Shown here piece by piece: positions 1 to 64,000 of a stretch of 64,000 nt of DNA; position 1 is the first letter of the stretch, and each line of letters begins with the position of its first letter. The notes beneath the pieces are model-generated. The model ran no database searches. It was given only the letters and a program-made list of their open reading frames with translations, and was not told the DNA's origin. A program made the translations under genes and the position numbers. Source of the DNA: Candidatus Bathyarchaeota archaeon (GTDB taxonomy: Archaea; Thermoproteota; Bathyarchaeia; Bathyarchaeales; SOJC01); the NCBI GenBank assembly GCA_023131225.1, contig JAGLZW010000019.1, positions 1 through 64,000 of the forward strand, in the 5' to 3' direction.

Positions 1-381
1 GAATCCTTTATTTGATGGTAAGAAAAAACCACTTACACCAGCCACATTTTCATCTTCAAAATGCTTCAATCCACTTTCCAGCCAACTCGATGATGTAGGC
101 AAAGAATGCCCATTAGTGATACACACCAGTTCCTCCTTTGAAGAAGCTACGCCAAGGTTCACTGAATATGGATGTGAGAAATCTTCATGTCTAAAAGTTA
201 GAAGTTTGGAGTCAGGATAGTTTTCCAAATTTCTACGCACAAACCGTATTTCATTTTCACTTTCAGAATCCATCACAATCAATATTTCAGAAGGACTTGT
301 TGTTTGATGCAGCAGGCAATCTAAGACACCGCTGAATAGTTTTTCTCGTCCAGCGCATCTGATAACAACTGAAACAGTCAT
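1..381 (-). CDS. Family 2 glycosyltransferase, C-terminal part cut by window edge
   Basis: Reading down from an ATG at 381, 127 codons are open to the window edge. The protein begins MTVSVVIRCAGREKLF and carries an EILIVMDSES segment, the first strand-loop pattern of GT-A family 2 glycosyltransferases that bind a nucleotide-sugar. It also has a GVASSKEELVCITNGHSLP stretch where these enzymes place the DxD-like region; here the expected acidic pair reads NGH. The acceptor-binding half lies outside the window. The next gene is another GT2 on the same strand, so both probably belong to a glycan-synthesis cluster continuing to the left. The family call is fairly safe; the sugar and acceptor cannot be told. 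Confidence 0.7.
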   Translation of the reverse strand, partial: MTVSVVIRCAGREKLFSGVLDCLLHQTTSPSEILIVMDSESENEIRFVRRNLENYPDSKLLTFRHEDFSHPYSVNLGVASSKEELVCITNGHSLPTSSSWLESGLKHFEDENVAGVSGFFLPSNKGF

Positions 382-497
382 TTCAATTCTTCTACCAAAT
401 GTTAAGCATTTTCTCTTTCAGCACAACTTTGATTTCCATGTAACTCTAGAATAATCAAATGTAAAAATTTTTTTCCTTTCTCCAACCAGGGCGGGCT

Positions 498-1229
498 TTA
501 ACTTTTGGCTTTAATATTACGCAACAAGTTTTGATATAAAACAATAACTGCGTAGAAAGCATACGATAACAACAACTGAGGACAACGAATCGCGAATTTA
601 AGTTCGTTGGCAACTAAGGAGACACTTTTCCTTATTGTCCAGACAATTGTTGGTCGGTGGTGAATACAATAGGGTTCATAAGCGGAAATCACTTTGTATC
701 CTTTCTCACAAATCCATGATTTGATGTAAGCGTCTTCATATATATGCAGATTAGAAGGGATATGAATATCTTTGACCGCTTCATATCGCACTAATAAGTC
801 GTGGGTTCCACCTCTCTTGCCAAAAATCTTCATTGTAATTCTTTCAAATAATTTTAAGATCGTTGTGTTTTTCAGTACTGACCAAACTTCTATGCCCCAA
901 ATTGCGCCTACACCGTCTTTCAGAAGCTTCTTCGCCTTCTCGAACCATCCATTGCACAAAATGACATCACTGTCAACGAACATAAACCATTCAGTCATGA
1001 CTTGTTCTATAGCTTTCTGTCTCGCTTTTCCTCTCGTTCCCTTCTCACTGAGAAGAACAACATTATTGTATTTTTTGTTAAACTTTCTAATTATCCTTAA
1101 CGTTTTATCTGTTGAACAACCGTCCACCACAATTAATCGGTTAACCGGAACATTCGTGTAAATGGAGTCCAAACATTTCCCTAAGGTTTCTTCGCTGTCT
1201 TTTGTTAGGACAACCACATCTACATTCAT
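498..1229 (-). CDS. Family 2 glycosyltransferase
   Basis: A GT-A fold glycosyltransferase of about 243 aa. The N-terminal VDVVVLTKDSEETLGKCLDS and the LIVVDGCSTDKT motif bind the nucleotide-sugar, and FVDSDVIL supplies the DxD-type metal site. The C-terminal tail is hydrophobic (LLLSYAFYAVIVLYQNLL, then a basic end), suggesting peripheral or single-pass membrane attachment. The frame can open at a TTG at 1241, but the ATG at 1229 starts directly at the conserved first beta strand and is preferred. It is probably co-oriented with the partial GT2 downstream. The donor sugar is unknown; dolichol-linked glycan or surface polysaccharide assembly is inferred from family and neighbours only. Confidence 0.8.
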   Translation of the reverse strand: MNVDVVVLTKDSEETLGKCLDSIYTNVPVNRLIVVDGCSTDKTLRIIRKFNKKYNNVVLLSEKGTRGKARQKAIEQVMTEWFMFVDSDVILCNGWFEKAKKLLKDGVGAIWGIEVWSVLKNTTILKLFERITMKIFGKRGGTHDLLVRYEAVKDIHIPSNLHIYEDAYIKSWICEKGYKVISAYEPYCIHHRPTIVWTIRKSVSLVANELKFAIRCPQLLLSYAFYAVIVLYQNLLRNIKAKS

Positions 1230-1368
1230 TAGGATGTTCAACTCGGTGGTCTTGGCTATGTTTAATGGCCTACTAGGTTCTTTCAGTCAACAAAACACTT
1301 ATAACATTTATGCTTAAATAACCGACCGACTTAGCCTAAGATTAAAAACCTTCAATGGAGTATTCTGT

Positions 1369-2412
1369 ATGAGGCTCTCCTCACGCAAAGTTCTTAGCTT
1401 ATTTAAACGCTCTCTTGCTTTCAATAAGCCTCATCATGTACAGTGGATGCTTACACGTCGCTGTAATTATCGCTGCAAAAGCTGTGATGTGTGGCGAAAT
1501 CAGAAGCCTACAGCGGAGCTTTCCACGGAGGAAGTAATAGCGGGGCTAAATGTTCTTCGCAAAATGGGAGTGATAGAAGTTGTCCTCTCTGGAGGAAATC
1601 CCCTTCTACGTGAAGATATTGGAGAAATAATCGAATATGCCTCTAGATACTTCATCACAACAATTTATGACAATGGAAGCCAAGCGGTAAGAAAGATAAA
1701 TGCGTTGCAGAAAGCGGATTTCGTCGCCATATCTCTCGATACAATGAACGAGAAGAAATATGATTATCTGAAGGGTGTCCACGGCGCTTGGAAAAACGCG
1801 CTAAATGCTGTTCAAACTCTGCATACCCAAGGAATCACAGTAGGTGTCTCGCCCACAATTTCACAACTCAACATACATGAGATTCTGGATTTTACAGATC
1901 ATTTTACTGAAAGGGGAATTCCAGTCGTTTATTGTTTGTATCAGCATGATGCTCTTGACCAGCCAATGTTTCAAATAGGAGAGAAAAACAAAGAGCTTGA
2001 AATCATGGATAATGAAGCTCTCGCAAGAATCTGGGATGCGCTTGTCGAAAAGAAACAAAAATGTCAAGGAATTCTAATAACGAGAAAAATGCTAAACACC
2101 TTGAAAGGACTATGTTTAAATGGGCAAAGACCTTGGGAATGCAAAGCTCTTCAATCCTTTTTCACGATAGACCCTCTAGGCAAGGTAGCTGGTTGTCACC
2201 TTCAAAACCCCGTTACGACAGTCTTCGATTTGCCTGAAGTATGGAACAGCCAAAAATTTGAAACCTTGAGAAAGATGTACAGAGAATGCAAAAGCTGCTC
2301 CTACATGTGCTATATGTTCTATTCTCTCCACGCAAATGTCCAAGGAAATATCGAAATAATAAGAGACCAATGGAAAAACGCCAAAATAGTACTGCCTACT
2401 AAGAGACGTTGA
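1369..2412 (+). CDS. Radical SAM protein with C-terminal Cys-rich (SPASM-like) region
   Basis: A 347-aa radical SAM enzyme. The CNYRCKSC motif (Cys 32, 36, 39) is the CX3CX2C signature holding the 4Fe-4S cluster that cleaves S-adenosylmethionine. It is followed by a TIM-barrel pattern (VVLSGGNPLL resembles the GGE motif, AISLDTMNEKKYDYLKG). The C-terminal part has further cysteines (CKALQ, GCHL, ECKSCSYMC) like a SPASM/twitch region carrying auxiliary clusters. This layout is common in PqqE/HpnH-type enzymes and in many archaeal radical SAM proteins of unknown substrate. It is transcribed divergently from the upstream glycosyltransferase. The substrate is unknown. Confidence 0.85.
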   Translation: MRLSSRKVLSLFKRSLAFNKPHHVQWMLTRRCNYRCKSCDVWRNQKPTAELSTEEVIAGLNVLRKMGVIEVVLSGGNPLLREDIGEIIEYASRYFITTIYDNGSQAVRKINALQKADFVAISLDTMNEKKYDYLKGVHGAWKNALNAVQTLHTQGITVGVSPTISQLNIHEILDFTDHFTERGIPVVYCLYQHDALDQPMFQIGEKNKELEIMDNEALARIWDALVEKKQKCQGILITRKMLNTLKGLCLNGQRPWECKALQSFFTIDPLGKVAGCHLQNPVTTVFDLPEVWNSQKFETLRKMYRECKSCSYMCYMFYSLHANVQGNIEIIRDQWKNAKIVLPTKRR

Positions 2413-2463
2413 ACTTCAACGTTTGCTTAGACAAATAGCGTTCGCAAAAAATTAAAGTAAGAG

Positions 2464-2949
2464 TCAGAGCTTGTAGCCGATTTTTCTGAGAAATTCCTTT
2501 CTTGCCTTCACATCGCTTTCAGTTTCAATTCCTTTGCTTTTCAAACCATCAATTACGCCCAATACTCCCCTGCCTTTCCCAGTCTCACAAACAACAACCT
2601 GTAGTGGATTAGCTGTAGCGGCATAGATTGTGCACACTTCTGACACATTTTTGATTTTGCTTAAGACGTTTATGGGATAGGCGTTTTTGATGAAAATTAC
2701 AAAGCAGTGACCACAGCTGAGTTCGAATGCTTTTTGAGCAGCTAGATGCTTCAGTTCCTCGTCGTTACCTTCACGCCTCACCAGACATGGACCAGAGCTT
2801 TCGCAGAAACCTATACCGAATTTCACGTTTGGAGCAGAATCTACCAATGCCTCATAAAGATCTTCGACTGTTTTTATGAAATGTGCCATGCCTAGAATAA
2901 CATTGCAATCTTTTGCCACCTCAATCCTCACTACTTTGAGATCTAACAT
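2464..2949 (-). CDS. Adenosine-specific kinase-like protein (PF04008 family)
   Basis: 161 aa. It matches the archaeal/bacterial family once called DUF355 and now adenosine-specific kinase: FGIGFCESSGPCLVR, a GHCFVIFIKNAYPINVL core, then IYAATANPLQVVV and a GRGVLGVIDG loop near the end. This pattern of short glycine-containing loops is strongly conserved in the family, and its length is normal. Structures of family members bind adenosine nucleotides, but a physiological role is not established. It sits 54 bp downstream of the cysteine desulfurase gene on the same strand, so the two may be co-transcribed. The family call is confident, the biochemical function less so. Confidence 0.8.
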   Translation of the reverse strand: MLDLKVVRIEVAKDCNVILGMAHFIKTVEDLYEALVDSAPNVKFGIGFCESSGPCLVRREGNDEELKHLAAQKAFELSCGHCFVIFIKNAYPINVLSKIKNVSEVCTIYAATANPLQVVVCETGKGRGVLGVIDGLKSKGIETESDVKARKEFLRKIGYKL

Positions 2950-3003
2950 ATCTTGCCATTGCCTCTAGACTAGTACTGTATTCTCGGTATTTTTTATGTT
3001 TGG

Positions 3004-4176
3004 TTAAGGTTTTAATGGCGATATCGCTCTGAGTCGTTCTACAATTTTTGGCAATACCTGGAGAATGTAATCTATGTCCTCTTCGGTGTTGTACATTCCA
3101 AGTGAAAGCCTTAAACTGCCACGAGCTTCTTCCGGTTTTAATCCGATAGCGAGAAGCACGTGACTTGGCTCTCCAGACGTTGAGGAACATGCAGATCTTG
3201 AGGAGGCAGCTATTCCTTCTGTGTCGAGGCCTAGAACCACGGCTTCCCCTTCTATGAAAGAGAATCGGAAATTAGTGTTGTTGGGAAGTCTCTTTGTGGG
3301 GTGCCCGTTAAGGTATGCGGCTTTAATTTCTAACACGCCTTTTATCAGTTTGTCACGCAGGTGGGTAAGGCGTTCTGTCTCTGGCTTCATTTCTTTTTTT
3401 CGAAGTTCCACTGCTTTGGCAAATCCCACTATCCCCGGTATGTTTTCTGTTCCCGACCGTAAGCTGAATTCATGTCCACCTCCGTGTATTAAGGGCTCGA
3501 TTTTAAGGTCCTTGTTGATATATAGAGCACCTACTCCCTTAGGCCCATATAATTTATGAGCGTTGATTGTCATGGAATCAAAGTTCATCTCTTTGACATT
3601 GATTGGTAGTTTGCCGAAGCTTTGAACTGCGTCTGTGTGGAAAAGGGCACCGTGTTCATGGCATACCCTCGCGATTTCTCTAATTGACTGAATTGTTCCG
3701 ATTTCATTATTCCCGTGGACAACAGATACAAGTGTCACGTTTTCCTTCAGCGCCTCTTCAAGAGCATCCATTTTCAAAAAGCCATATTGATCAACTGGCA
3801 AGTATGTAACTCTAAACCCTTGCTTTTCCAGCCATTTTGCAGAATTTATTATGCAGTCATGATCAATTGTTGAAACAGCGATGTGGCATCGGGTTTTGCC
3901 TTCTTTGAAGGCATATCCTTTCAGTACTAAGTTGTTAGCTTCTGTTGCGCTTCCCGTGAATATCAATTCGTCTGCATCAGCGTTCATCAACTTCGCGATA
4001 GTCTCTCTGGACTTTTCTAAGGCCCTTTTTGCCTCAGCACCGAAAGAGTTTAAGGAGGAAGCATTACCGTAGAATTTGGTGAAGTAAGGTTTCATAGCTT
4101 CAACTACATGAGGGTCAACTGGTGTAGTAGCGGCATAGTCAACATAGATTTTTTTAATCGCGAACCACTCCTTCAA
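3004..4176 (-). CDS. Cysteine desulfurase (NifS/IscS family), complete active site
   Basis: A PLP enzyme of 390 aa that takes sulfur from cysteine to give alanine and a protein persulfide for Fe-S clusters and thio-modified RNA. The N-terminus IYVDYAATTPVDP is typical. The Schiff-base lysine is present in INAHKLYGPKG (Lys 208), the PLP-contacting HTDAVQ is intact, and the catalytic cysteine lies in SSRSACSS (Cys 330). All canonical residues are therefore kept, unlike the paralogue at 39.8 kb, with which it shares long stretches such as LNGHP(T/S)KRLPNN. It is probably the cell's working desulfurase. The adenosine-kinase-like gene follows on the same strand. No scaffold gene is adjacent. Confidence 0.93.
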   Translation of the reverse strand: MKEWFAIKKIYVDYAATTPVDPHVVEAMKPYFTKFYGNASSLNSFGAEAKRALEKSRETIAKLMNADADELIFTGSATEANNLVLKGYAFKEGKTRCHIAVSTIDHDCIINSAKWLEKQGFRVTYLPVDQYGFLKMDALEEALKENVTLVSVVHGNNEIGTIQSIREIARVCHEHGALFHTDAVQSFGKLPINVKEMNFDSMTINAHKLYGPKGVGALYINKDLKIEPLIHGGGHEFSLRSGTENIPGIVGFAKAVELRKKEMKPETERLTHLRDKLIKGVLEIKAAYLNGHPTKRLPNNTNFRFSFIEGEAVVLGLDTEGIAASSRSACSSTSGEPSHVLLAIGLKPEEARGSLRLSLGMYNTEEDIDYILQVLPKIVERLRAISPLKP

Positions 4177-4298
4177 TAAAAGATAAGGGAAGATGTTTTA
4201 AACTATTCTTTCAAACACCTGAAGAGTTACCGCAGCAAAATTTGGTGCTTTCCATAACCAATATAAAAAAGCGTGTGTGTATGTTTCATGATAGAGAG

Positions 4299-6244
4299 AT
4301 GAAGAAGCTTTATTTTTTGTCACTTGTTCTTCTGCTAATTCCAATAATCCCAATTGGCGGAAATATAAAAGGATCTGGTGACGCTCAAAACCTAAGCACT
4401 ATCGTCCACACCGTCCCAATAAACGTTGTTTTTGTTGGTTTCAAAGAAGAAGTGGTTGACACCAATTTCATCGATTTGAATATCCAGAAAAGCCATCAAT
4501 TCAGCCACGGAGATTATACGATGCATTATAATTTTAATGTCAGCTACCGATTTGCGAATTCTTCATATTACACAACGTTGAGAACTTTCATCTTAGCAAA
4601 TTCTGTGAATGGCACGGATACCACGTCAGCATTGAATGGCACGGCTTTGCAAACCCAAAAGGTAACAGGTGCAAAAATGTCGATTTTCCTGTCTCAATCG
4701 GGCAGAGCGATAAATGCTGTGGCGGTTGAAGAATGGTTTGCGGCAAATCCCTATGTAGCGGGTTTAGAGTCCTCATATTGGTTCTACGTTATGAATTTCA
4801 CCGAGTTCGATTCGCCAGATCATAGTTTAGAGCACTGGTATAACACCACTGAGCTGGATTTTGAGGCAAACAACATGCGTGACTTCTGGAGACTTGAATG
4901 GGATAATGCTTTAAACCCAAACGTTAAGTTTCCTTATGCTTGCTTCACTTCTCAGAGCAGAGTTTTCTTCATTGACCCTTCTGCATTTCAATGGTATCTT
5001 ACGTGGGCGAGAATTTGGTGGGGGCTTTCAGTAAGCGGACCCAAGTATGACTACTACTATGAAGACTTGGACGAATTCTTGGCTACACATGATGTTGGCA
5101 CTAGCCAAGGAAAAACCGATTTAGCCTACTATCTCGCAGGATGGATAGACGACACGGTAACAACATGCTTGGTCCTGATCTCTGGACCAGCATCGATACG
5201 TCTAAAGCTGAATCCATGTCAATTCAGGTACTTGTCCTTAATAATGCTTCAGATTCCGGTTACTCAAACGAGGTCATGCGCTGGATAATTAACTCCACGT
5301 TCGCCGAAGAGGCAATAGCAGATTTGGCGCCGTTCATAGATGTAGAAGTTATAGTGGAGTTTCAAAATCTTTCCAATTACCCTCAATTAGAAGCTATTTT
5401 TGACGATGCGGTAATCGAGAAACAGAACGGTTGGACATACTACGATAGATATCAAGTTTGGAACGGTCTCTACAGTGTCAGAAATACGTACTTCAACTTG
5501 AGCGCAGCTGACGTGGTAATCAATGGCTACGTGTTCTTAGAAAAGAATATGAGCATGATGATCTACGGCGGAGAATATACAGGGTTAGGTGGAGTGGGAC
5601 AAATATTGGTAATGAAAGAGGTGGGGCGTTATTTTCAAGAAGATGGAATTTCGTCAAAATCCGGGCTTGGACTGGTTTTAATCCATGAAGCTGGTCACAA
5701 CCTTGGCTTTCCTCACACTTTCATTCATGGGGTTGCCTATGCGGGAGACTTTGCTTTCGATGTTATGGGCTACTACCCTTACTCGTTTTTCTTTACTCAG
5801 ATGAGGAAGGACTGCTTTAGAAGACTAGTGGTCGATTTCAGGGTTCTCGGTTTGCAAGGGCACATTGATGAAGACCTTGCTCTTTATAGCCGCAAGAACT
5901 CGACATCCATCATAGAAGAAGAATTCCACAAAGTGTACGCGAAGATTAATGAAACACTTCAACTTCACGACGAACTACGATACCTTGAAGCTTACGACAA
6001 AATTCTGGAAGCAGAAACCTTGGAACTAAGCCTGCAAGAGCTGATTTGGATTTACCTCTGTGACTTAGATAATGATGGAGTAGTAAAAATCTACGATGTT
6101 GTCTTGGCGGCGGCAGCATACGGCTCAAAACCAGGCGACGGCAATTGGAATCCAAGCGCAGACTTAATCCAAGACGGTGTAATCGATATATACGATATTG
6201 TCGTCATAGCCAACTACTATGGTGAGAAGTGCCAGGAGAACTAG
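4299..6244 (+). pseudogene. Secreted metzincin-type protease with C-terminal dockerin, split by a frameshift
   Basis: Two overlapping frames together give one protein of about 650 aa. The first frame starts with a signal peptide (MKKLYFLSLVLLLIPIIPIGG, ATG 4299; an upstream ATG is at 4281) and stays coding-like to about 5155. The product then continues in the -1 frame as GNNMLGPDLWTSIDTSK. One missing G in the short run near 5156 would restore WIDDTGNNML. The second part carries HEAGHNLGFPH (about 5684-5716), matching HExxHxxGxxH of metzincins, and a likely Met-turn (DVMGYY). The end (about 6066-6235) is a duplicated Ca-binding dockerin-like module (DLDNDGVVKIYD, DLIQDGVIDIYD), known from extracellular complexes that bind cohesins. 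It is either a real broken gene or a one-base assembly error. Confidence 0.8.
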
Positions 6245-6319
6245 CGGGTCCGAGGGGATTTGAACCCCTGGTCTTCGGCTCCGAAGGCCGACGCCTTATC
6301 CAGACTAGGCTACGGACCC
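6245..6319 (-). tRNA. tRNA-Arg (anticodon UCG)
   Basis: A full cloverleaf on the minus strand: acceptor GGGTCCG pairs with CGGACCC, the D stem is GCCT/AGGC, and the anticodon stem TCGGC/GCCGA closes the loop CTTCGGA, giving anticodon TCG (reads CGA). The T arm is AGGGG-TTCAAAT-CCCCT. The discriminator base is G and no CCA is encoded. It starts one base after the stop codon of the dockerin protease and is transcribed towards it, divergent from the tRNA-Ile gene. Confidence 0.95.
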
Positions 6320-6412
6320 ACAGAGAGATAGAGAATAGGTGATTAAAGATTTTCTTTCTGAAAATGCTTATAATTAGCAATAGTTTATTCTAATTTCGCG
6401 ACAGTGAACTGC

Positions 6413-6487
6413 GGGCCGGTAGCTCAGCATGGCTGGAGCGTTCGGCTGATAACCGAAAGGTCGAGAGTTCAAATCTCTCCCGGCCCA
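6413..6487 (+). tRNA. tRNA-Ile (anticodon GAU)
   Basis: A full cloverleaf: acceptor GGGCCGG/CCGGCCC, anticodon stem TTCGG/CCGAA with loop CTGATAA (anticodon GAT), T arm GAGAG-TTCAAAT-CTCTC, discriminator A and no encoded CCA. No intron is seen. Its last 20 bases plus three flanking bases are repeated at 13208-13230, so it may have served as an integration target. Confidence 0.95.
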
Positions 6488-6490
6488 CTT
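6468..6490 (+). repeat. Direct repeat copy 1: 3' end of tRNA-Ile (att-like)
   Basis: Twenty-three bases covering the T loop, the 3' acceptor strand and three following bases of tRNA-Ile, identical to 13208-13230. Integrated archaeal elements commonly end in such a copy of a tRNA 3' end made by a tyrosine integrase. The sequence identity is seen directly; the integration history is inferred. Confidence 0.7.
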
Positions 6491-6580
6491 TTGGGGTATA
6501 GTCTTCTATAATCATTCTCCAAATAGCTTTTTATGGTTCCGTGATTATTCTTTCTTCTCGTATGTTTGGGAGAAGTTGGT

Positions 6581-9500
6581 ATGCAAAAAACAACCAGTAT
6601 TTTTGTAGGTTTTGCACTAATAATTTTGTTATCAGGTGTTGACATTCAGGCTGCCGTTCAGCCTACGTTGACAAGTGCGAGCTCTATAATTCCGCCAAGA
6701 ACTGGGTCCAATTTGAGGGAGCTTGTTGAAGAGCTTATCAAGGCAACCACGAATATGACTGATACCGATGGTGATGGTCTTCCAGATTCGGTGGAGGCTG
6801 TCATCGGCACTGATTTCAACAGCACTGACTCGGACTTTGACTTGTTGTATGACTACGATGAAGTGCAGAATGACTCAGACCCGCTGGATCCAGATTCGAA
6901 CAGCGACGGATTGCCCGATTACAACGAAGTGTGCAACGTGACTTCTCTGGATATCGACGGTGACAACATCTCGAATGTATGGGACTTTGACAATGATGGA
7001 GATGGTTTGAACGATGAAGTCGACCTGTCGCCTTTCTCCAAGTCTAGCATGCACGATGCGTTTCATTTTGACATAAACATGAGCGGCAAGCCAACCTACA
7101 TAACGTTACAGTTGAAGCCTAGAAACCCTGAGAATTTGAAGCTTTACTATCAGTTGTGGGACTGGCCTTACGATCGTGAAGGCTCCATGAAGGATATGGA
7201 CAACTCAAAGGAAGACATTAAAGTCGTTCCCCAACTCAATGTAACTGTTAATGTCCCACCGAACCAATCAGATGTTGCAGACTACGGAATTCTTGTAACC
7301 GATAATGGCATGCATGTGCCCGTGTATCCTGTCTGGGAAAACGACGCTATCGTTGCCTTCACTGCCCTAGTATTCTACAATGCTTCTTCTCCAATGACTC
7401 TCTCGATGGATGCTGAACTCATGTGGCGTGTCATTGGGTCCAATGATGAAAAAGCCACTGCTTTAAGGACATATGATGGATTCTATGTTTCTGTTGCGTC
7501 CAATGGTGTTGTGGTTGCTAATGCAACTCAAGTTACCAGTTTTGAGACGTTACAGTGGATCGAACTAGGCGAGAATAAAGTGGCTCTCAAGGTTCATGAT
7601 GGACCGTATCTTTCTGTGATTGGTGATGGTTCGATTATTGCACAAGGCTATGAGATAGGCAGCATGCAGACCTTCGAGTTAATTAAAGGCAATGACACGG
7701 TGTCTCTAAAGGCGTATAATGGCAAATATGTTTCAGTTGCAGCGGACGGAACTTTTGTTGCCCGCAGCGATTCTATAGGGAACATGGAAAGTTTTGAACT
7801 TGTCGATAGGGACTATCTTAGTGAGTGGACTATTCTCGCTACATACAATGAGCCCTTTATGTTAACTGGGTTTACCATTAGTGAAAGCTATGGTTCGGAT
7901 CTCGGGTTGTTCTATAGCGAGGATAAGGATGAAACGATTAGGGCTAACATGTTGCTGGGTTACGATTTTCTGAGGAATTCAACAACACATCTATCCGACA
8001 TGCCGTCAATCCTTGAGAACTACAATGTAAATGTTGAAAGTCTACTTGGTTCATTTTCGAACAAGGACGCGGCCCTCGTGGAAATGAGCAACACTATGAT
8101 ACCTCAAGCCTTGAGTTCATTGCCTCACAGTCAAGTCTTTCCTGTAATTATCTGTATTGAAGAGAACCTCACAATGGTTGAGATGTCTCAACTTGTTTCC
8201 AGCTCATACATTTTGGGAGACTGGTATTCTGTAGATTTGGTTGTTGAGCTAGAAAACGCGTTAATAAATTCGAGGATGTTGAAGACCAACTTCTATAATA
8301 CAACTGGCTACGTGGCACTTGAGATAGAGGATATCATGCGTCATGTAGATGGTTGGCAGTTGAGTGAAGAAGCAGGTTTTAGCGCGTCAAGTCTGATTTT
8401 AATGTGGAACACGGGCGAACAGTCTATCACCAGTAAGGGTTCTCAAGAAATTGTTGCTCAAGCTCCTGAGGCATTCTTGGCGGTTCCTCTTGCCTTTGAG
8501 AGTTTGATGCTTGCTGCTCGGGGAGGGCTAGGGCTGAAGGCGTATCAATCTCTAAAGTTCTTGAGAATGAAAGGTTGGACTAGTGCCTCCATAGCGAAGA
8601 TGTTGAAGACAGGAGGCAAGACTGGCGGATTTAGACTTTGGGCGAAGATGTGTAACAAATTGACTAAAGCCAAGCAGGGATGGGCTGGAATCAAAGGGCT
8701 AAAAGTGCTGAAAAATGTGATGAAGGGTTTGGCAGTTCTCGGTGTAATCCTGGATGTAGGTTTATCAATTTTGTCAGGGTTTATGATTGCTGATCAGATC
8801 GGGGGCCATCTGGGTAAATCGATTGGTGCATCATATGGCATGATCGCCGCTACCTACGCTATTATCTATACAGGTATTCTCATTGCCATTGGACAAATCC
8901 CATATGTTGGTTGGATTATTTCGCTCACTATTGTCATAGCTGACATTTTCGGCGGTTTTTCAGATGCCTTGATGGGGTGGCTGATGGATCTTTTTGGTCC
9001 TGATGACTTGTCAGTAGTAACGCCTTGGTTGGAAGACATAAACGTGACCAACGTAACTGTTTGGGACAAGGACAATAATGGACTTGACGTTGGAGACCGC
9101 ATCAGTATTACAGTACAAACAACAAGCAAGGTTAACGTTACGTCTGGTAGAGAGACGGGGTGGGCTGCGAAAAGCTGGTATCGTCCTTACCTAAGTATTA
9201 GTGCTCCGAGGGGTTCCTTCTCAAATACGAGTATGACTGGGATTCCGCCAGAAGATACTTGGATTGTGGAGCAGGGAGTCAATTGGAAGACAGAGGAGTA
9301 TGAGACAGGTGCTTGGATAGAGCCTGGAATTGGTATGCCCAACTTTCCTGTGAATGTTCGGATAAACTTTGATTATGGACTTTGGCATATTTGGGAGCAT
9401 TTCATTTTCTATTTGGTTTACTGGGAATGGTGTCGTCATGAAGACCTGCAAACAGGTGTGTCATCATCTCATTTCACTACGTTGCGTTATGATGTGCTTC

Positions 9501-12500
9501 CTGGAAGCATTGATGATTTTGCGAGATGGAGAGGCGTTACACCGTTGGATCACGATGGTGATGGTCTTAGGGACAGTAACGAGACGATAAGTGATCCTTG
9601 GAAATATGACACTGACGCTGATGGATTGAATGACAAGTTTGAGGTTGAAACTGGAACTGATCCAAGGAAGTACGATACGGATGGTGACGGGTTAATTGAC
9701 AAGTTTGAGTTTGTTTATGACACGAACGCAACAAACAGGGACACTGACGGCGATGGGCTCCCCGATTATTTGGAGGTCGCAGGATGGATGATTGGCTTCA
9801 ACTATACTGGCGATCAGAATAAACCGTTTACGATGCGTGTTTACTCTGACCCAAGGGTTCCGGACACTGATGGCGATGGAGTGGATGATGAAGCAGAATA
9901 CTGGAGCGATTTGAATCCGCGGTCTCAAGACACCAATGGTGACGGAATAAAAGATGTTGCAAAACAGGGGTCTCTTACACAAATTTGGTTTGAAACTAAA
10001 TGGGAAATACCCTTGGACATTGAACACACTGTGAGTGATATGGCGGTTGACTCTAATGGAACCGTCTATGTAGCACTACTTCAGGACTCTGAAATTCTGA
10101 AGTATAGTTCAGACGGGACTTTAAATGCGACATGGGAAGACAAAATAGGTGTTCCCTTCTCTGTCGCTGTCGATGAAGAAAATGGTTATGTTTACGATTT
10201 CTTTGGGACTTGGGTTTACGACCACTATTTTTATGGCATCCAAACTTTCGACTACAATGGAACTTGGATTAAAACATGGGGTCAAGGTGATCGGCCAATA
10301 GCGTTAGATGTTGACGCAAACGGCTATGTATATGCTGCCAGAGGAGCTCTAGATTTTGGGTGGCCAAAACGAGACATAATGATTGTCGAGAAGTACCATT
10401 CTAATGAGACACTCATAACTTCATGGGGTAATTACGGTCCCGCTCCAGACCAGTTCAATAGAATTGTTGGCATAGCAGTTGATGGCAAAAACGGCTACGT
10501 CTACGTCATCGACAAAGCAACATCTGACTTCCCAGACAGGGAAGATCGCATCGCAAAGTTTGATACTGATGGAAACTGGCTCACTGACCTGCCATACACT
10601 TTCAATAATCCCACAGGAGTAGAAGTTGACTCAGAAGGATTCGTTTATGTTGCAGATACAGATAATCATCGCGTCCACAAATTCGACTCTAACGGAATGA
10701 ACATAACATCATGGGGCGAATACGGTCTCGAAGATGGACAATTTGTAGACCCCTACAGATTGGACGTTGATGCGGAAGGAAACATCTACGTACTTTCATG
10801 GGGCTCTGTGCAACCGAATACATGGCCTGCCTGCCGGGTACAGAAGTTTTCCCAAAGTCCTACCCGCCCAATCAGGGAGGATGTCCTTCCAGACAGGGAT
10901 GGCGACGGACTAGAAAATGACGAAGAAAATTCTGGTTGGACAGTGGTCTTCACGAATACAACTGGCACTTTCACGATTTCAGTGACTAGTGATCCTCTGC
11001 TAAATGATACAGACACTGAAGGTCTAACAGACTATCAGGAATATGGTCTATTAACAAATCCGAGGGACCCAGACACCGACGATGACGGATTAACAGACTT
11101 TGAAGAATGGAAAGGATTCCCTTCACAAACAAATCCGAACCACTGGGACACAGACGGGGACGGACTAGGAGACGGCGTCGAAATCACATATGGCAGCGAC
11201 CCAACAAAAATCGACACCGATGGCGATGGCCTATTAGACCCCGAAGAGTTCCTGTTCAACTCAGACCCTAATGACCCAGACACCGACGATGACGGGCTCT
11301 CAGACTATGAGGAGAAACTTTTCAATTCAAGCCTCACCAACCCAGACTCAGACGATGACTTCATGTTTGATGGCTATGAAAAAACCGCAGGCACTGACCC
11401 GCAAAACAGCGACACGGACAACGATAACTTACCAGACGGCTACGAGATACTTCTAGGCACGGATCCCCTGAGCAACGACACTGACGGAGACAACCTCTCC
11501 GATGGCACTGAAGTAAACTTGTGGCTTAATCCCCTGTCTAACGATACAGATGGCGATGGGCTCTTGGATTCAACAGAACTGGAAAAGGGCACCAACCCTT
11601 GGAACAGAGACAGCGACTTCGATGGCATACCCGACGGCGAAGACCTTGATTCGAACAGCACACATGTGCCAAACATAATCCTGTCATTCGATCCAGACAA
11701 TGCCACTAACGAGTTCGCAGGGAAACTTGCGCAATACACCAACGTAACAATTGTCTCAAAAGATGAACTTCTGATGAACTACACAGATGCACGTTACATA
11801 GTGCTTGTTGGAAGACCCGACGGAAACGGAACAGTTGGAACCCTCATCCACGACCTTCTGCTTGATTCTGGAGATGCCCTGACAAAGATGACTGAGTCGG
11901 ATGCCAATCGGTTCGCAGTTAGACACGGATTATGGAACAACACTCAGACGATAATAATGCTATCGTATCCCTACCCCATGGACCACGTCAGAGTGCTTGA
12001 CATCCTAAGAAGCAAAACTGTGACAATACTGTCAAACTCGGCTATAATTGAGTATAACATGAGCGTAGCAGTGAGTTATCCTGCTGGAGGATCCTTGAAC
12101 CACTCCGACGTTTCATATAATTTCTTCAAGATAGATGAAATCGACACGGTGAAAGCAACCGACTCCATTATCAATGCCATTCTGGAAAAAGCAGTAAAGC
12201 CAAGAGTTGAAATCAACAGATACAACGCCTCCACAACACCCTTCGAACTCACCCACACATCTGGCCTAGCCTCCAACGAAAAAGCAGTAGGAAAGTACTT
12301 CCAAATAAACGTAAGCGAAGACATCCAAAACAAAACCTCAGAGATCGTAGAAGCAGCGCTTATCCAAATATACTACGCAGAGTCCGAACTGGATAGAACT
12401 GGAGACGGAGACGCCAACGACCTTGACGATTTCCTTGAAAGCACGTTAACACTGTACTTCTTCGATGAATCCACTGGCTCATGGACAAAACTATCTGGAT

Positions 12501-13009
12501 ATTTGGATGGGGTGATCGACGTTGGGGTTAACACTACGGATATTGAGCTTTATGGCAAGAAATACGCGGGCTATGTTTGGGCTTACGTATCGCACTTCTC
12601 ATTGTACGGGCTCGCAGGTCTTACGGGTAATCGTCCCCCAGATGTTTCAGACGCACGTCCAAGCATAGAATACCTTTGGTCGCCAAACCACAAATTCGTT
12701 GACGTAACCATCGAAGGCGTCACAGATCCAGACGGTGACGAAATTACAATAACTATACTCGGCATTACAAGCGATGAGCCCACCTCTAAACATGCGCCAG
12801 ATGCATATGGAGTTGGAACCAGCGTAGTCAGCTTAAGAGCCGAACGACTAGGAACAGGCAATGGTAGAGTCTACGTGATCACGTTTGTAGCCAGCGATGG
12901 AAGAGGCGGAGAAACCATAGGCACCGTGACTGTCTACGTTCCACACAACCAAAAAGGATGCATTTGCATAGACGACGGGCAAAAGTACGACGCTACAGAG
13001 ACAAACTAA
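6581..13009 (+). CDS. Giant secreted Ca-binding surface protein with NHL repeats
   Basis: About 2140 aa; no single known family covers it. The ATG at 6581 follows a GGGAG site and opens a signal peptide (QKTTSIFVGFALIILLSG); a TTG at 6566 is the alternative. In order (numbered from the TTG): thrombospondin-type-3-like Ca-binding repeats (DTDGDGLPD type, about 67-154); two to three fascin-like trefoil repeats (YDGFYVSVASNG, YNGKYVSVAADG, about 295-415); a long hydrophobic segment (about 720-812) with several possible membrane spans; more Ca repeats (about 995-1130); an NHL-type propeller (FVYVADTDNHRVHKF, about 1150-1425); a third Ca-repeat block (about 1445-1695); and a C-terminal Ig/cadherin-like domain with DPDGDEITI. 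No sorting signal or C-terminal anchor is clear. It is probably extracellular, in adhesion or in the cell envelope. Confidence 0.88.
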   Translation: MQKTTSIFVGFALIILLSGVDIQAAVQPTLTSASSIIPPRTGSNLRELVEELIKATTNMTDTDGDGLPDSVEAVIGTDFNSTDSDFDLLYDYDEVQNDSDPLDPDSNSDGLPDYNEVCNVTSLDIDGDNISNVWDFDNDGDGLNDEVDLSPFSKSSMHDAFHFDINMSGKPTYITLQLKPRNPENLKLYYQLWDWPYDREGSMKDMDNSKEDIKVVPQLNVTVNVPPNQSDVADYGILVTDNGMHVPVYPVWENDAIVAFTALVFYNASSPMTLSMDAELMWRVIGSNDEKATALRTYDGFYVSVASNGVVVANATQVTSFETLQWIELGENKVALKVHDGPYLSVIGDGSIIAQGYEIGSMQTFELIKGNDTVSLKAYNGKYVSVAADGTFVARSDSIGNMESFELVDRDYLSEWTILATYNEPFMLTGFTISESYGSDLGLFYSEDKDETIRANMLLGYDFLRNSTTHLSDMPSILENYNVNVESLLGSFSNKDAALVEMSNTMIPQALSSLPHSQVFPVIICIEENLTMVEMSQLVSSSYILGDWYSVDLVVELENALINSRMLKTNFYNTTGYVALEIEDIMRHVDGWQLSEEAGFSASSLILMWNTGEQSITSKGSQEIVAQAPEAFLAVPLAFESLMLAARGGLGLKAYQSLKFLRMKGWTSASIAKMLKTGGKTGGFRLWAKMCNKLTKAKQGWAGIKGLKVLKNVMKGLAVLGVILDVGLSILSGFMIADQIGGHLGKSIGASYGMIAATYAIIYTGILIAIGQIPYVGWIISLTIVIADIFGGFSDALMGWLMDLFGPDDLSVVTPWLEDINVTNVTVWDKDNNGLDVGDRISITVQTTSKVNVTSGRETGWAAKSWYRPYLSISAPRGSFSNTSMTGIPPEDTWIVEQGVNWKTEEYETGAWIEPGIGMPNFPVNVRINFDYGLWHIWEHFIFYLVYWEWCRHEDLQTGVSSSHFTTLRYDVLPGSIDDFARWRGVTPLDHDGDGLRDSNETISDPWKYDTDADGLNDKFEVETGTDPRKYDTDGDGLIDKFEFVYDTNATNRDTDGDGLPDYLEVAGWMIGFNYTGDQNKPFTMRVYSDPRVPDTDGDGVDDEAEYWSDLNPRSQDTNGDGIKDVAKQGSLTQIWFETKWEIPLDIEHTVSDMAVDSNGTVYVALLQDSEILKYSSDGTLNATWEDKIGVPFSVAVDEENGYVYDFFGTWVYDHYFYGIQTFDYNGTWIKTWGQGDRPIALDVDANGYVYAARGALDFGWPKRDIMIVEKYHSNETLITSWGNYGPAPDQFNRIVGIAVDGKNGYVYVIDKATSDFPDREDRIAKFDTDGNWLTDLPYTFNNPTGVEVDSEGFVYVADTDNHRVHKFDSNGMNITSWGEYGLEDGQFVDPYRLDVDAEGNIYVLSWGSVQPNTWPACRVQKFSQSPTRPIREDVLPDRDGDGLENDEENSGWTVVFTNTTGTFTISVTSDPLLNDTDTEGLTDYQEYGLLTNPRDPDTDDDGLTDFEEWKGFPSQTNPNHWDTDGDGLGDGVEITYGSDPTKIDTDGDGLLDPEEFLFNSDPNDPDTDDDGLSDYEEKLFNSSLTNPDSDDDFMFDGYEKTAGTDPQNSDTDNDNLPDGYEILLGTDPLSNDTDGDNLSDGTEVNLWLNPLSNDTDGDGLLDSTELEKGTNPWNRDSDFDGIPDGEDLDSNSTHVPNIILSFDPDNATNEFAGKLAQYTNVTIVSKDELLMNYTDARYIVLVGRPDGNGTVGTLIHDLLLDSGDALTKMTESDANRFAVRHGLWNNTQTIIMLSYPYPMDHVRVLDILRSKTVTILSNSAIIEYNMSVAVSYPAGGSLNHSDVSYNFFKIDEIDTVKATDSIINAILEKAVKPRVEINRYNASTTPFELTHTSGLASNEKAVGKYFQINVSEDIQNKTSEIVEAALIQIYYAESELDRTGDGDANDLDDFLESTLTLYFFDESTGSWTKLSGYLDGVIDVGVNTTDIELYGKKYAGYVWAYVSHFSLYGLAGLTGNRPPDVSDARPSIEYLWSPNHKFVDVTIEGVTDPDGDEITITILGITSDEPTSKHAPDAYGVGTSVVSLRAERLGTGNGRVYVITFVASDGRGGETIGTVTVYVPHNQKGCICIDDGQKYDATETN

Positions 13010-13023
13010 GGGCGCACTCGAGT

Positions 13024-13146
13024 TTAAAACACTCCGTATCTTTTCCACTGAGCCATCAAGCAAAACCAGCGGAATCTTTGCCCGAAGGCATCAACAAGCT
13101 TCTCTGCAACTTGCCTCGCAAGAGTGATTTTCTCATCGTAACTCAA
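13024..13146 (-). pseudogene. Possible remnant of a small nucleotidyltransferase
   Basis: Forty codons from a TTG read LSYDEKITLARQVAEKLV followed by DAFGQRF. This resembles the leading helix of minimal nucleotidyltransferase (MNT/HepT-type toxin-antitoxin) proteins just before the GS...D catalytic motif. In a neighbouring frame the DNA then reads LDGSVEKIR, close to the usual LFGSVARG, so a frameshift would have broken the active site. It lies between the giant gene and the tRNA-Ile-like repeat. The match is short and judged by eye, so this is weak evidence. Confidence 0.3.
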
Positions 13147-13207
13147 TCTATATTTATTGTTCTTAACGGCTGCCTAAGTTCGCGATTGCATAGAAAAAAA
13201 GGGGGGT

Positions 13208-13230
13208 TTCAAATCTCTCCCGGCCCACTT
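13208..13230 (+). repeat. Direct repeat copy 2: duplicate of the tRNA-Ile 3' end (att-like)
   Basis: Identical over 23 bases to 6468-6490 and in the same orientation, but not part of a complete tRNA: the bases upstream (an A run then a G run) do not form the anticodon arm. With copy 1 it encloses about 6.7 kb that holds essentially only the giant surface-protein gene. Confidence 0.7.
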
Positions 13231-13275
13231 CAGAATTTTTCCTGGACCATTGTTTCAGATTTTTTTAGGGGTTAC

Positions 13276-14673
13276 TTACGTTTTTTGAAGAGGGTCCAAA
13301 CTGTATTTTTTTCCGTATCTAATCGTCTGAACGTTACTGCTTATCTTTTTGAACAATTGCTGGTTTTCCGTGTGTATCGGAAAAATTTTCTTTGGCTTGA
13401 TGTAGTTGATTAGACCCGTTAATTGATCTCTGTTTAGGTGGCCGGAAGCATGCAGTTGATGAAACTGTATTTTAAAATGGTTGAGCCAGTTATGCATTAC
13501 CCGATCTTCAATGTCTTCTTCACTGTAAGGTTCGCTCATGCTATGGATAAAATGGCTGCCTGGTTTCGGCTTAATGTCAATTAGCTCTGCAAATTGATGA
13601 AAATCCAAATCCATGACCAGTTTGCTCTGATTTTTGTGCACAAATTCATAGGTCGCCATTTTTTCTATGAAATCTCGCTCCCAAACATAATAGTCCTTTT
13701 CCTCGAACCCTCCGGACTTTTTCCGTTTGTAATAAACCAGAATATTCTTGTCCTTAAACGGGTCAGGAAGATCAAGGCGTCTATCTTCCACAAGTCTGCT
13801 TAGCAAATGAGCGGTTTTTAAAGAAATAACAATCTTTCTATCGTTGCTCTTAGCCACATTGTAGAAACTCCTGAACCTGTCCATATCCCTACTGTAACGA
13901 GTAACAAACACAATCTTATCCGTTGAGGAAACAACCTTGCCGCTTAGTTTCTCAACCTGCAACTCAGAATAGTTCTTTCGTTTTTCCTTCTCGACCATTT
14001 TAGTACCTTCGCATATCATGGCCACAGGTTCCGATTCACGCGCTTTGTCTGCGAATTCTTCAGTCATATCATTCCTAGGACCGTGAGCCCTAAGATCTCC
14101 AGTGTACACGATTGTGCCTTCAGACGTATGAACTAAAAAGCCGTACGCAGCAGGGATTGAATGATCAACATGAACAGGCTCCACCACTATTCTGCCCACG
14201 TTAATTTTGTCTCCAGTTCGAAACGTCTCATACCAACGCTCTCCGTAACTGCAGAAACTGCTGGTCTTCTCCATCGCTTCCAAAAACAGTTTGGTGCCTT
14301 CACCAAGATACACAGGTATCTCTGGGTCTAAAAACTCGATATGTTTCACGTGATCGAAGTGGGCGTGGGACAAAAACACAGCGTCAAACCTTGGCTTCAC
14401 ATAAGGAACATCCGTGAACTGCAGTTGCTCCTTCGCATACAAACCTTTCAATTTTGGCAGCAAACCAAACTCAAAATAATCCCCTAACCCGTTGATGGCT
14501 CGTGGAGACAGCCAACCCGAAAAAAAATCACAGCCCAATGTGAAAGATTGACCGAAATCCAAGAAAACCCTGACACCGCCATCTTCTAACAAGACCTTGT
14601 TTCCACCAATCTCATCCACTCCGCCGTAAAACGTCAAACTCACCATTCCAAACAGACCACCATCAATACTCAC
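13276..14673 (-). CDS. Beta-CASP metallo-beta-lactamase nuclease (RNase J-like)
   Basis: 465 aa (or 456 from the ATG at 14646). The metallo-beta-lactamase core is clear: DEIGGNKVLLEDGGVRVFLDFG, the HAHFDH metal motif (residues 103-108), VDHSIPAAYGFLV and TGDLRAHGP. A beta-CASP cap region follows, with a C-terminal HASGHLNRDQL and a late IFPIHTENQQLF containing the usual HTE motif. Archaeal members are 5'-3' exonucleases and/or endonucleases acting on RNA, and this length fits. Sequence alone does not separate RNase J from related beta-CASP groups; the N-terminal KH domains of the archaeal CPSF-like group are absent. The stop codon is 46 bp from the tRNA-Ile-like repeat. Confidence 0.82.
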   Translation of the reverse strand: MSIDGGLFGMVSLTFYGGVDEIGGNKVLLEDGGVRVFLDFGQSFTLGCDFFSGWLSPRAINGLGDYFEFGLLPKLKGLYAKEQLQFTDVPYVKPRFDAVFLSHAHFDHVKHIEFLDPEIPVYLGEGTKLFLEAMEKTSSFCSYGERWYETFRTGDKINVGRIVVEPVHVDHSIPAAYGFLVHTSEGTIVYTGDLRAHGPRNDMTEEFADKARESEPVAMICEGTKMVEKEKRKNYSELQVEKLSGKVVSSTDKIVFVTRYSRDMDRFRSFYNVAKSNDRKIVISLKTAHLLSRLVEDRRLDLPDPFKDKNILVYYKRKKSGGFEEKDYYVWERDFIEKMATYEFVHKNQSKLVMDLDFHQFAELIDIKPKPGSHFIHSMSEPYSEEDIEDRVMHNWLNHFKIQFHQLHASGHLNRDQLTGLINYIKPKKIFPIHTENQQLFKKISSNVQTIRYGKKYSLDPLQKT

Positions 14674-14834
14674 TCAACTACACAATTCAAACGATTCTTC
14701 TAATCATTTAGCAATTCTAAACTTAAAACCTTAATTCAGAAACAATCAACCTAAAAAAGGGCGCGCACATTCTTTCTTTATTGATTTTGTCATGCTCATA
14801 CGCGTACCTGTTCATGTCGCATCCTTATACCATA

Positions 14835-14844
14835 ACATTTAAGA
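14835..14844 (+). promoter_or_regulatory. Putative TATA box for alba
   Basis: ACATTTAAGA lies about 50 bases before the chosen ATG (14890). An initiation site about 25 bases downstream would fall after the alternative start at 14848, so it supports the shorter protein. Judged by eye. Confidence 0.35.
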
Positions 14845-14889
14845 CATATGCTTCTAATGAACAAGCCTGATAACAACTGGTGTAAATAC

Positions 14890-15267
14890 ATGTCAGATAA
14901 AGAACAAACCGAAATCGAGGCATCTGCCGAAAAAGTGGAAAGCGAAGAGGCGACAAAGGAAAAAGAAGTTATACCCCGCAAAACACCTCGCAAAGACCAA
15001 AACACAGTCTACATTGGAAACAAACCTCCAATGAATTATGTCATGGCAGTCATCACAGCTTTCAATATGAGTGACACGGATAAAGTCGTCCTAAAAGCGC
15101 GAGGTCGCGCCATAAGCACGGCTGTTGATGTTACTGAAATCCTCCGCAACCGATTCTTCAAAGACGCCAAAGTAAACGCTATCTCCATAGGTACAGAGCA
15201 GATCACACCCAGAGAAGGCGGCAACCCAAGAAATGTCTCAACAATGGAAATTATCATTAAAAAATGA
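14890..15267 (+). CDS. alba: Alba family DNA/RNA-binding chromatin protein
   Basis: 125 aa from ATG 14890 (MSDKEQ). The first 35 or so residues are an acidic then basic, probably disordered extension. The Alba fold follows: NTVYIGNKPPMNYVMAVITAF, where the lysine after IGN aligns with the nucleic-acid-binding, acetylatable lysine of Sulfolobus Alba; then KVVLKARGRAISTAVDVTEILRNRFF; and a C-terminal RNVSTMEIIIKK strand. Alba dimers coat DNA and also bind RNA. The acidic N-terminal tail is longer than in Sulfolobus Alba (about 97 aa) and might modulate binding. A longer start at 14848 is less likely given the TATA position. Confidence 0.92.
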   Translation: MSDKEQTEIEASAEKVESEEATKEKEVIPRKTPRKDQNTVYIGNKPPMNYVMAVITAFNMSDTDKVVLKARGRAISTAVDVTEILRNRFFKDAKVNAISIGTEQITPREGGNPRNVSTMEIIIKK

Positions 15268-15559
15268 GAACCATTGGAGAAAACAGATCCGCCTATCCAC
15301 TCTATTTTTGTAGAGGTGACGGTTTCTGCGCACGCGGTGTTCTTGAATAATAAAAATGAATCCATGCACAACTGCAATGCCAATGCGTGCGCATGCACTT
15401 TTCCATGACCCACATTATTCTCTTCGCCATACGTTATAGGGGCATTGGTTCCAACAGTATCTGCTACCTTTAAACACACATCCTTTGCATTCTGATCTGC
15501 TAAAAGGCTTTTGTTTTCTCATTAACTCCCAGATAAAAACTGTCAAACTGCTTTATGAA

Positions 15560-15706
15560 TTATCCCTTTGGGCGTCCCCTAACATGCTTCTTGTAATGAA
15601 GTAGTTTTTCTCTTTCTTCTTTTGGCAGGAGAAAAGCAGGTAGCGTCTTTGTTTTCCTTGGTCGCCCCCAATTCTTCAGGGTAGTAACATTGATTTCCTC
15701 TGTCAA
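15560..15706 (-). CDS. 48-aa basic protein with two AT-hook-like motifs
   Basis: A short gene on the minus strand from a TTG at 15706, preceded by a strong ribosome-binding site (GGAGGGTGAT). The product has NWGRPRKTK near the N-terminus and HVRGRPKG at the very end. Both contain the GRP core flanked by Arg/Lys that defines AT-hooks, which insert into the minor groove of AT-rich DNA. A charged segment (PKEEREKLLHYKK) lies between them. No known family was recognised. It lies between alba and another small basic protein gene, so a DNA-binding or architectural role is a reasonable guess. The good Shine-Dalgarno site is the main reason to believe it is translated. Confidence 0.5.
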   Translation of the reverse strand: MTEEINVTTLKNWGRPRKTKTLPAFLLPKEEREKLLHYKKHVRGRPKG

Positions 15707-15816
15707 GAATCACCCTCCTATTATCACGTGGTAAAGGGAGGGTTTGATTCTTCACCTTAGACTATTTAAGTTTAGTGAACACAGTAGATAATTTGAAGCT
15801 TATTGGTGATTTGAGT

Positions 15817-15960
15817 ATGGGGAAAAAGAAGCTTTCACGTGTAAAGAGAAGGATGTTAGAAAGACAGAGAGAACCGCCTATCTATAGTTCTGAAAGTCTT
15901 CGTCAAGCATATGAACAGAAAAACAGGTGGGTAAACAAGGTTCAAAAAAGAAAAGAGTGA
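15817..15960 (+). CDS. Small basic hypothetical protein
   Basis: 47 aa from the ATG at 15817 (MGKKKLSRVKRRMLERQREP), preceded by GGTGAT. An upstream in-frame start at 15775 exists but adds a less basic leader. It is rich in Lys, Arg and Gln with no cysteine, and I recognise no family. The composition suggests nucleic-acid or ribosome association, but nothing in the sequence proves it. It stands alone between the AT-hook-like protein and TBP. Confidence 0.5.
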   Translation: MGKKKLSRVKRRMLERQREPPIYSSESLRQAYEQKNRWVNKVQKRKE

Positions 15961-16055
15961 TGGTCACACCATGGATTTCTTTAAGCCCTTCGCGTTATGG
16001 GGATATTCTTGATTATTCTGCGCGCCCATAATCCTTTGCATATTTGGCGAGTAGA

Positions 16056-16616
16056 TTATTCGTAGAATATCAGTTGCTGTTCTTCGAGCATCCTGTGAAG
16101 CTTGTGCACGGCACCATGGACGTCCTGTTCTCTTTTGCCTCCAGTGCAAACAAGGTTCCCGCTTGCGAATATCAGTATGACCACTTTAGGTTCGTCCATC
16201 CTGTAGATCAAGCCTGGAAACTGCTCTGGCTCATACATCGCTTTTCCAAGCGTGAAAACTGCCTTCTCCAAATCTATCTTTCCACCTAACCTTACAGAAG
16301 CAACGATGTTCACAACCTTAAAGTCCGGCTTGCCGATGATGATTATTCCGCCCTTTTTCAGTTCTTTAACAACTGTCATAACAGCTCTCCTGGATTCCTT
16401 CTCCGATTTTGCTCCTGTGCAAACCATTTTTCCAGTGCTAAAAATCAACGTAGCCGTCTTCGGTCTCTTAAGCCTAAACACAAGTCCAGGAAACCGTTCT
16501 GGGCGATATTCAACCCCTGGATAACCTTTCACAACCGCGTTTAAGTCAATCTTCTGGTTTAAAGCGGCAGAAGCAACAACGTTTTCAATGGTTATTTTGG
16601 CTTTAGTCTTTGGCAT
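16056..16616 (-). CDS. tbp: TATA-box-binding protein
   Basis: 186 aa with the two direct repeats of the TBP saddle. Repeat 1 is ITIENVVASAALNQKIDL through FPGLVFRLKRPKTATLIFSTGKMVCTGAKS. Repeat 2 is FKVVNIVASVRLGGKIDL through FPGLIYRMDEPKVVILIFASGNLVCTGGK. It recognises promoter TATA boxes and recruits TFB and RNA polymerase. The frame is open upstream to 16721, but the ATG at 16616 (MPKTKAK) begins right at the first repeat and lies at the right distance from a TATA-like GTTATAAAGC. Both repeats keep the phenylalanine and valine pattern that contacts DNA. It is transcribed divergently from the polymerase B remnant. Confidence 0.97.
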   Translation of the reverse strand: MPKTKAKITIENVVASAALNQKIDLNAVVKGYPGVEYRPERFPGLVFRLKRPKTATLIFSTGKMVCTGAKSEKESRRAVMTVVKELKKGGIIIIGKPDFKVVNIVASVRLGGKIDLEKAVFTLGKAMYEPEQFPGLIYRMDEPKVVILIFASGNLVCTGGKREQDVHGAVHKLHRMLEEQQLIFYE

Positions 16617-16652
16617 TAAACACAGCTCGCATAGTGAAGTGTTTAAACACCT

Positions 16653-16662
16653 GTTATAAAGC
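16653..16662 (-). promoter_or_regulatory. Putative TATA box for tbp
   Basis: GCTTTATAAC on the minus strand, about 40 bases before the tbp start. It would place initiation shortly before the ATG at 16616 and so argues against the longer open frame. Judged by eye. Confidence 0.35.
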
Positions 16663-16800
16663 CTTAGATTCAAGAGGTGGATATTTCTCTGCACAACTTT
16701 TTTGTTGCATGTATGCATCAATCCGTAATGATCAGCAAGTTCAAATTGCTGAGCAAATTCTGGAAAAAGCTAACCGATATGTCGAGAAAATCCCCGGACA

Positions 16801-17250
16801 GTGAATGCATGCACAGCAAACAACGTTAAGGAATTCTATGCGAAAATACCCGACGCCTTGAATATAGTTAGAAAATACAGAAAAAGGCTTATCGAAGGAG
16901 ACATTCCAATTTGGGACTTAATTATCACTAAGCGACTCTCCAAGTCTCTAGACAGCTACAAACAAAAAGTCAGCCAAGTCATCGCCGCTGAACAACTTCT
17001 AAAAGAGGGAGTCAAAGTACCCGCTGGAAAGAACGTTAGATTCCTTTTCACCAGTGCAGACAACAAACATTATGAACGAAGAGTTAGAGCAGAAGAACTA
17101 ATTGAAGAAAACATTTACTCTGACGTTAAAAAATATCTTTCGCTTTTGTATATAGCAGCCTCAAACTTACTAAGTCCTTTTAGCTATTCAGCAAAAGACG
17201 TCTACGACTCAGTTAGAGGCCTTCAATGCGCAAAACTCGTCCAGTTCTGA
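16801..17250 (+). pseudogene. C-terminal remnant of a family B DNA polymerase (thumb region)
   Basis: 149 codons from a GTG at 16801 resemble the end of archaeal PolB: NVKEFYAKIPDALNIVRKYR, then IWDLIITKRLSKSLDSYKQKVSQVIAAEQLLKEG, KVPAGKNVRFLF and ERRVRAEELI to a C-terminal end. In PolB this follows the palm. The catalytic palm (DTDS), exonuclease and fingers are absent, and a stop codon in this frame at 16771-16773 closes it upstream. A coding-like stretch in another frame (QVQIAEQILEKANRYVEKIPG, about 16737-16801) may be a frameshifted continuation. Methanothermobacter has a naturally split PolB, but its small part keeps the active-site aspartates, so this looks like a decayed gene. An independent thumb protein cannot be excluded. 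Confidence 0.6.
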
Positions 17251-17372
17251 CCAAAGCCGCGCTTGTTCTTCATCATAAGTGACACCGCGCCACAACAGAT
17301 TTTGAGTTCTCGTAACTAGTTTTATGCGCATACGCAAAGCTTATCTGAATTGTTCACGTCGGCTTTTGTGAG

Positions 17373-18392
17373 ATGACATTTATGCGCACTTGGAAAGCTG
17401 CTAAGAATGCTCTTGAATGTGTCTTTGAAGCTGCTGTCGGGGAAAGAGCCGTCATAGTTTGTGATGATGAAAAAGCAGAAGTGGGAGAGGCTTTCTCTCA
17501 AGGGGCATTAGCTTTAGGACTTTGGGGAAGACTTGTTACTCTAGAAACAACAAAAGGGTTCAGAAAAGAGGTCCCCAAACATCTTCTCGAAGTTCTAAGT
17601 GCAAAGCCTGACATATACATTAACCTGCTACGAGGGATTAGAGAAGAGACGCCGTTCAGAATCAAGCTCATTCATTTAGAGACTAGGGACAAAAGATCTC
17701 GTCTGGGACACTGCCCAGGAGTAACCTTAGATATGCTTAGTGAAGGGGCCTTAGCGTTGACTGTGGAAGAACATGAAAAGATGCAGGATTTTGCGCAAAG
17801 GCTAATGTTAAAATTAGATCAAACAACTAAGGTTGAAGTAACATCTCCTTCAGGCACTGAGCTCACATTTAGCACCGAGGGAAGACCATTCTTCACCGAC
17901 ACCGCCATTGATTGGAAGAAGATGAAATGGATGAACCTGCCTACGGGAGAGGTCATAGTAGCACCTGTTGAAAACTCGCTGGAAGGCACACTTGTATGTG
18001 ACATAGCTATCGGCGGAGTTGGACCCTTGAAAAGCCCTGTTGAGTTTATAGTGAAAAAAGGCATAGCGAAGGATACTAGTTCACAAGACAAGGAGACATT
18101 GCAGCAAGTTAACAATACCATGGAGACGGATGCTTGGGCAAAAGTTGTAGGTGAGTTTGCTTTCGGAATAAATCCCAAGGCGAGGTTCGTTGAGGAATTT
18201 CTGGAAGCAGAGAAAATTCTTGGGACAATCCACATTGCCTTTGGACACAACACTGACATGCCTGGCGGAAAGAATCCATCCAGCAATCACATGGATTTAC
18301 TGGTCTCTGAGCCAACGGTAAAAGTAACCAAGAGAAACAGGGAGATAATAGAAGTTCTGAAAGATGGAGAGTTTAAAATTCAGTGGAAATGA
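17373..18392 (+). CDS. Aminopeptidase T-like (M29/COG2309) metallopeptidase
   Basis: 339 aa. The C-terminal half matches the leucyl aminopeptidase (aminopeptidase T) group: GEFAFGINPKARFVEEFLEAEKILGTIHIAFGHN, then GGKNPSSNHMDLLV. These Glu, His and Asp residues are where this superfamily binds two metal ions. Related proteins include the NicX-type dihydroxypyridine dioxygenases, so the substrate could be other than a peptide. The N-terminal half shows an alpha/beta domain (ERAVIVCDDEKAEVGEAF). It is flanked by the polymerase remnant and threonine dehydratase, all on the plus strand but with gaps, so no operon is implied. Cytoplasmic; no signal peptide. Confidence 0.75.
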   Translation: MTFMRTWKAAKNALECVFEAAVGERAVIVCDDEKAEVGEAFSQGALALGLWGRLVTLETTKGFRKEVPKHLLEVLSAKPDIYINLLRGIREETPFRIKLIHLETRDKRSRLGHCPGVTLDMLSEGALALTVEEHEKMQDFAQRLMLKLDQTTKVEVTSPSGTELTFSTEGRPFFTDTAIDWKKMKWMNLPTGEVIVAPVENSLEGTLVCDIAIGGVGPLKSPVEFIVKKGIAKDTSSQDKETLQQVNNTMETDAWAKVVGEFAFGINPKARFVEEFLEAEKILGTIHIAFGHNTDMPGGKNPSSNHMDLLVSEPTVKVTKRNREIIEVLKDGEFKIQWK

Positions 18393-18642
18393 ACACATAC
18401 ATATGCGTAGACATCATTGGACTTTAATCTCCCAACCTATCAACCTCATTTCATCCACATTCACTTCATGTTTGCGATGTACATCGTATGCACCACTGGC
18501 AAGAGGTCAAATCCTATGCACTCGTTACAAATTAACTCATGAACGGTCCTACTCATGATTTCCAAATACTTTTCTAGTTAGAGACAGAGACGTACTCGAA
18601 ACAGTTTTCTATGGAAGGCTCCACTTTAGTTTCGGTTACAGC

Positions 18643-19641
18643 ATGATAAATCTCAGAGATGTAAAAGATGCAAGAGAAACAATAAGAAATCTAGTTAAGA
18701 GAACACCTCTAGTGCGTTCTCAATCTTTAAGCGATTTCTGTGAGGGGCAGGTGTACCTGAAACTTGAAAATCTGCAAATAACTAACTCCTTCAAGATAAG
18801 AGGCGCTCTTAACAAGATGCTGCATCTGAATATCGAAAAAATGAAACAAGGAATTGTCACCGCCTCTGCAGGAAACCACGCCTTAGCAGTTGCCATCGCC
18901 GCAGAAAGGTTAAACATTCCCGTCAAAATAATAGTTCCAGAGAATACGTCTAAGGTGAAAATCGGTAAAATCAGGAAACATAATGTAGAACCAATTCTGT
19001 ACGGAGAAATTTACGACGAAGCAGAACAGAAAGCGATAGAGCTAGCAAGGAAAGACGGGTTAATCTATATCTCTCCCTACAACGACCGATTTGTCATCGC
19101 AGGGCAGGGAACAATTGGACTAGAAATTCTTGAAGATTTACCAGATGTCGATACTATAATAGTGCCTGTTGGAGGCGGAGGTTTAATTTCGGGAATAAGC
19201 CTCGTCATAAAAACCGTTAAACCGACCGTGAAAATTTTGGGAGTGCAATCAGAGGCTTCGCCAGCCATGTACGAATCATTGAAAGCCGGCAAAATTGTCG
19301 ATGTAGAAATGAAGGAATCTATCGCAGATGGCTTGTTTGGGGGTATCGAAAAGGGATCTCTCACGTTCGAGATTGTCAAAAACTATGTTGATGAGCTCTT
19401 GTTGTGTAAAGAGGAAACAATAAAAAAAGCAATCTGTTTGCTTTGGGCTAGGGAAAAACAGGTTTCAGAAGGTGCAGGAGCCGCAGCTATTGCCCCAATA
19501 ATAGAAAATAAACGCATGTTCACAGCAAAAACGGTCGTTGCTGTGATAAGTGGAGGAAACATCGAAGAAAAGCTCTTCCGTAACCTAGTAGCTTCAGAAA
19601 CGAACAATTGTACGCGCAAAAACATGCGACCTGAGAATTGA
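18643..19641 (+). CDS. Threonine dehydratase (threonine ammonia-lyase)
   Basis: 332 aa, fold type II PLP enzyme. The PLP lysine lies in NSFKIRGALNK (Lys 51). ASAGNHALAVA is the substrate-binding loop and VGGGGLISG the phosphate-binding glycine loop. The EGAGAAAIAP and ISGGNIEEK segments near the end are typical of threonine/serine dehydratases. It deaminates threonine to 2-oxobutanoate, the first step from threonine towards isoleucine or a catabolic route. It lacks the C-terminal ACT regulatory domain of biosynthetic IlvA, so it resembles the short TdcB-like form. Serine racemase/dehydratase activity is the main alternative. Confidence 0.88.
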   Translation: MINLRDVKDARETIRNLVKRTPLVRSQSLSDFCEGQVYLKLENLQITNSFKIRGALNKMLHLNIEKMKQGIVTASAGNHALAVAIAAERLNIPVKIIVPENTSKVKIGKIRKHNVEPILYGEIYDEAEQKAIELARKDGLIYISPYNDRFVIAGQGTIGLEILEDLPDVDTIIVPVGGGGLISGISLVIKTVKPTVKILGVQSEASPAMYESLKAGKIVDVEMKESIADGLFGGIEKGSLTFEIVKNYVDELLLCKEETIKKAICLLWAREKQVSEGAGAAAIAPIIENKRMFTAKTVVAVISGGNIEEKLFRNLVASETNNCTRKNMRPEN

Positions 19642-19784
19642 ATTGACGATTTGCATCTCTTGTTACAACTCATCTAGAAAAAGGTAGACTGCGGAGGAAG
19701 TCTCCACGCTTTAGTGGGGTTTATGTCTCTCTATGTTAATTTTCTAACTCTTTACTCTGTTTTGCAAAGAATATCGCGAGTTGG

Positions 19785-19994
19785 TTATTCACTCTGTTTT
19801 TCTTCTTCCATTTCCAGCGTTAATGAACCTTTGTAACCACATTTCTCGCATACATATCGCTCCGGCAGAAGCCAAAGATCGAATTTACTTGACAGATGTA
19901 TGTATGGGTTGCCGCATTTTGGGCAATATTTTTTGGTTGGGTTTCTGCGTTTCAGACTGCTAAGTATTTCGCGCAAAGTTCGTAGTTGTCCCAA
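19785..19994 (-). CDS. Small zinc-ribbon protein
   Basis: 69 aa with two CxxC knuckles (YCPKCGN and YVCEKCGY) separated by a hydrophobic IHLSSKFDLWLLPER stretch, which should fold as a zinc ribbon. The end is acidic (EMEEEKQSE). I recognise it only as an archaeal small zinc-ribbon type without a defined role. It begins 18 bp after the aIF1-like gene on the same strand, so the two are probably co-transcribed, which would suit a translation- or RNA-related role. That is inference from context. Confidence 0.7.
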   Translation of the reverse strand: MGQLRTLREILSSLKRRNPTKKYCPKCGNPYIHLSSKFDLWLLPERYVCEKCGYKGSLTLEMEEEKQSE

Positions 19995-20012
19995 GTTTTA
20001 TTCACCTTGGAC

Positions 20013-20321
20013 TTATTGAAGTTCTATGTTTTGCTCCGGAAAACCTAGCTGCATGAGAAATGTTTTAACTCTGTCTCTGTGGTCTCCTTGAAGAATTATT
20101 TGGTTGTTTTTGGCGGTTCCGCCGCATGCACAGAAATTTTTAAGCTTCTTTGCTAGTCGTCCAAGGTCTTGGGTTTTATCATCAATGCCCTCAATTATTG
20201 TTGCTGGTTTTCCCCATTTGCGGCTTTCTCGGCGTATTTTTATGCGCTGTTGTTCTTTGCTGATTTCGCCGCACACACATATGTCTTTGGGGAGTCCGCA
20301 TATTGGACAAATTTCTGCCAT
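20013..20321 (-). CDS. Translation initiation factor aIF1 (SUI1 family)
   Basis: 102 aa from the ATG at 20321 (a TTG at 20330 adds three residues). The C-terminal SUI1 fold is clear: GKPATIIEGIDDKTQDLGRLAKKLKNFCACGGTAKNNQIILQGDHRDRVKTFLMQLGF, with the conserved CGGT turn. aIF1 binds the small ribosomal subunit and monitors start-codon selection. The N-terminus has CPICGLPKDICVC, a small zinc-knuckle often seen in archaeal members. It is upstream of the zinc-ribbon gene in a likely two-gene operon. Confidence 0.92.
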   Translation of the reverse strand: MAEICPICGLPKDICVCGEISKEQQRIKIRRESRKWGKPATIIEGIDDKTQDLGRLAKKLKNFCACGGTAKNNQIILQGDHRDRVKTFLMQLGFPEQNIELQ

Positions 20322-20561
20322 GTTGCTCAACTAGCTAAAGAATGTTGGCGATATTTAAGATTTTCAATGCTAAAATATGAACTTGGTCAGTATGGAGTTT
20401 AGCGCGTTTAACTGTGTAGGTTATTCATTCGTTTGTCTGGATGCACGTGTGCAGGCGAATTGAGCAAGTGCATAAAGAAGAGCAACGTTCGTGCGTAAGG
20501 CAAGAATTTTGACCTGAACAGTTGCTTCAGGGTTCTAGAGCAGAAATGAAGAATGTGTGAA

Positions 20562-20571
20562 CTTAAATAAG
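20562..20571 (+). promoter_or_regulatory. Putative TATA box for the RPA-like gene
   Basis: CTTAAATAAG, a good archaeal TATA-like element, about 48 bases before the ATG at 20619 and thus about 25 bases before a likely short-leader start site. It disfavours the longer frame opening at 20589. Judged by eye. Confidence 0.4.
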
Positions 20572-20618
20572 CTTATGGCAAACTATCCATGTGTGTTAGG
20601 CATTGTTGTGAAAATAGA

Positions 20619-21473
20619 ATGGGTGTCGAAGAAATTATACAGCGCATCCTTTCGCATCGGCAGGGTTTGACTCGTGAAGAAGTAGTAATGGCTATAGAGA
20701 AGAAGAAGGATGTTAGCGGAGGATTGCTGACAGATGAAGCCTCTGCGCGGTTGGTGGCTACAGAATATGGAGTGAAAATTGAATTTAGAAAGCCCCGTCC
20801 AAGAATTTACATTCATCAGCTCGTTTCTGGTCTAACTGATGTAACTGTTTCTGGTCGTGTGTTGCTTGTTAGTACGCTACATGTATTTCCTCGACCAAAC
20901 GGAAATGGTCAGGTAGCCCGGCTTCTAATTGCGGACAAGACAGGCTCTATTGAGGTTGTTTTATGGAATGAAAAAGCAGAATCCACTAGGAAAATTAAAC
21001 TTAGACAGATAGTAAAAGTCTCGCATGGATATGTTAGGCGGTCTAGACGTGGCGAGATGGAATTACATGTCGGACAGCGAGGCAGCATTCAAGTTGCTCC
21101 TTCTGACGTAGAGGAAAGCGACTTCCCCTCTATCAATGATTTCGTCGAAAAGATTGCTAATATAACTGAAGTGCGCAGAAAAGTCAACGTAGAAGGAGTG
21201 ATTCAAAGCGTATATCCCGCGTCCACATTTCAGCGGCGAGATGAAACACAAGGTCGAGTAATGCAAATGGTACTAAAGGACAAAACTGGACAGATTCCTG
21301 TTGTGTTTTGGAATGAGAAGGTGGAAGATGTGGTTGACGCGAAGGAGGGAATGGCTGTTTTACTGATGAATGTGAAAGTGAGAAAGAACCGTCGAGATGG
21401 ACTGCTAGAGTTGCATGTAGATGATTTCGCTAATGCAGAAATTCTAGATAACCCAGAGAACTTCCGCATTTAA
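20619..21473 (+). CDS. RPA-like single-stranded DNA-binding protein with two OB folds
   Basis: 284 aa. After an N-terminal helical segment (GVEEIIQRILSHRQGLTREEVV) there are two OB-fold modules. The first is VSGRVLLVSTLHVFPR through ARLLIADKTGSIEVVLWNEKA, and the second is VNVEGVIQSVYPASTF through VMQMVLKDKTGQIPVVFWNEKVEDV. The repeated DKTG-I-VVxWNEK pattern is typical of archaeal replication factor A. It coats single-stranded DNA during replication and repair. No C-terminal zinc finger is present, unlike some euryarchaeal RPAs. Nearby replication genes (PCNA-PriL, PriS-GINS) are in separate transcription units. Confidence 0.88.
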   Translation: MGVEEIIQRILSHRQGLTREEVVMAIEKKKDVSGGLLTDEASARLVATEYGVKIEFRKPRPRIYIHQLVSGLTDVTVSGRVLLVSTLHVFPRPNGNGQVARLLIADKTGSIEVVLWNEKAESTRKIKLRQIVKVSHGYVRRSRRGEMELHVGQRGSIQVAPSDVEESDFPSINDFVEKIANITEVRRKVNVEGVIQSVYPASTFQRRDETQGRVMQMVLKDKTGQIPVVFWNEKVEDVVDAKEGMAVLLMNVKVRKNRRDGLLELHVDDFANAEILDNPENFRI

Positions 21474-21640
21474 TATTTGAAGGGATGGTAAGGTCAGCCT
21501 TTATTGAGGGAACTGCGGCTAGAAATCGTACACTTAGAAATCACTGCAAGAAGTTGAGCAGTAATTGTGGAAACATTCATTTCCGCTGCACAGTAGAGAC
21601 ATCTCCCGCATTTCCCCTTTTTTTCTGTAAAAACCAGCGT

Positions 21641-22435
21641 TTAAGGTCGTGTTAGCTCTGTGAGTACTCTCAAAATCTCTTGGGCGCTGACTCCTATTGT
21701 GGTTGAGACTTTGTTGATGTCTTCTTTTGTGAAGCCTTGTATTGTTTTTCTTGCTTTTTCTTTGGGGTAAGTTGAGAAAAGCAGATTTTTGATTTGGGGT
21801 AATGCAATGCCAGAGTACCAGAGCAGGGCGTAGATGTCGGCGATGTCTTTGATTCGTTTGTTTTCTTTGTCTCTGTGGGGTGCAGAGTTCAGTTTCATTG
21901 CTAGTAATACCTGTGGTTTTGGCAGCAATACTGTTTTTTCGAAAAGAGTGGCAATGGTGTACATTTTGTCTTGGAAAACTAGTGAGAGAAGTGGTTCATC
22001 TATTGGCACGAAGCCTAACAGGTTCTTTATTTTTGGATGTATATAATCTACAATGGGGTCTATGTATAGTTGGAAGATTTGATACATCGGGAGCTTAGCT
22101 GACTCTTCTGGGGTTAATTCTTTCCCTGTGTCAATGTCGAAATCTTTGAGAAGCCTGAAACTTACTGATCTGAAGCCCATGTTTTCAATGGTTTTTATTG
22201 CAGCCATGAATTGTGATTTTCTAAGCTGCTCTTCGTTCCATTGTTTGCCGATGTGGAAGCCGATGTCAATGTCTCGTGATCCGATGTATTTTCTTCCATT
22301 GGCTTTTTCAAAGTTTGTGTTTATGATGTGGTAGGTAGCCCATCCTCCCATAAGGCATGTCGAGTCTGCTAGTTGCTTGAAGATTTTTCCCAGCTGTTTT
22401 TCTGAGGTTTTAATTTCATTGGGTTCGTATAACAT
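21641..22435 (-). CDS. AbiEii-like nucleotidyltransferase (putative toxin)
   Basis: 264 aa. GGWATYHI followed by YIGSRDIDIGFHIG gives the nucleotidyltransferase signature (GG/GS then DxD) of the AbiEii/MNT-like superfamily. KIKDIADIYALLWY downstream matches the 'K..D..D...L' pattern of AbiEii proteins. Known AbiEii toxins transfer nucleotides to tRNA or other targets and halt growth; whether this one does so is unknown. It overlaps the upstream gene by 20 bp, so the pair is translationally coupled, as expected for a type IV-like AbiE toxin-antitoxin module. AbiE family membership is by motif, not full alignment. Confidence 0.65.
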   Translation of the reverse strand: MLYEPNEIKTSEKQLGKIFKQLADSTCLMGGWATYHIINTNFEKANGRKYIGSRDIDIGFHIGKQWNEEQLRKSQFMAAIKTIENMGFRSVSFRLLKDFDIDTGKELTPEESAKLPMYQIFQLYIDPIVDYIHPKIKNLLGFVPIDEPLLSLVFQDKMYTIATLFEKTVLLPKPQVLLAMKLNSAPHRDKENKRIKDIADIYALLWYSGIALPQIKNLLFSTYPKEKARKTIQGFTKEDINKVSTTIGVSAQEILRVLTELTRP

Positions 22436-23030
22436 GTTGCTCTACCTTGTCGAGTAGTTTTTCCGCGGCTTCCATACATACTCCGCCCTCTTCAAGTAGG
22501 TCAACGATTAGTTGTGGAATGCACACAATAGTTAAGCCTTGGCGTTTGAATGAACGGTAGAAGACGTGAGAGTTGGCAATGAGCAGTCTTATATTACCTT
22601 TTCCAACTAGGCCTTCTTTTGTTATTAGTTTGTGCCATTTTTCCTTGTCTTCTGCTTTGATGTATAGGTCGGTGCGTGAAGGAAAGAGGTAACGCTGAAC
22701 GAGGTTTTCTGCCTGATAGGTCGTAAGTGCATATGGCAGTTTTGCTTTTTTAATTAGACTAATTGGATCTCTATGCATGTAATCCTTTTTTTCGCGGTTA
22801 ATCCTGACTTGAAGCCAATATTTTAAAAGACCAGTATAGTTTACGACTTTTGTCCCTTTTACAAGTTCTAACGTTTCTAGTTTGCCAAGCAACTCGTGAG
22901 TCCAAGGGAATGAGCATTGCGCCTCTTTGGCTAACCTGTATTTGGTCAGTGAGCCCTTTGGCTCGGTTAAGAGGACCCTTATTATTCGTTCTCGAAGTAT
23001 TCCTCTGCGCTTCACATTTGTCACCTGCAT
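22416..23030 (-). CDS. AbiEi-like winged-helix antitoxin/repressor
   Basis: 204 aa. The N-terminus reads as a winged helix (RERIIRVLLTEPKGSLTKYRLAKEAQCSFPWTHELLGKLETLELVKG). Then comes a domain beginning with LPYALTTYQAENLVQRYLFPSRTDLYI, typical of AbiEi-type partners of nucleotidyltransferase toxins, in which 'ALTTYQAENLV' is a recurring phrase. Antitoxins of this group bind inverted repeats at their own promoter; two palindromic repeats sit 30-86 bp upstream. The start at 23030 has no clear ribosome-binding site, so it may be leaderless or start at the GTG two codons later. Confidence 0.65.
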   Translation of the reverse strand: MQVTNVKRRGILRERIIRVLLTEPKGSLTKYRLAKEAQCSFPWTHELLGKLETLELVKGTKVVNYTGLLKYWLQVRINREKKDYMHRDPISLIKKAKLPYALTTYQAENLVQRYLFPSRTDLYIKAEDKEKWHKLITKEGLVGKGNIRLLIANSHVFYRSFKRQGLTIVCIPQLIVDLLEEGGVCMEAAEKLLDKVEQHVIRTQ

Positions 23031-23059
23031 ACATCGGTAAGCTATATTAATTGGCAGAG

Positions 23060-23116
23060 TTGCCGATATATCGGTAACGTTGGAGCTTTAAATATCTTGC
23101 CGATATATCCGCTACG
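23060..23116 (-). promoter_or_regulatory. Probable operator: two repeats upstream of the AbiE-like operon
   Basis: Two related 20-bp elements, 23060-23079 (TTGCCGATATATCGGTAACG) and 23097-23116 (TTGCCGATATATCCGCTACG), repeat with a 37-bp period. The first contains a perfect 12-bp palindrome, CCGATATATCGG (23063-23074). A further half-site, ATCGGTAA, lies at 23033-23040 just before the start codon. Position and symmetry suit cooperative binding by the winged-helix antitoxin. Confidence 0.6.
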
Positions 23117-23392
23117 TAAGTCCGGTGTGCTGGACTTTTTAGGTCACTTTGGAGCTTTTAAAGTGCGCCAAGATGAGGTATCTCAGGTAATTTATACGCA
23201 CACGAAACTACGGAGAAAGCTGGTAGCCCAATCTTTCTCTGTTTTTGTGTTAATTTCCGCGACGTACATTATGCTCATTATCCATTTAGAACAACCGTTG
23301 CACGCGCTAAGCTATGTACACTCAGAAGCCTTGAGCCAAGTTCTTGCTGCAAAGCCAAGCCTCAATACTCTAGCGCCAAAGGCGAAAACTTA

Positions 23393-23419
23393 GAGGGGGG
23401 GGGGAGGGGAGGAGGGGGT
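23393..23419 (+). repeat. G-rich low-complexity tract
   Basis: A run of about 27 bases made almost wholly of G with single A interruptions (GGGGGGGGGGAGGGGAGGAG then GGGGT). It could form a G-quadruplex. The 23031-23625 interval otherwise holds the operator repeats, a tRNA-like fragment and the TrpB2 promoter; I see no gene in it. Confidence 0.75.
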
Positions 23420-23474
23420 CGGTGTTTCCTCGCAAGGAGCATACGCGCGAACAGAAACTGTTATACCATAGAAT

Positions 23475-23508
23475 TGGTGGGCCGGGAGAGGATCTGAACC
23501 CTCCCTAC
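23475..23508 (-). pseudogene. 3' fragment of a tRNA (T arm, acceptor strand, CCA)
   Basis: On the minus strand the sequence reads as a T loop (GGTTCAGATCC), then CCGGCCC plus ACCA. This is the same acceptor strand as tRNA-Ile, with an encoded CCA. The T stem has an extra base and a mismatch, and no D arm, anticodon arm or 5' acceptor (GGGCCGG) is found upstream. It looks like a decayed tRNA or an old attachment-site remnant beside the toxin-antitoxin operon. Confidence 0.5.
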
Positions 23509-23570
23509 AGCGAAGGGCGCACCTGTTGCTATCTCAAAGTGTATTTGTTGATATGTTTATCTAACACAAC

Positions 23571-23578
23571 ATTTATTT
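23571..23578 (+). promoter_or_regulatory. Putative TATA box for trpB2
   Basis: ATTTATTT about 48 bases before the ATG at 23626, the usual distance for a short-leader archaeal transcript. Judged by eye. Confidence 0.3.
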
Positions 23579-23625
23579 CAAGAAGCTACGCACAATATAC
23601 CTCTCTCTTGAATTGGTGAGTGAAT

Positions 23626-24927
23626 ATGGAAACAAATCAGATTTCTCTTCCTGTCGACGAATTACCTAAAAAATGGTATAATATTGCGCCCGATTTGCCG
23701 GAGCCTTTGCCTCCTCCTAAAGAACCTGAAAGTGGGCCTTCTCGGATGGAATTTTTAGGGAGGACGATGGTTCATGAATGTTTAGGACAAGAGGCTTCTA
23801 CTGACCGTTGGATTCCCATCCCTGAGGAAATTAGGGAGCTCTACATTCAAGCTGGCAGACCTAGACCTTTGAATAGAGCAAGAAGACTTGAAAGACATCT
23901 TGGACTGAAAAAGGTAAAGTTGTATTACAAGCGTGAAGACTTGTCACCAACTGGGTCTCACAAGGTGAATACTGCATTAGCTCAAGCGTATTTTGCGGCG
24001 AAGGAAGGCAAGACAGCGCTGGTGACAGAGACTGGCGCGGGGCAGTGGGGTAGCGCGTTGTCCTACGCAGCAAGGTTAATGGGGTTAGATTGCATGGTTT
24101 TTTGGGTCAGAGCTGTCTATAATTGGAAGACTGATCGTATGACGTTCATGAAACTTTTTGGCGCGACAGTTCATGCTTCGCCAAGTAAAGAGACGAAAAT
24201 AGGCAGAGAGTTATTGGCTAAGGATTCGAATCATCCGGGTTCGTTAGGAATCGCAGTTTCTGAAGGGCTAGAATATGCCAGTTCGCATGAAGATTCAGTT
24301 TATTGTTTAGGTTCAGTGCTAAATCATGTTCTCATACAGCAGTCAGTAATTGGCTTGGAAACCATCGAGCAGTTCAAACTAGTAGATGATGAACCAGATT
24401 TAATTGTGGGTTGTCTAGGTGGAGGCTCGAATTTCGGAGGGATTGCATTGCCTTTTGCAGGTGAAGTTTTGCAAGGTAAGCGTGAGTGCGAGTTTTTGGC
24501 AGCCCAGTCTAATGCTGCCCCCAATCTTGTGAAAGGTGAGTATAGGTATGATTTCGGGGATGTCGCTGAGCATACTCCATTGCTAAAAATGTTCACATTA
24601 GGTCACCGTACTGAGATGGTGCCGATCAGAGCGGACGGGTTACGATATCATGCTGCTGCACCATTAGTAAGCGCGTTGCGAAACCGTAACATGGTGAAAG
24701 CGGTGGCATATCCAACGGATGAGAGAGTGACTTTTGAAGCGGCGAGGATATTTTTACAGAGTGAGGGATGGTTGATTGCGCCAGAATCGGCGTATGCAGT
24801 AAGAGCCAGCATAGATGAGGCTTTGAAGGCTGAAAAAGCAGGTGAAGAAAAAATTATTTGCATGAATATTAGTGGACATGGGTTTTTGGATATAGAAGCG
24901 TATAGGGACAAGCTGAGTATTAGCTGA
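23626..24927 (+). CDS. trpB2: Tryptophan synthase beta chain, TrpB2 type
   Basis: 433 aa from METNQIS (an in-frame ATA-AT context gives an optional start six bases earlier). The PLP lysine is in GSHKVNTALAQAYFA. ETGAGQWGSALSYAA replaces the GAGQHG loop of TrpB1, GCLGGGSNFGGIALPF is the glycine loop and ISGHGFLD ends the protein. The extended N-terminus with LPDLPEPLPPP-like prolines and RP(R/T)PL marks the TrpB2 subgroup. TrpB2 condenses serine with indole, usually without the alpha subunit. No other trp genes are adjacent, consistent with stand-alone TrpB2, which may salvage indole. Confidence 0.93.
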   Translation: METNQISLPVDELPKKWYNIAPDLPEPLPPPKEPESGPSRMEFLGRTMVHECLGQEASTDRWIPIPEEIRELYIQAGRPRPLNRARRLERHLGLKKVKLYYKREDLSPTGSHKVNTALAQAYFAAKEGKTALVTETGAGQWGSALSYAARLMGLDCMVFWVRAVYNWKTDRMTFMKLFGATVHASPSKETKIGRELLAKDSNHPGSLGIAVSEGLEYASSHEDSVYCLGSVLNHVLIQQSVIGLETIEQFKLVDDEPDLIVGCLGGGSNFGGIALPFAGEVLQGKRECEFLAAQSNAAPNLVKGEYRYDFGDVAEHTPLLKMFTLGHRTEMVPIRADGLRYHAAAPLVSALRNRNMVKAVAYPTDERVTFEAARIFLQSEGWLIAPESAYAVRASIDEALKAEKAGEEKIICMNISGHGFLDIEAYRDKLSIS

Positions 24928-25061
24928 GTAGGCTAGCTTATTGGTTCGCCTAGACTAGATCCTATGCAATATGCTCTAATAGAGCCTCAAACAGAGTGCT
25001 GATGACTGGCGTGTATGATTGTTTTAGCACATCAAAACGAAAGAATCTCTTGAGCGGTATG

Positions 25062-25070
25062 CTTTTATTT
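25062..25070 (+). promoter_or_regulatory. Putative TATA box for pcn-priL
   Basis: CTTTTATTT about 50 bases upstream of the TTG start of PCNA. Judged by eye. Confidence 0.3.
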
Positions 25071-25116
25071 GGCTGACTTACACATACCTAACCACTACAA
25101 AGGAGACTAATCAGCA

Positions 25117-25872
25117 TTGTTTAAGGTTAAAATGACCAATGCAAAGCTCCTACGAGACATGTTCCAAGCCATAGCTATCCTCGTAGACGAGGCCACTTTC
25201 AACCTAAACCCCGAAGACATCCAACTCCGCGCTATGGACCCCAGCCGCGTTGCCATGATAGACTTCCAATGGCCCAAAACCATCTTCGACGAATACGAAT
25301 GCGACCAACCCCAAAAAATGTGCATAAACATAACCGAACTCCTCAAGCTACTCCGAAGAACAGGCAAAGACGAGACCGTAGAACTATCCCTAAACCCTGA
25401 AACTGCTCGTCTCCAAATCGCAATTACAGGCAGATACACGCGCACCTTCAACATGCCCACATTAGAACCTCAAGAAGAAGAAGTTCCAACCCCAAAAATA
25501 ACCTTCAAAGTCGAAGCCAAAATAACCACAGATGGACTACGCCAAGCAATCGAAGACGCCCAACTAGTAAGTGACCACGTACGCATTGAAGCCGACACTG
25601 AAAAATTAACCCTCCAAGCCACGGGAGACCTCATGGGCGCCACTATAGAACTCAAGAAAGGAAGCGATGCACTCCTAGACCTCCAAACCCAAGAACCAGC
25701 CAAAGCCACCTTCAGCCTCAGCTACCTCGCCGAAATCATCAAAGCAGCCTCAGCCACCAGCGAAATTGCAACCCTCCAATTCGCAAACGACATGCCCATA
25801 CGCATCGACTTCCAACAACCAAAAGAGGGAAAACTCACCTTCTACCTAGCCCCACGCATAGAAGTAGAATAA
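25117..25872 (+). CDS. pcn: DNA sliding clamp PCNA
   Basis: 251 aa from a TTG with GGAG upstream. The two-fold clamp pattern is clear: FKVKMTNAKLLRDMFQAIAILVDEATF, then LRAMDPSRVAMIDFQWPK (the 'MD.S.V.M' region). The interdomain connector (NMPTLEPQEEEVPTP) follows, then the second lobe, ending FYLAPRIEVE. Trimers encircle DNA and tether polymerase, ligase and FEN1 through PIP boxes. The gene is four bases upstream of priL, an operon that couples clamp and primase. Its codon use is visibly C-rich at third positions compared with the flanking genes, a trait shared with priL. Confidence 0.97.
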   Translation: MFKVKMTNAKLLRDMFQAIAILVDEATFNLNPEDIQLRAMDPSRVAMIDFQWPKTIFDEYECDQPQKMCINITELLKLLRRTGKDETVELSLNPETARLQIAITGRYTRTFNMPTLEPQEEEVPTPKITFKVEAKITTDGLRQAIEDAQLVSDHVRIEADTEKLTLQATGDLMGATIELKKGSDALLDLQTQEPAKATFSLSYLAEIIKAASATSEIATLQFANDMPIRIDFQQPKEGKLTFYLAPRIEVE

Positions 25873-25876
25873 CCGC

Positions 25877-26893
25877 ATGCCCTTCACAACATACGACCTA
25901 GCTAAATACCCCTTTCTCCCCCAAGCCGCAAACTACATCAAACAACTAGATCTAACCATACAAGAACTAGCAGAAACCACCATGCAAGAAATCCTCAAAC
26001 ACGCTGAAAAACGCATAACCCAATCCTTCCAAACCTTCCCCCAAACAGCATACCACCCAAAAAACCCCAACATAGAAATCCCCTCATTCCCCGTAGCAAT
26101 CATGATCGTCACAGCCATCAAAGACAAATACCTCAAAAAAAGATACGCCCTCTACGAAGCAAAAAAAACCTACGAACACTTAAAAGAAGAAAAACAAAAG
26201 AAACCCCTAGAAATCGCAAAATTCTTCAACTGGAACATCTCCCAAACCAACGCTGAACCATACCCCTTCACACTCCACTTCACAAACTACCTACAAAACA
26301 CCACAACCCTCCAACAATCAGAATGGAAACTCATAAACAGACAACTCAGCAAAGGCAAAGTCCACCTCACCACACGCGAAGTCTGCCGCCTCCTCCAAGA
26401 AGAAATACGACGACATGTAGAGGCAAAACTTGACACAAAAGTTAGTTCACTGCCCCCAGAAATTAGAGCAATAGCAGAAAAACTCAAAAATACCTTCACA
26501 GCCCGCAAAGGAGCAATCAAGCTAGAAGAATACCCAAAAACAGTAGACGTCGAAGCCTTCCCTCCATGTATAAAAGCGCTCTACAACTCCATATCCAGCG
26601 GTCATCACCTCTCCCACATCGGCCGCTTCACCCTAACCACATTCCTAGTAAACATAGGCATGACCACCGAAAACGTCCTCGACCTCTTCCGAACACTCTC
26701 CGACTTCAACGAACGCCTCACAAGATACCAAGTAGAACACATAGCAGGCCAAAGAGGATCAAGAACAAAATACAAACCCCCAAGGTGCTCAACGCTCCAA
26801 ACCCACGGCGTATGCACCAACCCAAACGAAAACTGCAAAAGAATCAGACACCCACTAGCATACTACAAGAAAAAATTGAGTGTGCACGCGTAA
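25877..26893 (+). CDS. priL: DNA primase large subunit PriL
   Basis: 338 aa. The four 4Fe-4S ligands of archaeal/eukaryotic PriL are present: Cys 231 (FPPCIKALYNS), Cys 304, Cys 313 and Cys 320 (CSTLQTHGVC, NENCKRIRHPL). The SGHHLSHIGRFTLTTFLVNIG motif is typical. The N-terminal half is helical and more variable. It pairs with PriS (37.6 kb) to make RNA/DNA primers. It starts four bases after the PCNA stop, so translational coupling is likely. The DNA is unusually rich in A and C on the coding strand, as in PCNA. Confidence 0.95.
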   Translation: MPFTTYDLAKYPFLPQAANYIKQLDLTIQELAETTMQEILKHAEKRITQSFQTFPQTAYHPKNPNIEIPSFPVAIMIVTAIKDKYLKKRYALYEAKKTYEHLKEEKQKKPLEIAKFFNWNISQTNAEPYPFTLHFTNYLQNTTTLQQSEWKLINRQLSKGKVHLTTREVCRLLQEEIRRHVEAKLDTKVSSLPPEIRAIAEKLKNTFTARKGAIKLEEYPKTVDVEAFPPCIKALYNSISSGHHLSHIGRFTLTTFLVNIGMTTENVLDLFRTLSDFNERLTRYQVEHIAGQRGSRTKYKPPRCSTLQTHGVCTNPNENCKRIRHPLAYYKKKLSVHA

Positions 26894-26988
26894 GAATCGT
26901 GGGCTCTTCTGGAACTCCCTGCGTGCGCGAACCGGGGCTCATTTTTAATTCGAACCAACCTTCTAAGCATCTCAATGTTGCACGTCGG

Positions 26989-29900
26989 TTATTTTGCTAA
27001 GACATTCTCAAAAATGTAAAGAGTTTCGTTGTGCCATAAAAGCGTGAATTGGGTCGAGCTGTTTATGGCGTTTAGCCAGAAAGTTGGGTTGGTTTTCGCG
27101 CCTTCTTTTATGGATTGGTCGATGATTATGTATTTGATGCTGTTGTTGGCTAAGATTGTGGCGTAGTAGTATGTGTCTAGGGTTATTTTTGCTTTGCTTA
27201 GTTTGTGGATTGTGATCGTTGACGGTGTTGTGGCGTCGTCTATTAGATATCTTATCCAGATCGAGTTAAATTGTGTGTGGTTTGAGTTCAGTGAAGGTAG
27301 AAGCACTATTGTTGTCTGGTTGTTTTGAGTTTCTGGCTGAAGGGGGACTAGTGTTTGGTTGATAGTTTGGTAGGCGTAGCTGCTTGCGAGATATTCTAGG
27401 CTGTTCTGTGTATTTGTCATTTTAATTTGGAGGTTTTCTGTTTTGAAGTTTCCATCGATTTCGATGAATATGTGAGTGTATGGGGACCATGTTTCGTTGT
27501 TTGCTAGTTGGAGTTCTATGTCGTGCCATGTGTTGGGTTGGATGGTTTTGTTGAATGCTATTTGCAGAGTGTAGTTTTCAAAGAGACGGACCTGATCACC
27601 GTGGTATGCCGTGATGTTTTTTATTTTGGTTGAGATGGGTTCGTCTTCCGTAATTATGTAGGGCACTGAGTAGACTTGGTTTAGCAAGGTTCGGTTTTGT
27701 CCTACATTGTATGGAAGTTCGTTTCCAGTTATGAGCGGGACATTGAACATTAAACTGTAGAATTGGGCTGCTCCATAGAATCCCCAGGAAAGACCAATGT
27801 AGACTTCTGTTGGAGGAAGAAGAAGGGCCTTGTGGTTGAGATCACAAGTTCCTTCCAAATAGCTATTTGCGTTCCAATAGCGCTGCGGAATTCGCACCCC
27901 ATACTGGGTCGGATCATACCAATTTCTCATAACATCTCCAGTGAGAGCTGGCCATGCGGATACCAGTAACGGAACAAAAATAAGGGCTACTCCCATAGTC
28001 GCGATTATCTTCTTCCTTTTCTCAACGTGGAACAGTTTCCCGTTAGTTTCTGTTAGCTTGCGGTAGATTAAAATTGAAAATAATCCAATTAAGAGAGCGT
28101 ATAAGATTGTTAGGACCTGTGCAGTTACTTCTCTCGTTATGTAGAATGGTTTCAGGAAGTAAATACCGCCTATGTTTGAGTGTATTATTGTATTATATAA
28201 TGGTCCTAATGGAGGGTTCGAGCCGCAAGCAAACGTTATAGCTACAAGAGTTGTTAGGTATATTACGAAGCATTTTGAACTTTTCCTCACTTCTTTCCAC
28301 AGCAAAGGCGCAAAGGCAAAAATTGGCCACGCAAAAGTAGAAACGAGCACGATTGGATTGTTAAAATATATGTTAGCGTAAACCACGTATCCACTGTAAA
28401 AAGCCCAATAATTCAACAATCGAAGAGTGTTAATAAGCACGGAAAAATTATTGAAAAAAGAACTTGCTGGATGGCTTTCAACAAGGGAAATATATATCGT
28501 CCTATTCTGTATGAATGGGATTATCAAATAGCTGTTAAGAACAAAACTTATGAGTGCCAAAATTGACACTCCAACAACTATGTCTTTGATTCCAGTTTTA
28601 CGCCTAAGAACTGAGTAATAAAGTGCAATTATGACAAAACCAGCAGAAGCTAATAAAGTCATGCGATATGCGCCACTACCTATTACACTTAACATTAAGA
28701 ATGAAGCAAGTCCAGAATAGAGTGAGTATCGAATTTCTCTAGTCTGAAAATATCTCATGGTGAATGAAAGGAAGAAAACAAATCCGGTTTGTACTAGCGA
28801 AAGCTCAATAAAAACCATGGTGCTGATGCCGTCGGCAATGATCCATGGATTATACAAGTATGCTAGGGCTGAAGCTAATCCGATTAAGTGTTTGTGCTTG
28901 TCTTTATGAAAAACTGTTGTTGATAAATAATATATTGCAATGGCGCTTGACACGACCAAAACAAATACATAAATTTTGTTTGCAAAATAAATGTCGACGC
29001 CTAGAATAGAGAACAACGAAAAGAGCAGAGTGTTGGGCAAAGTTGGGAGAAAAAAAATTGGAGGTAAAGTCGTATTTGAACCCCCCCATAAATTGGAGGA
29101 ATGTAAAAATCTCTCCAAGTATTTTGTTGCGTGAAAAGGAATAAAATAGTCCCCGCCAATAGTAAGATTGTTGCCTCGGTAACTAAGCATTGTGTAAATT
29201 ACACTGAACAGGGTGAGTGATAATATAGCTCTTTTCGAAGAATTCTTTATTGTTGAAAGCAAAATGTTACTTTTACAAGTGTGCTTGCTTCTTGAAGCAA
29301 TTTTGAAAGATATCCCGTGTATAATCCCCTTAAAATATTGCAAAAGCTTTTTCCGTTTTCCTACGTCTTTATCGTACGCAGCAAGAACATAACAAAATCC
29401 CACAAAGTCAAGCGGTAACAACAACGTTCTGAGCGGCGCGTACTTCAGATAAAATAAGGACCGATTTCTTCCTCTAAAATAAGCTCTTTCTTCGTTTATA
29501 TGAAAATCTTTCTCCGTTGGCACATCATGCCAAATTTTTGCTGCTGTAACTATAACTATCTTGTATCCTTTATGCTTTACTCGTAGTGAAAAATCCGCAT
29601 CCTCCCACAGAATTGGAAAATTCCTTTCGTCGAAAAAGCCTATTTCTTCAATGACTTGTCTTCTAACTATAAATGCGTTAGGGATATATTCGCACTCTCT
29701 AGCCTGAACTTCAGTTCCTTCTCCAAGAGTTTGAGATAAGCTATCTTGAAGAATGTACTTTGAAATATAAAATGGCTTTCCTAGTTTGCCGCCAGCGCAC
29801 CATATTCTTTTAGGGTCACTATAATAATACATAACTGGGCCAGCAAGCCCTACATTTCTATTCCTTTCCATCAAGTTTACAAGCTCACTTATCATAGCCC

Positions 29901-30207
29901 TATCCACAACATTGTCGTGATCCACAAAAAGGAGATAGTCGCCTCTTGAAAATTTAATTCCAATATTTCTCGCCCCAGAAGTCATTCTTCGACTGTTATT
30001 TCTAACTACTTTCAGGTCGGGAAATCTTGTTTTTATTGCATCATAAGTTCCATCAGTGGAAGCATCATCAACAATAATAAATTCTATATTTTCAGGTGGG
30101 TAATCACTTTGCTTAAGAGATTCAACCAATCTGATGAGCTCTTGCTTTTTGTTATATGTAGGAATAATAACGGAGACCAGTGGTTTCTGACCCATCCAAT
30201 CGTTCAC
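26989..30207 (-). CDS. GT2 glycosyltransferase fused to a large multi-spanning membrane domain
   Basis: 1072 aa in one frame. Residues 1 to about 270 are a complete GT2 domain: VSVIIPTYNKKQELIRLVESL, IIVDDASTDGT, the DHDNVVD metal site and an ILWEDADFSLRVKHKGY acceptor motif. From about 310 there are a dozen or so hydrophobic spans (ILSLTLFSVIYTMLSY, FLPTLPNTLLFSLFSIL and others) with a GGDYFIPFHATKYLE loop. After about 800 a soluble, Asn-rich beta domain follows (many NxS/T sequons), probably outside the cell. The membrane half resembles GT-C/DUF3367-like integral membrane glycosyltransferases. It overlaps the downstream methyltransferase by four bases. A two-step polyprenyl-linked sugar role is inferred. 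Confidence 0.8.
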   Translation of the reverse strand: MNDWMGQKPLVSVIIPTYNKKQELIRLVESLKQSDYPPENIEFIIVDDASTDGTYDAIKTRFPDLKVVRNNSRRMTSGARNIGIKFSRGDYLLFVDHDNVVDRAMISELVNLMERNRNVGLAGPVMYYYSDPKRIWCAGGKLGKPFYISKYILQDSLSQTLGEGTEVQARECEYIPNAFIVRRQVIEEIGFFDERNFPILWEDADFSLRVKHKGYKIVIVTAAKIWHDVPTEKDFHINEERAYFRGRNRSLFYLKYAPLRTLLLPLDFVGFCYVLAAYDKDVGKRKKLLQYFKGIIHGISFKIASRSKHTCKSNILLSTIKNSSKRAILSLTLFSVIYTMLSYRGNNLTIGGDYFIPFHATKYLERFLHSSNLWGGSNTTLPPIFFLPTLPNTLLFSLFSILGVDIYFANKIYVFVLVVSSAIAIYYLSTTVFHKDKHKHLIGLASALAYLYNPWIIADGISTMVFIELSLVQTGFVFFLSFTMRYFQTREIRYSLYSGLASFLMLSVIGSGAYRMTLLASAGFVIIALYYSVLRRKTGIKDIVVGVSILALISFVLNSYLIIPFIQNRTIYISLVESHPASSFFNNFSVLINTLRLLNYWAFYSGYVVYANIYFNNPIVLVSTFAWPIFAFAPLLWKEVRKSSKCFVIYLTTLVAITFACGSNPPLGPLYNTIIHSNIGGIYFLKPFYITREVTAQVLTILYALLIGLFSILIYRKLTETNGKLFHVEKRKKIIATMGVALIFVPLLVSAWPALTGDVMRNWYDPTQYGVRIPQRYWNANSYLEGTCDLNHKALLLPPTEVYIGLSWGFYGAAQFYSLMFNVPLITGNELPYNVGQNRTLLNQVYSVPYIITEDEPISTKIKNITAYHGDQVRLFENYTLQIAFNKTIQPNTWHDIELQLANNETWSPYTHIFIEIDGNFKTENLQIKMTNTQNSLEYLASSYAYQTINQTLVPLQPETQNNQTTIVLLPSLNSNHTQFNSIWIRYLIDDATTPSTITIHKLSKAKITLDTYYYATILANNSIKYIIIDQSIKEGAKTNPTFWLNAINSSTQFTLLWHNETLYIFENVLAK

Positions 30208-30782
30208 CTAAAAGGTTTGACAGCCACAACTAATATATTCGGATGAATAAATGAGCTTAAAAACGGAAACAACTTGGACAGAGCTAACAGCCTAGTGATT
30301 TTCTGAAAAGGTCCGCCAGAACCCTCTGCCACATCACAAGAGTAAGCATGTTTAATCGTAACAATTCGCACCCTTTGATTCAATAAATGATTCTTTAAGT
30401 GTTCCGGAGTATAGAGAGCAAAATGTCTGTCTAGAGGCGAGATGCCCTGATAACCGTTCCACGCATGAAAACCCGAACCAAACCTAGGATGAAGATGAAA
30501 AGGTATGTAAGCCGCATTATCGGTGATTAAAACAAACTTACCTCCACGCTTTAACACTCTCACCATTTCGCTTAAAGCAATGGAGGGATTTCTAAGGTGC
30601 TCAAAGAAATGGCTCGAATACACTTCGTCAAATGAATCGCTTCTAAAGGGAAGAGGTTTTTCAGCGTCCGCAAGTATGTTTGCTTTTCCACGATAGAGAT
30701 CTAATCTTACATCGCCATATGTTTGCTCTCCACAACCTAGGTTAAGAACAAGCTTTGTTTCTTGACGTTCTTTGGATCCCAT
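30204..30782 (-). CDS. SAM-dependent methyltransferase (class I, type 11)
   Basis: 192 aa. LVLNLGCGEQTYGDVRLDL is the SAM-binding motif I region and ANILADAEKPLPFRSDSFDEVYSSHFFEHL motif II-III. IALSEMVRVLKRGGKFVLITDN completes the type-11 pattern. Such enzymes in glycan clusters methylate sugars or lipids; the substrate is not evident. It sits between two glycosyltransferases, and its stop overlaps the start of the GT2-membrane fusion, so co-expression is expected. Cytoplasmic. Confidence 0.85.
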   Translation of the reverse strand: MGSKERQETKLVLNLGCGEQTYGDVRLDLYRGKANILADAEKPLPFRSDSFDEVYSSHFFEHLRNPSIALSEMVRVLKRGGKFVLITDNAAYIPFHLHPRFGSGFHAWNGYQGISPLDRHFALYTPEHLKNHLLNQRVRIVTIKHAYSCDVAEGSGGPFQKITRLLALSKLFPFLSSFIHPNILVVAVKPFR

Positions 30783-30838
30783 AATCCTTCCTTTGATTTA
30801 ATCACGTCATTATTTATATAAAGTGTTTTACCCGCATC

Positions 30839-31939
30839 CTAGAAGCTTGACTTTTTAACAATATTTATGAGAATTCTCAGGAATTCTTCCGCGCTTTTGT
30901 CCCAGCTAAACCCCCTAGCATACTCCAAAGCATTCCTGCTTAGCCTCAACCTTAAATCTTCATCTTCCAAAACTCTAATCAACTCATCAGCCAAAGCCCG
31001 TACATTCCCGCTTTCAGCCAACAATCCAGTCTTGCCGTCTTTGACCGAATCCCTCAAACCATTCACATCATATGCCACACAAGGAACACCGAACGCATTT
31101 GCCTCAACAACATTCAAACCAAAACCCTCACGAACACTAGGATTAACCAGAACCCAAGTCTTCTTTAAAAGCCGCCGCCGCTCTACATTCCCAACTTCGG
31201 GAAAAAATCGAATACCATCAAAACTCATCCTCTTTAAGACTTTCCTAAAATAGCCATCCCCAATAACCCAAAGCTCAGCACTCGGAAATCGCTCTTTCAC
31301 AAGCCTAAAAGCTCTAACAGCATGATCAGGCCTCTTCGCCCTCTTCAACCTACCCACATAGACAACCACTGGATGCCTTTCTTTCTCGCAAATCTCCTTC
31401 AAAGGCTCAACATTCAATCCCTCAGAAACAACAAAAACCTGCTTAAATCCCAACTTCTCCAGATCAAGTTTCGAACTCTCAGAAACAGTGACCGTGGGAA
31501 TTTTAACATAATTCTTTAACCACCTTTCCTCCAAAAAATGATACCCAATGTAGCTTATTGGAAATGGTGTCTCGTAGAGCCAATACTCCCTTGCTAACTG
31601 ATGAATCAAAGCCACAATTTTCTCTTCATCATCCACAAACTTTGGTGTTAAAAAGGGCTTCGTGTTGATTTCATCAATTATAATATCGTAGTTTTCTTTA
31701 GCGAAACGCTTTTTATAAAATTTTTTAGCCCACCAATAAACTGAGTACTTCCCCCCCGCTCTGACAATCTTGATTCCATCCGACATTTCTTTCTTTCTAC
31801 AGCCCTCAAACTGAGATGTAAATAATGTAACTTCATGCCCAGCATTAACCCATCTCTTCGCATTCTCATAAGTGAAAACTTCAGCCCCACCCATACTTGG
31901 ATTGAGCCAGCAACGCCAATTAAAAATTAGAATTTTCAA
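30839..31939 (-). CDS. Family 4 glycosyltransferase (GT-B fold)
   Basis: 366 aa. The N-terminal half begins MKILIFNWRCWLNPSMGGAEVFTYENAKRW, where the GGAE loop is the GT4 acceptor-side signature. The C-terminal half carries VVYVGRLKRAKRPDHAVRAF, and the retaining GT-B motif VNPSVREGFGLNVVEANAFGVPCVAYDVNGLRDSVKDG, with the E-x7-E donor-binding pair. Retaining transferases of this family add hexoses from UDP- or GDP-sugars. It is in the same-strand cluster with the GT2 genes and methyltransferase. Confidence 0.9.
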   Translation of the reverse strand: MKILIFNWRCWLNPSMGGAEVFTYENAKRWVNAGHEVTLFTSQFEGCRKKEMSDGIKIVRAGGKYSVYWWAKKFYKKRFAKENYDIIIDEINTKPFLTPKFVDDEEKIVALIHQLAREYWLYETPFPISYIGYHFLEERWLKNYVKIPTVTVSESSKLDLEKLGFKQVFVVSEGLNVEPLKEICEKERHPVVVYVGRLKRAKRPDHAVRAFRLVKERFPSAELWVIGDGYFRKVLKRMSFDGIRFFPEVGNVERRRLLKKTWVLVNPSVREGFGLNVVEANAFGVPCVAYDVNGLRDSVKDGKTGLLAESGNVRALADELIRVLEDEDLRLRLSRNALEYARGFSWDKSAEEFLRILINIVKKSSF

Positions 31940-31969
31940 CGTTATATCCTATCACAGAAAATTAAAAGT

Positions 31970-32695
31970 CTACATGGCACGTTGATACCATCTGACAACT
32001 CTTAACCTATACGCGATTCCAAGTAGATCAATCAGCATCCGCCATACTTCCAGAAAGTTAACCATTTTCTTAATACGTGCTTTAACTGGTAACTCCGCAA
32101 TCTTTAAACCGTGAATGTTTGCCAAAACCAATAGTTCAACGTCGAAGGCAAACCGCTTTACCATGAGTCTAGGAAAGATTTTCTCCAATTGTCTTCTTTT
32201 GACTGCTTTTAATCCCGTCTGTGTATCTTTAAATTTCACTCCTGTAAGTAGTCGAACAAGCAGATTGAAACCGTGGCTAAGAAATCTTCGCATCGCAGAC
32301 ATTTCTACCCTAGATTCAGGGTGCCATTTTGAGCTTATGACTATGTCTGCATGCTTTAAAGCCTTTACAAAAGGGGTGATCTGTTCCGGTTCAACATCGA
32401 GGTCGCCATCTATAAAAACGATGATGTCGCTTCGGGCATTTGCAAAGCCTGTTTTGACTGCGTGACCCTTTCCAGAGTTCCTCTCATAGCTGACTATTTT
32501 GACGTGGCCGTTTCTATTGGCGTAATTTGTAGCCTTTTTTGATGTGCCATCTAGACTCCCATCGTCCACTACAATAACTTCATATTTAGAGCCGTTTTTT
32601 TGAAGAACAGAATCAACTTTTTCTAGACTGTCCTCTATTTGTTGCCCCTCGTTGTAAGCGGGCATAACTACCGTGAGCTCAGGCTTTCTAATCAT
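31970..32695 (-). CDS. Dolichyl-phosphate sugar synthase-like GT2
   Basis: 241 aa from the ATG at 32695 (MIRKPELTVVMPAYNEGQQI), which overlaps the stop of the small membrane protein upstream. IVVDDGSLDGTSKKA and FIDGDLDVEPEQI form the GT-A active site, and DTQTGLKAVKRRQLEKIFPRL is the conserved acceptor motif of dolichyl-phosphate glucose/mannose synthases. These load a sugar on dolichyl phosphate for use outside the membrane. A fuller open frame exists to 32752, but the overlap start is favoured. It is likely coupled to the two-span protein in front of it. Confidence 0.88.
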   Translation of the reverse strand: MIRKPELTVVMPAYNEGQQIEDSLEKVDSVLQKNGSKYEVIVVDDGSLDGTSKKATNYANRNGHVKIVSYERNSGKGHAVKTGFANARSDIIVFIDGDLDVEPEQITPFVKALKHADIVISSKWHPESRVEMSAMRRFLSHGFNLLVRLLTGVKFKDTQTGLKAVKRRQLEKIFPRLMVKRFAFDVELLVLANIHGLKIAELPVKARIKKMVNFLEVWRMLIDLLGIAYRLRVVRWYQRAM

Positions 32696-32963
32696 CTTTC
32701 TCACGATCTTCAACTTTTCTATGCTGGATAAAGTAAGTGATTTGTAGAACAAGAGCGATGTTTAATATAAAGTAAGCGCCCAGCGCAACGCCGTTTGCCA
32801 GCGCTGAGCTACCTTGAATTAACAAGCCTGCGCATAAGAATATGAGCCCGTGGAAAATTAGAACGAATAAAACTTCTATATTCTCTTTGAGATTATCAAA
32901 CCAATGACCCGACAGAGAAATCTCGAGCTTCATAGGTCCCTTCACCAACGATTTAGATATCAT
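32688..32963 (-). CDS. Small two-span membrane protein
   Basis: 91 aa. A polar N-terminus (SLSGHWFDNLKENIE) is followed by two hydrophobic helices, LFVLIFHGLIFLCAGLLI and ALGAYFILNIALVLQITYFI, and a charged C-terminus (HRKVEDREKDD). I recognise no family; short two-span partners are frequent next to dolichyl-phosphate sugar synthases and may anchor them. Its stop overlaps the start of that synthase, which supports a joint role. Confidence 0.65.
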   Translation of the reverse strand: MISKSLVKGPMKLEISLSGHWFDNLKENIEVLFVLIFHGLIFLCAGLLIQGSSALANGVALGAYFILNIALVLQITYFIQHRKVEDREKDD

Positions 32964-33066
32964 TGCCTCTCTCCTCTGCCATCTTTAGACTTGACATATT
33001 GAAACTCTCTACGCTGCAATTAATATAAAAAACTTTTCGAATAATCTAATGTATTCACAATTTCTT

Positions 33067-33240
33067 TTAAAGTAGCTTTCGTTCTCTCACATTGATTGTA
33101 GGCACTTGCACATGTACGACTAACGATTCGGAACTCAGCTCAGAATTAACACGAACGTAAATGTCAAGGAATCCAAACTCTGTGGTAAAAGCCGAACAAG
33201 AAGTTGAAGCTTGAAAATTTCCAAGAGATGGAGTAAAAAA
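33067..33240 (-). other. Coding-like open stretch without a start, possible gene remnant
   Basis: Within the 364-bp gap 32964-33327, the minus strand has 57 sense codons ending in TAA at 33067, translating as a beta-rich segment (EFGFLDIYVRVNSELSSES, then VVHVQVPTINV). No start codon or family is recognisable. It could be the tail of a lost secreted protein or chance. The rest of the gap holds only the promoter region of the downstream glycosyltransferase. Confidence 0.2.
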
Positions 33241-33257
33241 TTATTGACCGTCAAATA

Positions 33258-33268
33258 AATTTATAAAG
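33258..33268 (+). promoter_or_regulatory. Putative TATA box
   Basis: AATTTATAAAG about 75 bases before the ATG at 33340 of the Dol-P-Man synthase-like gene. It is the best TATA-like element in the gap. Judged by eye. Confidence 0.35.
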
Positions 33269-33339
33269 GGTAAACACTGAAATTGTCTTTTCAATAGAAA
33301 CATCGTCTATGATAGCTAGGTTAAAAAGTGGAGAAATAC

Positions 33340-34137
33340 ATGCTCTCTGCAACAGAAGAGGAAAGAAGTTTGTATCCCCCCAGCGCAAGACATGAAAGCC
33401 TAGCAAATAAGCAATCTCTTGGCATCATACTTCCAACTTTCTGTGAAGCTGAGAACATAGAAAATTTAATCAGGGAAATCAAGGATACAAACCAAGATGT
33501 ATTAATCCTCGTAATAGATGATTCGAGTCCAGATGGGACAGCTGACAGAGTCAAGAAGCTGCAGAAAGAATATAGCAACATTTTGCTCTTGGAAAGACCT
33601 GAAAAACTTGGGCTTGGAACAGCTATCACAGATGGATTTAAAGCAATTTTATCTTTGGAGAACCCTCCAGAACACGTTATTACCATGGATGCGGACTACT
33701 CTCACAACCCACAAGCCATACCGCAACTACTTGCGACAGCAGAAAAAGGCTACGATTTAGTTATTGGAAGCCGGTATTTAAAAGACGGCAAAATTGTCGG
33801 CTGGCATATCCTACGGCGGATAATTAGCCGTGCTGCTAATCTTGTGGCGTCCACAATGGTGGGGTTGAGGATACATGATTGCACAAGCGGCTTTAGATGT
33901 TATTCAAAAGAATATATAAAGAGTGTAATCGGGTGTCTCCACAGCCAGACATATGAGATACAGATAGAAACAGTGAAGCAGGCGTGGATAGGAGGATTTG
34001 CTCTAACAGAAGTACCTATAATATTTGAAAATCGGAAAAAGGGAAAGTCGAAACTTACAAGGGCAGAATTTCAAGGATTTCTTTTCTATATTGTCAAAGC
34101 TAAACTTGCCGTTCTAAACAGAGCTCCAAAAACTTAA
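33340..34137 (+). CDS. Dolichyl-phosphate mannosyltransferase (DPM1-like GT2)
   Basis: 265 aa from the ATG at 33340, which has GGAG seven bases upstream (a GTG at 33328 is in frame). LGIILPTFCEAENIENLIREI, LVIDDSSPDGTADRVKKLQ and HVITMDADYSHNP are the DPM1 active-site motifs. VIGSRYLKDGKIVGWHILRRIISRAANLVA and HDCTSGFRCYSKEYI follow in the expected order. No membrane tail is present, as in the short human DPM1/archaeal type. It makes dolichyl-phosphate-mannose (or another hexose) for protein glycosylation or lipid-linked glycans. It is transcribed opposite to the rest of the cluster. Confidence 0.92.
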   Translation: MLSATEEERSLYPPSARHESLANKQSLGIILPTFCEAENIENLIREIKDTNQDVLILVIDDSSPDGTADRVKKLQKEYSNILLLERPEKLGLGTAITDGFKAILSLENPPEHVITMDADYSHNPQAIPQLLATAEKGYDLVIGSRYLKDGKIVGWHILRRIISRAANLVASTMVGLRIHDCTSGFRCYSKEYIKSVIGCLHSQTYEIQIETVKQAWIGGFALTEVPIIFENRKKGKSKLTRAEFQGFLFYIVKAKLAVLNRAPKT

Positions 34138-34321
34138 ACTTGAAACTCGAAGAGAATCTTTCGAAAAGCAAATATAAATTTAGAGACTCGCGTAATGACT
34201 ATTTTCGTTCGTCCATCAATTTTGTTCGACTTCTCCCTCAACAACCCGAAGAGTAATTGCACACCGAACCCCTTCTGTCTCACACATCTTTCTCCATCAA
34301 AGCCTCCTTTGCGAGGTTCAC

Positions 34322-35443
34322 TTAACACCTGCCGGCTTCTACCATTTGGCTCCATTCTTCCGCTATGTTTTTTATGTCAAAAAGCAAAGCTCTTCTTCTA
34401 GCGTTCATTCTCATAGTTGATGAGTAACCACTTCTCCATAACTTTACAGCCAAACGTATAATTTCTTCACGAGTATCGACAAGCCAGCCAGTCACACCGT
34501 TAACGACTGTTTCAGATGGTCCTTGGCGGTTGTAAGATAATACAGGAGTACCGCACGCCATGCTTTCCACTGGTATGTATCCGAAGGGTTCATGGTTAAA
34601 AGTAAACAATGTAAAGAGGGCATTTGAGTATAGATTTACAAGCTCCTTATCAGATACTTCGCCAAGAAACTCGATGTTTCTATGCCCAAAAATCTTCTTT
34701 GGCTTAAGAAGAATTTTCGATCCGAAAGCCCTAATCCTCACACCTGCATCTCCTATCTCCTTTAAAACGCAAAAATCAGTCTCTTTACCAAAGTAAGTTA
34801 AGATGTAATCACCAGAGCGTGTTGATGTAGGCTTGAATGCGATGCAATCAAGAGGGGGGTATATAACTTTATGAACTTCAAGGTTTCTCTCCTCGTACAT
34901 TGATGCACAAAACTTCGAGTTGGCGATTATGAATTTTGATTTCGAAGCTATAAGCCTTATCAATCTGTTGTCAGCGAAAGTAAGTATGGATTTCAAGATT
35001 TCATACGGAAATCTGTAACGTAGCGGAAATTCGTACTGCATATCTTTGAGTGCATCTGTAGTAGGACCTTGGGCATACCATATTGTGGAAGGTACTGCTA
35101 TCGTATGAGAAAAATTGATCACCACGCCATCTTGAGGAGGAAACCTTCTGGAATTGAGGTCAAAAAAAGCTTCGCGAGCCCAAGTTTCAAGCCATGAAAA
35201 AGGAGGTCCACCTCTACTAATCGTGTGAGCATTAAGGTCTATATACCTTAAAGATTGTGCCTTGAGGAAAATTTGAACATCGTCAGAAATTTTTGTGGAA
35301 ACTATGGAAACATCATGCTTCTTTTCAACCATGACTTTTGCTACAAGAAGCGCAGGAGCTATAGGACCATATACGTCCAACATGGGATCACAGATTATAT
35401 GCAAATTCAATTTTTCACACTTACTGTTCCATTTAATCGCCAT
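34322..35443 (-). CDS. Family 4 glycosyltransferase (ALG2/ALG11-like)
   Basis: 373 aa. The N-terminal LNLHIICDPMLDVYGPIAPALLVAKVM lacks the usual GGAE loop but has the ALG11-like VVINFSHTIAVPSTIWYAQGPT. The C-terminal GT-B motifs are clear: ILTYFGKETDFCVLKEIGDAG, NIEFLGEVSDKELVNLYSNA, and FNHEPFGYIPVESMACGTPVLSYNRQGPSETV with the E-x7-E pair. It is probably a mannosyl- or glucosyltransferase acting on a lipid-linked oligosaccharide. It is followed by a convergent gap and the DPM1-like gene. Confidence 0.85.
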   Translation of the reverse strand: MAIKWNSKCEKLNLHIICDPMLDVYGPIAPALLVAKVMVEKKHDVSIVSTKISDDVQIFLKAQSLRYIDLNAHTISRGGPPFSWLETWAREAFFDLNSRRFPPQDGVVINFSHTIAVPSTIWYAQGPTTDALKDMQYEFPLRYRFPYEILKSILTFADNRLIRLIASKSKFIIANSKFCASMYEERNLEVHKVIYPPLDCIAFKPTSTRSGDYILTYFGKETDFCVLKEIGDAGVRIRAFGSKILLKPKKIFGHRNIEFLGEVSDKELVNLYSNALFTLFTFNHEPFGYIPVESMACGTPVLSYNRQGPSETVVNGVTGWLVDTREEIIRLAVKLWRSGYSSTMRMNARRRALLFDIKNIAEEWSQMVEAGRC

Positions 35444-35526
35444 ATCAACGCTTTATTATGCGCACTTTTATTACTGACTAACTCAAGTAATTAAGTTGCA
35501 GCATTGGTCACGTTTTGAATTTCTGC

Positions 35527-37521
35527 CTAACTAATCCGGGGGTCCAATTGAACAACCCTAATGTAATCTAAATACAGATTAACAGCATTATTAACTTGCA
35601 CCCCTTTGAACTCAACACTCAAGGGCAATTCCGTCTGAAAGCTTAGAGTAAACTCTCCCCAAGTCCCTGAGCCTTCAAAGTCGCCGACATCTAAAACTGT
35701 TGAGTTAAGGAGAGTTGCCCCTCTATCAGCAGTTATGGCAAGAGTTACCACGCTGACATCTTGAGAAGCCCCAGTCAGCCTTAATCTAAAAATCACTTCA
35801 TATCGCCCAGGAGGAACTGCGTAATCTGGTCCACCCCAAAAAGTAACGTTGCTAAGATTTTCAGTAGTGTGAACCAAGACTTTGCCATTCTTCGACGCTG
35901 TTTCCGCAATTATTGAACCATCATAAAGAGCCAAGGTCTCATAATTAAAACTAGATTTCAATGGAACGAAGATTAATGGTTCATTCCTATAGTCTCTTCT
36001 AAGCAACAAGATATCTTCAGCATACGCATAGGTTCCATAACTGCTTCTCGCTAGCAACTCAGAGGCTATTAACTTCATGTTCTGGGCATTTTCATTTCTT
36101 AAATCCAGAAGCACAAAATCTGGATCATTTTCGCTCAAAATGATAAGTGCATACTCTTTCCACACGTTGGAAATACCAGTATTATGCATAGGGTAGGGTT
36201 CGTCGTAACTGGTTGGTAGAATCCAAGCATTGAATCTGTTTGATATATGAGGGAAAAGGTTATTTGTAGCTAAAACTGACGCGTTTTCCGGTATCAATAG
36301 CATAATTTCATGAGCAGCATTGGTTTTCTCCGTATTGAGCACTATAGGCTGGATCCGCGCTACGCCAATCACAAGCGAAGCCAAGGCAAGAAAAAGCAGC
36401 ATTCTGGAAAAGACATGGATCCTTGAGGGCTTCAAGCGTAATAGTCTCTTTATGCCTTCTATTGAGGAAAGATATACAAAAGGGACTATGACCAATGAGT
36501 ATTGATAACCAATCTCATAGTACGGACTATAATTCAACATGAATATGAAAAGAAGCCAAGGCACACTCAACGAGATGTACGGAGAAAAAAGAGGAGTGAA
36601 TAATAAGGGTGCCAGCAACAGCGTCAAATACAAGAGCTTTAGGAGCGCATTGTACCCCAAGTAGTTGAACAACTGAAGTGGGCGACTGACATCCTCTAAC
36701 AACGGCGCCAAGACAGTCATCGATTGAGTCTCCGGTTGCCTAAGATAAGAATGCACAGTAGAGGCCAAGAATAACCACAAAATAGATGAAGAAACTGTGA
36801 GAATCACATACGGAGCGATCTTTCTCAACTTTTCTTTCGCTTTAATTTCCATAATTGTTTCAAACAATATTATTGGAACCATTAAGAAAGCCATATACTC
36901 ATGCACCATAAGTGAAAGAAGCAGCGAAAGACTATAGAATTTCAGGTTTCTCTTTCTTAAAAAGTACACAGTTACTAGAAGAGTGATAGGCATGAAAGCC
37001 TCAAAGTGGAAATCAAATAGGTTAGCCCCCAAGATCAAGGGATTTGTCAAATAAGACAACGAAAGTATGAATGCTAATCGCTCACCGAGTTTGTCTTTCG
37101 CTAAAAGGTATAGAGGTACGACGCCTAGGGCTATTATAAAACTCTGCAGCGCTAGAAGTGTTTCAGGATAAGGCCAAATTGCATAAATAGGTACAATAAA
37201 AATGAGGATCGGTGAGAAGTGGACTGCAAAAAAACATTGACCAAACCAAGGCTCCACAGTATAGTAGAAAAAGCGCCCATGAACTGTAGACCAGAATACT
37301 TGATTGAATATACCAAGATCCCAAGCGTGTGAGAATAAAGAATGGTGCCTCAAAATGGCTACAACACTCATTACAACAGTATAAAAAAAGATCATCAAGG
37401 CTAGACGATTTCTAAGGACCTGCCCCTTCGCGAATAACGTCTTTATTACCTGGACCCTAAACACCCTCCTCAATAAAACGAGACATACTTGTGCATATAC
37501 TGCAGGTTTAGGTGTTTTCAA
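35527..37521 (-). CDS. DUF2079 integral membrane protein
   Basis: 664 aa. After a basic N-terminus it has about ten or eleven hydrophobic spans (LALMIFFYTVVMSVVAILRH, FFAVHFSPILIFIVPIYAIW and so on). HAWDLGIFNQVFWSTVHG and AVHFSPILIFIVPIYA are the hallmark of the DUF2079 group, thought to be GT-C-like polyprenyl-sugar-using transferases. The last 250 or so residues form an extracellular domain (PENASVLATNNLFPHIS, then a galactose-binding-like beta domain near YLDYIRVVQLD). Known members are common in archaea and Chloroflexi, with no assigned substrate. It closes the glycan island, divergent from priS. Confidence 0.8.
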   Translation of the reverse strand: MKTPKPAVYAQVCLVLLRRVFRVQVIKTLFAKGQVLRNRLALMIFFYTVVMSVVAILRHHSLFSHAWDLGIFNQVFWSTVHGRFFYYTVEPWFGQCFFAVHFSPILIFIVPIYAIWPYPETLLALQSFIIALGVVPLYLLAKDKLGERLAFILSLSYLTNPLILGANLFDFHFEAFMPITLLVTVYFLRKRNLKFYSLSLLLSLMVHEYMAFLMVPIILFETIMEIKAKEKLRKIAPYVILTVSSSILWLFLASTVHSYLRQPETQSMTVLAPLLEDVSRPLQLFNYLGYNALLKLLYLTLLLAPLLFTPLFSPYISLSVPWLLFIFMLNYSPYYEIGYQYSLVIVPFVYLSSIEGIKRLLRLKPSRIHVFSRMLLFLALASLVIGVARIQPIVLNTEKTNAAHEIMLLIPENASVLATNNLFPHISNRFNAWILPTSYDEPYPMHNTGISNVWKEYALIILSENDPDFVLLDLRNENAQNMKLIASELLARSSYGTYAYAEDILLLRRDYRNEPLIFVPLKSSFNYETLALYDGSIIAETASKNGKVLVHTTENLSNVTFWGGPDYAVPPGRYEVIFRLRLTGASQDVSVVTLAITADRGATLLNSTVLDVGDFEGSGTWGEFTLSFQTELPLSVEFKGVQVNNAVNLYLDYIRVVQLDPRIS

Positions 37522-37630
37522 GATTTATAAACTATGGTTATCATTTTTTGGTGCGCCAACGGGAAGCGTCAATACCCTTATTATCGAACTCTTACCTAAC
37601 CCATTAAAGTAGTTCACGGAGAAGCGTGTC

Positions 37631-38848
37631 TTGCAAGTTTTCGCTCGAAACAAATTCTTTGAATATTACCAAAAACACTTTTCAAACATTCAACCCCCCA
37701 CATCTTTGGAAAAACGTGAGTTCGGCTTCCTTTTGTTCGAGGGAAAAACTATGCTTAGGCACAAGAGCTTCAGAAGCATAGACAACCTCAAACATTCCTT
37801 GAGTACAATCGTCCCTTCAAATGCTTACTACTCTAGCGCTTATTATGAACGACCTGAGGCTGAGATGGATAAAAAAGGCTGGCTGGGGGCAGATTTAGTG
37901 TTTGACATCGACGCAGATCACATTCCTACGCCATGCGGCAAAGTTCATGACACATGGGTCTGTAGCCATTGTGGTTTTGCCGGTAAGGGACCTTCTCCTG
38001 AAAAATGTCCCGCTTGCGACGAAGCAAAATTTAACACCAAGACTTGGATGTGCGACGAGTGTTTAGAATCCGCCAAAAAAGAGACAATCAAGCTCTTGGA
38101 AATGTTGATGAAAGACTTGGGCTTTGCAGAGAACGAAATAAAGGTTTATTTTAGCGGAAATCGCGGCTATCACGTGCATGTAGAAAACGAAAATATTCGT
38201 TTGCTTGATTCTATGGCGCGCAAAGAAATAGTGGATTATGTTATCGGGTTAGGCTTCAAAGTAGAATTGCACAGGTTGATAGATAAGGATAAAAATAGAA
38301 TTGTTGTTGGACCTAACTTGAAAGGTTGGAGAGACCGCATCGCCAAGGGAATCGACGCGTTTCTAACAAAACAATCGCGCAGCGAAATTGAGACAATGGG
38401 CTTAAGCAAACGGCGCATTGACTTCTTAATCAAAAATAAGAAAAAACTCCGAGAAAGCTTGAAGCGTAGAGGATGGATCACTGTAAAAGGTGTAGGACCC
38501 AAAAACTGGAAAAAAATTATCCAATGGATTATGGACCAGCAATCGGCGAAAATTGATACGGTGGTCACAACTGATATTCATCGGTTGATTCGGCTGACTG
38601 GAAGTCTACATGGGAAGACAGGGTTTATGAAAGTTGAAGCACCGCTTCACAGCTTTGACAAATTTGATCCCTTGAAAGAGGCAGTAGCCTTTAAAGAAGG
38701 ACAGGTGATTGTTGATGTTGTTGAAGCACCCAGGTTTCGGATAGGAGACACACTTCATGGACCGTTCAAGAACGATTCGCGTGTGGAGTTGCCCACCGCA
38801 GCAGCCTTGTTTCTACTCTGCAAAGGTGTAGCAAAAGTGGTGAAATAG
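37631..38848 (+). CDS. priS: DNA primase catalytic small subunit PriS
   Basis: 405 aa from a TTG with GGAGAAG upstream. The catalytic FDIDADH (Asp 94 and 96) binds metal, and YFSGNRGYHVHV and HRLIRLTGSLHGKTG are further AEP primase motifs. A zinc-binding insert (WVCSHCGFAGKGPSPEKCPACD, then WMCDECLESAKKET) is more cysteine-rich than in most archaeal PriS, which suggests one or two zinc sites. With PriL (25.9 kb) it makes primers. The next gene (GINS) starts two bases after the stop, a classic archaeal primase-GINS coupling. Confidence 0.96.
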   Translation: MQVFARNKFFEYYQKHFSNIQPPTSLEKREFGFLLFEGKTMLRHKSFRSIDNLKHSLSTIVPSNAYYSSAYYERPEAEMDKKGWLGADLVFDIDADHIPTPCGKVHDTWVCSHCGFAGKGPSPEKCPACDEAKFNTKTWMCDECLESAKKETIKLLEMLMKDLGFAENEIKVYFSGNRGYHVHVENENIRLLDSMARKEIVDYVIGLGFKVELHRLIDKDKNRIVVGPNLKGWRDRIAKGIDAFLTKQSRSEIETMGLSKRRIDFLIKNKKKLRESLKRRGWITVKGVGPKNWKKIIQWIMDQQSAKIDTVVTTDIHRLIRLTGSLHGKTGFMKVEAPLHSFDKFDPLKEAVAFKEGQVIVDVVEAPRFRIGDTLHGPFKNDSRVELPTAAALFLLCKGVAKVVK

Positions 38849-38850
38849 TC

Positions 38851-39402
38851 ATGTATGATATGCTTTATGATGCTTGGTTGAAAGAGAAGCAAAGTGCAGA
38901 GTTGCAGATGCTTCCTAAAGATTTCTACTCCAGAACAGCAGAGTATGTGGGCCGAATTCGACGAGAAGGACGAATGCTGGATCAAAAATCTGCCAAAGCA
39001 AAATTGATTTCACAAGAGCTGCCAAACGTTAAACGGTTGATGGAAGAACTTGTCAGACTTCGTTTCAAGAAAATAGTTGATCACGCAACGTCTGCAAAGA
39101 CCGTGAAGAAAGAAGAACTAACATTTGAGGAAGAAAGAATATTTCTTGGGATGAGACCTTCGCTAGAGGATTTTCAATCTTTTTTGAAAGACTCCTTGCA
39201 AGGAAAGATTTCGAAGGTCGAAGAAAAAGGTGAGTTGCCAGAAAGGATGCTACTACGATTTTTAAAAGAAGTCCCAGCCGTTGTGGGTGCAGATTTGAAA
39301 ATTTATGGTCCCTTCTCAGTGGAAGATGTGGCTACGTTGCCTATTGAAAACGCTAAGGTTTTAGTGAAGCATGGCATTGCCATGGAAATAGAAACTAGGT
39401 AA
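38851..39402 (+). CDS. GINS complex subunit (Gins51-like)
   Basis: 183 aa. The helical A domain comes first (MYDMLYDAWLKEKQSAELQMLPKDFYSRTAEYVGRIRREG ... FEEERIFLGM). The small B domain is at the C-terminus (VGADLKIYGPFSVEDVATLPIENAKVLVKHGIAMEI), and this A-then-B order identifies the Gins51 (Sld5/Psf1-like) rather than Gins23 class. GINS forms the replicative CMG-like helicase with MCM and Cdc45/RecJ. It lies in a two-gene operon with priS, two bases apart. No Gins23 or MCM gene is in the window. Confidence 0.9.
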   Translation: MYDMLYDAWLKEKQSAELQMLPKDFYSRTAEYVGRIRREGRMLDQKSAKAKLISQELPNVKRLMEELVRLRFKKIVDHATSAKTVKKEELTFEEERIFLGMRPSLEDFQSFLKDSLQGKISKVEEKGELPERMLLRFLKEVPAVVGADLKIYGPFSVEDVATLPIENAKVLVKHGIAMEIETR

Positions 39403-39523
39403 AAAGCTGCTGCCAGATGCAAAGCTCCTTAAAATTTCTCCGCGGTTGCTTTATACCCCCATTATAGCAAACCTTTTCTTAACCCTCAGCAGAGAGAACT
39501 TGGGAAAAGCCTTGACGAAGGAT

Positions 39524-39754
39524 ATGAAAGCTGACAGAGCATTAGATTGTCTAGGACTCTTCTGCCCAGAGCCAGTTTATAGAACGCGAATAGAACTAGA
39601 TAAGATGGAAGTGGGCGAAACTTTAGGAATTTGGGCAGACGACCCGGCAGCAGAGGGAGACATAGAAAGCTTAACCAGACGCCTAGGCCATGAAATCTTA
39701 GAAAAAAGGAAAGAAGGAAACAAGCTTTACTTCTTGATTAAAAAGGGGAGATAA
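39524..39754 (+). CDS. TusA-family sulfur carrier protein
   Basis: 76 aa from the ATG at 39524 (a TTG at 39512 or 39446 would lengthen it). LDCLGLFCPEPVYRTRIEL contains the CPxP motif whose cysteine carries persulfide in TusA/SirA/YeeD proteins. LGIWADDPAAEGDIESLTRRLGHEIL and LYFLIKKG complete the small alpha/beta fold. TusA passes sulfur from a cysteine desulfurase to tRNA thiolation or Moco/Fe-S pathways. It is first in an apparent operon with the IscS-like and IscU genes (nine bases to the next), so it may feed or receive sulfur there. Confidence 0.85.
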   Translation: MKADRALDCLGLFCPEPVYRTRIELDKMEVGETLGIWADDPAAEGDIESLTRRLGHEILEKRKEGNKLYFLIKKGR

Positions 39755-39763
39755 GAGGCTTTT

Positions 39764-40945
39764 ATGATGAGAAAAGTTTACATGGACAACACTGCAGGCA
39801 TGCCTGTTGACCCTCGTGTCATTGACGCCATGAACCCATACTTTGAAAGATTCTACGCGAACCCATCTTCACTGCACTCTTTTGCCCAAGAAACGAGGAA
39901 AGGGCTTGAGAGCGCTCGGGAAAAAGTTGCCAATCTGATTGGCGCAGAAAAAAGTGAAATTGTGTTTACATCGTGCGCCACTGAGAGCAACAATTTGGCA
40001 ATCAGGGGAGTAGCGGCGAGAAACAAAGAGCGTGGAAAGCACATTATAACTACCAGCATAGAACATATGTCAGTGATAAACGTCTGCAAACATCTGATGA
40101 AACAAGGGTTCAAAGTGTCCTTTCTGCCAGTTGATAAATATGGTATAGTTGACCTTGAAGCCTTAAAGAAGGAACTGACTGATGAAACAATTCTTGTTTC
40201 GGTCATGTATGCGAACGGAGAAATTGGAACAATCGAACCCATTGAGGAGGTAAGCAAAATCGTGCACAACAAAAATGCCTATTTACACGTGGATGCTACC
40301 GCTGCGATAGGACAGGTTGCAATAGACATGCAAAAAGAGGACGTTGACTTGTTGACCTTGTCTTCAAACGACATGTATGGACCGAAAGGAATCGGCGCGC
40401 TTTACATAAAGAAAGGTACACGGTTGAAGCCATTTATCTATGGAGGAGGGCAAGAACGCGGATTAAGATCTGGCACAGAAAACTCTCCAAGCATTGTGGG
40501 TATGGGAAAAGCCGCGGAACTAGCGAAAAGCGATATGGAAGTGGAATGCCAAAGGCTGACTAAGCTACGAGACAAGTTTATCAAAGGACTCTTAGAAAAC
40601 ATTCCGTACTCTTTTCTAAATGGCCATCCGTCGAAACGGTTGCCCAACAACGTGGCCGTAAGATTCAGCTTCATTGAAGGCGAATCGATGCTTCTCAACT
40701 TGGACATGGCTGGTGTGGCAGCATCTTCTGGGTCAGCGTGTACCGCTAAGACACTGGAACCGTCTCATGTGCTGCGAGCTATCAGGCTAAAACATGAGGA
40801 AGCTCATGGTTCATTGCTGTTTTCGTTGGGCAAGCAAAACACTGAAGAAGACGTAGATTACGTGGTGGAGTTGCTTCCCGATATAGTTAAAAAGCTGCGT
40901 GCTATGTCACCATTAACGCCGAAAGAGTTGAGAGAAAGTGTATAG
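39764..40945 (+). CDS. IscS-like protein with the PLP lysine replaced by Asp
   Basis: 393 aa of cysteine-desulfurase fold, but the segment that should read SxHKxYGPKG is SSNDMYGPKG: Asp 203 replaces the Schiff-base lysine and Asn 202 the histidine. The PLP-contacting Gln of the VDAxQ motif is also lost (HVDATAAIG). The catalytic cysteine (SSGSACTA, Cys 326) remains. I recall the same Lys-to-Asp change in the IscS of Archaeoglobus fulgidus, reported to lack desulfurase activity but to bind IscU and offer its cysteine to the cluster; I could not check this here. It overlaps iscU by eight bases. It is probably a partner rather than a desulfurase, and the complete paralogue at 3.0-4.2 kb would supply sulfur. 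Confidence 0.92.
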   Translation: MMRKVYMDNTAGMPVDPRVIDAMNPYFERFYANPSSLHSFAQETRKGLESAREKVANLIGAEKSEIVFTSCATESNNLAIRGVAARNKERGKHIITTSIEHMSVINVCKHLMKQGFKVSFLPVDKYGIVDLEALKKELTDETILVSVMYANGEIGTIEPIEEVSKIVHNKNAYLHVDATAAIGQVAIDMQKEDVDLLTLSSNDMYGPKGIGALYIKKGTRLKPFIYGGGQERGLRSGTENSPSIVGMGKAAELAKSDMEVECQRLTKLRDKFIKGLLENIPYSFLNGHPSKRLPNNVAVRFSFIEGESMLLNLDMAGVAASSGSACTAKTLEPSHVLRAIRLKHEEAHGSLLFSLGKQNTEEDVDYVVELLPDIVKKLRAMSPLTPKELRESV

Positions 40946-41318
40946 CGAAAAAGTAATGGAACATTTCAGAAACCCCCGAAACGTGGGAGAAATCCTAGAC
41001 GCTGACGGGGTAGGCACGGTTGGGAACCCGGTGTGCGGCGACGTGATGGCTATATACATCAAAGTCAAGGACAACTGCATCGCGGACATCAAATTCAAAA
41101 CCTTTGGTTGCGGCGCAGCAGTTGCTACAAGCAGCATGATAACCGAGCTAGCCAAAGGCAAGACGTTGGGAGAAGCGATGAAAATCACCCGAAGCGACGT
41201 GGCAGACAGCTTGGGGGGTCTTCCAACAATAAAGATGCACTGCTCAAACCTGGCAGCAGATGCACTGCATGAAGCCATAAAAGACTATCAAAAAAGGCAG
41301 GAGGCAAACGAAAAGTGA
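40938..41318 (+). CDS. iscU: Fe-S cluster scaffold IscU
   Basis: 126 aa from a GTG that overlaps the end of the IscS-like gene. It carries the three scaffold cysteines and the aspartate of IscU: Cys 33 and Asp 35 in NPVCGD, Cys 58 in FKTFGCGAAVATSSM, and Cys 102 in KMHCSNLAADAL. It builds 2Fe-2S clusters and hands them on. The adjacency and overlap predict a complex with the inactive IscS-like protein. The LPTIKMHC ending is a little different from the bacterial LPPVKIHC. Confidence 0.95.
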   Translation: MYSEKVMEHFRNPRNVGEILDADGVGTVGNPVCGDVMAIYIKVKDNCIADIKFKTFGCGAAVATSSMITELAKGKTLGEAMKITRSDVADSLGGLPTIKMHCSNLAADALHEAIKDYQKRQEANEK

Positions 41319-41467
41319 CTAAATTTGTACAATGTACGGAGTGCAACATGAAGATAACGGGAGATAAATGCGAGTTGGCAATTTACACACATATCATCGA
41401 CGGTAAAGAATATGTGTTCTGCTGCGAAAAATGTGCTGAAAAGTACCAAAAAAAGAAAAGAACATAA
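41315..41467 (+). CDS. 50-aa cysteine-rich protein at the end of the isc operon
   Basis: Starts at a GTG that overlaps the iscU stop by four bases. The product (MTKFVQCTECNMKITGDKC) has two CxxC-like pairs: CTEC near the N-terminus and FCCEKC near the C-terminus (spaced by 27 residues), plus one cysteine between, then a lysine-rich tail. This resembles TRASH/YHS-type metal-binding microproteins. The overlap with iscU makes a role in Fe-S cluster handling likely, either metal supply or carriage, but no such function is proven. Confidence 0.65.
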   Translation: MTKFVQCTECNMKITGDKCELAIYTHIIDGKEYVFCCEKCAEKYQKKKRT

Positions 41468-41494
41468 TGGACTCTGCTGCTTAGATTTTTAGAG

Positions 41495-42106
41495 TCACCG
41501 TTTAGCTTCGATTAATACAATTTTCTCAAAAGCCGATTTTTCCTCATCAACTATTTTTGATCGTAGTTTGTGTTGCAAAAACTTTTTTAGCGTCTCTTCC
41601 ACGTTTGAAAGACTTGACTGGACCAACAGAATACAACCGTTTTCCATTAAGTGTCTCGAAGATTTTTGGATAAATCGGTCAATAACCGTTCGTCCTGTCT
41701 TTCCGCCTGCCCAAGCCTTTTCAATCCAACTTTTTCCTTCGTCTGGCTCAACTGGTAGATATGGCGCGTTGAAGAGAATTAAGTCGAATTTTTCGTCACC
41801 TCCAATCGCGTCGAAAAGGTCTCCCTGACGTATTTCAATTTTCGCCACAACCTCGTTCAGCTCAACATTTTTCCGTGCACAGGCCACAGCGTGAGGGTTG
41901 ACGTCTACTGCAATCACCTTGCTCACCTTCTCAGCAACTAACACAGCTAGAATGCCACAGCCGGTACCCATGTCTAAGACCCTCCCATCTTCGATCACCG
42001 ACAGGTTCCGAGCTAGAAGAAAAGTGTCTTCTGAAGGTAGGTATACATCGTCAGGAACGACAAAAATGTACTTCTCAAAAAAGACCTTTCTAGACCGAAA
42101 GTTCAT
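41495..42106 (-). CDS. HemK2/Mtq2-type protein methyltransferase
   Basis: 203 aa. PDDVYLPSEDTFLLARNL, then VLDMGTGCGILAVLVAEK (SAM motif I), and FNAPYLPVEPDE, the N-x-P-Y catalytic motif of glutamine-N5 methyltransferases. Its short length, without the HemK N-terminal domain, fits the archaeal/eukaryotic Mtq2 group that modifies the release factor GGQ motif (eRF1/aRF1). It overlaps ksgA by 17 bases on the same strand and ends the conserved cluster of translation genes. Confidence 0.88.
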   Translation of the reverse strand: MNFRSRKVFFEKYIFVVPDDVYLPSEDTFLLARNLSVIEDGRVLDMGTGCGILAVLVAEKVSKVIAVDVNPHAVACARKNVELNEVVAKIEIRQGDLFDAIGGDEKFDLILFNAPYLPVEPDEGKSWIEKAWAGGKTGRTVIDRFIQKSSRHLMENGCILLVQSSLSNVEETLKKFLQHKLRSKIVDEEKSAFEKIVLIEAKR

Positions 42107-42908
42107 TCGCTAACGCTCCAAAATCTTCAGGCGCCAACTCTCGAACGCGTTTGTCACGAAAAGGCAAAATGTCAGCTTTCCTTACAGCCGCTGTGCTCTT
42201 CAATCCATACTTGTGAAGAAGCGGCAGAACGGCCTTTCGGACTTTTCTATTGCGTTGCGTAAATAGAGTTCGTACGACTTCATCGAAGACTTTCTCGTCT
42301 TCTACTTTGAAGGGGGGGAGTCTCTTGGGTTTCAACCGCACTATGACAGCGTCTACGTCGGGTGGAGGATAAAACGCTGTTTTGGGTATAGGGTCCAACA
42401 GTTCTACTTCAGCGTGGTAAGACGTGTAGACTGTTAGGCGACTGTAGTCCTTGCTGCCTATTGGTGCATTGAGACGATTTGCAAATTCTTTTTGGAAGGT
42501 CAAGACGGCACAGTCAAAAGTTTTGTTAAGAAGCCAGAAAAGCAGTGGTGAGGAGATCGAGAAGGGCGGATTGGAAACTATCTTGTCGAAGGAGGGCAAG
42601 GTGACTTTAAGAATGTCGCCTTTTACTACCTCTACATTTTTGAACTCACTAAGCTCATTCTGCAAAACCTCTATCAAACAGGCATCGGCTTCAATAGCAA
42701 TAACTTTCCTTGCCTTCTGAGAGAGAAAACGTGTAAGAAAACCAAACCCCGCGCCAACCTCCAGAACTACATCTGCCTGCCCCACAGCCGCATATGAACT
42801 CACAAGTCGCAAAACATGACTGTTAACCACGAAGTTTTGACCTAAGCGCTTCTTGGGAATAATTTTGTAAGTGCGCATAAGATACTTTGTTTTTTGGTAG
42901 AGGTCCAT
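42090..42908 (-). CDS. ksgA: 16S rRNA dimethyladenosine transferase KsgA/Dim1
   Basis: 272 aa. KKRLGQNFVVNSHVLRL, EVGAGFGFLTRFLSQKARKVIAIEAD (SAM site), and KIVSNPPFSISSPLLFWLL with the NPPF catalytic motif. AFYPPPDVDAVIVRLKP and FTQRNRKVRKAV finish the family pattern. It dimethylates two adjacent adenosines near the 3' end of 16S rRNA during small-subunit maturation. It is placed between the DUF655 gene (10-bp gap) and Mtq2 as in many archaea. Confidence 0.95.
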   Translation of the reverse strand: MDLYQKTKYLMRTYKIIPKKRLGQNFVVNSHVLRLVSSYAAVGQADVVLEVGAGFGFLTRFLSQKARKVIAIEADACLIEVLQNELSEFKNVEVVKGDILKVTLPSFDKIVSNPPFSISSPLLFWLLNKTFDCAVLTFQKEFANRLNAPIGSKDYSRLTVYTSYHAEVELLDPIPKTAFYPPPDVDAVIVRLKPKRLPPFKVEDEKVFDEVVRTLFTQRNRKVRKAVLPLLHKYGLKSTAAVRKADILPFRDKRVRELAPEDFGALANELSV

Positions 42909-42918
42909 GAAGGTTCCA

Positions 42919-43473
42919 CTAGGGTGTCCGAGTAAACAGTCGGTATTTGCTTTCTCCAGCTAATTCTTCGATGATACGTTTAGTAACTAGTTTGGTTGGA
43001 TTAGGTATGTTAGTACGCTTTTGCAGGTCTTTGAAACTTTCAAAGGGTTTTCTCTCACGCTCGTTGATAATTTGCCACATGTACTTCTTTCCAATGCCGG
43101 GAACGAGTTCCATTGAGTGCATGCGCGGAGTCAGGGCTTGAGTAGTATTGAAAAAGTTGACGATCCAACTCTCACGCGTTGAAACGATTTTTTCAATTAT
43201 GTTTGATAGTTCCATCCTGGCGTTCGCGGTTAAATCGTCGAAGCTGACGCGGCCAATTATGTATGTGATTTCCTTCCTTTTGTCTTTTCCAACATAAACT
43301 CGGTCATGAGGCTTGAGAGCTAGACCTTCTTTCACTATAGCTTCTAAGAGGGTGAAGAAATCTTCGCCTATCACTTGGACAACTGCCCCTGCTCGGTATC
43401 CAGGTCTCATGCCAGCACGACCGTGGGGTAGAAAATCCAGTACGTAGGCGTGTTCTTCGTATCTCTTCTCCAT
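42919..43473 (-). CDS. DUF655 protein with helix-hairpin-helix
   Basis: 184 aa. The KRYEEHAYVLDFLPHGRAG start, RPGYRAGAVVQVIGEDFFTLLE and PHDRVYVGKDKR characterise the archaeal DUF655 family. The C-terminal part has HhH-type helices (MELVPGIGKKYMWQIINERERKPFESFKDLQKRTNIPNP). The conserved neighbourhood rpoF-DUF655-ksgA suggests a role in RNA processing or ribosome biogenesis; the activity is unknown. Confidence 0.88.
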   Translation of the reverse strand: MEKRYEEHAYVLDFLPHGRAGMRPGYRAGAVVQVIGEDFFTLLEAIVKEGLALKPHDRVYVGKDKRKEITYIIGRVSFDDLTANARMELSNIIEKIVSTRESWIVNFFNTTQALTPRMHSMELVPGIGKKYMWQIINERERKPFESFKDLQKRTNIPNPTKLVTKRIIEELAGESKYRLFTRTP

Positions 43474-43531
43474 ACTCTCTTCTCTCGCCCCTTCAAACCG
43501 AGATAATAGCGTATTATTATTGTGAAAGCTA

Positions 43532-43870
43532 TTATTCCTTTTTTCTATACTGATTCAGGAATGTTAAAATGTTTTCCAATTTTTGAGTTTCCACAATTTT
43601 TCGGCCTCCCGCTAAAAAAACGCGAATCTCCGCGATACTTTCTGGCATGCAATTAACCATCTGCACTGCTTCCTCTTCTTCAAGTTCAAACTTTTCCACT
43701 AAGCCGTTCACAAGCTTTTTAGCGGATTTTGCGTCTGTTTTGCCAAACTTAGCTGTGTAGTCTAGGGCTCGGCGTTGAAACTGGTCCAGATTCTCTTCGC
43801 CGATGGATTCCAATAGTTGCTTAACTTCTGGCACAGTTAATATTTTTTCTTTCAACGCTTTTCTAGGCAT
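43532..43870 (-). CDS. rpoF: RNA polymerase subunit F (Rpb4 homologue)
   Basis: 112 aa. KILTVPEVKQLLESIGEENLDQFQRRALDYTAKFGK and FELEEEEAVQMVNCMPESIAEIRVFLAGGRKI match the HRDC-like helical domain of archaeal RpoF/Rpb4. It forms the polymerase stalk with RpoE (not in the window) and helps initiation and termination. It is four bases from rpl21e and in the usual translation/RNAP order. Confidence 0.9.
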   Translation of the reverse strand: MPRKALKEKILTVPEVKQLLESIGEENLDQFQRRALDYTAKFGKTDAKSAKKLVNGLVEKFELEEEEAVQMVNCMPESIAEIRVFLAGGRKIVETQKLENILTFLNQYRKKE

Positions 43871-43874
43871 TCTT

Positions 43875-44177
43875 CTATTCTCCCTTAGTTACTCCGAAGG
43901 GTTCAAGATGTTCCGGTCTAACTATTATTTCTTTGACTGCTTTACCTTGAGTAACATTCATTACGTAGGCTTGCCCTCTCTTATCCTCGATGATCCCAAT
44001 TTTCCCATGAAAGCGGCGGTGAGGCATGCCTTTGTGAACGCTTGGGTTTAGCTTCACAACCACCCGGTCACCAGGCTTGTATTCCCTAAGTATCTTGCTT
44101 AGACCCACCTTTCCTTTTTCTCTTGCTTTTTTTCTCAGCAACGAACGGGTTCTGCGACGGTAGCCTTTTGACTTCAT
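43875..44177 (-). CDS. rpl21e: Ribosomal protein L21e
   Basis: 100 aa. KSKGYRRRTRSLLRKKAREKG, YKPGDRVVVKLNPSVHKGMPHRRFHGKIGIIEDKRG and YVMNVTQGKAVKEIIVRPEHLEPF are the L21e/eL21 signature of the large subunit. The start ATG overlaps the Pus10 stop by four bases, showing coupling. It is highly basic, as expected. Confidence 0.96.
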   Translation of the reverse strand: MKSKGYRRRTRSLLRKKAREKGKVGLSKILREYKPGDRVVVKLNPSVHKGMPHRRFHGKIGIIEDKRGQAYVMNVTQGKAVKEIIVRPEHLEPFGVTKGE

Positions 44178-45505
44178 TTTTCTTCTCCTGCAACCACGCT
44201 TAACACGTCTAATTGAAGAGGCGTAGCTTTGATGTCTAAGATGCTTGCAATGCTGGGCTTTGTACGACCCTCATCCCCAGTAACTAATTCTTTTATATAG
44301 AGGCCTCCTTGACAACGGATTTGCATTTCCGCGCGGTTATGTGCCAACCTTTTTACCTTTGCCTTATATATGTACTTTTCCCGTATCAAATCGGCACGGC
44401 GGTGTAAAACGCGTTGAGGCGTCTGCTGGCGAACAGTAACATTAGAAAGCATTCTCTCCACATCTTCCAGCTCATCGCCAGAAACATTACGGCTAAACTT
44501 CATTATCACACAATAAACTTTCTCGGCTGCTTCTGCCTTCTTAACCCGCCTTACCACATCTTTATCAGCAAAACGAAGGTTGTGCACTTCAACTTTTCCT
44601 CTCGCACGCTCGTTTATCGCATGCTCAAGTCTCTGTAAGTCTATAAAGCGTTTCTTGGGTTCCTTAACCTCTAGGACGAAAGGGCGCCCAGAGCCAAGCA
44701 TACGAGCATCGATATCTTCTCTTCCAGCACCGTGAAAAGCAATTTCTTGGCCCTCTGCCAGTTCTAACATTGGAATGCCGATTAACTCTTCAACGGATTC
44801 TTGATATTTTTTGCCGGTCCAGTTGCAACTCTCGCAGCCTCTTCCATTACATTTTCCGCACAGCCACCGCGATTGGGGAATGCCACGGACAAGTTTTTTG
44901 TATCTACCAGCAATAAAAAGAGAATTTATCTGTAGCCTAATACTATTTGTAAAGGGCTTCACAAGCACAACTATGTCAGGTTTTCCATAGTCAACTTCTC
45001 TGTTGGTTATTTCGCAGATTTCTTTTCCGATATCGCGGCTGAATTGGCTTTTCATGCTTTCGCCATGAGTCACGTTGAAGTTGGCTTTAAACTCGTCTTC
45101 TCGCTCCGCCACTTCAAGTGGTAATTCTACACCAATCAAAAAAGTGGCAAACTCATAATTCTCTAATTCATTCACAGCTTTTTTCACTAAGGCAGTGATG
45201 CGTTCGAACCTGCCATCACAGAGGCAACATGTCCTCTTTGCTGGTGCGCGTTTGTTGAAGCGTTTTAAAATGTCACGAGCCATTTCAAAAGAACCATTAG
45301 AGGCAACTGTCTTCAACAGAGCAATACCAGTTTTGCCTTCAGAAAGTGTAAGCTGATGTCCCCTCATAGTAAGTAGCAGCTTAATTGCTTTGCCGCGGTT
45401 CATATTCTCTGCGCCGTATCCAAGGAGGGCAAATTGTCGGCCTAAGCAATGGTTACAAAGAGGATGCTCTGTCAGCATTTGCATGGCTTTTTCCAGGATT
45501 CCCAT
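44174..45505 (-). CDS. pus10: tRNA pseudouridine synthase Pus10
   Basis: 443 aa. The N-terminal THUMP-like/zinc region has CNHCLGRQF and CCLCDGRF, and a second knuckle reads CGKCNGRGCESCNWTG. The catalytic aspartate lies in GREDIDARMLGSGRPFVLEV. The C-terminal INERARGKVEVHNL and CQGGLYIKELVTGDEGRTKPS segments belong to the same fold. Archaeal Pus10 makes pseudouridine 54 and 55 in the tRNA T loop. It is located between SRP54 and L21e. Confidence 0.95.
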   Translation of the reverse strand: MGILEKAMQMLTEHPLCNHCLGRQFALLGYGAENMNRGKAIKLLLTMRGHQLTLSEGKTGIALLKTVASNGSFEMARDILKRFNKRAPAKRTCCLCDGRFERITALVKKAVNELENYEFATFLIGVELPLEVAEREDEFKANFNVTHGESMKSQFSRDIGKEICEITNREVDYGKPDIVVLVKPFTNSIRLQINSLFIAGRYKKLVRGIPQSRWLCGKCNGRGCESCNWTGKKYQESVEELIGIPMLELAEGQEIAFHGAGREDIDARMLGSGRPFVLEVKEPKKRFIDLQRLEHAINERARGKVEVHNLRFADKDVVRRVKKAEAAEKVYCVIMKFSRNVSGDELEDVERMLSNVTVRQQTPQRVLHRRADLIREKYIYKAKVKRLAHNRAEMQIRCQGGLYIKELVTGDEGRTKPSIASILDIKATPLQLDVLSVVAGEEK

Positions 45506-45517
45506 TGGTGTTGCTGC

Positions 45518-46852
45518 CTACCTGAAGCCCTTTGGAAGTTTCTTTCCAGTCAAGAAAGGAAGCTTTTTACGTCGCAATTGTTTCATCATTCGCCGCATCA
45601 TATTGTACTGCTGCAAAAGCTCCTTAACCTCTTTCTCCGAAGTCCCCGACCCTCTCGCGACCCGGCGTATACGAGAAGAAGACAAGATTTTCGGGGTTCC
45701 CCGCTCTTTCGGAGTCATTGACTGAATGATGACACGCCATTTTTCCAGTCGGTCTTGAGCCATGTCAATCATGTCGTCTGGAATGTTATAGGACATGCCA
45801 GGTAACATTTTTAAGAGACGTTTAAAGGTGCCCATTCCTTTCATGGCTTCGAATTGCTGGTACATATCGGTGAGGGAGAATTTGCCGCTGAGTATCTGTT
45901 TAGCTTTTTTCTCTGGAATTTTGATTTCAGCTTCTCGGACTTTTTCTATGAGGCTTTCTAGGTCTCCCATGCCCAAGAGACGCCCAACGAAGCGGGATGG
46001 CACAAAGGCTTCGATATCTTCGATTTTCTCACCGGTGCTGATGAATTTGATTGGAGAACCTATGGTCGCAACTGCCGACAGTGCGCCGCCTCCACGAGCA
46101 GAGCCGTCCAATTTAGATATCAAAATTGAGCCTATTGGAGTGGCTTCGTGGAACGCCTTGGCTTGAATCGCAGCTTGCTGCCCTATAGTGCCATCTATAA
46201 CAAGCATTACCTCGTCTGGCTTAATGGCTTTCTCTAGCTGTTTCATCTCTTCGATAAGGCTTTTCTCTTCTTTGTGGCGTCCTGATGTGTCAATAATAAC
46301 AAAGTCCCGGTTTTGAAATTCTTTCAATCCTTTCCGAGCAATGTTAATTGTGTTTTTTGATTTTGGGTCGCCGTACACAGGAATGTTTATGCGGCTGGCT
46401 AGTTGCTTTAATTGGTCGAAGGCACCAGGTCTGAACGTGTCTACACATACTAAGGCGGGTTTCAAACCTCTTTTTTGCAAATATCGAGCGAGCTTAGCAG
46501 AGGCGGTAGTCTTTCCTGAGCCTTGAATACCGACAAGCATAATAATACGGCGTTTGCCCGGCTCAATCTTTAATGGGACGGGTTTCTCTCCGAGAAAGCG
46601 GGTTATTTCTTCATAAACAACTTTCACTACGTGTTCTTTTCGGGAGATGCCGGGGGGAAGCTCTTCTTTCAAAGCTCTATCTTCAATTCGTTTTGATATG
46701 CTGAGAACTAACTGTACGTTTACATCAGCCTGTAAAAGCGCTCTTTGAATGTCGCGGACAAGTTCCTTCACTGTTGCTTCGTCAACGACAGCGGCTCTAA
46801 AAACCTTTTTTAAAGCGCCATGAATAGATGAGCCAAGACGTTCTAACGCCAT
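45518..46852 (-). CDS. srp54: Signal recognition particle GTPase SRP54 (Ffh)
   Basis: 444 aa from the ATG at 46852 (an in-frame start nine bases upstream exists). The N domain ([23 protein letters not shown] ... [15 protein letters not shown]) is followed by the G domain with P loop [40 protein letters not shown] and [14 protein letters not shown], then the C-terminal M domain ([12 protein letters not shown], a methionine-rich hydrophobic surface). It binds signal peptides at the ribosome and delivers the chain to the membrane with SRP RNA and FtsY. It is upstream of pus10, 12 bases apart. Confidence 0.97.
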
Positions 46853-46986
46853 ACTTCTCACTTTATCTTTAAAACTGGTGCATGCTTAAATAGGGTTTGG
46901 AGCTTTCCAGAAGGCCTTATACACGTCTAATTAGGTCCTCTCCACGTACGCGAGAACAGTTGAATGATTGTGTCCATTTGATGTGG

Positions 46987-48768
46987 CTAGAGTGTTTCTT
47001 CTAGTATACTAATGAATTCTTTAGCTTGCTGCATTCCTTTCTCCCAAAATGTCTCCTTGGTAATGTCAAAGTCTAATTCAACAGCAAGTTCACGAGGAGA
47101 CTTGCTGGAGCCTGCAGCCAAGATCCTCTTTAATTTGGGGACAAAAATTTTTCCTTCTTCTTTGTAGATTCGGTAGAGGGCAAATACGAATAGCTGAGCA
47201 TAGACGTATGGATAGTTGTAGAAGCGATAGTTCGCCATGTAGTAGTGGGGTTTCATCGTCCACTCCCATTTCATCACTTTTAGCCAATCAACTGAGGCCC
47301 CGTAGATTTTGTCTCGTGCCGCCACCCATAACTTGGCTATGGTTTCCCCATCTAGGAACTCACCTCGTTCTATGGCGCCATACATGCTTTGCTCAAAGAA
47401 TAGTCGTCCCGAAACTTGGAAAGCTGCCATGCCAAACTCGTCGAGTATGTGGGCGAGAATCACCTGCTTCTCCTCTTTTGACTTTGCCTTAGAGAGTAAC
47501 CTTTCAGTTAAGAGCAGTTCACCGAATGTGCTTCCAGTTTCCGCAATGCAACTACCTATCTCGTAGTTACTTGGCTTCTGGGCTCTTGAACCGAGATATG
47601 CGTGGATGGCATGACCAAGTTCGTGTGCCAACGTGTAGACCGCGCCCATCTTTCCGTTGAAACTTTGGAGAATGTATGCACTCTTTCCAGCGAGCCAAGA
47701 AGCACAGAAGGCTCCCGATTCTTTGCCTTTCCGTATTTTTCCGTCAATGTGCCTTTTCTGGAACATCTCATCAACCCAAACCCCAATCTCCTCATCAAAC
47801 CCCATATAGGCCTCTACTATTTCCTGTCGGGATTCCTTCCAGCTGTAGTCCGTTTCTAACGCTTTGGATAGAGGAGCAACTAAATCGTAGTTAGCTATCT
47901 TTTCTAGACCCATGAGCCTAGCCTTTAGCCGCAGATATCTTCTGTATAATTCTACGTTCTTTTCAATAGTTCTCATTAAGCTATCAATAGTTTGTTGGTC
48001 AACATCGTTATCAATCAAGCTTCGAGTCATTGGAGTAGGATATTTCCTCAGTTTACACATTTGCATGTGATCTTCACATACCGCGCGGATAGCGCTAGCC
48101 CAAATAATATCATCCTTCCCAAGATTTTCGTAAACTATCTGGTTTGCTCTCTTTCGAAGGCCACGATTCTGACTCTCGTACAAGCCTATAATTTCGCCAT
48201 ATGGAAGTGTCTTCTTCTTCCCTTCGATTTCTATGTCGAAGGTTCTAGTAGAAAGCCAATCAATTTGAAGTCTCTCCCAAGAATTAATCCCGTTCCTGTC
48301 TTTGACAATTATCAAACGCTCCTCAATCTCTGAGAGCAAATGAGGCACCATTCTCAGGATTCTTTCAAGATAATGTTTGTACTCTGCCAGTACCGGGCTC
48401 TCCACTAATGATGTCTTCTTGGCAAGGAGCTTGCCCAACTCAATCTCTATGAACGCCAATGCCTGACCAACTTTCGTGGATGCTTTGAGTACCGCATCGT
48501 TGAGCTGTTTGGCCACGCTGTTAGTGGTGTCGGCGGAATACATTAGACGACAATACCGTGTCACTCCTTCGAATCTCAGAGTATATGCGTCCTTCATCTC
48601 CAAAAATTTCAGGAGCCCTTGTGCATCAAGATTCTCGATTCTACTACGATATTCCTTTCTCATTTTTTCAGCTTCAGCAACCATGGACTCATGTTCTTCT
48701 CGAATTGAAGCTGTGTCTATTTTCTTAACAAGTTGTGAGAGATCCCAGATCATCTCAACTTCAGCCAT
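46987..48768 (-). CDS. Oligoendopeptidase F-like M3 metallopeptidase
   Basis: 593 aa from the ATG at 48768 (a TTG at 48774 is possible). The HELGHAIHAYLG motif (HExxH near residue 384 counted from the TTG) binds zinc. SYFL-type features around it (SNYEIGSCIAETGSTFGELLL) match PepF. The C-terminal MKPHYYMANYRFYNYPYVYAQLF is typical of oligoendopeptidase F. It degrades short peptides in the cytoplasm. The upstream gap to the deoxyhypusine synthase gene holds no clear gene. Confidence 0.92.
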   Translation of the reverse strand: MAEVEMIWDLSQLVKKIDTASIREEHESMVAEAEKMRKEYRSRIENLDAQGLLKFLEMKDAYTLRFEGVTRYCRLMYSADTTNSVAKQLNDAVLKASTKVGQALAFIEIELGKLLAKKTSLVESPVLAEYKHYLERILRMVPHLLSEIEERLIIVKDRNGINSWERLQIDWLSTRTFDIEIEGKKKTLPYGEIIGLYESQNRGLRKRANQIVYENLGKDDIIWASAIRAVCEDHMQMCKLRKYPTPMTRSLIDNDVDQQTIDSLMRTIEKNVELYRRYLRLKARLMGLEKIANYDLVAPLSKALETDYSWKESRQEIVEAYMGFDEEIGVWVDEMFQKRHIDGKIRKGKESGAFCASWLAGKSAYILQSFNGKMGAVYTLAHELGHAIHAYLGSRAQKPSNYEIGSCIAETGSTFGELLLTERLLSKAKSKEEKQVILAHILDEFGMAAFQVSGRLFFEQSMYGAIERGEFLDGETIAKLWVAARDKIYGASVDWLKVMKWEWTMKPHYYMANYRFYNYPYVYAQLFVFALYRIYKEEGKIFVPKLKRILAAGSSKSPRELAVELDFDITKETFWEKGMQQAKEFISILEETL

Positions 48769-48891
48769 TTCCAAGTCACTTCGTTTACTCCCAGTATCTC
48801 TAGTAAGCTTTTAAAGTCTCTGGGATTCGCCACGTTTAGCTTTGAGTCTAAAATGCAAGCCCAGGCACATATGCCTGCATTGGTGGGAAAG

Positions 48892-49824
48892 CTAGAACTC
48901 TTCCAAAGCAGCCGCAACAATAAGCGGAAAAGCGATTGTGGCATCACAGATAACGGTAACGGTGTTCTCTGCGGATTTGACTTTGCTCCAGCTAATGGCC
49001 TCCTCCAAAGATGCACCGCTCAAGCCGCCTGGCTCAGGCCTATCCATAGTAATCTGAACTGCCGCATCTACTCCCTCACGGAAAGTGTTGGCAAATAAGG
49101 CAAAATGCTTTGGTAATCCGCCGCCTAGAATTATGGTGCCTGATTTTTTAGCCTCATAAACCTCATCCACAAGCTTAGACACGTCGCCAAGAGGATCGAG
49201 AACTAGTTTTTTGTCTTGTCCGTAGATCCAAAGTTGGAATCCCACTATCGAATCTGGTAGGCCTGGGCAAATTACTGGCACGTTTTTTCTTGCAGCCGTC
49301 GCTAAAATAGAGTTTTGGTCGGCTATCCGTTTCCCAATTTCGAAAAGCAGGTCGGAAGGAGAAATTCGTAGACGTCTCTGCTCTGGTATTTCTTCAAGAA
49401 GTTGATAAAGCCATTTCTCCAAGTCTTTAAAGGCTCTGTGTTCTATGTAAATGTCGCCTATTCTACCAATATCTTCTCTCTTTAGTTGTTCATCTTCAGC
49501 TCTGAACGTGCCTACCTTGTGCCTGTAGCCTAAAGCTTCAACCATGTCATGAACCATGTTAGCACCAGTGGTCACAACCACGTTTACATGGCCGCTCTCG
49601 ATGAGTTGAGCAATTATGTTTCTCAAGCCGCCAGGAACAAGTGCCCCGGCTAAGGTTAAAAAGACGGTATAGTCTGGGTTCTTGAACATTCCTGTGACAA
49701 GCCTTGCTGCCTTCCCTAGTTTTCCAGCACCTAAAACTCCACAGTTGTCCATTTCTCTGGTCAATTGGGCGACGGTTATTCCACGCTTAAGTCGTATCTG
49801 AGTTACGTTTTTCAACGGTTTCAA
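48892..49824 (-). CDS. dys: Deoxyhypusine synthase
   Basis: 310 aa from a TTG. VFLTLAGALVPGGLRNIIAQLIE, VVTTGANMVHDMVEAL, GDIYIEHRAF and the catalytic-lysine loop GGGLPKHFALFANTF (Lys 239) are the deoxyhypusine synthase signatures. It moves the butylamine group of spermidine onto the lysine of eIF5A. The substrate gene lies just upstream (40-bp gap, same strand), so enzyme and substrate are co-expressed. Confidence 0.95.
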   Translation of the reverse strand: MKPLKNVTQIRLKRGITVAQLTREMDNCGVLGAGKLGKAARLVTGMFKNPDYTVFLTLAGALVPGGLRNIIAQLIESGHVNVVVTTGANMVHDMVEALGYRHKVGTFRAEDEQLKREDIGRIGDIYIEHRAFKDLEKWLYQLLEEIPEQRRLRISPSDLLFEIGKRIADQNSILATAARKNVPVICPGLPDSIVGFQLWIYGQDKKLVLDPLGDVSKLVDEVYEAKKSGTIILGGGLPKHFALFANTFREGVDAAVQITMDRPEPGGLSGASLEEAISWSKVKSAENTVTVICDATIAFPLIVAAALEEF

Positions 49825-49864
49825 CTTCTTTAGAAAAAGCTATTGAAGAAAGTAATAGATGCAG

Positions 49865-50260
49865 TTATCCCTTAGTTCGCATTATTTTGGTTCTTCCTAA
49901 GATGCGCCAGTACTCGACTTCGATGCCAGACACTAACTTCTGTTTTAATTTTTCCTCGTCAGGGTATGTTGCCTCAAAAACTTCGTAGTTTTCCAGGTCC
50001 ATTATCTGAATGGCAGCTGGCAACAGAGCGAGAATTTGGCCACTCCTCTTCTCAATCAAGGGCATCTCCATTTGCGCGCTTATGGGCTTAACGAAAGTTC
50101 TTTTGGTGCCGTCGAAAACTCCTATAGCAACAACTCTCGCCTTAGCAGCGCCGTGCTTGCCAGGTTTGGACTTTGTAAGGCTTACAACACGGCACGGCTC
50201 GTTATCAACAATCACATATCTACCGACGCGAAGAGCCCCAACATCAACAGGTTTGCTCAT
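49865..50260 (-). CDS. Translation factor aIF5A (hypusine-containing)
   Basis: 131 aa. RVGRYVIVDNEPCRVVSLTKSKPGKHGAAKARVVAIGVFDGTKRTF contains the hypusination loop SKPGKHGAAK (modified lysine 35). The C-terminal OB fold (DLENYEVFEATYPDEEKLKQKLVSG) is normal. Modified aIF5A helps peptide-bond formation at difficult sequences and termination. It forms an operon with deoxyhypusine synthase. Confidence 0.96.
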   Translation of the reverse strand: MSKPVDVGALRVGRYVIVDNEPCRVVSLTKSKPGKHGAAKARVVAIGVFDGTKRTFVKPISAQMEMPLIEKRSGQILALLPAAIQIMDLENYEVFEATYPDEEKLKQKLVSGIEVEYWRILGRTKIMRTKG

Positions 50261-50345
50261 CTATATCAGCAACCAATATACAGCAATGTTTAACAACTAA
50301 AATAAATAGGTTAAGGTTACTGCAAAGGCTTTAGATGCGATTGCA

Positions 50346-51194
50346 ATGGTGTTCAAAAGTGTGGGCTTGACGGCCCGAAATGACAAGAAAAAAGCATTAG
50401 ACCTGGCCATAAAACTGCTGAATCATCTAGAAGAGAAAGGGCTAGACATTGTTGTGGATCCTGAAATCGCTGAGCAAATCAATAAAACGGACATAGCTAC
50501 GCCCCTCAAAGAATGGAAACCAGATTTCATCATCACTATAGGCGGCGACGGAACCATACTAAGAACCTGCATTCACATCCCGAAGCCTGAACCTCCAATC
50601 CTCGCCATCAACATGGGTGAGCGAGGCTTCCTGGCTGAAGTATCCCCCGAAGATGCAGTATCCGCAGTGGAAAAGGTCTTTGAAGAAAAGTTTACACTTG
50701 AACGCTGCAAGAAGTTGGCAGCTTCTGTCGAAGGTGAAGTACTGCCAGATGCGCTAAACGAAGTTTTTATTTCTGCAGACGCACCTGTCAAGTTGTTGTA
50801 TGCAAATCTCTGGAAAGACGGCGACCGGATTTTGGATTGTCAAGCAGATGGCATTCTGGTTGCATCACCGACTGGTTCAACAGGCTATTCAATAGCAGCA
50901 GGGGGGCCAGTTTTAGACCCTGAGACCAACGTCTTTGTCCTTACGCCAGTATGTCCATTAGTACCGTTCCCGCCAATCGTTTTCTCCGAAAACAGCACAC
51001 TTACAATAGAAATAGAGAGACCACATGCAGTGTTAGTTGTGGTTGATGGACACTATCGGAAACTCGTTGAGAAACGAAACCCTCATTTAACGATTATGAA
51101 GTCGGATAATGTAACTTCGTTTATTCGCTTCAAAGAGGGATTCTATCGGCGGCTCAAGAGTAGGCTGTTATATCCGAAGGGAGGACGATGCTGA
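50346..51194 (+). CDS. nadK: NAD kinase
   Basis: 282 aa. The ATP-cone GGDGTILR (GGDGT at 66-70), ILAINMGERGFLAEV and DGILVASPTGSTGYSIAAGGPV are the NAD kinase motifs. VVDGHYRKL and a late LTIMKSDNVTSFIRFKEGFYRRLKSRLL complete it. It phosphorylates NAD to NADP. It overlaps the nob1-like gene by seven bases. Cytoplasmic. Confidence 0.95.
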   Translation: MVFKSVGLTARNDKKKALDLAIKLLNHLEEKGLDIVVDPEIAEQINKTDIATPLKEWKPDFIITIGGDGTILRTCIHIPKPEPPILAINMGERGFLAEVSPEDAVSAVEKVFEEKFTLERCKKLAASVEGEVLPDALNEVFISADAPVKLLYANLWKDGDRILDCQADGILVASPTGSTGYSIAAGGPVLDPETNVFVLTPVCPLVPFPPIVFSENSTLTIEIERPHAVLVVVDGHYRKLVEKRNPHLTIMKSDNVTSFIRFKEGFYRRLKSRLLYPKGGRC

Positions 51195-51724
51195 CAAAAA
51201 TTGACAAACAAAAAACAATCGTCTTAGACACTTCGGCCTTCATAGCTGGATTCGAACCCCTCTCAATCCAAGACATTCAATATTCAGTGCCAGAAGTTGA
51301 ACACGAACTTATTACTAACTCGCTACCTTGGACCCGATTTATTGCTGCCCTTGAAAACGGAAAGCTGAAAGTCAAAACACCCCGAGCAGACTATGTTAAA
51401 AGGATTAAGGCGTCATCAAAAGCCGTTGGCGACCTGCTCTTCCTCTCAGACGCAGATCAACAAGTCTTAGCATTGGCATTAGAACTGAAAGACATGGGCT
51501 ACAACCCTCAAATCGTCACAGACGACTACTCCATACAAAACGTGGCCAACCAAGTAGGCATAAAATTTGCGCCGTTAATGACCTTTGGAATACGCTATCG
51601 CTTCCACTGGATGCTTTACTGCCCCGCATGCCACCACAAATACCCAGCAGATTATCAGCATAAACGTTGCGAAATTTGCGGAACTGAGTTGAAACGGAAA
51701 CCTGTCGGAAAAACGCCGCTATGA
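51188..51724 (+). CDS. nob1: Endoribonuclease Nob1-like (PIN plus zinc ribbon)
   Basis: 178 aa. The PIN domain has VLDTSAFIAGFEP at the start, then VEHEL, LSDADQQVLALALEL and IVTDDYSIQNVA, giving the acidic residues that bind metal. The C-terminal zinc ribbon is CPACHHKYPADYQHKRCEICG. Nob1 cleaves the 3' end of 16S rRNA precursors in the late small subunit. It starts seven bases inside the NAD kinase gene, a compact operon. Confidence 0.9.
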   Translation: MLTKIDKQKTIVLDTSAFIAGFEPLSIQDIQYSVPEVEHELITNSLPWTRFIAALENGKLKVKTPRADYVKRIKASSKAVGDLLFLSDADQQVLALALELKDMGYNPQIVTDDYSIQNVANQVGIKFAPLMTFGIRYRFHWMLYCPACHHKYPADYQHKRCEICGTELKRKPVGKTPL

Positions 51725-51771
51725 AGCGGCACTAAACGTTGAACTTAGAAGATTTATTGTCATCTCTTTTT

Positions 51772-52923
51772 TCAGCTTGGTGGTGGGCGAGTCCCAAGCA
51801 CAAGAGGAATAATCATTTCAGAACCGACTCTTTCCACCGTTATGTTGGTCGTTTGGCCTGGCGATGTATATTCTTCAAGGTAGCTGGAAATTTCGTCGCC
51901 GTTTATTATTTGTGTGTCGTTCATGATGAGGATTATGTCATCAGCTTTTAACCCATATTTTGCGGCGGGACTGAGAGAAGTCACATCCAGTATTAACCAT
52001 CCATAAGTGGTTGAGGTGCCCATCTCCTGAGCAAACTCATAGGTCATATCCATTCCCATCACTCCGATCCAAGAATGTGGATAACTGTCACCATTCACAA
52101 GCCAAGCAATCTCGCGGAGGATTGCATCGGAGGGTATGGCAAAGCCTACTCCTGTCGAGTTTTCGATTATGGCAAATGTAACGCCCACCACTTGACCCTT
52201 AGAGTTCAACAGTGGACCGCCGGAGTTACCCGGATTGATAGGAGCACTAATTTGTATGACATTGGCAATAGAATATCCGCCTGCAAGCTCTTCAGGAATT
52301 GCTCTTCCAAGCTGGCTAACGATGCCCGTTGTCATGGAGCCGATTAACTCGTAGGGATTACCTATGGCTATTACGAAATCACCCACTCTGACCAGCGAGG
52401 AGCTGACTATAGGAAGAGGTTTGAATTCTTCTGGAGGAGCACCGTCAACGGAGAGAACAGCAAGGTCAACATAAACGTCTGAGCCAAGAACACTGGCAGA
52501 ATATGCATAGCCATTTGTGAAAGTGACGGAACAGCTCGTTGTACCTTGAACCACATGGTAGTTCGTGATCACAATCGGACCTGAAAAGGAATCACTTGAA
52601 TAATTATAGACAAACCCTGAGCCTGCCACCGCCCCGTGAGCTGTTTGCCCACGAATCAAAACTACAGAGTCTTTGATGCCATCGTAGAGCTCGGAAAGCG
52701 ATATATTTCCTACAAGGGTTTGGTTGTAGCTTCCTAGAGCCTCTGTCATGGCGGAGATTTGGGTTTGAAGGGTTGCAACTTTGTTTTCTAGCTCTCTAAT
52801 CCTACTTGAGCATAGTTGATATGTGTAGATACTTCCAACAATACCGGCGACTACTATGAGGGCAATCACTGCCACTGTTATAAGTGAAAGGCGGTTTGAG
52901 CGAGGTTCATATTCGTTGAACAA
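51772..52923 (-). CDS. Membrane-anchored HtrA/DegP-like serine protease with PDZ domain
   Basis: 383 aa. One N-terminal span (SLITVAVIALIVVAGIVGSIYTYQL) and a short coiled stretch lead to a trypsin-like core with His 123 (ITNYHVV), Asp 153 (VYVDLAVLSV) and Ser 234 (PGNSGGPLL). A C-terminal PDZ domain follows (WLILDVTSLSPAAKYGLKADDIILIMNDTQI, ending LVLGTRP). Protein quality control outside the membrane is the likely task. It starts at a TTG. No other stress gene is next to it. Confidence 0.93.
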   Translation of the reverse strand: MFNEYEPRSNRLSLITVAVIALIVVAGIVGSIYTYQLCSSRIRELENKVATLQTQISAMTEALGSYNQTLVGNISLSELYDGIKDSVVLIRGQTAHGAVAGSGFVYNYSSDSFSGPIVITNYHVVQGTTSCSVTFTNGYAYSASVLGSDVYVDLAVLSVDGAPPEEFKPLPIVSSSLVRVGDFVIAIGNPYELIGSMTTGIVSQLGRAIPEELAGGYSIANVIQISAPINPGNSGGPLLNSKGQVVGVTFAIIENSTGVGFAIPSDAILREIAWLVNGDSYPHSWIGVMGMDMTYEFAQEMGTSTTYGWLILDVTSLSPAAKYGLKADDIILIMNDTQIINGDEISSYLEEYTSPGQTTNITVERVGSEMIIPLVLGTRPPPS

Positions 52924-53218
52924 GTTTTGCGGTATCCCAAAATCTTATCATCAGATGCTGGCCTTTGATTCTTATAAGCGTTCCTTAAAGGTAAAGAGTG
53001 TTCTAGACTCTCTTTTAATAACATAGGCAACCGTATTCCAATATGGCACGTATGGAGGAGACAATAGAATTGAAGCAGCATACGAGTTTGCAGCCATTAC
53101 CGTTTTTTAGTCTGTGTCTTATCATCTCCACGTTAAGTTACACTGCACCCCTGCAGCTTGAAATGCTAACATGATGGTTCGCGAATTCCAAAAAAACAGC
53201 GATAAAAAACACTAAATA

Positions 53219-53594
53219 CTACAAGGGCTTTGCGGTTTCAAGCTTATAGAAGGCGAAGAATAGACCGTGCGCAAGGGCGTACCAGAAGGTTTCTGAAAGA
53301 TGAAGAAAGCCAGAAGCGCCCTCATATTTTACAGAAGTGAGAAACACTGTGAGTGTTACCAAGAGATTGTGAAAAGAAAATAGGGACCCCAGAAAAAGTG
53401 CAGTCCATGTTCAAGTTCATCCTTTAAAGGTAAATATGGCCAACCCATCAATAATAGGACATGTATCAGACCATTTGCAACATAGAATATCAATGGCGCT
53501 TTTGATATAACAAGAAAAATAGGCCCAATGCACCTACGATTGCAAATAGAGTCATCAACCATATCGGAACCTTGTGCTGAAGGAAAGAATCCAC
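53219..53594 (-). pseudogene. Small multi-span membrane protein broken by two frameshifts
   Basis: Three frames in turn give one coherent membrane protein of about 125 aa: VDSFLQHKVPIWLMTLFAIVG (and a following span), then KAPLIFYVANGLIHVLLLMG through WPYLPLKDELEHGLHFFWGPYFLFTIS, then LVTLTVFLTSVKYEG and HLSETFWYALAHGLFFAFYKLE to a stop at 53219-53221. Both transitions are -1 shifts, so two single bases would have been lost. The charge pattern (His, Glu in LEHGLHFFWG and SETFWYALAHGLF) hints at a cofactor- or metal-binding integral membrane protein. No family was identified. It may be a decayed gene or an assembly-error product. Confidence 0.5.
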
Positions 53595-53695
53595 GCTCTA
53601 CCACTTAATTTCGCTCGTATCAGCGGCTATCTGTCCCTTATTCCCTTTTGAAAGTTGTAGATATCCAGTCACTAGCACTGGTGTTTGAATTTTGG

Positions 53696-53806
53696 CGCCG
53701 GGGAGAGGATTTGAACCCCTGAGGGTCAAAGACCCACCGGCTGACTAGCCCACTTCTAAACACTATGGATCTCGAGGCCGGCGCATTACCGCTCTGCCAC
53801 CCCGGC
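53696..53806 (-). tRNA. tRNA-Ser (anticodon CGA) with a 28-nt intron
   Basis: The minus strand gives acceptor GCCGGGG/CCCCGGC and discriminator G, typical of tRNA-Ser. The anticodon stem CCGGC/GCCGG encloses CTCGAGA, with CGA as anticodon, plus an intron. A long variable arm (TGGGTC-TTT-GACCC) confirms a type II tRNA. The T arm is AGGGG-TTCAAAT-CCTCT. The intron (53743-53770) sits after position 37, the canonical archaeal site for the bulge-helix-bulge endonuclease. Transcription ends near 53696. Confidence 0.92.
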
Positions 53807-53999
53807 ACCAACAAGGTCAAAAAGACTGCAACATATCTAAAAGCGTTTTGCCTCATGTCTCTACTCATATTTTAAACCTGATGGATGCCTGTCTGGGCCC
53901 AAACAAAATCTATAGAGCTCTGAGAAGCGCATACAAAGTTCTCAATCCTTTAAAGATAAAAGCAACCAATACCAAACAGACAGAAAGGAAACCCGCGTC

Positions 54000-54848
54000 A
54001 TGAAATTAACAAACAAACTACTCCAAATCAACCCAGCAACCACGCAACAGAAAATCACACGCTTCATCAAGGATTACATAAATAAAACCAAAACAAAAGG
54101 GATAGTCCTAGGCATCTCAGGAGGAATAGACAGCGCCACCACAGCCGTCCTAGCCACAAAAGCCATAGGCCCTAACAAAGTCTTGGGTTTATACATGCCA
54201 GAAGAGGAAACCTACAACAAAACTGACCACAAACACGTAAAGCTCCTCGCTGAAAAATTCAAATTCAAATTGAAAACCATCGATCTCACTCAAACTCTAA
54301 GCATTCTATACAAAACCATCCCAGACTACAACCCAAAAGACAAACTTAGCCGAGGCAACCTCAAGGTTCGAACCCGCATGCTTGTCTGGTACTACTATGC
54401 CAACCGCCAAAACCGCATCGTTGCAGGCAGCAGCGACAAAAGCGAAACAATGATAGGCTACTACACCAAATGGGGAGACGCAGCCGCAGACATCTCCCCC
54501 ATCATGGATCTATACAAAACCCAAGTCCGGCAACTCGCCCTCCACCTAAGCATACCACCAGCAATAGCAAAAAAGCCATCAACCCCGGGCCTCTGGCCAA
54601 ACCAAACCGCAGAAGAAGAAATCGGCCTAAAATATGAAATCCTCGACCTAATCCTCTACGGCCTAGAACACTTCATGCCCACCAAATCAATAGCAAAACA
54701 ACTACATCTACCCGCCAAAACAATCGCAACCGTTAAAAAAAGATGGCTACAAACAGAACATAAAAGACAAATGCCCCTAACAACCAAACTCCAATATCGA
54801 ACTATAAACGCCGACTTCAGACTCGCCCGTGTAACAGAGGTAGTATAA
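54000..54848 (+). CDS. nadE: NAD synthetase (ammonia-dependent type)
   Basis: 282 aa. GIVLGISGGIDSATTAVLATKAIG is the PP-loop that activates nicotinate adenine dinucleotide with ATP. GSSDKSETMIGYYTKWGDAAADISPIMDLYKTQVRQLA matches the substrate-binding part, and KKPSTPGLWPNQTAEEEIGLKYEILD the C-terminal helices. The glutaminase (nitrilase) domain of the fused bacterial type is absent here, but a nitrilase-family gene begins one base after the stop. The codon use is C-rich at third positions as in PCNA/PriL. Confidence 0.95.
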   Translation: MKLTNKLLQINPATTQQKITRFIKDYINKTKTKGIVLGISGGIDSATTAVLATKAIGPNKVLGLYMPEEETYNKTDHKHVKLLAEKFKFKLKTIDLTQTLSILYKTIPDYNPKDKLSRGNLKVRTRMLVWYYYANRQNRIVAGSSDKSETMIGYYTKWGDAAADISPIMDLYKTQVRQLALHLSIPPAIAKKPSTPGLWPNQTAEEEIGLKYEILDLILYGLEHFMPTKSIAKQLHLPAKTIATVKKRWLQTEHKRQMPLTTKLQYRTINADFRLARVTEVV

Positions 54849-54849
54849 C

Positions 54850-55683
54850 ATGAAAGAAGAATTTAAAGTAGCCCTCGCACAATTCCCATGCAAAATTGGA
54901 AACAAAAGACATAACATCAACAAAATGGCAAAATATGCCCAACAAGCCAGAAAGCAAAAAGCCGCCATCATCGTTTTCCCTGAAATGTCCCTGACAGGCT
55001 ACACCACTCGAGACCTAACATATGAACTCGCTGAAGAAATCCCGGGACCCACCACCGAAAAAATCGAGAAAATAGCCAAAAAAGAAAACCTCTACACAAT
55101 CTACGGAACGCCGGAGTTCAGCGAAAAAGGAAAAGGAATACTCTACAATACAGCCGTACTGATAGGTCCAGAAGGCTACATCGGCAAATATAGAAAAATG
55201 CACCTACCAACCCACAGTGTCTTCGAAGAAAAAAGATACTTCAGACTAGGATATCAAACACCCGTCTTCGAAACAAGCATTGGAAAACTCGGCATAATCA
55301 TATGCTACGATATATTCTTCCCAGAAGTAACACGTGCACTGCGACTGCAAGGAGCAAAATTCATAATCTGCATCTCAGCCTCCCCTGCTGTAAGGAAAAA
55401 ATTCTTCGAAACTCTCACAGCCGCTAGAGCAATAGAAAACACATGCTTCTTGGCATACGTAAACCTCGTTGGCATAGAAAATGGTCTTCAATTTTGGGGA
55501 GGAAGCCGTCTCATAAGTCCAAGTGGCACTATAATTACCCAATCAAAATATAATGATGAAGACATTTCATTTGGACGCGTAAACTATGAAGACCTAAAGC
55601 CAATAGAAGCCTTTGTTCCCACCCTTCGCGATTTAAGACCAGAATTATACGCTTCATTGAAGGAACTTTCGGAAAACCTGTGA
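54850..55683 (+). CDS. Nitrilase superfamily amidohydrolase, possible glutaminase partner of NadE
   Basis: 277 aa. The Glu-Lys-Cys triad is readable: IIVFPEMSLTGY (Glu), KYRKMHLPTHSVFEE (Lys) and LGIIICYDIFFPEVTRALRLQGA (Cys). Nitrilases act on amides, and in glutamine-dependent NAD synthetases a domain of this family releases ammonia from glutamine. This gene starts one base after nadE, so the two proteins may form a split glutamine-dependent synthetase. A separate omega-amidase or beta-ureidopropionase role is the alternative. Its stop codon lies inside a TGTGATGTCACA element. Confidence 0.82.
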   Translation: MKEEFKVALAQFPCKIGNKRHNINKMAKYAQQARKQKAAIIVFPEMSLTGYTTRDLTYELAEEIPGPTTEKIEKIAKKENLYTIYGTPEFSEKGKGILYNTAVLIGPEGYIGKYRKMHLPTHSVFEEKRYFRLGYQTPVFETSIGKLGIIICYDIFFPEVTRALRLQGAKFIICISASPAVRKKFFETLTAARAIENTCFLAYVNLVGIENGLQFWGGSRLISPSGTIITQSKYNDEDISFGRVNYEDLKPIEAFVPTLRDLRPELYASLKELSENL

Positions 55684-55690
55684 TGTCACA
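55679..55690. promoter_or_regulatory. TGTGATGTCACA palindrome, copy 1
   Basis: Dyad element around the stop codon (55681-55683) of the nitrilase gene. Related half-sites (ATGTGATGTC, CACATATGTG) follow within 30 bases, up to the convergent aminotransferase gene. Like the copies at 57603, 57779 and 57849 it has the form TGTGAYGTCACA and may be a regulator binding site. Confidence 0.45.
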
Positions 55691-55789
55691 AGAATCACAC
55701 ATATGTGATGTCTACGTGATACAAATAAGCATATAGAACACGATGTCAAAAAGCGTTAAAAGCTGCTTGTCTACACCTAGCTTACGAAA

Positions 55790-57004
55790 TTACGTGGTCT
55801 TAGCATTCCCAACAGCTTTCTCTATCCTATCCAGCGCCTCATTGATTTTTTCATATGACGTAGCAAATGAAAACCGCAAATAGTTTTCGCCATATTTGCC
55901 AAACGAAGAGCCAGGCGTCACAGCCACTTTTGCCTCTTTTAATAGGAACTCAGAAAAATCAGCAGATGTTGTTTTGAACGATTTAATATTCGGAAACGCA
56001 TAGAAAGCACCTTTTGGAATAAAGCAACTGAACCCTTCAATTTCATCTAATCGTCTATAGATAAGTCTGCGTCGTTTATCAAATTTAGAAACCATTTCCG
56101 ACACAAACTTTTGTGGGCCTTCCAAAGCCGCCGTAGCAGCATATTGAGCTGGCCCATCGACACATGCCACTGTAAATTGCTGAGTTAGCAACATAGGTGA
56201 GATTAAATCCTCGTGTCCTAACGCGTATCCAACACGAAAACCTGTCATGGCATATGTTTTAGAAAAAGAATTTACAACTATCGTCCGCTCACGCATACCA
56301 GGAAACGTTGCCAAGCAATAATGCTTCGCATTATCATAAATAATTTTTTCATAAACCTCATCAGAAATAATAATTAGATCTTTTTCGACTGCAAGCTTCG
56401 CCAACTCAGCTAACTCATCATAGGTCAAAATGGATCCTGTAGGGTTATTGGGGAAATTGAGAATAATCACACGTGACTTCTCCGTGATAAGTGACGTCAC
56501 AGTCTCTATATCCGGCTTGAAACCGTCATCCTCAAGCATCGGCATTGAAACAGGAGTCCCTCCCGCAATTAACACTGCTGGTTCATAACACACAAAGCCA
56601 GGGTCCGGTATCAACACCTCATCGCCTGGATTTATGAAAGCTAACAAGGCAAGAAAAACTGCTTCTGTTGCACCAACAGTAACTAAGATTTCGTTTTCTG
56701 GATTATAAAAAAGGCCATATTCTCGAGTGAACTTCTTCGCCAAGGCTTCCAGCAATTCTGGAATTCCGTTTGAAGGTGTGTAATGCGTTTTTCCTTCAAT
56801 TATTGCTTGCTTAGCGGCCTCCAAGACGTGCACAGGTGGTGTAAAGTCCGGCTCTCCCAAACCAAGGCTTATGAGGTTAGGCATATTCTGAGTTAGCGCA
56901 AAAAGACGGCGAATCCCAGATGGTTTAATATTTTCTAGTCTCTCAGCCTTTTTTCTACGCATTTGCAAGATTTTTCCCCTGACTTTCTTTAATTCTCCCA
57001 GCAT
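55790..57004 (-). CDS. PLP-dependent aminotransferase, class I (aspartate/aromatic type)
   Basis: 404 aa. LISLGLGEPDFTPPVHVLEAAKQAI, YTPSNGIPELLEALAKKF, ILVTVGATEAVFLALLAFINPGDEVL and NFPNNPTGSI are the class I pattern, with the PLP lysine in VNSFSKTYAMTGFRVGYALG. FCSF-like variations are absent; a late YLRFSFATSYEKINEALDRIEKAV fits. It transfers amino groups to 2-oxoglutarate, with aspartate or an aromatic amino acid as donor; the specificity is not clear. It is convergent to nadE-nitrilase. Confidence 0.9.
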   Translation of the reverse strand: MLGELKKVRGKILQMRRKKAERLENIKPSGIRRLFALTQNMPNLISLGLGEPDFTPPVHVLEAAKQAIIEGKTHYTPSNGIPELLEALAKKFTREYGLFYNPENEILVTVGATEAVFLALLAFINPGDEVLIPDPGFVCYEPAVLIAGGTPVSMPMLEDDGFKPDIETVTSLITEKSRVIILNFPNNPTGSILTYDELAELAKLAVEKDLIIISDEVYEKIIYDNAKHYCLATFPGMRERTIVVNSFSKTYAMTGFRVGYALGHEDLISPMLLTQQFTVACVDGPAQYAATAALEGPQKFVSEMVSKFDKRRRLIYRRLDEIEGFSCFIPKGAFYAFPNIKSFKTTSADFSEFLLKEAKVAVTPGSSFGKYGENYLRFSFATSYEKINEALDRIEKAVGNAKTT

Positions 57005-57121
57005 AAAATGTTTACCTTTGTCAATTCAAAAGCGCATATTTGCACTCTAACTTCACCACAAAAACTATATTCGCCCTGTATACAAAATTGTATCCAATCA
57101 ACATGTAAGTCTAGGGAGTAG

Positions 57122-57607
57122 ATGTTGTCCTTCAGAAAAAACGTTCAAAACTGGCTGAAACGCTCATTAGAAGACCCGCTTGCTAAAATACTTGCAAAAA
57201 ACAGTAATTTAACTAGAACACAGCTAGAAACGCTGCTTATAGACGTTTTAGCCGAAAATTTAGCCTCCAAATCGTTGAAATACGAAGAAAAAGCCAAATT
57301 AAGGCAAACAAAGGCAGCAATAAGCCGCGGTGCCTTCAATAGAACACTAAAGCAAGCGAAAAAAAACATCATACAATCAATATACACGATACTTCTTCTT
57401 GGCTACTTTGGCATCCTCGAAGACGCAAGCCTAATGCCTTATCTCGAAGTTGCAAATAAATTAAAATCATATACAGAAGCATACAGGGATCTCCAAGGTA
57501 ACCATCAACAAGCAAAAAAACAACTGCAAATGATACATATGTTGCGCGAAGAACTTGAAACAATGCTTAACCAACTATCAAAAACGTGGACTTCACCCAG
57601 TTCGTGA
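57122..57607 (+). CDS. 161-aa hypothetical helical protein
   Basis: Predominantly alpha-helical: QNWLKRSLEDPLAKILAKN, LTRTQLETLLIDVLAENLASK, then a basic AAISRGAFNRTLKQAKKNIIQS, a short hydrophobic IYTILLLGYFGIL, and coiled-coil-like QQAKKQLQMIHMLREELETML. I recognise no family. A GGGAG site precedes the ATG. The stop codon lies within a CGTGATGTCACA element, and two more such palindromes occupy the 298-bp gap to the next gene. A DNA- or membrane-associated accessory role is only a guess. Confidence 0.7.
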   Translation: MLSFRKNVQNWLKRSLEDPLAKILAKNSNLTRTQLETLLIDVLAENLASKSLKYEEKAKLRQTKAAISRGAFNRTLKQAKKNIIQSIYTILLLGYFGILEDASLMPYLEVANKLKSYTEAYRDLQGNHQQAKKQLQMIHMLREELETMLNQLSKTWTSPSS

Positions 57608-57614
57608 TGTCACA
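57603..57614. promoter_or_regulatory. TGTGAYGTCACA-like palindrome, copy 2
   Basis: CGTGATGTCACA, one mismatch from copy 1. The TGA at 57605-57607 is the stop codon of the 161-aa gene, just as in copy 1 the TGA ends the nitrilase gene. An adjoining inverted half-site (ATGTCACAC) follows. Confidence 0.45.
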
Positions 57615-57778
57615 TGTCACACAATTTATGGAAGTTACTAAAACTCTCAGAACTTAAGAGAAGTTAATTTTCATTCTCAAAACGAGCATTAATATTGAAT
57701 TAGCCAACGAAAACGGTGGTTTTATGATTTTCTAATAACATGTCTTGCACGAAAGAAACGCTTCATAGTGATGTGATT

Positions 57779-57790
57779 TGTGACGTCACA
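57779..57790. promoter_or_regulatory. TGTGACGTCACA perfect palindrome, copy 3
   Basis: A perfect 12-bp dyad in the gap upstream of the regulator gene, with a flanking half-site (AGTGATGTGAT, from about 57768). It is well placed to control the gene at 57906. Confidence 0.5.
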
Positions 57791-57848
57791 TCAACATCAT
57801 TCCCACCATAAACCTTAAGTTTTCGTTCAACAATACTGTGATTTCAGG

Positions 57849-57860
57849 TGTGACGTCATA
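57849..57860. promoter_or_regulatory. TGTGACGTCATA near-palindrome, copy 4
   Basis: 46 bases before the ATG of the membrane-tethered winged-helix gene. Additional half-sites (CTGTGATTTC, GGTCACAG, AAGTCACAG) flank it, so this stretch looks like a multi-site operator. Confidence 0.5.
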
Positions 57861-57905
57861 CAGGTCACAGCTAATCACGTTGAAGTCACAGGTTAGTGTC
57901 AGAAA

Positions 57906-58607
57906 ATGTTAGACCCCTTTATTTTTGTAAGCGTCTTGTCAGTATTCACTTTGATAGTTGCAGTTCTGTATAGCAAACGCATCCGTGAAGCTCATGAAAA
58001 GTATGTAGAAGCCAAGAGCATTATTGGCGACGTTATTTTCAGTTTTAATAGGCAGGTGCAAAGACAGGAGGACCAGCTTGAGATTTCAGCTCGCAAGGTC
58101 GATGTTCTTTCTAGTCATAACGAGCTTTTTACTGAAAAACTGGCAAAGCAGGAAAAAGAGGTCCAGGCGCTTGCGAAAAAGGTGAAATCCCTTTCTACTT
58201 TGGAAAAGGCGCTAACTAGAATTGACGTCTTGGAAGATAAGTTCGTTGAAGTTTCGTCGATGAGAGATACCTTGCTACAGAAAGTTGATGAGATGGAGAA
58301 ACGAAGGTTTCACCAGATAGAGTTGGAAACAAAAATTGAATCAGCCATTCCAATAAAGCGAGAAAAAGCGTTGGCGCCGTTGACTACAACTGAACTTTCA
58401 GTTCTCGAGTTTCTAGCTATTGAAGGAGAAAAGACAGCGCCGGAAATAAAGGAGCGAATAAAACTTAGCAGAGAACACACGGCGCGTTTGATGAAGAAAC
58501 TTTATGAAGGTGGTTATTTAGAGCGTAGCGCCAACAAAATTCCTTTCAAGTACCATCTGAAAGAAGAGATGCGGAAAATTCTCAGTAGACCTGAGCAGAA
58601 AGGCTAG
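57906..58607 (+). CDS. Membrane-anchored coiled-coil protein with a C-terminal winged helix
   Basis: 233 aa. One N-terminal span (FIFVSVLSVFTLIVAVLYS) is followed by about 120 residues of coiled coil (QRQEDQLEISARKVDVLSSH, KLAKQEKEVQALAKKVKSLS). The C-terminus is a winged helix (LTTTELSVLEFLAIEGEKTAPEIKERIKLSREHTARLMKKLYEGGYLERS). The DNA-binding domain should face the cytoplasm. Similar membrane-tethered MarR-like proteins occur in archaea without assigned targets. It is surrounded by TGTGAYGTCACA palindromes that may be its sites (autoregulation). Its stop overlaps the end of herA. Confidence 0.75.
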   Translation: MLDPFIFVSVLSVFTLIVAVLYSKRIREAHEKYVEAKSIIGDVIFSFNRQVQRQEDQLEISARKVDVLSSHNELFTEKLAKQEKEVQALAKKVKSLSTLEKALTRIDVLEDKFVEVSSMRDTLLQKVDEMEKRRFHQIELETKIESAIPIKREKALAPLTTTELSVLEFLAIEGEKTAPEIKERIKLSREHTARLMKKLYEGGYLERSANKIPFKYHLKEEMRKILSRPEQKG

Positions 58608-60169
58608 TTGGTGTCGAGGTTCCTAGCTGCGTTTCGTAGTCTTTTCAGATTTTTCTCCATAGCCTTAAGGGGTTTAGATGGAGGCAGGTTGTAGTCAACT
58701 TTCTCTTTAGTTTCTAAGTATTCTGGGTAGTGCGTCACCTTCACCGGGACTGCAAATCGAATCTTTGGCTCAGAAATTAATAATGCTTCGCCTATGTCAA
58801 GCATCTTTACTTCTGTGTTACTGTACTCGAGGTACGGCGTATTTCTAGTAAGATATTCTCTATCAGCCTTCAACTCAGTTTTCATAATAACTTTGGTCCA
58901 AAGCTCTGCAAACACATCAGGATTAATCCTAGAAGGTCGTGGCGTCACTGCGTTTAATCCTACACGATATTTTCGATATGTCAATGCGATAGCAGAGAAA
59001 ATTGTCCTTTCTTTGCTTGGATCTAGAAATTCGTGAGCCTCCTCAAGCGTTATCAATAACGTAGGCAGTTTCTGCCATTCTTCATATTTTGCTTCCCACA
59101 TGCACTTGTAATGGTTTGCCACACCTGACGCCGTTAAACAAACTACACGATGTTGCTCCTCAGTTGTGATTCCTGAAATGTCAACGAGGCATGTGATTCC
59201 TTGGCTTATATTTTCAATAACATCATCAATAAAGCTGTATCTAGAGGGAGGGAAAAGCCTTGAATCTAGGGAGAGGAGTTTTCTCATTAAAGCAGCAATC
59301 GTCTCTCTGTGTGCGCTTGTTATTTTGGCAATACCTGTTCGCCCGTTCCGTTCATATTCTTCTCTTGACTTTTCAATCCACCCCTCTCCAAGTTGCTGAT
59401 ATAGCTTCTCAGCAAGTCGATTTTGAGGAGGGGTAATATCGGGATACAGATTACGCAACTTCCAAGGACGAAGTGTTCGAAGACCGATACGCAGTTTTTC
59501 CTCTTTTGTGCTATAGAATCGTACTCTACTATGAAAGAACGGGTGATTGCATAAGCCTTTATTATTTAGCTCCTTTCCCTCCAGTAATTGCCCAGCGAAG
59601 TCAAAAATCAACCCTGCAGTTCTTGGACTGTGGTCGACTAACTGTGCATTTATTATTAGTTCAGTGTTGGTTTTTCCAGAGCCTGTCATGCCAAATATGC
59701 CCATCATTCGCGGTATTGCATCTACATTTATCCCTACAATCCCGAGAGTTTGCTCTCCGGAACGCAGATACCCTATTTTCAACTCTCCTGCAAGTTTCAA
59801 TACGTCTGAATCTTCTGCAGTTGTCGGATATACTTTGTCCATATAGTTAGGGTTGAAAGTCGGAGACCGAACCTTTCCAGCTTTTCTTTCAAGAAAAAGA
59901 ATTGCCTCAATATTTTTGTAACACGAGTAAGGGCCAAAAGCTTCCTTTCCTTCTGCTTCGCGAAGTTGCTCACCAGTATCAAGAGTAGACTTGCTTTGGG
60001 CATTCACAACTCTAGCATAAAACCTACTGTTACCGGACTCTACGCGAACTATTTGTCCAAAGGAAAGATTTGTGCCCTTGTTCAAGAAAAAGGATATCTT
60101 GTCACCTTTTACTTCGCATATGGAACCAAAATGGTTAGACACGCTCAATCCACTCCCAATTGAAAGCAT
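58604..60169 (-). CDS. herA: DNA helicase/translocase HerA
   Basis: 521 aa from the ATG at 60169 (an ATG at 60181 and a longer frame to 60229 exist). The N-terminal HAS-barrel (GSGLSVSNHFGSICEVKGDKISF) is followed by Walker A GIFGMTGSGKTNTE (about 160-167), TLLITLEEAHEFLD (Walker B with the catalytic Glu) and a C-terminal arginine finger region (VGLNAVTPRPSRINPDVFAEL). HerA translocates on DNA in a complex with NurA to resect ends with Mre11-Rad50, which are not in this window. It overlaps nurA, with start and stop interlocked, so the two are co-translated. Confidence 0.95.
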   Translation of the reverse strand: MLSIGSGLSVSNHFGSICEVKGDKISFFLNKGTNLSFGQIVRVESGNSRFYARVVNAQSKSTLDTGEQLREAEGKEAFGPYSCYKNIEAILFLERKAGKVRSPTFNPNYMDKVYPTTAEDSDVLKLAGELKIGYLRSGEQTLGIVGINVDAIPRMMGIFGMTGSGKTNTELIINAQLVDHSPRTAGLIFDFAGQLLEGKELNNKGLCNHPFFHSRVRFYSTKEEKLRIGLRTLRPWKLRNLYPDITPPQNRLAEKLYQQLGEGWIEKSREEYERNGRTGIAKITSAHRETIAALMRKLLSLDSRLFPPSRYSFIDDVIENISQGITCLVDISGITTEEQHRVVCLTASGVANHYKCMWEAKYEEWQKLPTLLITLEEAHEFLDPSKERTIFSAIALTYRKYRVGLNAVTPRPSRINPDVFAELWTKVIMKTELKADREYLTRNTPYLEYSNTEVKMLDIGEALLISEPKIRFAVPVKVTHYPEYLETKEKVDYNLPPSKPLKAMEKNLKRLRNAARNLDTN

Positions 60170-61121
60170 GTTTTGCTCCATGAAGCTCGTCTGCAAAATT
60201 GCAGGCAAGCTCTTCTTGGCGAAGTACATCGAGAAGTCCGGCGTCGGCTAACTCTTCTTCAACTTGGACGTGATATTGAAGTAGCTTGGTCTCAGAAACA
60301 CCCGAAAAATCGTGCGCCAGCCACAATACCACTGGATAGCCTAGACAACGAGGGTCCTCGGAAATCACAGAAAGAGGTGACAGCAGTGATTGTATGTCGT
60401 GGTTGGTTAAATAGCTCATTACGTCACAGCGGAAGGCCCGCGGACTGTCTTCACACAGCTTAATGATAGATATGTCGCCATAAAGGTGTTCATGAATGTT
60501 GGCTTTCTTAACCGGGTAATAGACCCAGCGTCCCTGAGGGGCAAGCATGTACGTCGCAGCAATAAGATCCCGACCCTTCTCGTCATGAAGTTTAGGAGAT
60601 TGTTTACTTATAGCTAGTAGTTTTATTCCTCTTTTTTCACATTTCTCATAAAGCATGGCATTAAATTTTCTTTCACCGCCAAAGTAGCTGGCTCCATCGA
60701 GAAGAACATAGTCATTTTTATCTGCTTTATGGAGTAACCTTAATGCCATTTCGCTCTCTAATTGAAGCCTCGTTTCTTGCAGAATTTTGCGACGTACATA
60801 TGAATCTCCCTTCAACGTTTTGATTCTCTCTTTGAAATTCCAGTCTACTTCTCGTTTTCTAACAGTAGCGTATGAAACTCGAAAGAGGTATATGCCCCAA
60901 TTGTTTGCTCTCTTTAAGGTTCTAGTCGAACAATCTACCGCAAAGAAATGTACGTCGCAAGTTTTCGCTTTTTTTAGCGGAGCAATATTTGCTAATGCTG
61001 GTTTTACGTTTATTGAAGGCTCATCTTTTATGTCTCTAAAACCTACTGACTGCCCCTTCTCAATGTAACTTCTCAGTATTTCCTTCATCTCGCCAAAATC
61101 CGTTTTAACTTCTCTATCCAT
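60135..61121 (-). CDS. nurA: DNA-end-processing nuclease NurA
   Basis: 328 aa. FFAVDCSTRTLKRANNWGIYLFRVSYATV provides the first acidic motif of the NurA RNase H-like fold, and DYVLLDGASYFGGERKFNAML the second. KLLAISKQSPKLHDEKGRDL and RCLGYPVVLWLAHDFS follow in the usual order. NurA is the 5'-3' nuclease partner of HerA. The herA start lies within its last codons. Confidence 0.92.
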   Translation of the reverse strand: MDREVKTDFGEMKEILRSYIEKGQSVGFRDIKDEPSINVKPALANIAPLKKAKTCDVHFFAVDCSTRTLKRANNWGIYLFRVSYATVRKREVDWNFKERIKTLKGDSYVRRKILQETRLQLESEMALRLLHKADKNDYVLLDGASYFGGERKFNAMLYEKCEKRGIKLLAISKQSPKLHDEKGRDLIAATYMLAPQGRWVYYPVKKANIHEHLYGDISIIKLCEDSPRAFRCDVMSYLTNHDIQSLLSPLSVISEDPRCLGYPVVLWLAHDFSGVSETKLLQYHVQVEEELADAGLLDVLRQEELACNFADELHGAKHAFNWEWIERV

Positions 61122-61193
61122 TCGCTGGGCTCCTGAATCCTTCGAAATAACAAAGTAACCAATTTAACGTAAATCTTTTTGTAACATTTTCGC

Positions 61194-61622
61194 TTATTTA
61201 TTTTTCATAATCCTCAGGGTGTTTTGCGCCAATCTTGCCATAATTTGATACTTCCTATTAGAGGTCAACCCTCTTCTCGCAAGGAAACCACGATCAACCA
61301 TTCTTGCTAAATATGTAGAAACCGTACTAAGAGAAATCGGTTCATTGAATTCTTGTTCGTACGCTACGAGAATTTCCTTAGAAGAAAACCACGCAAAAGG
61401 AAAATGTTTTTCAGCAACAGTTTTGGTTTTGTCAAATTTGGAAGCACTAGCTATGCTATTCTTTAATTCTTCCTTGTCATGCACGCCGCTGAGTAACTCC
61501 ACAATATCAAGTAAGCATAAAGCCTTTTCTCTAGTCACTTTACCCTCAAAAGTTATATTATAACGGTTACCATCCTCATCATATACTTCCACTCGCATTT
61601 TCTTGGCAGGCATAGTACGCAC
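61194..61622 (-). CDS. Small winged-helix protein
   Basis: 142 aa. The N-terminus has a strand-rich part (KKMRVEVYDEDGNRYNITFEGKVTREKALCLLDIVELLSG). A winged helix follows (FPFAWFSSKEILVAYEQEFNEPISLSTVSTYLARMVDRGFLARRGLTSNRKYQIM). I recognise it only as an archaeal helix-turn-helix regulator type. It is upstream of nurA-herA on the same strand (72-bp gap), so it may regulate or be expressed with them. It lies beside the presumed origin. Confidence 0.7.
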   Translation of the reverse strand: MRTMPAKKMRVEVYDEDGNRYNITFEGKVTREKALCLLDIVELLSGVHDKEELKNSIASASKFDKTKTVAEKHFPFAWFSSKEILVAYEQEFNEPISLSTVSTYLARMVDRGFLARRGLTSNRKYQIMARLAQNTLRIMKNK

Positions 61623-61810
61623 CAGAAGATAATATCAGTCACTTTACACTTCACAAGATATAATTGTTATGAAAAAAACATCATAGTAAAAAAGCTGAAA
61701 ACGGCGGCGTACAAACAAAAGGAGGAAAAATTGCAATTATTTGGAGTTAACAGTATTCACAAACTATTTGTTTGAAAAAATGGAAAAACACTGTAATCAT
61801 CATTAAATTT

Positions 61811-61830
61811 CCAAAGGAAACCAAGGGGTC
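61811..61830 (+). promoter_or_regulatory. ORB-like element 1
   Basis: CCAAAGGAAACCAAGGGGTC resembles the archaeal origin recognition box (GGAAAnnAAGGGGT core) bound by Orc1/Cdc6. It is the best of the three in this gap. Confidence 0.7.
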
Positions 61831-61949
61831 TCTTATTCACACTAGAGTAGACAAAAATAACCAAAAAATGCCAGACCATCCTAGAGAAAATCTCACATTA
61901 GGCTAAACTTTACTAATGCTTCACAAAATGTGACTATTAATATTTCACC

Positions 61950-61967
61950 AACCCCTATATTTCCATT
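61950..61967 (-). promoter_or_regulatory. ORB-like element 2 (inverted)
   Basis: On the minus strand AATGGAAATATAGGGGTT shares the GGAAAnnnAGGGGT core with element 1 and points the opposite way, giving the usual inverted arrangement. Confidence 0.6.
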
Positions 61968-62151
61968 GCAAAACTTAGTGTATGAATTAATATTGCTGAT
62001 TCATATTAGAAATATGGATTTATTAAACAAAAGAGTATATTTGCTAAAAAATATTTGAGCATTAATATTAAAAATATTCAATCGTACTAAACAACCAGAG
62101 TATATTTCTTTCAATAAGAAATCATATTGACATTTTATTTCAAAAGAGTCT

Positions 62152-62170
62152 CCATCAGAAAGAAAGGGGT
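62152..62170 (+). promoter_or_regulatory. ORB-like element 3
   Basis: CCATCAGAAAGAAAGGGGT aligns base for base in length with element 1 (CCA...GAAA...AGGGGT) with five differences. It lies on the far side of the AT-rich block. Confidence 0.55.
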
Positions 62171-62356
62171 GCGTGTGCAAGCGCCTTTAAACAATTAAGC
62201 TTCTTTTTACTTTATATCTACAACAATTTTCTACATCTTACACTTTGCTTTTTAGTTATATAGTACACCTCCATTTTTTTGTAGGAGAGTGTTTATCTTT
62301 GCCAGTTGAAAGCAAGGTTTTACAATTGCATTTGCTGAAGGGAGAAGACTATCATT

Positions 62357-63613
62357 ATGAAAAAAGAAGCAGATATGCTTGATTCTGTCTTTGAACGTTT
62401 TCTGAAAACTAACCACTTTTTTAAGGATAGAGATGTACTCCGCCATGACTACATTCCCAAAAAACTACCTCACCGTGAAGATCAGATAAGGCACTTAGGC
62501 ATGATTGTTGCTCCTCTGTTAAAAGCAGAAAGATGTTCCAACATATTTATTTATGGAAAAACAGGTACTGGAAAAACTGCTGTCATGAAGTATGTGCTAA
62601 GCCGGCTTGTGCAAAAGGCTGTAGAATTTGGTGCACCAGTTAGGGCAGCGTATGTAAATTGCCGCTTAGCAGGAACGGAATATAGGGTTTTTACACGATT
62701 ATGTGACTCCTTGAATATCCATGTACCCTTTACTGGGCTTGCTGTTGGCGAAGTTTTTGATCGCTTTAAAAAAGGTCTGGAAACCCAAAATCTCTCACTT
62801 ATTGTCATATTAGATGAACTTGATGAGTTGATAAAGGCTAGAGGCAACGTTCTCTTATATCAACTGACGAGGGTAAACGGTGCTCTTTGTAATAGTACCG
62901 TCTCTATTATTGGAATCTCGAACGATCTACGTTTCAAAGAAATGCTGGAGCCACGCGTTTTAAGTGCCTTGAGTGAAGAGGAGGTAATGTTTAAACCCTA
63001 CGATGCTTCCGAACTTCAAGACATTTTATGGGAAAGGGCAGAGTTAGCATTCTGCAATGGTGTCTTACTAAAAGGTGCTGTGAGCCTGTGTGCTGCTTTG
63101 GCTGCTGCGGAACATGGGGATGCAAGGCGTGCACTCGACTTGCTCCGTGTGGCAGGCGAAGTAGCGGAGAGGGAGAATGCAAAGATAATAGCCGAAGACC
63201 ATGTTAGAGAAGCCGAGAAGCGAATTGAGCGTAATAGAGTAATTGATGCCTTAACAAATTTGACACTGCACTCAAAATTCGTTCTCTACAGCGTATACCT
63301 CCTCGGAAAAGCAAACATTTACTCCGCCATTACTGGCGACATATATGAAATATATACTGAACTGTGTAAGGAAATCGGAGTTTCTCCACTGACACAGAGA
63401 AGAGTAAGTGGGCTTGTAAGTGAGCTAGATTCAATTGGGTTACTAAATTCAAGGGTCATAAGTAGAGGTCGCTATGGTCGAACAAAAAAAATTAATCTCG
63501 CAATACCACGAAGCCCCTTAAAGAAAGCGTATATAGACGATGCCCACTTAGGACAGTTAACTGATTTCACACCGAAGTGTTTGATACTAAAATTTGGTAA
63601 AACTAAGCATTAA
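62357..63613 (+). CDS. orc1: Origin recognition/helicase loader Orc1/Cdc6
   Basis: 418 aa. The AAA+ ATPase has Walker A GKTGTGKTA (67-75) and Walker B VILDELDEL (about 150-157). GISNDLRF is the sensor I motif and HGDARRALDLLRVAGEVAE the sensor II helix. A C-terminal winged helix (LCKEIGVSPLTQRRVSGLVSELDSIGLL) binds ORB DNA. It recognises the origin and loads MCM. Its stop codon overlaps the convergent polymerase D subunit gene by 11 bases. Confidence 0.96.
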   Translation: MKKEADMLDSVFERFLKTNHFFKDRDVLRHDYIPKKLPHREDQIRHLGMIVAPLLKAERCSNIFIYGKTGTGKTAVMKYVLSRLVQKAVEFGAPVRAAYVNCRLAGTEYRVFTRLCDSLNIHVPFTGLAVGEVFDRFKKGLETQNLSLIVILDELDELIKARGNVLLYQLTRVNGALCNSTVSIIGISNDLRFKEMLEPRVLSALSEEEVMFKPYDASELQDILWERAELAFCNGVLLKGAVSLCAALAAAEHGDARRALDLLRVAGEVAERENAKIIAEDHVREAEKRIERNRVIDALTNLTLHSKFVLYSVYLLGKANIYSAITGDIYEIYTELCKEIGVSPLTQRRVSGLVSELDSIGLLNSRVISRGRYGRTKKINLAIPRSPLKKAYIDDAHLGQLTDFTPKCLILKFGKTKH

Positions 63614-64000
63614 AATCCACAGGTAAAACAGCAAGTGTCTGAAGATCTACAACAGGGATAATACCCGGTGTGGGTTCTAAACCCAAACTTCTCTGATAAC
63701 CAGTTTGCTTTTGCCAAGCACCAGAATTAACCATAAGAGTTCCTCTATAAAATTCATGTTTCATAACGTGTACATGACCTGCATGGAAAACATCTGGAAC
63801 GCTTTCTATTACAAGAAAGTCTCGCTTCTCCGGCGCGATTGAGGTGCGCTGACCGTATGTAGGCGCCAAATGTCTACCTTTCAATAACAAGCGCATAGCT
63901 CTCTCCGGAGAATGAAAATCCATATCTGCCGCTGTAGCCAAGACATCGTCTAGACTTCGTCCATGATAAATGAGAAATTCTACGCCATGAATGCTTACAG
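63603..64000 (-). CDS. polB: DNA polymerase D small subunit (DP1), N-terminal part beyond window
   Basis: 132 codons are visible, ending at 63603. VEFLIYHGRSLDDV, then MDFHSPERAMRLLLKGRHLAPTYGQRTSIAPEK and DVFHAGHVHVMKHEFYRGTLMVNSGAWQKQTGYQ are the calcineurin-like phosphatase fold of archaeal DP1 (the GHVH metal motif is clear). DP1 has 3'-5' exonuclease activity and partners the catalytic DP2. Polymerase D is absent from Sulfolobales. The N-terminal region lies past the window edge. It is convergent with orc1 at the origin. Confidence 0.9.
   Translation of the reverse strand, partial: VSIHGVEFLIYHGRSLDDVLATAADMDFHSPERAMRLLLKGRHLAPTYGQRTSIAPEKRDFLVIESVPDVFHAGHVHVMKHEFYRGTLMVNSGAWQKQTGYQRSLGLEPTPGIIPVVDLQTLAVLPVDFNA

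Follow-up and report, generated by a model that had tools for sequence, protein, structure and literature searches.

A 6.7-kb segment encoding a single giant secreted protein lies in the 3' end of a tRNA-Ile gene in a Bathyarchaeota genome

A giant-gene segment at tRNA-Ile(GAT)

The window, by which we mean the whole 64,000-nucleotide stretch of DNA analysed, comes from a Candidatus Bathyarchaeota archaeon (G000) and contains a tRNA-Ile(GAT) gene at 6413-6488 (+), called by ARAGORN, that is the integration target and is intact after the insertion. The 23 bp running from its T-loop to 2 bp beyond its 3' end, TTCAAATCTCTCCCGGCCCACTT (attL core, 6468-6490, +), are repeated perfectly and in the same orientation at 13208-13230 (attR core, +), confirming the direct repeat reported in a preliminary description of this DNA. 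With up to three mismatches allowed, these are the only two copies in the window; none would be expected in shuffled sequence. The preliminary description would have been undermined by many unrelated copies around the genome, but their distribution proved non-random: there are just two more, both on contig C1, one exact (C1:3019-3041) and one with two mismatches (C1:9319-9341). The C1 copies lie 6.3 kb apart in tRNA-free surroundings with two secreted-protein genes between them, and the sequences upstream of the two are similar to one another, with further relatives at sites in three other genomes (G001, G008 and G009).

The interval between the cores is filled almost entirely by one intact gene, which takes up 95% of the segment. 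This gene (6581-13009, +; ATG at 6581 in an ORF spanning 6566-13009) encodes a giant secreted protein of 2,142 aa with a signal peptide-like N-terminus, a fascin/FRG1-like beta-trefoil at residues ~300-410, NHL repeats at ~1148-1410, and TSP3 calcium-binding repeats at ~1475-1690. No intact homologue exists in 60 relatives, including G001, which have just TSP3 or NHL repeats in common with it, and the gene was not found elsewhere in the genome or in the viral contigs searched. The preliminary description had listed the giant gene and a possible nucleotidyltransferase remnant as the only contents; the giant gene is indeed the sole gene of the interval, and the remnant is plausible but tiny and lacks profile support. 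It is a short, frame-shifted stretch at 13011-13164 (-) that by eye resembles the start of such a gene, with the translation ..KYRLSYDEKITLARQVAEKLVDAFG / ..VLLDGSVEK.., and Pfam gave no match there for the one ORF tested, which lies on the opposite strand. Consistent with the earlier remark that no integrase is visible, there is no PF00589 match in 6491-13230 and no other ORF of note. Nor did we find a replication or viral gene in the segment, or a match to Cas1 or a transposase among Pfam models. By these searches the segment lacks the tyrosine or serine recombinase gene that characterizes a site-specific element integrated in a tRNA gene.

To the left of the tRNA pair in the window, at 4242-6244, two overlapping frames, possibly frame-shifted, appear to form a single secreted metallopeptidase with a dockerin-like C-terminus. 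The window also holds a tRNA-Ser(CGA) gene with a 28-nt intron (53693-53806), and a tRNA-Ile gene in G004 has a 46-nt intron (L047 2417-2538).

The sole same-genus relative compared, G001, has an empty site. By blastn, window positions 6352-6490 match G001 2043-2181 and positions 13208-14766 match G001 2159-3720; the two G001 matches adjoin and overlap by precisely the 23-bp core, a pattern characteristic of site-specific recombination at a tRNA 3' end, whether by integration or by excision. The inserted segment is thus 6491-13230 (+), 6,740 bp including one core copy, and it is absent from G001, where the tRNA-Ile locus (97% identical) carries a single 23-mer, with both breakpoints exactly at the core edges. 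In G001 the tRNA-Ile directly adjoins the gene for a metallo-beta-lactamase-fold, RNase-like protein that flanks the segment on the right in the window (13276-14673, -). The comparison proposed in the preliminary description, a search for an empty tRNA-Ile site with one repeat copy, bore out its suspicion. The GC content of the interval is 45.5% versus 41.2% and 41.8% in the flanks. The segment has a precise insertion point, an empty counterpart in a close relative, and the tRNA 3' end directly repeated on either side with the tRNA itself intact, all as found in tRNA-integrated elements. A false join of unrelated contigs at a repeated tRNA end could in principle mimic this arrangement, given that the assembly is in 50 pieces, with several repeat copies close to the ends of contigs; but both flanks are collinear with one contiguous region of G001 and an intact 6.4-kb ORF lies between them, and we give such an artefact hardly any credence.

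That no intact giant gene exists in 60 relatives favors gain of the segment in this lineage, one same-genus relative having been compared. In the named relatives, almost all of them Bathyarchaeota MAGs, homologues of the flanking metallo-beta-lactamase gene are present, and no tRNA-Ile was found beside them within the fetched flanks, yielding no further empty sites. As a separate observation, most relatives have a divergent tRNA-Arg(TCG) next to tRNA-Ile; G001 lacks it and has an integrase C-terminal remnant in its place (L019 1500-2100).

A dispersed repeat family with tRNA-like cores

Just left of the attR core lies a short sequence, ATTGCATAGAAAAAAAGGGG... (13185-13207, +), that resembles the arm of a repeat on contig C1 (C1:3018-3094, copy A). 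Positions 13185-13204 match the outer arm of copy A at 19/20 positions, a score reached by 0/500 shuffles and by none of five other repeat copies tested, and the 20-mer of the right-end arm occurs exactly at just two places in five genomes, the window and copy A. Between arm and core the window is 30 bp shorter than copy A and lacks the conserved GATATCTCC, so what ties it to the wider family is the outermost 20 bp, which it has in common with one copy. The right end thus resembles copy A in shortened form, a likeness that is real but involves that single copy.

The family to which copy A belongs consists of repeats of ~70 bp in which a GATATCTCCACTG arm is joined to a core resembling the 3' ends of tRNAs (Ile, Leu, Arg, Asp). 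The left half reads GAAAAAATGGGGAGTTTGCGGGAGATATCTCCACTG and the right half TGTGGGGAGGGTTCAAATCCCACCCCCCGCAC, the latter resembling a T-arm and tRNA 3' end; half-copies exist too. In a sequence-model census, G000 and G001 each gave at least 40 matches and G009 gave 28, counts that derive from selected stretches and searches and are incomplete. In more distant families the matches are mainly tRNA 3' ends, apart from a few full repeats in G017 and G018. The likeness to tRNAs exceeds chance: 26/49 cores lie within 3/12 mismatches of a tRNA 3' end (shuffled mean 13.8, maximum 21), and the closest, with zero or one mismatch, correspond to Ile, Leu, Arg(CCT), and Asp tRNAs. The idea that the repeats are a conserved structured RNA was rejected, there being no Rfam family and 0 pairs from RNAalifold on 40 copies; pairing of the T-stem and acceptor is barely above permutation.

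Several other arrangements were seen among the repeats. In G009, a tRNA-Ile is followed by six co-oriented repeats with tRNA-like cores of differing type (L020, G009:C3, 1750-14990), an array that has its tRNA anchor in common with the window segment. The core of a tRNA-free repeat in G001 and the ~30 bp that follow it (L042 7252-7305) match the core and downstream flank of this G009 tRNA-Ile (89% over 54 columns), which suggests that flanks were swapped at this core at an earlier time. At three loci (L110 7700-7900, L121 6310-6500, and L134 15444-15612) one flank appears on opposite sides of a T-arm-like half repeat, as if flipped around a hairpin. A sequence of ~160-300 bp is common to window 23210-23511, L018 9050-9342, and L019 1423-1600; in the first two, a dockerin-like secreted-protein gene ends ahead of it, and the sequence itself finishes in the tRNA-Ile-like repeat.

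The repeats coincide with changes in gene content. Neighboring repeats (no more than 10 kb apart) are co-oriented in 54/59 pairs (p ~2e-11), and of the 47 internal ends in alignments of G000 with G001, 18 have a repeat within 60 bp where ~2 are expected (p ~1e-12), 2.3% of the sequence lying within that distance and a repeat in either genome being allowed; this last p-value serves as a guide only, because some alignments are not independent of one another and loci were picked for their repeats. In the clearest case, locus L108 of G000 and locus L120 of G001 are collinear apart from 7.47 kb, which in G001 lies between a co-oriented pair of repeats and in G000 is missing; the G000 junction falls within GGGGAGGGTTCAAATC of the repeat. 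Other breakpoints sit on the outer edge of the arm that forms the left half, not in the core (cases 4, 7, and 8), so one crossover point is inadequate for all events.

Could such changes reflect ordinary homologous recombination between dispersed repeats, adding or removing segments with no dedicated recombinase? The repeats are short, numerous, and co-oriented, and RecA-type deletion between direct repeats is possible; but just 23 bp are shared at tRNA-Ile, and an exact match of ~16 bp in the 7.47-kb case, and while a deletion can be explained in this way, the arrival of DNA at a tRNA with a clean site in the relative hardly can. We therefore regard this explanation as improbable for the window segment.

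The repeats separate cassettes enriched in large secreted proteins. Comparing ORFs of at least 150 aa inside and outside repeat-bounded intervals, we found an N-terminal hydrophobic segment in 30/88 ORFs within them versus 98/519 others (p = 0.003). For ORFs of at least 500 aa, the corresponding figures are 10/13 and 17/54.

A second segment in the window, 21584-23567 (-; 1,984 bp), is also absent from G001. It has a left-arm copy at 21589-21629 and, in the same orientation and 20-90 bp inside its other end, a tRNA-3'-end-like copy at 23479-23547; its two genes (21641-22435 and 22416-23030) are HTH and nucleotidyltransferase-like. Its ends form a near-perfect 12-bp direct repeat, AACATT[CT]ATTTC, of the sort expected if a casposon or another transposon-like element targeted tRNA 3' ends and the 23 bp at tRNA-Ile were a target-site duplication. 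Such an origin for the giant-gene segment is nevertheless very unlikely, since no Cas1 or transposase Pfam match was found, no terminal inverted repeats were noticed, and the 23 bp recur at repeats away from the segment.

Candidate recombinases and the origin of the segment

Archaeal integrases have attB regions in the 3' end or T-stem-loop of tRNA genes (PMC8371274). The G000 genome has ~20 matches to general PF00589 models, none of them inside the segment; intact integrases lie, for instance, at C29:46309, C2:31663, and C25:59896. In G004, a tRNA-Leu (intron-containing and called Phe by ARAGORN) has behind it the C-terminal fragment of an integrase, then cargo, then an arm-plus-core repeat whose core equals the tRNA-Leu end over 29 bp, TGGGTTC to CACTTTT. 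In G000, a broken integrase, genes for two large secreted proteins, and a repeat come after a tRNA-Leu, and the tRNA-Ile of G001 has an integrase C-terminal remnant immediately upstream. Because of these remnants, a tyrosine recombinase is the natural candidate for acting on the repeats, though integrase fragments beside tRNA ends are mostly decayed. In G001, 5/14 integrases lie within ~3.3 kb of a repeat (repeat matches of at least 40), a proportion too weak to count as evidence.

The giant-gene segment sits precisely in the 3' end of tRNA-Ile(GAT), is bounded by a 23-bp direct repeat, and encodes only a giant secreted protein. It is probably a cargo-only element that was put in by a tyrosine recombinase acting in trans and that is one unit of a tRNA-anchored family; we speak of a cargo-only element rather than a complete autonomous one because no recombinase is present in the segment. 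The enzyme would be encoded elsewhere in the genome. A circle carrying the arm, the T-loop core, and the 3' end of tRNA-Ile may have recombined with the tRNA gene, and recombination through such a circle would leave the tRNA restored. In our model the crossover between a site like C1:3018-3094 and the tRNA-Ile 3' end would fall within TTCAAATC. We infer that the segment belongs to a wider element family in this Bathyarchaeia family, whose ends combine an A-run/GATATCTCCACTG arm with a tRNA-3'-end-like core and whose members may bring in, remove, or swap cassettes that frequently encode many large secreted proteins.

The preliminary description had suggested either a decayed element or cargo left behind after loss of the integrase. 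Both are compatible with the data, given that the right arm falls 30 bp short of its C1 relative; a cassette inserted in trans fits equally well. In its strict form, this explanation holds that an ordinary tRNA-targeting plasmid or virus lost its integrase and other genes to decay, and that the likeness to the repeats reflects tRNA sequence and common att arms. It accords with the known behavior of archaeal integrated elements (PMC8371274), with the integrase remnants adjoining tRNA-Ile in G001 and tRNA-Leu in G000 and G004, and with the shortened arm and the gene remnant. Yet no replication or viral gene was found and the giant gene, which makes up nearly all of the segment, is intact; moreover, the arm match to copy A involves non-tRNA sequence, and locally co-oriented arrays are unexpected from a lone relic. 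On this balance we judge a decayed autonomous element possible but somewhat doubtful.

The dozens of tRNA-derived marks at gene-content changes hint at a shared cassette-shuffling system. The cargo-only reading could be extended to an integron-like system in Bathyarchaeia, with tRNA 3' ends plus a common arm as its sites and the giant-gene segment as one cassette. One or a few tyrosine recombinases would then cross over at the universal T-loop GGTTCRAATC, and cassettes of large secreted proteins would move between tRNA genes and dispersed sites all over the genome. We think this extension unlikely. If the inferred family of tRNA-anchored elements is real, it would offer uncultured sediment archaea a testable route for swapping large secreted or surface proteins, its recombination sites (arm plus tRNA 3' end) could be used to find cassettes and the recombinase, and the scattered tRNA 3'-end fragments in these genomes would be explained.

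Comparison with known systems

A limited, keyword-based literature search found no prior description of the repeat family. The closest known systems are archaeal elements integrated into tRNA genes by tyrosine recombinases, including the pNOB8-type, SSV-type, and thaumarchaeal elements. The segment shares with them a tRNA target from the T-loop onward, a direct repeat, a restored tRNA, and an empty site in a relative. Unlike them, it has no integrase, its cargo is a single giant secreted-protein gene, and its ends resemble a large dispersed family.

The repeat family also invites comparison with integrons and CALINs, including archaeal integrons (PMC9668308). Like these, it is locally co-oriented, bounds cassettes of one to a few genes that are gained or lost between relatives, and mostly lacks a neighboring integrase. 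At least two co-oriented sites less than 4 kb apart, a feature of integrons and CALINs, occur in the repeat family (for example at L113, L109, and L020) and not in the window segment. In contrast to integrons, the cores resemble tRNA 3' ends, genes lie on both strands, and breakpoints are found at more than one position; folding is what defines attC sites, whereas the repeats showed no conserved fold. Attempts to detect attC-type hairpins in the repeats gave no consensus structure, a weak pairing signal over permutation, and no Rfam match; because such folding was sought and not found, the repeat family should not be filed as an integron.

The known tycheposons and their kin are bacterial and in intact form encode their own recombinase. 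With these and other cargo-carrying, tRNA-anchored elements, the segment has in common its anchoring at a tRNA gene and its variable cargo.

Follow-up and report, generated by a model that had tools for sequence, protein, structure and literature searches.

A 48-aa AT-hook-like frame between an archaeal chromatin gene and a tbp gene

An unexpected pair of AT-hook-like motifs in a very small reading frame, close to genes for Alba and TBP in a Bathyarchaeota genome, raises the question of what such a protein does and whether it acts on chromatin at all. The original prediction, made from the letters alone, was of a candidate small chromatin protein. We analysed the frame, here called Y, in the 64,000-nucleotide stretch of DNA in which it lies (henceforth the window), together with its neighbours and relatives. 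The features on which the analysis draws are these:

15560 to 15706, minus strand: Y, a basic microprotein of 48 aa, with a TTG start at 15706 and the stop codon at 15560-15562
15415 to 15522, minus strand: Z, a 35-aa Cys4 miniprotein (C-x2-C-x7-C-x3-C) with an ATG start and GGGAG upstream, next after Y in the same direction
15817 to 15960, plus strand: X, a basic microprotein of 47 aa, divergent from Y
15707 to 15816, between the two: the intergenic region shared by X and Y, with a TATA-like CTTAAA (minus strand) at 15765-15770, 64 bases upstream of Y
15707 to 15750, minus strand: the Y leader; its 5' part and the Y ribosome-binding site could form a possible, weakly supported hairpin
15388 to 15979: the X-Y-Z cassette, shared with genome G008 (593 columns at 91.7% identity), where it has other neighbours
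14893 to 15267, plus strand: Alba (Pfam), convergent with Z and Y
16056 to 16616, minus strand: a TBP paralogue (Pfam) beside the cassette, with X between Y and TBP

The frame stands as predicted, its 15560-15706 span counting in the stop codon. The product, MTEEINVTTLKNWGRPRKTKTLPAFLLPKEEREKLLHYKKHVRGRPKG, is basic and carries GRPRK and RGRPKG, and the predicted presence of two GRP motifs holds beyond what composition would give: when its residues were shuffled 200,000 times two cores arose in a fraction of 0.000125, and Y is the sole frame with two GRPs among the 679 stop-to-stop frames of at least 40 aa in the window. A GGAGGG ribosome-binding site lies 5' of the TTG, the bases immediately before the start being GGAGGGTGATTC, and GGAGGGTGATTNTTG has a single occurrence in the window but none in 100 shuffles. 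The strong ribosome-binding site that had been claimed is therefore present next to the TTG, with the qualification that it sits within the predicted leader hairpin. The claimed proximity to alba and tbp also holds, since both flank Y, but neither shares an operon with it.

Y is a conserved gene family of one Bathyarchaeota family

Ten of 61 genomes gave a match in a protein search, eight in the GTDB family of the window and two marginally, while a class-wide search gave 9 of 256 genomes passing E 0.01, the ninth (G206) through a 15-residue stretch at E 0.0086. Our counts exclude this last match, as well as four marginal places at E 0.01 to 0.08, the first of which is the tail of a decayed copy. 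Y is a lineage-restricted family, found in one Bathyarchaeota family, where 8 of the 13 genomes carry it (5 of the 8 with at least 90% completeness and at most 5% contamination); at least two of the Bathyarchaeota genomes compared are metagenome bins. It occupies 15 places: 12 hold full-length copies, one a copy truncated where its contig ends, and two (G001 C29 and G009 C16) copies in which frame-breaking changes, judged by eye, mark decay. The genome of the window (G000), G001 and G009 have three copies each. In a tree of the 13-row family alignment three groups appear, A (6 rows, 85/84), B (3 rows, 93/93) and C/D (3 rows, 84/81), and the G006 row sits unplaced on a long branch. Y is thus a real gene family of three clades, with decayed copies.

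Pairs from different clades have a pS of 0.58-0.94 and a pN of about 0.23-0.46, with dN/dS at 0.09-0.49 where dS is finite. One-sided Fisher tests on five pairs chosen from 78, which share branches and are not independent, gave 1e-5, 2e-8, 3e-3 and 2e-3, and 0.42 for B_G000/B_G009. Near pairs within clades are often without a sign of purifying selection, their dN/dS, calculated on few changes, being 0.87 for A_G000/A_G008, 0.69-1.00 in clade B and 0.85 in clade C. Equal synonymous and nonsynonymous rates had been named beforehand as the sign of a spurious frame; Y is not refuted on this count, and the substitution pattern indicates that distant pairs are under purifying selection. With the frame and the start position kept as well, the prediction of a conserved small basic gene is upheld, and the pI lies between 9.8 and 11.6 in all 13 rows.

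The leader hairpin of the window has a predicted energy of -17.4 kcal/mol and a z of -2.1 (-2.4 in another run), with 8 of 200 shuffles equally good. Three relatives folded in the run that gave -2.1 have z values of -0.9, -0.8 and 0.1; over both runs z is -0.5 to -1.1 in four near relatives, about 0 in A_G003 and -1.6 in the decayed G001 C29 copy. We dropped the idea of a hairpin that hides the Y ribosome-binding site, given that the values in relatives are mostly near -0.5 to -1.1 or about 0. CTTAAA recurs at -62 to -71 in 7 of the 8 clade A copies, decayed ones included, as a raw count.

The conserved part of Y is its middle and not the hooks

Invariant in all 13 rows are M1 (the chosen start, TTG or ATG), K18, P23, F25, L26, L27 and P28, and I5, W13, G14 and E31 are near-invariant; the most conserved part of the protein is its middle, K18 and P-x-FLLP. 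By contrast with this core, the GRP motifs vary, two being present in four rows, one in three and none in six (one of the six is cut by a contig end). In a Pfam scan of the 13 rows AT_hook was the sole family at E up to 1, matching four rows with a best E of 0.013, and the scores of the window Y (14.6 bits) and of the A_G003 row (13.1 bits) stay below the cut-off of 17.4. Neither the distribution of the two cores nor the score of the window copy bears out an AT-hook chromatin protein or membership of the AT-hook family. Y resembles the AT-hook (PF02178) and HMGA proteins in its GRP core with basic flanks and in being small and basic, but differs from them in that sub-threshold score, in a core that is unconserved across the family and in a middle that is predicted to be structured.

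The broader reading as a small chromatin protein is not the best one either. Presence in 8 of 13 genomes of the family falls short of the near-universal presence expected of a general archaeal chromatin protein, some copies are decayed, and the genome of the window has both a histone and Alba. A role in replacing histones was considered and set aside, as histones show no clear pattern (5 of 8 genomes with Y, 4 of 5 without). Among the compared loci alba lies beside Y in only two genomes, both of the window's genus, and because it adjoins Y only within one genus it is a weak clue to Y function. Alba, histones, Cren7 and Sul7 are, like Y, small, basic and archaeal, and the Alba gene adjoins Y in the genus, but in a comparison made by Pfam scan alone none of the 13 rows matches their families at E up to 1, and Y is patchy. 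The excerpted text of PMC6936261 treats archaeal histones, Alba, Cren7, Sul7 and bacterial AT-hook-like motifs, and the excerpts of the matches listed for AT-hooks in archaea describe no archaeal AT-hook microprotein.

What fold might the conserved middle adopt? An AlphaFold2 model of Y (three sequences; mean pLDDT 71.8, pTM 0.36) places strands at 4-10 and 16-23 and a helix at 29-42. A beta-hairpin followed by a helix is the most likely arrangement on this model, which we take as a hint and not as a structure. The best match of the model in a PDB fold search had an E of 2.0, and a PDB sequence search returned one match at E 0.84, taken as chance. Nothing over cut-off that names a function was found for Y in Pfam (13 rows), NCBIfam, PHROGs, PADLOC or the PDB; NCBIfam, PHROGs and PADLOC were given three of the 13 rows each, with a D row in place of a C row for PADLOC. 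No toxin or defence family over cut-off was found for X, Y or Z in Pfam, NCBIfam, PHROGs or PADLOC, the sub-threshold PADLOC matches being at E 0.012 for X and E 0.023 for Z.

Small cassettes carrying Y appear to move between genera

The X-Y-Z cassette measures about 0.6 kb. Positions 15335-15977 are 91.2% identical in DNA to G009 C41, and positions 15330-16703, TBP included, are 88.5% identical to G009 C16. Taken one by one, Z, Y, X and the intergenic region match the three G008 and G009 copies at 87-96% identity (87-94% for the intergenic region). The gene contexts vary. In G000 and G001 the neighbours are alba and tbp; in G009 C16 the neighbour is tbp, beyond which lie a clade B copy and a cold-shock-domain gene; the G009 C41 contig has a Phage_integrase gene; and in G008 there are genes for serine hydroxymethyltransferase and for radical SAM proteins. 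Background genes are far less alike. For the M29 aminopeptidase gene adjoining tbp, identity to the window is 68% in G009, 70% in G004, G006 and G008 and 71% in G011, and other genes on the G008 cassette contig are 70% and 76% identical to G000. Since the cassette is 91-92% identical to copies in two other genera (G008, G009 C41) against 65-76% in the compared background genes, the exchanged TBP apart, and stands in differing contexts, a recent horizontal exchange between genera is strongly indicated by these identities. A check for misbinning covered the G008 contig alone, and a chimeric contig is a possible alternative. No repeats marking an insertion were seen by eye in the alignments of the cassette edges, and no element carrying the cassette was found.

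The TBP gene at 16056-16616 seems to have been exchanged between genera as well. It is 94.7% identical to a copy in G009 and 89.8% to one in G003, both of other genera. Elsewhere in the seven genomes that were searched, TBP matches lie at 65-76%, save the copy in G001, of the same genus, and one 85-base piece in G011 at 86%. The TBP set of G000 comprises three two-repeat genes, this copy among them, and one single-repeat match. Clade B shows a comparable pattern: a 484-base stretch with Y and a downstream cold-shock-domain ORF is 94% identical in G000 and G009, and Y shares 160 bases at 91% DNA identity between G011 and G009, in both cases with differing upstream contexts. The shared stretches of clade B (DNA identity 91-94%) are:

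L030, 8323 to 8806
L029, 5682 to 6163
L035, 1 to 160

Near tbp, at 16801-17250 on the plus strand of the window, there is also a C-terminal fragment of a family B DNA polymerase (Pfam E 2.4e-8). It is probably a decayed copy, and similar polymerase B pieces occur in related genomes at 70-76%.

The two partners of Y in the cassette differ in their range. Of the 256 genomes of the class, six have homologues of X, each a member of the window's family, and 55 have homologues of Z. Among 398 genomes sampled across the phylum, 23 have relatives of Z, three of these lying outside the class. Z is multicopy in some genomes, with nine matches in G018, fragments counted (Z loci L054-L083, L140-L142). Its invariant residues in 15 aligned rows are F7, C12, C15, Y22, C23, W24, C27, P28, N30 and W32. 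It matches no library family over cut-off, although 6 of the 15 rows weakly resemble the radical-SAM model TIGR04083, at a best E of 0.0031. Its structure model, with a mean pLDDT of 55, was set aside. As the excerpted literature describes them, the haloarchaeal zinc-finger micro-proteins with C(P)XCG are likewise archaeal, shorter than 70 aa and furnished with cysteine pairs; Z differs from that description in its C-x2-C-x7-C-x3-C spacing, the window copy having no C(P)XCG pair. Read by eye, a Y frame lies upstream of Z in four of 30 printed Z loci, all of clade A, and is absent from the other 26, one of which holds just 86 bases upstream; with 26 of 30 lacking it, Y and Z are not an obligate pair.

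Z was also found on three IMG/VR contigs, in one of them 1.7 kb from a terminase large subunit. In two of the three, no more than 1.2 kb separates it from the end of the contig, and for this reason it may be host flank. Y has no relative on viral contigs or in phage records, and X and TBP have none on viral contigs; a single 15-residue match to Z in phage records, at E 0.2, was dropped.

What Y may do

We tentatively favour a reading of Y as a mobile, accessory, nucleic-acid-associated basic microprotein whose conserved core serves dimerisation or docking. Y would fold as the modelled beta-hairpin and helix, with the core LPAFLLPKEEREKLL probably dimerising or docking on a partner protein. The basic turn (WGRPKK) and the basic tail may contact nucleic acid, a suggestion that comes from their charge, and in clade A these basic patches would have taken an AT-hook-like form. 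Y would travel between genera of one family in small cassettes, with X and Z or, in clade B, with the cold-shock-domain gene. Because it is carried in cassettes apparently exchanged between genera, a role in local regulation for mobile DNA, or as an accessory benefit of it, is likelier than general chromatin packing.

A related possibility, which we consider rather less probable, is that Y serves a virus or integrative element as an accessory protein, such as a small regulator, an antitoxin or a counter-defence factor, left in place or moved with X-Y-Z. The signs of recent exchange between genera, the integrase gene on the G009 C41 contig, the polymerase B fragment adjoining tbp and the Z homologues on viral contigs, one with a terminase, all fit such an origin, but neither Y nor X was found on viral contigs, nor Y in phage records, two of the three viral Z copies may be host flank, and the libraries offer no toxin or defence family over cut-off for any member of the cassette. 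An HMGA-like chromatin protein, in which the two GRP hooks bind the AT-rich minor groove and the middle is a linker, is unlikely. It would account for the paired cores with basic flanks, for the size and charge of Y, for the nearness of alba and tbp in the window's genus and for AT_hook being the only family to match any row; against it stand the six rows without a core, the sub-threshold window copy, conservation that falls on the supposed linker, the patchy and partly decayed distribution and the histones found in five of the eight Y genomes. Slightly more doubtful still is a virus-linked mobile module, X-Y-Z, that would retune basal transcription of the host, with Y linking TBP or promoter DNA to a partner and so shifting the choice of promoters in favour of mobile DNA. 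The cassette adjoins the apparently exchanged TBP paralogue, and in G009 two Y clades flank this TBP gene: to one side stands an intact clade B copy, to the other X, a clade A copy in decay, and Z.

Two further readings have little to recommend them. The predicted beta-beta-alpha order of the Y model would suit a derived swapped-hairpin DNA binder of the AbrB/MazE type (PF04014), and the PKEEREKLL stretch of Y recalls PKE-R-KL of AbrB, which we take to be a superficial likeness of motif. Such kinship is very unlikely, and we rejected it on the profile comparison: Y is without profile similarity, hhalign giving a probability of 1.8% and aligning a different stretch (eight of the nine G000 MazE/AbrB matches were used), no row matches Pfam MazE at E up to 1, and the fold search gave no PDB match better than E 2.0. 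That the frame is no protein at all, and only the by-product of a conserved DNA or RNA element, is hardly credible. Near copies do conserve the whole DNA, intergenic region included, but the clades keep the Y protein while synonymous sites approach saturation, the start position is constant whether the codon is TTG or ATG, and Rfam has no match at the Y locus.

As a mobile, accessory basic protein or otherwise, Y adds to the archaea a microprotein family that reaches three copies in a genome and bears strong marks of inter-genus exchange. Its history illustrates that AT-hook-like motifs in a single sequence need not define a family, and suggests that small accessory cassettes circulate among Bathyarchaeota along with a TBP gene and a Cys4 miniprotein that is also present on viral contigs.
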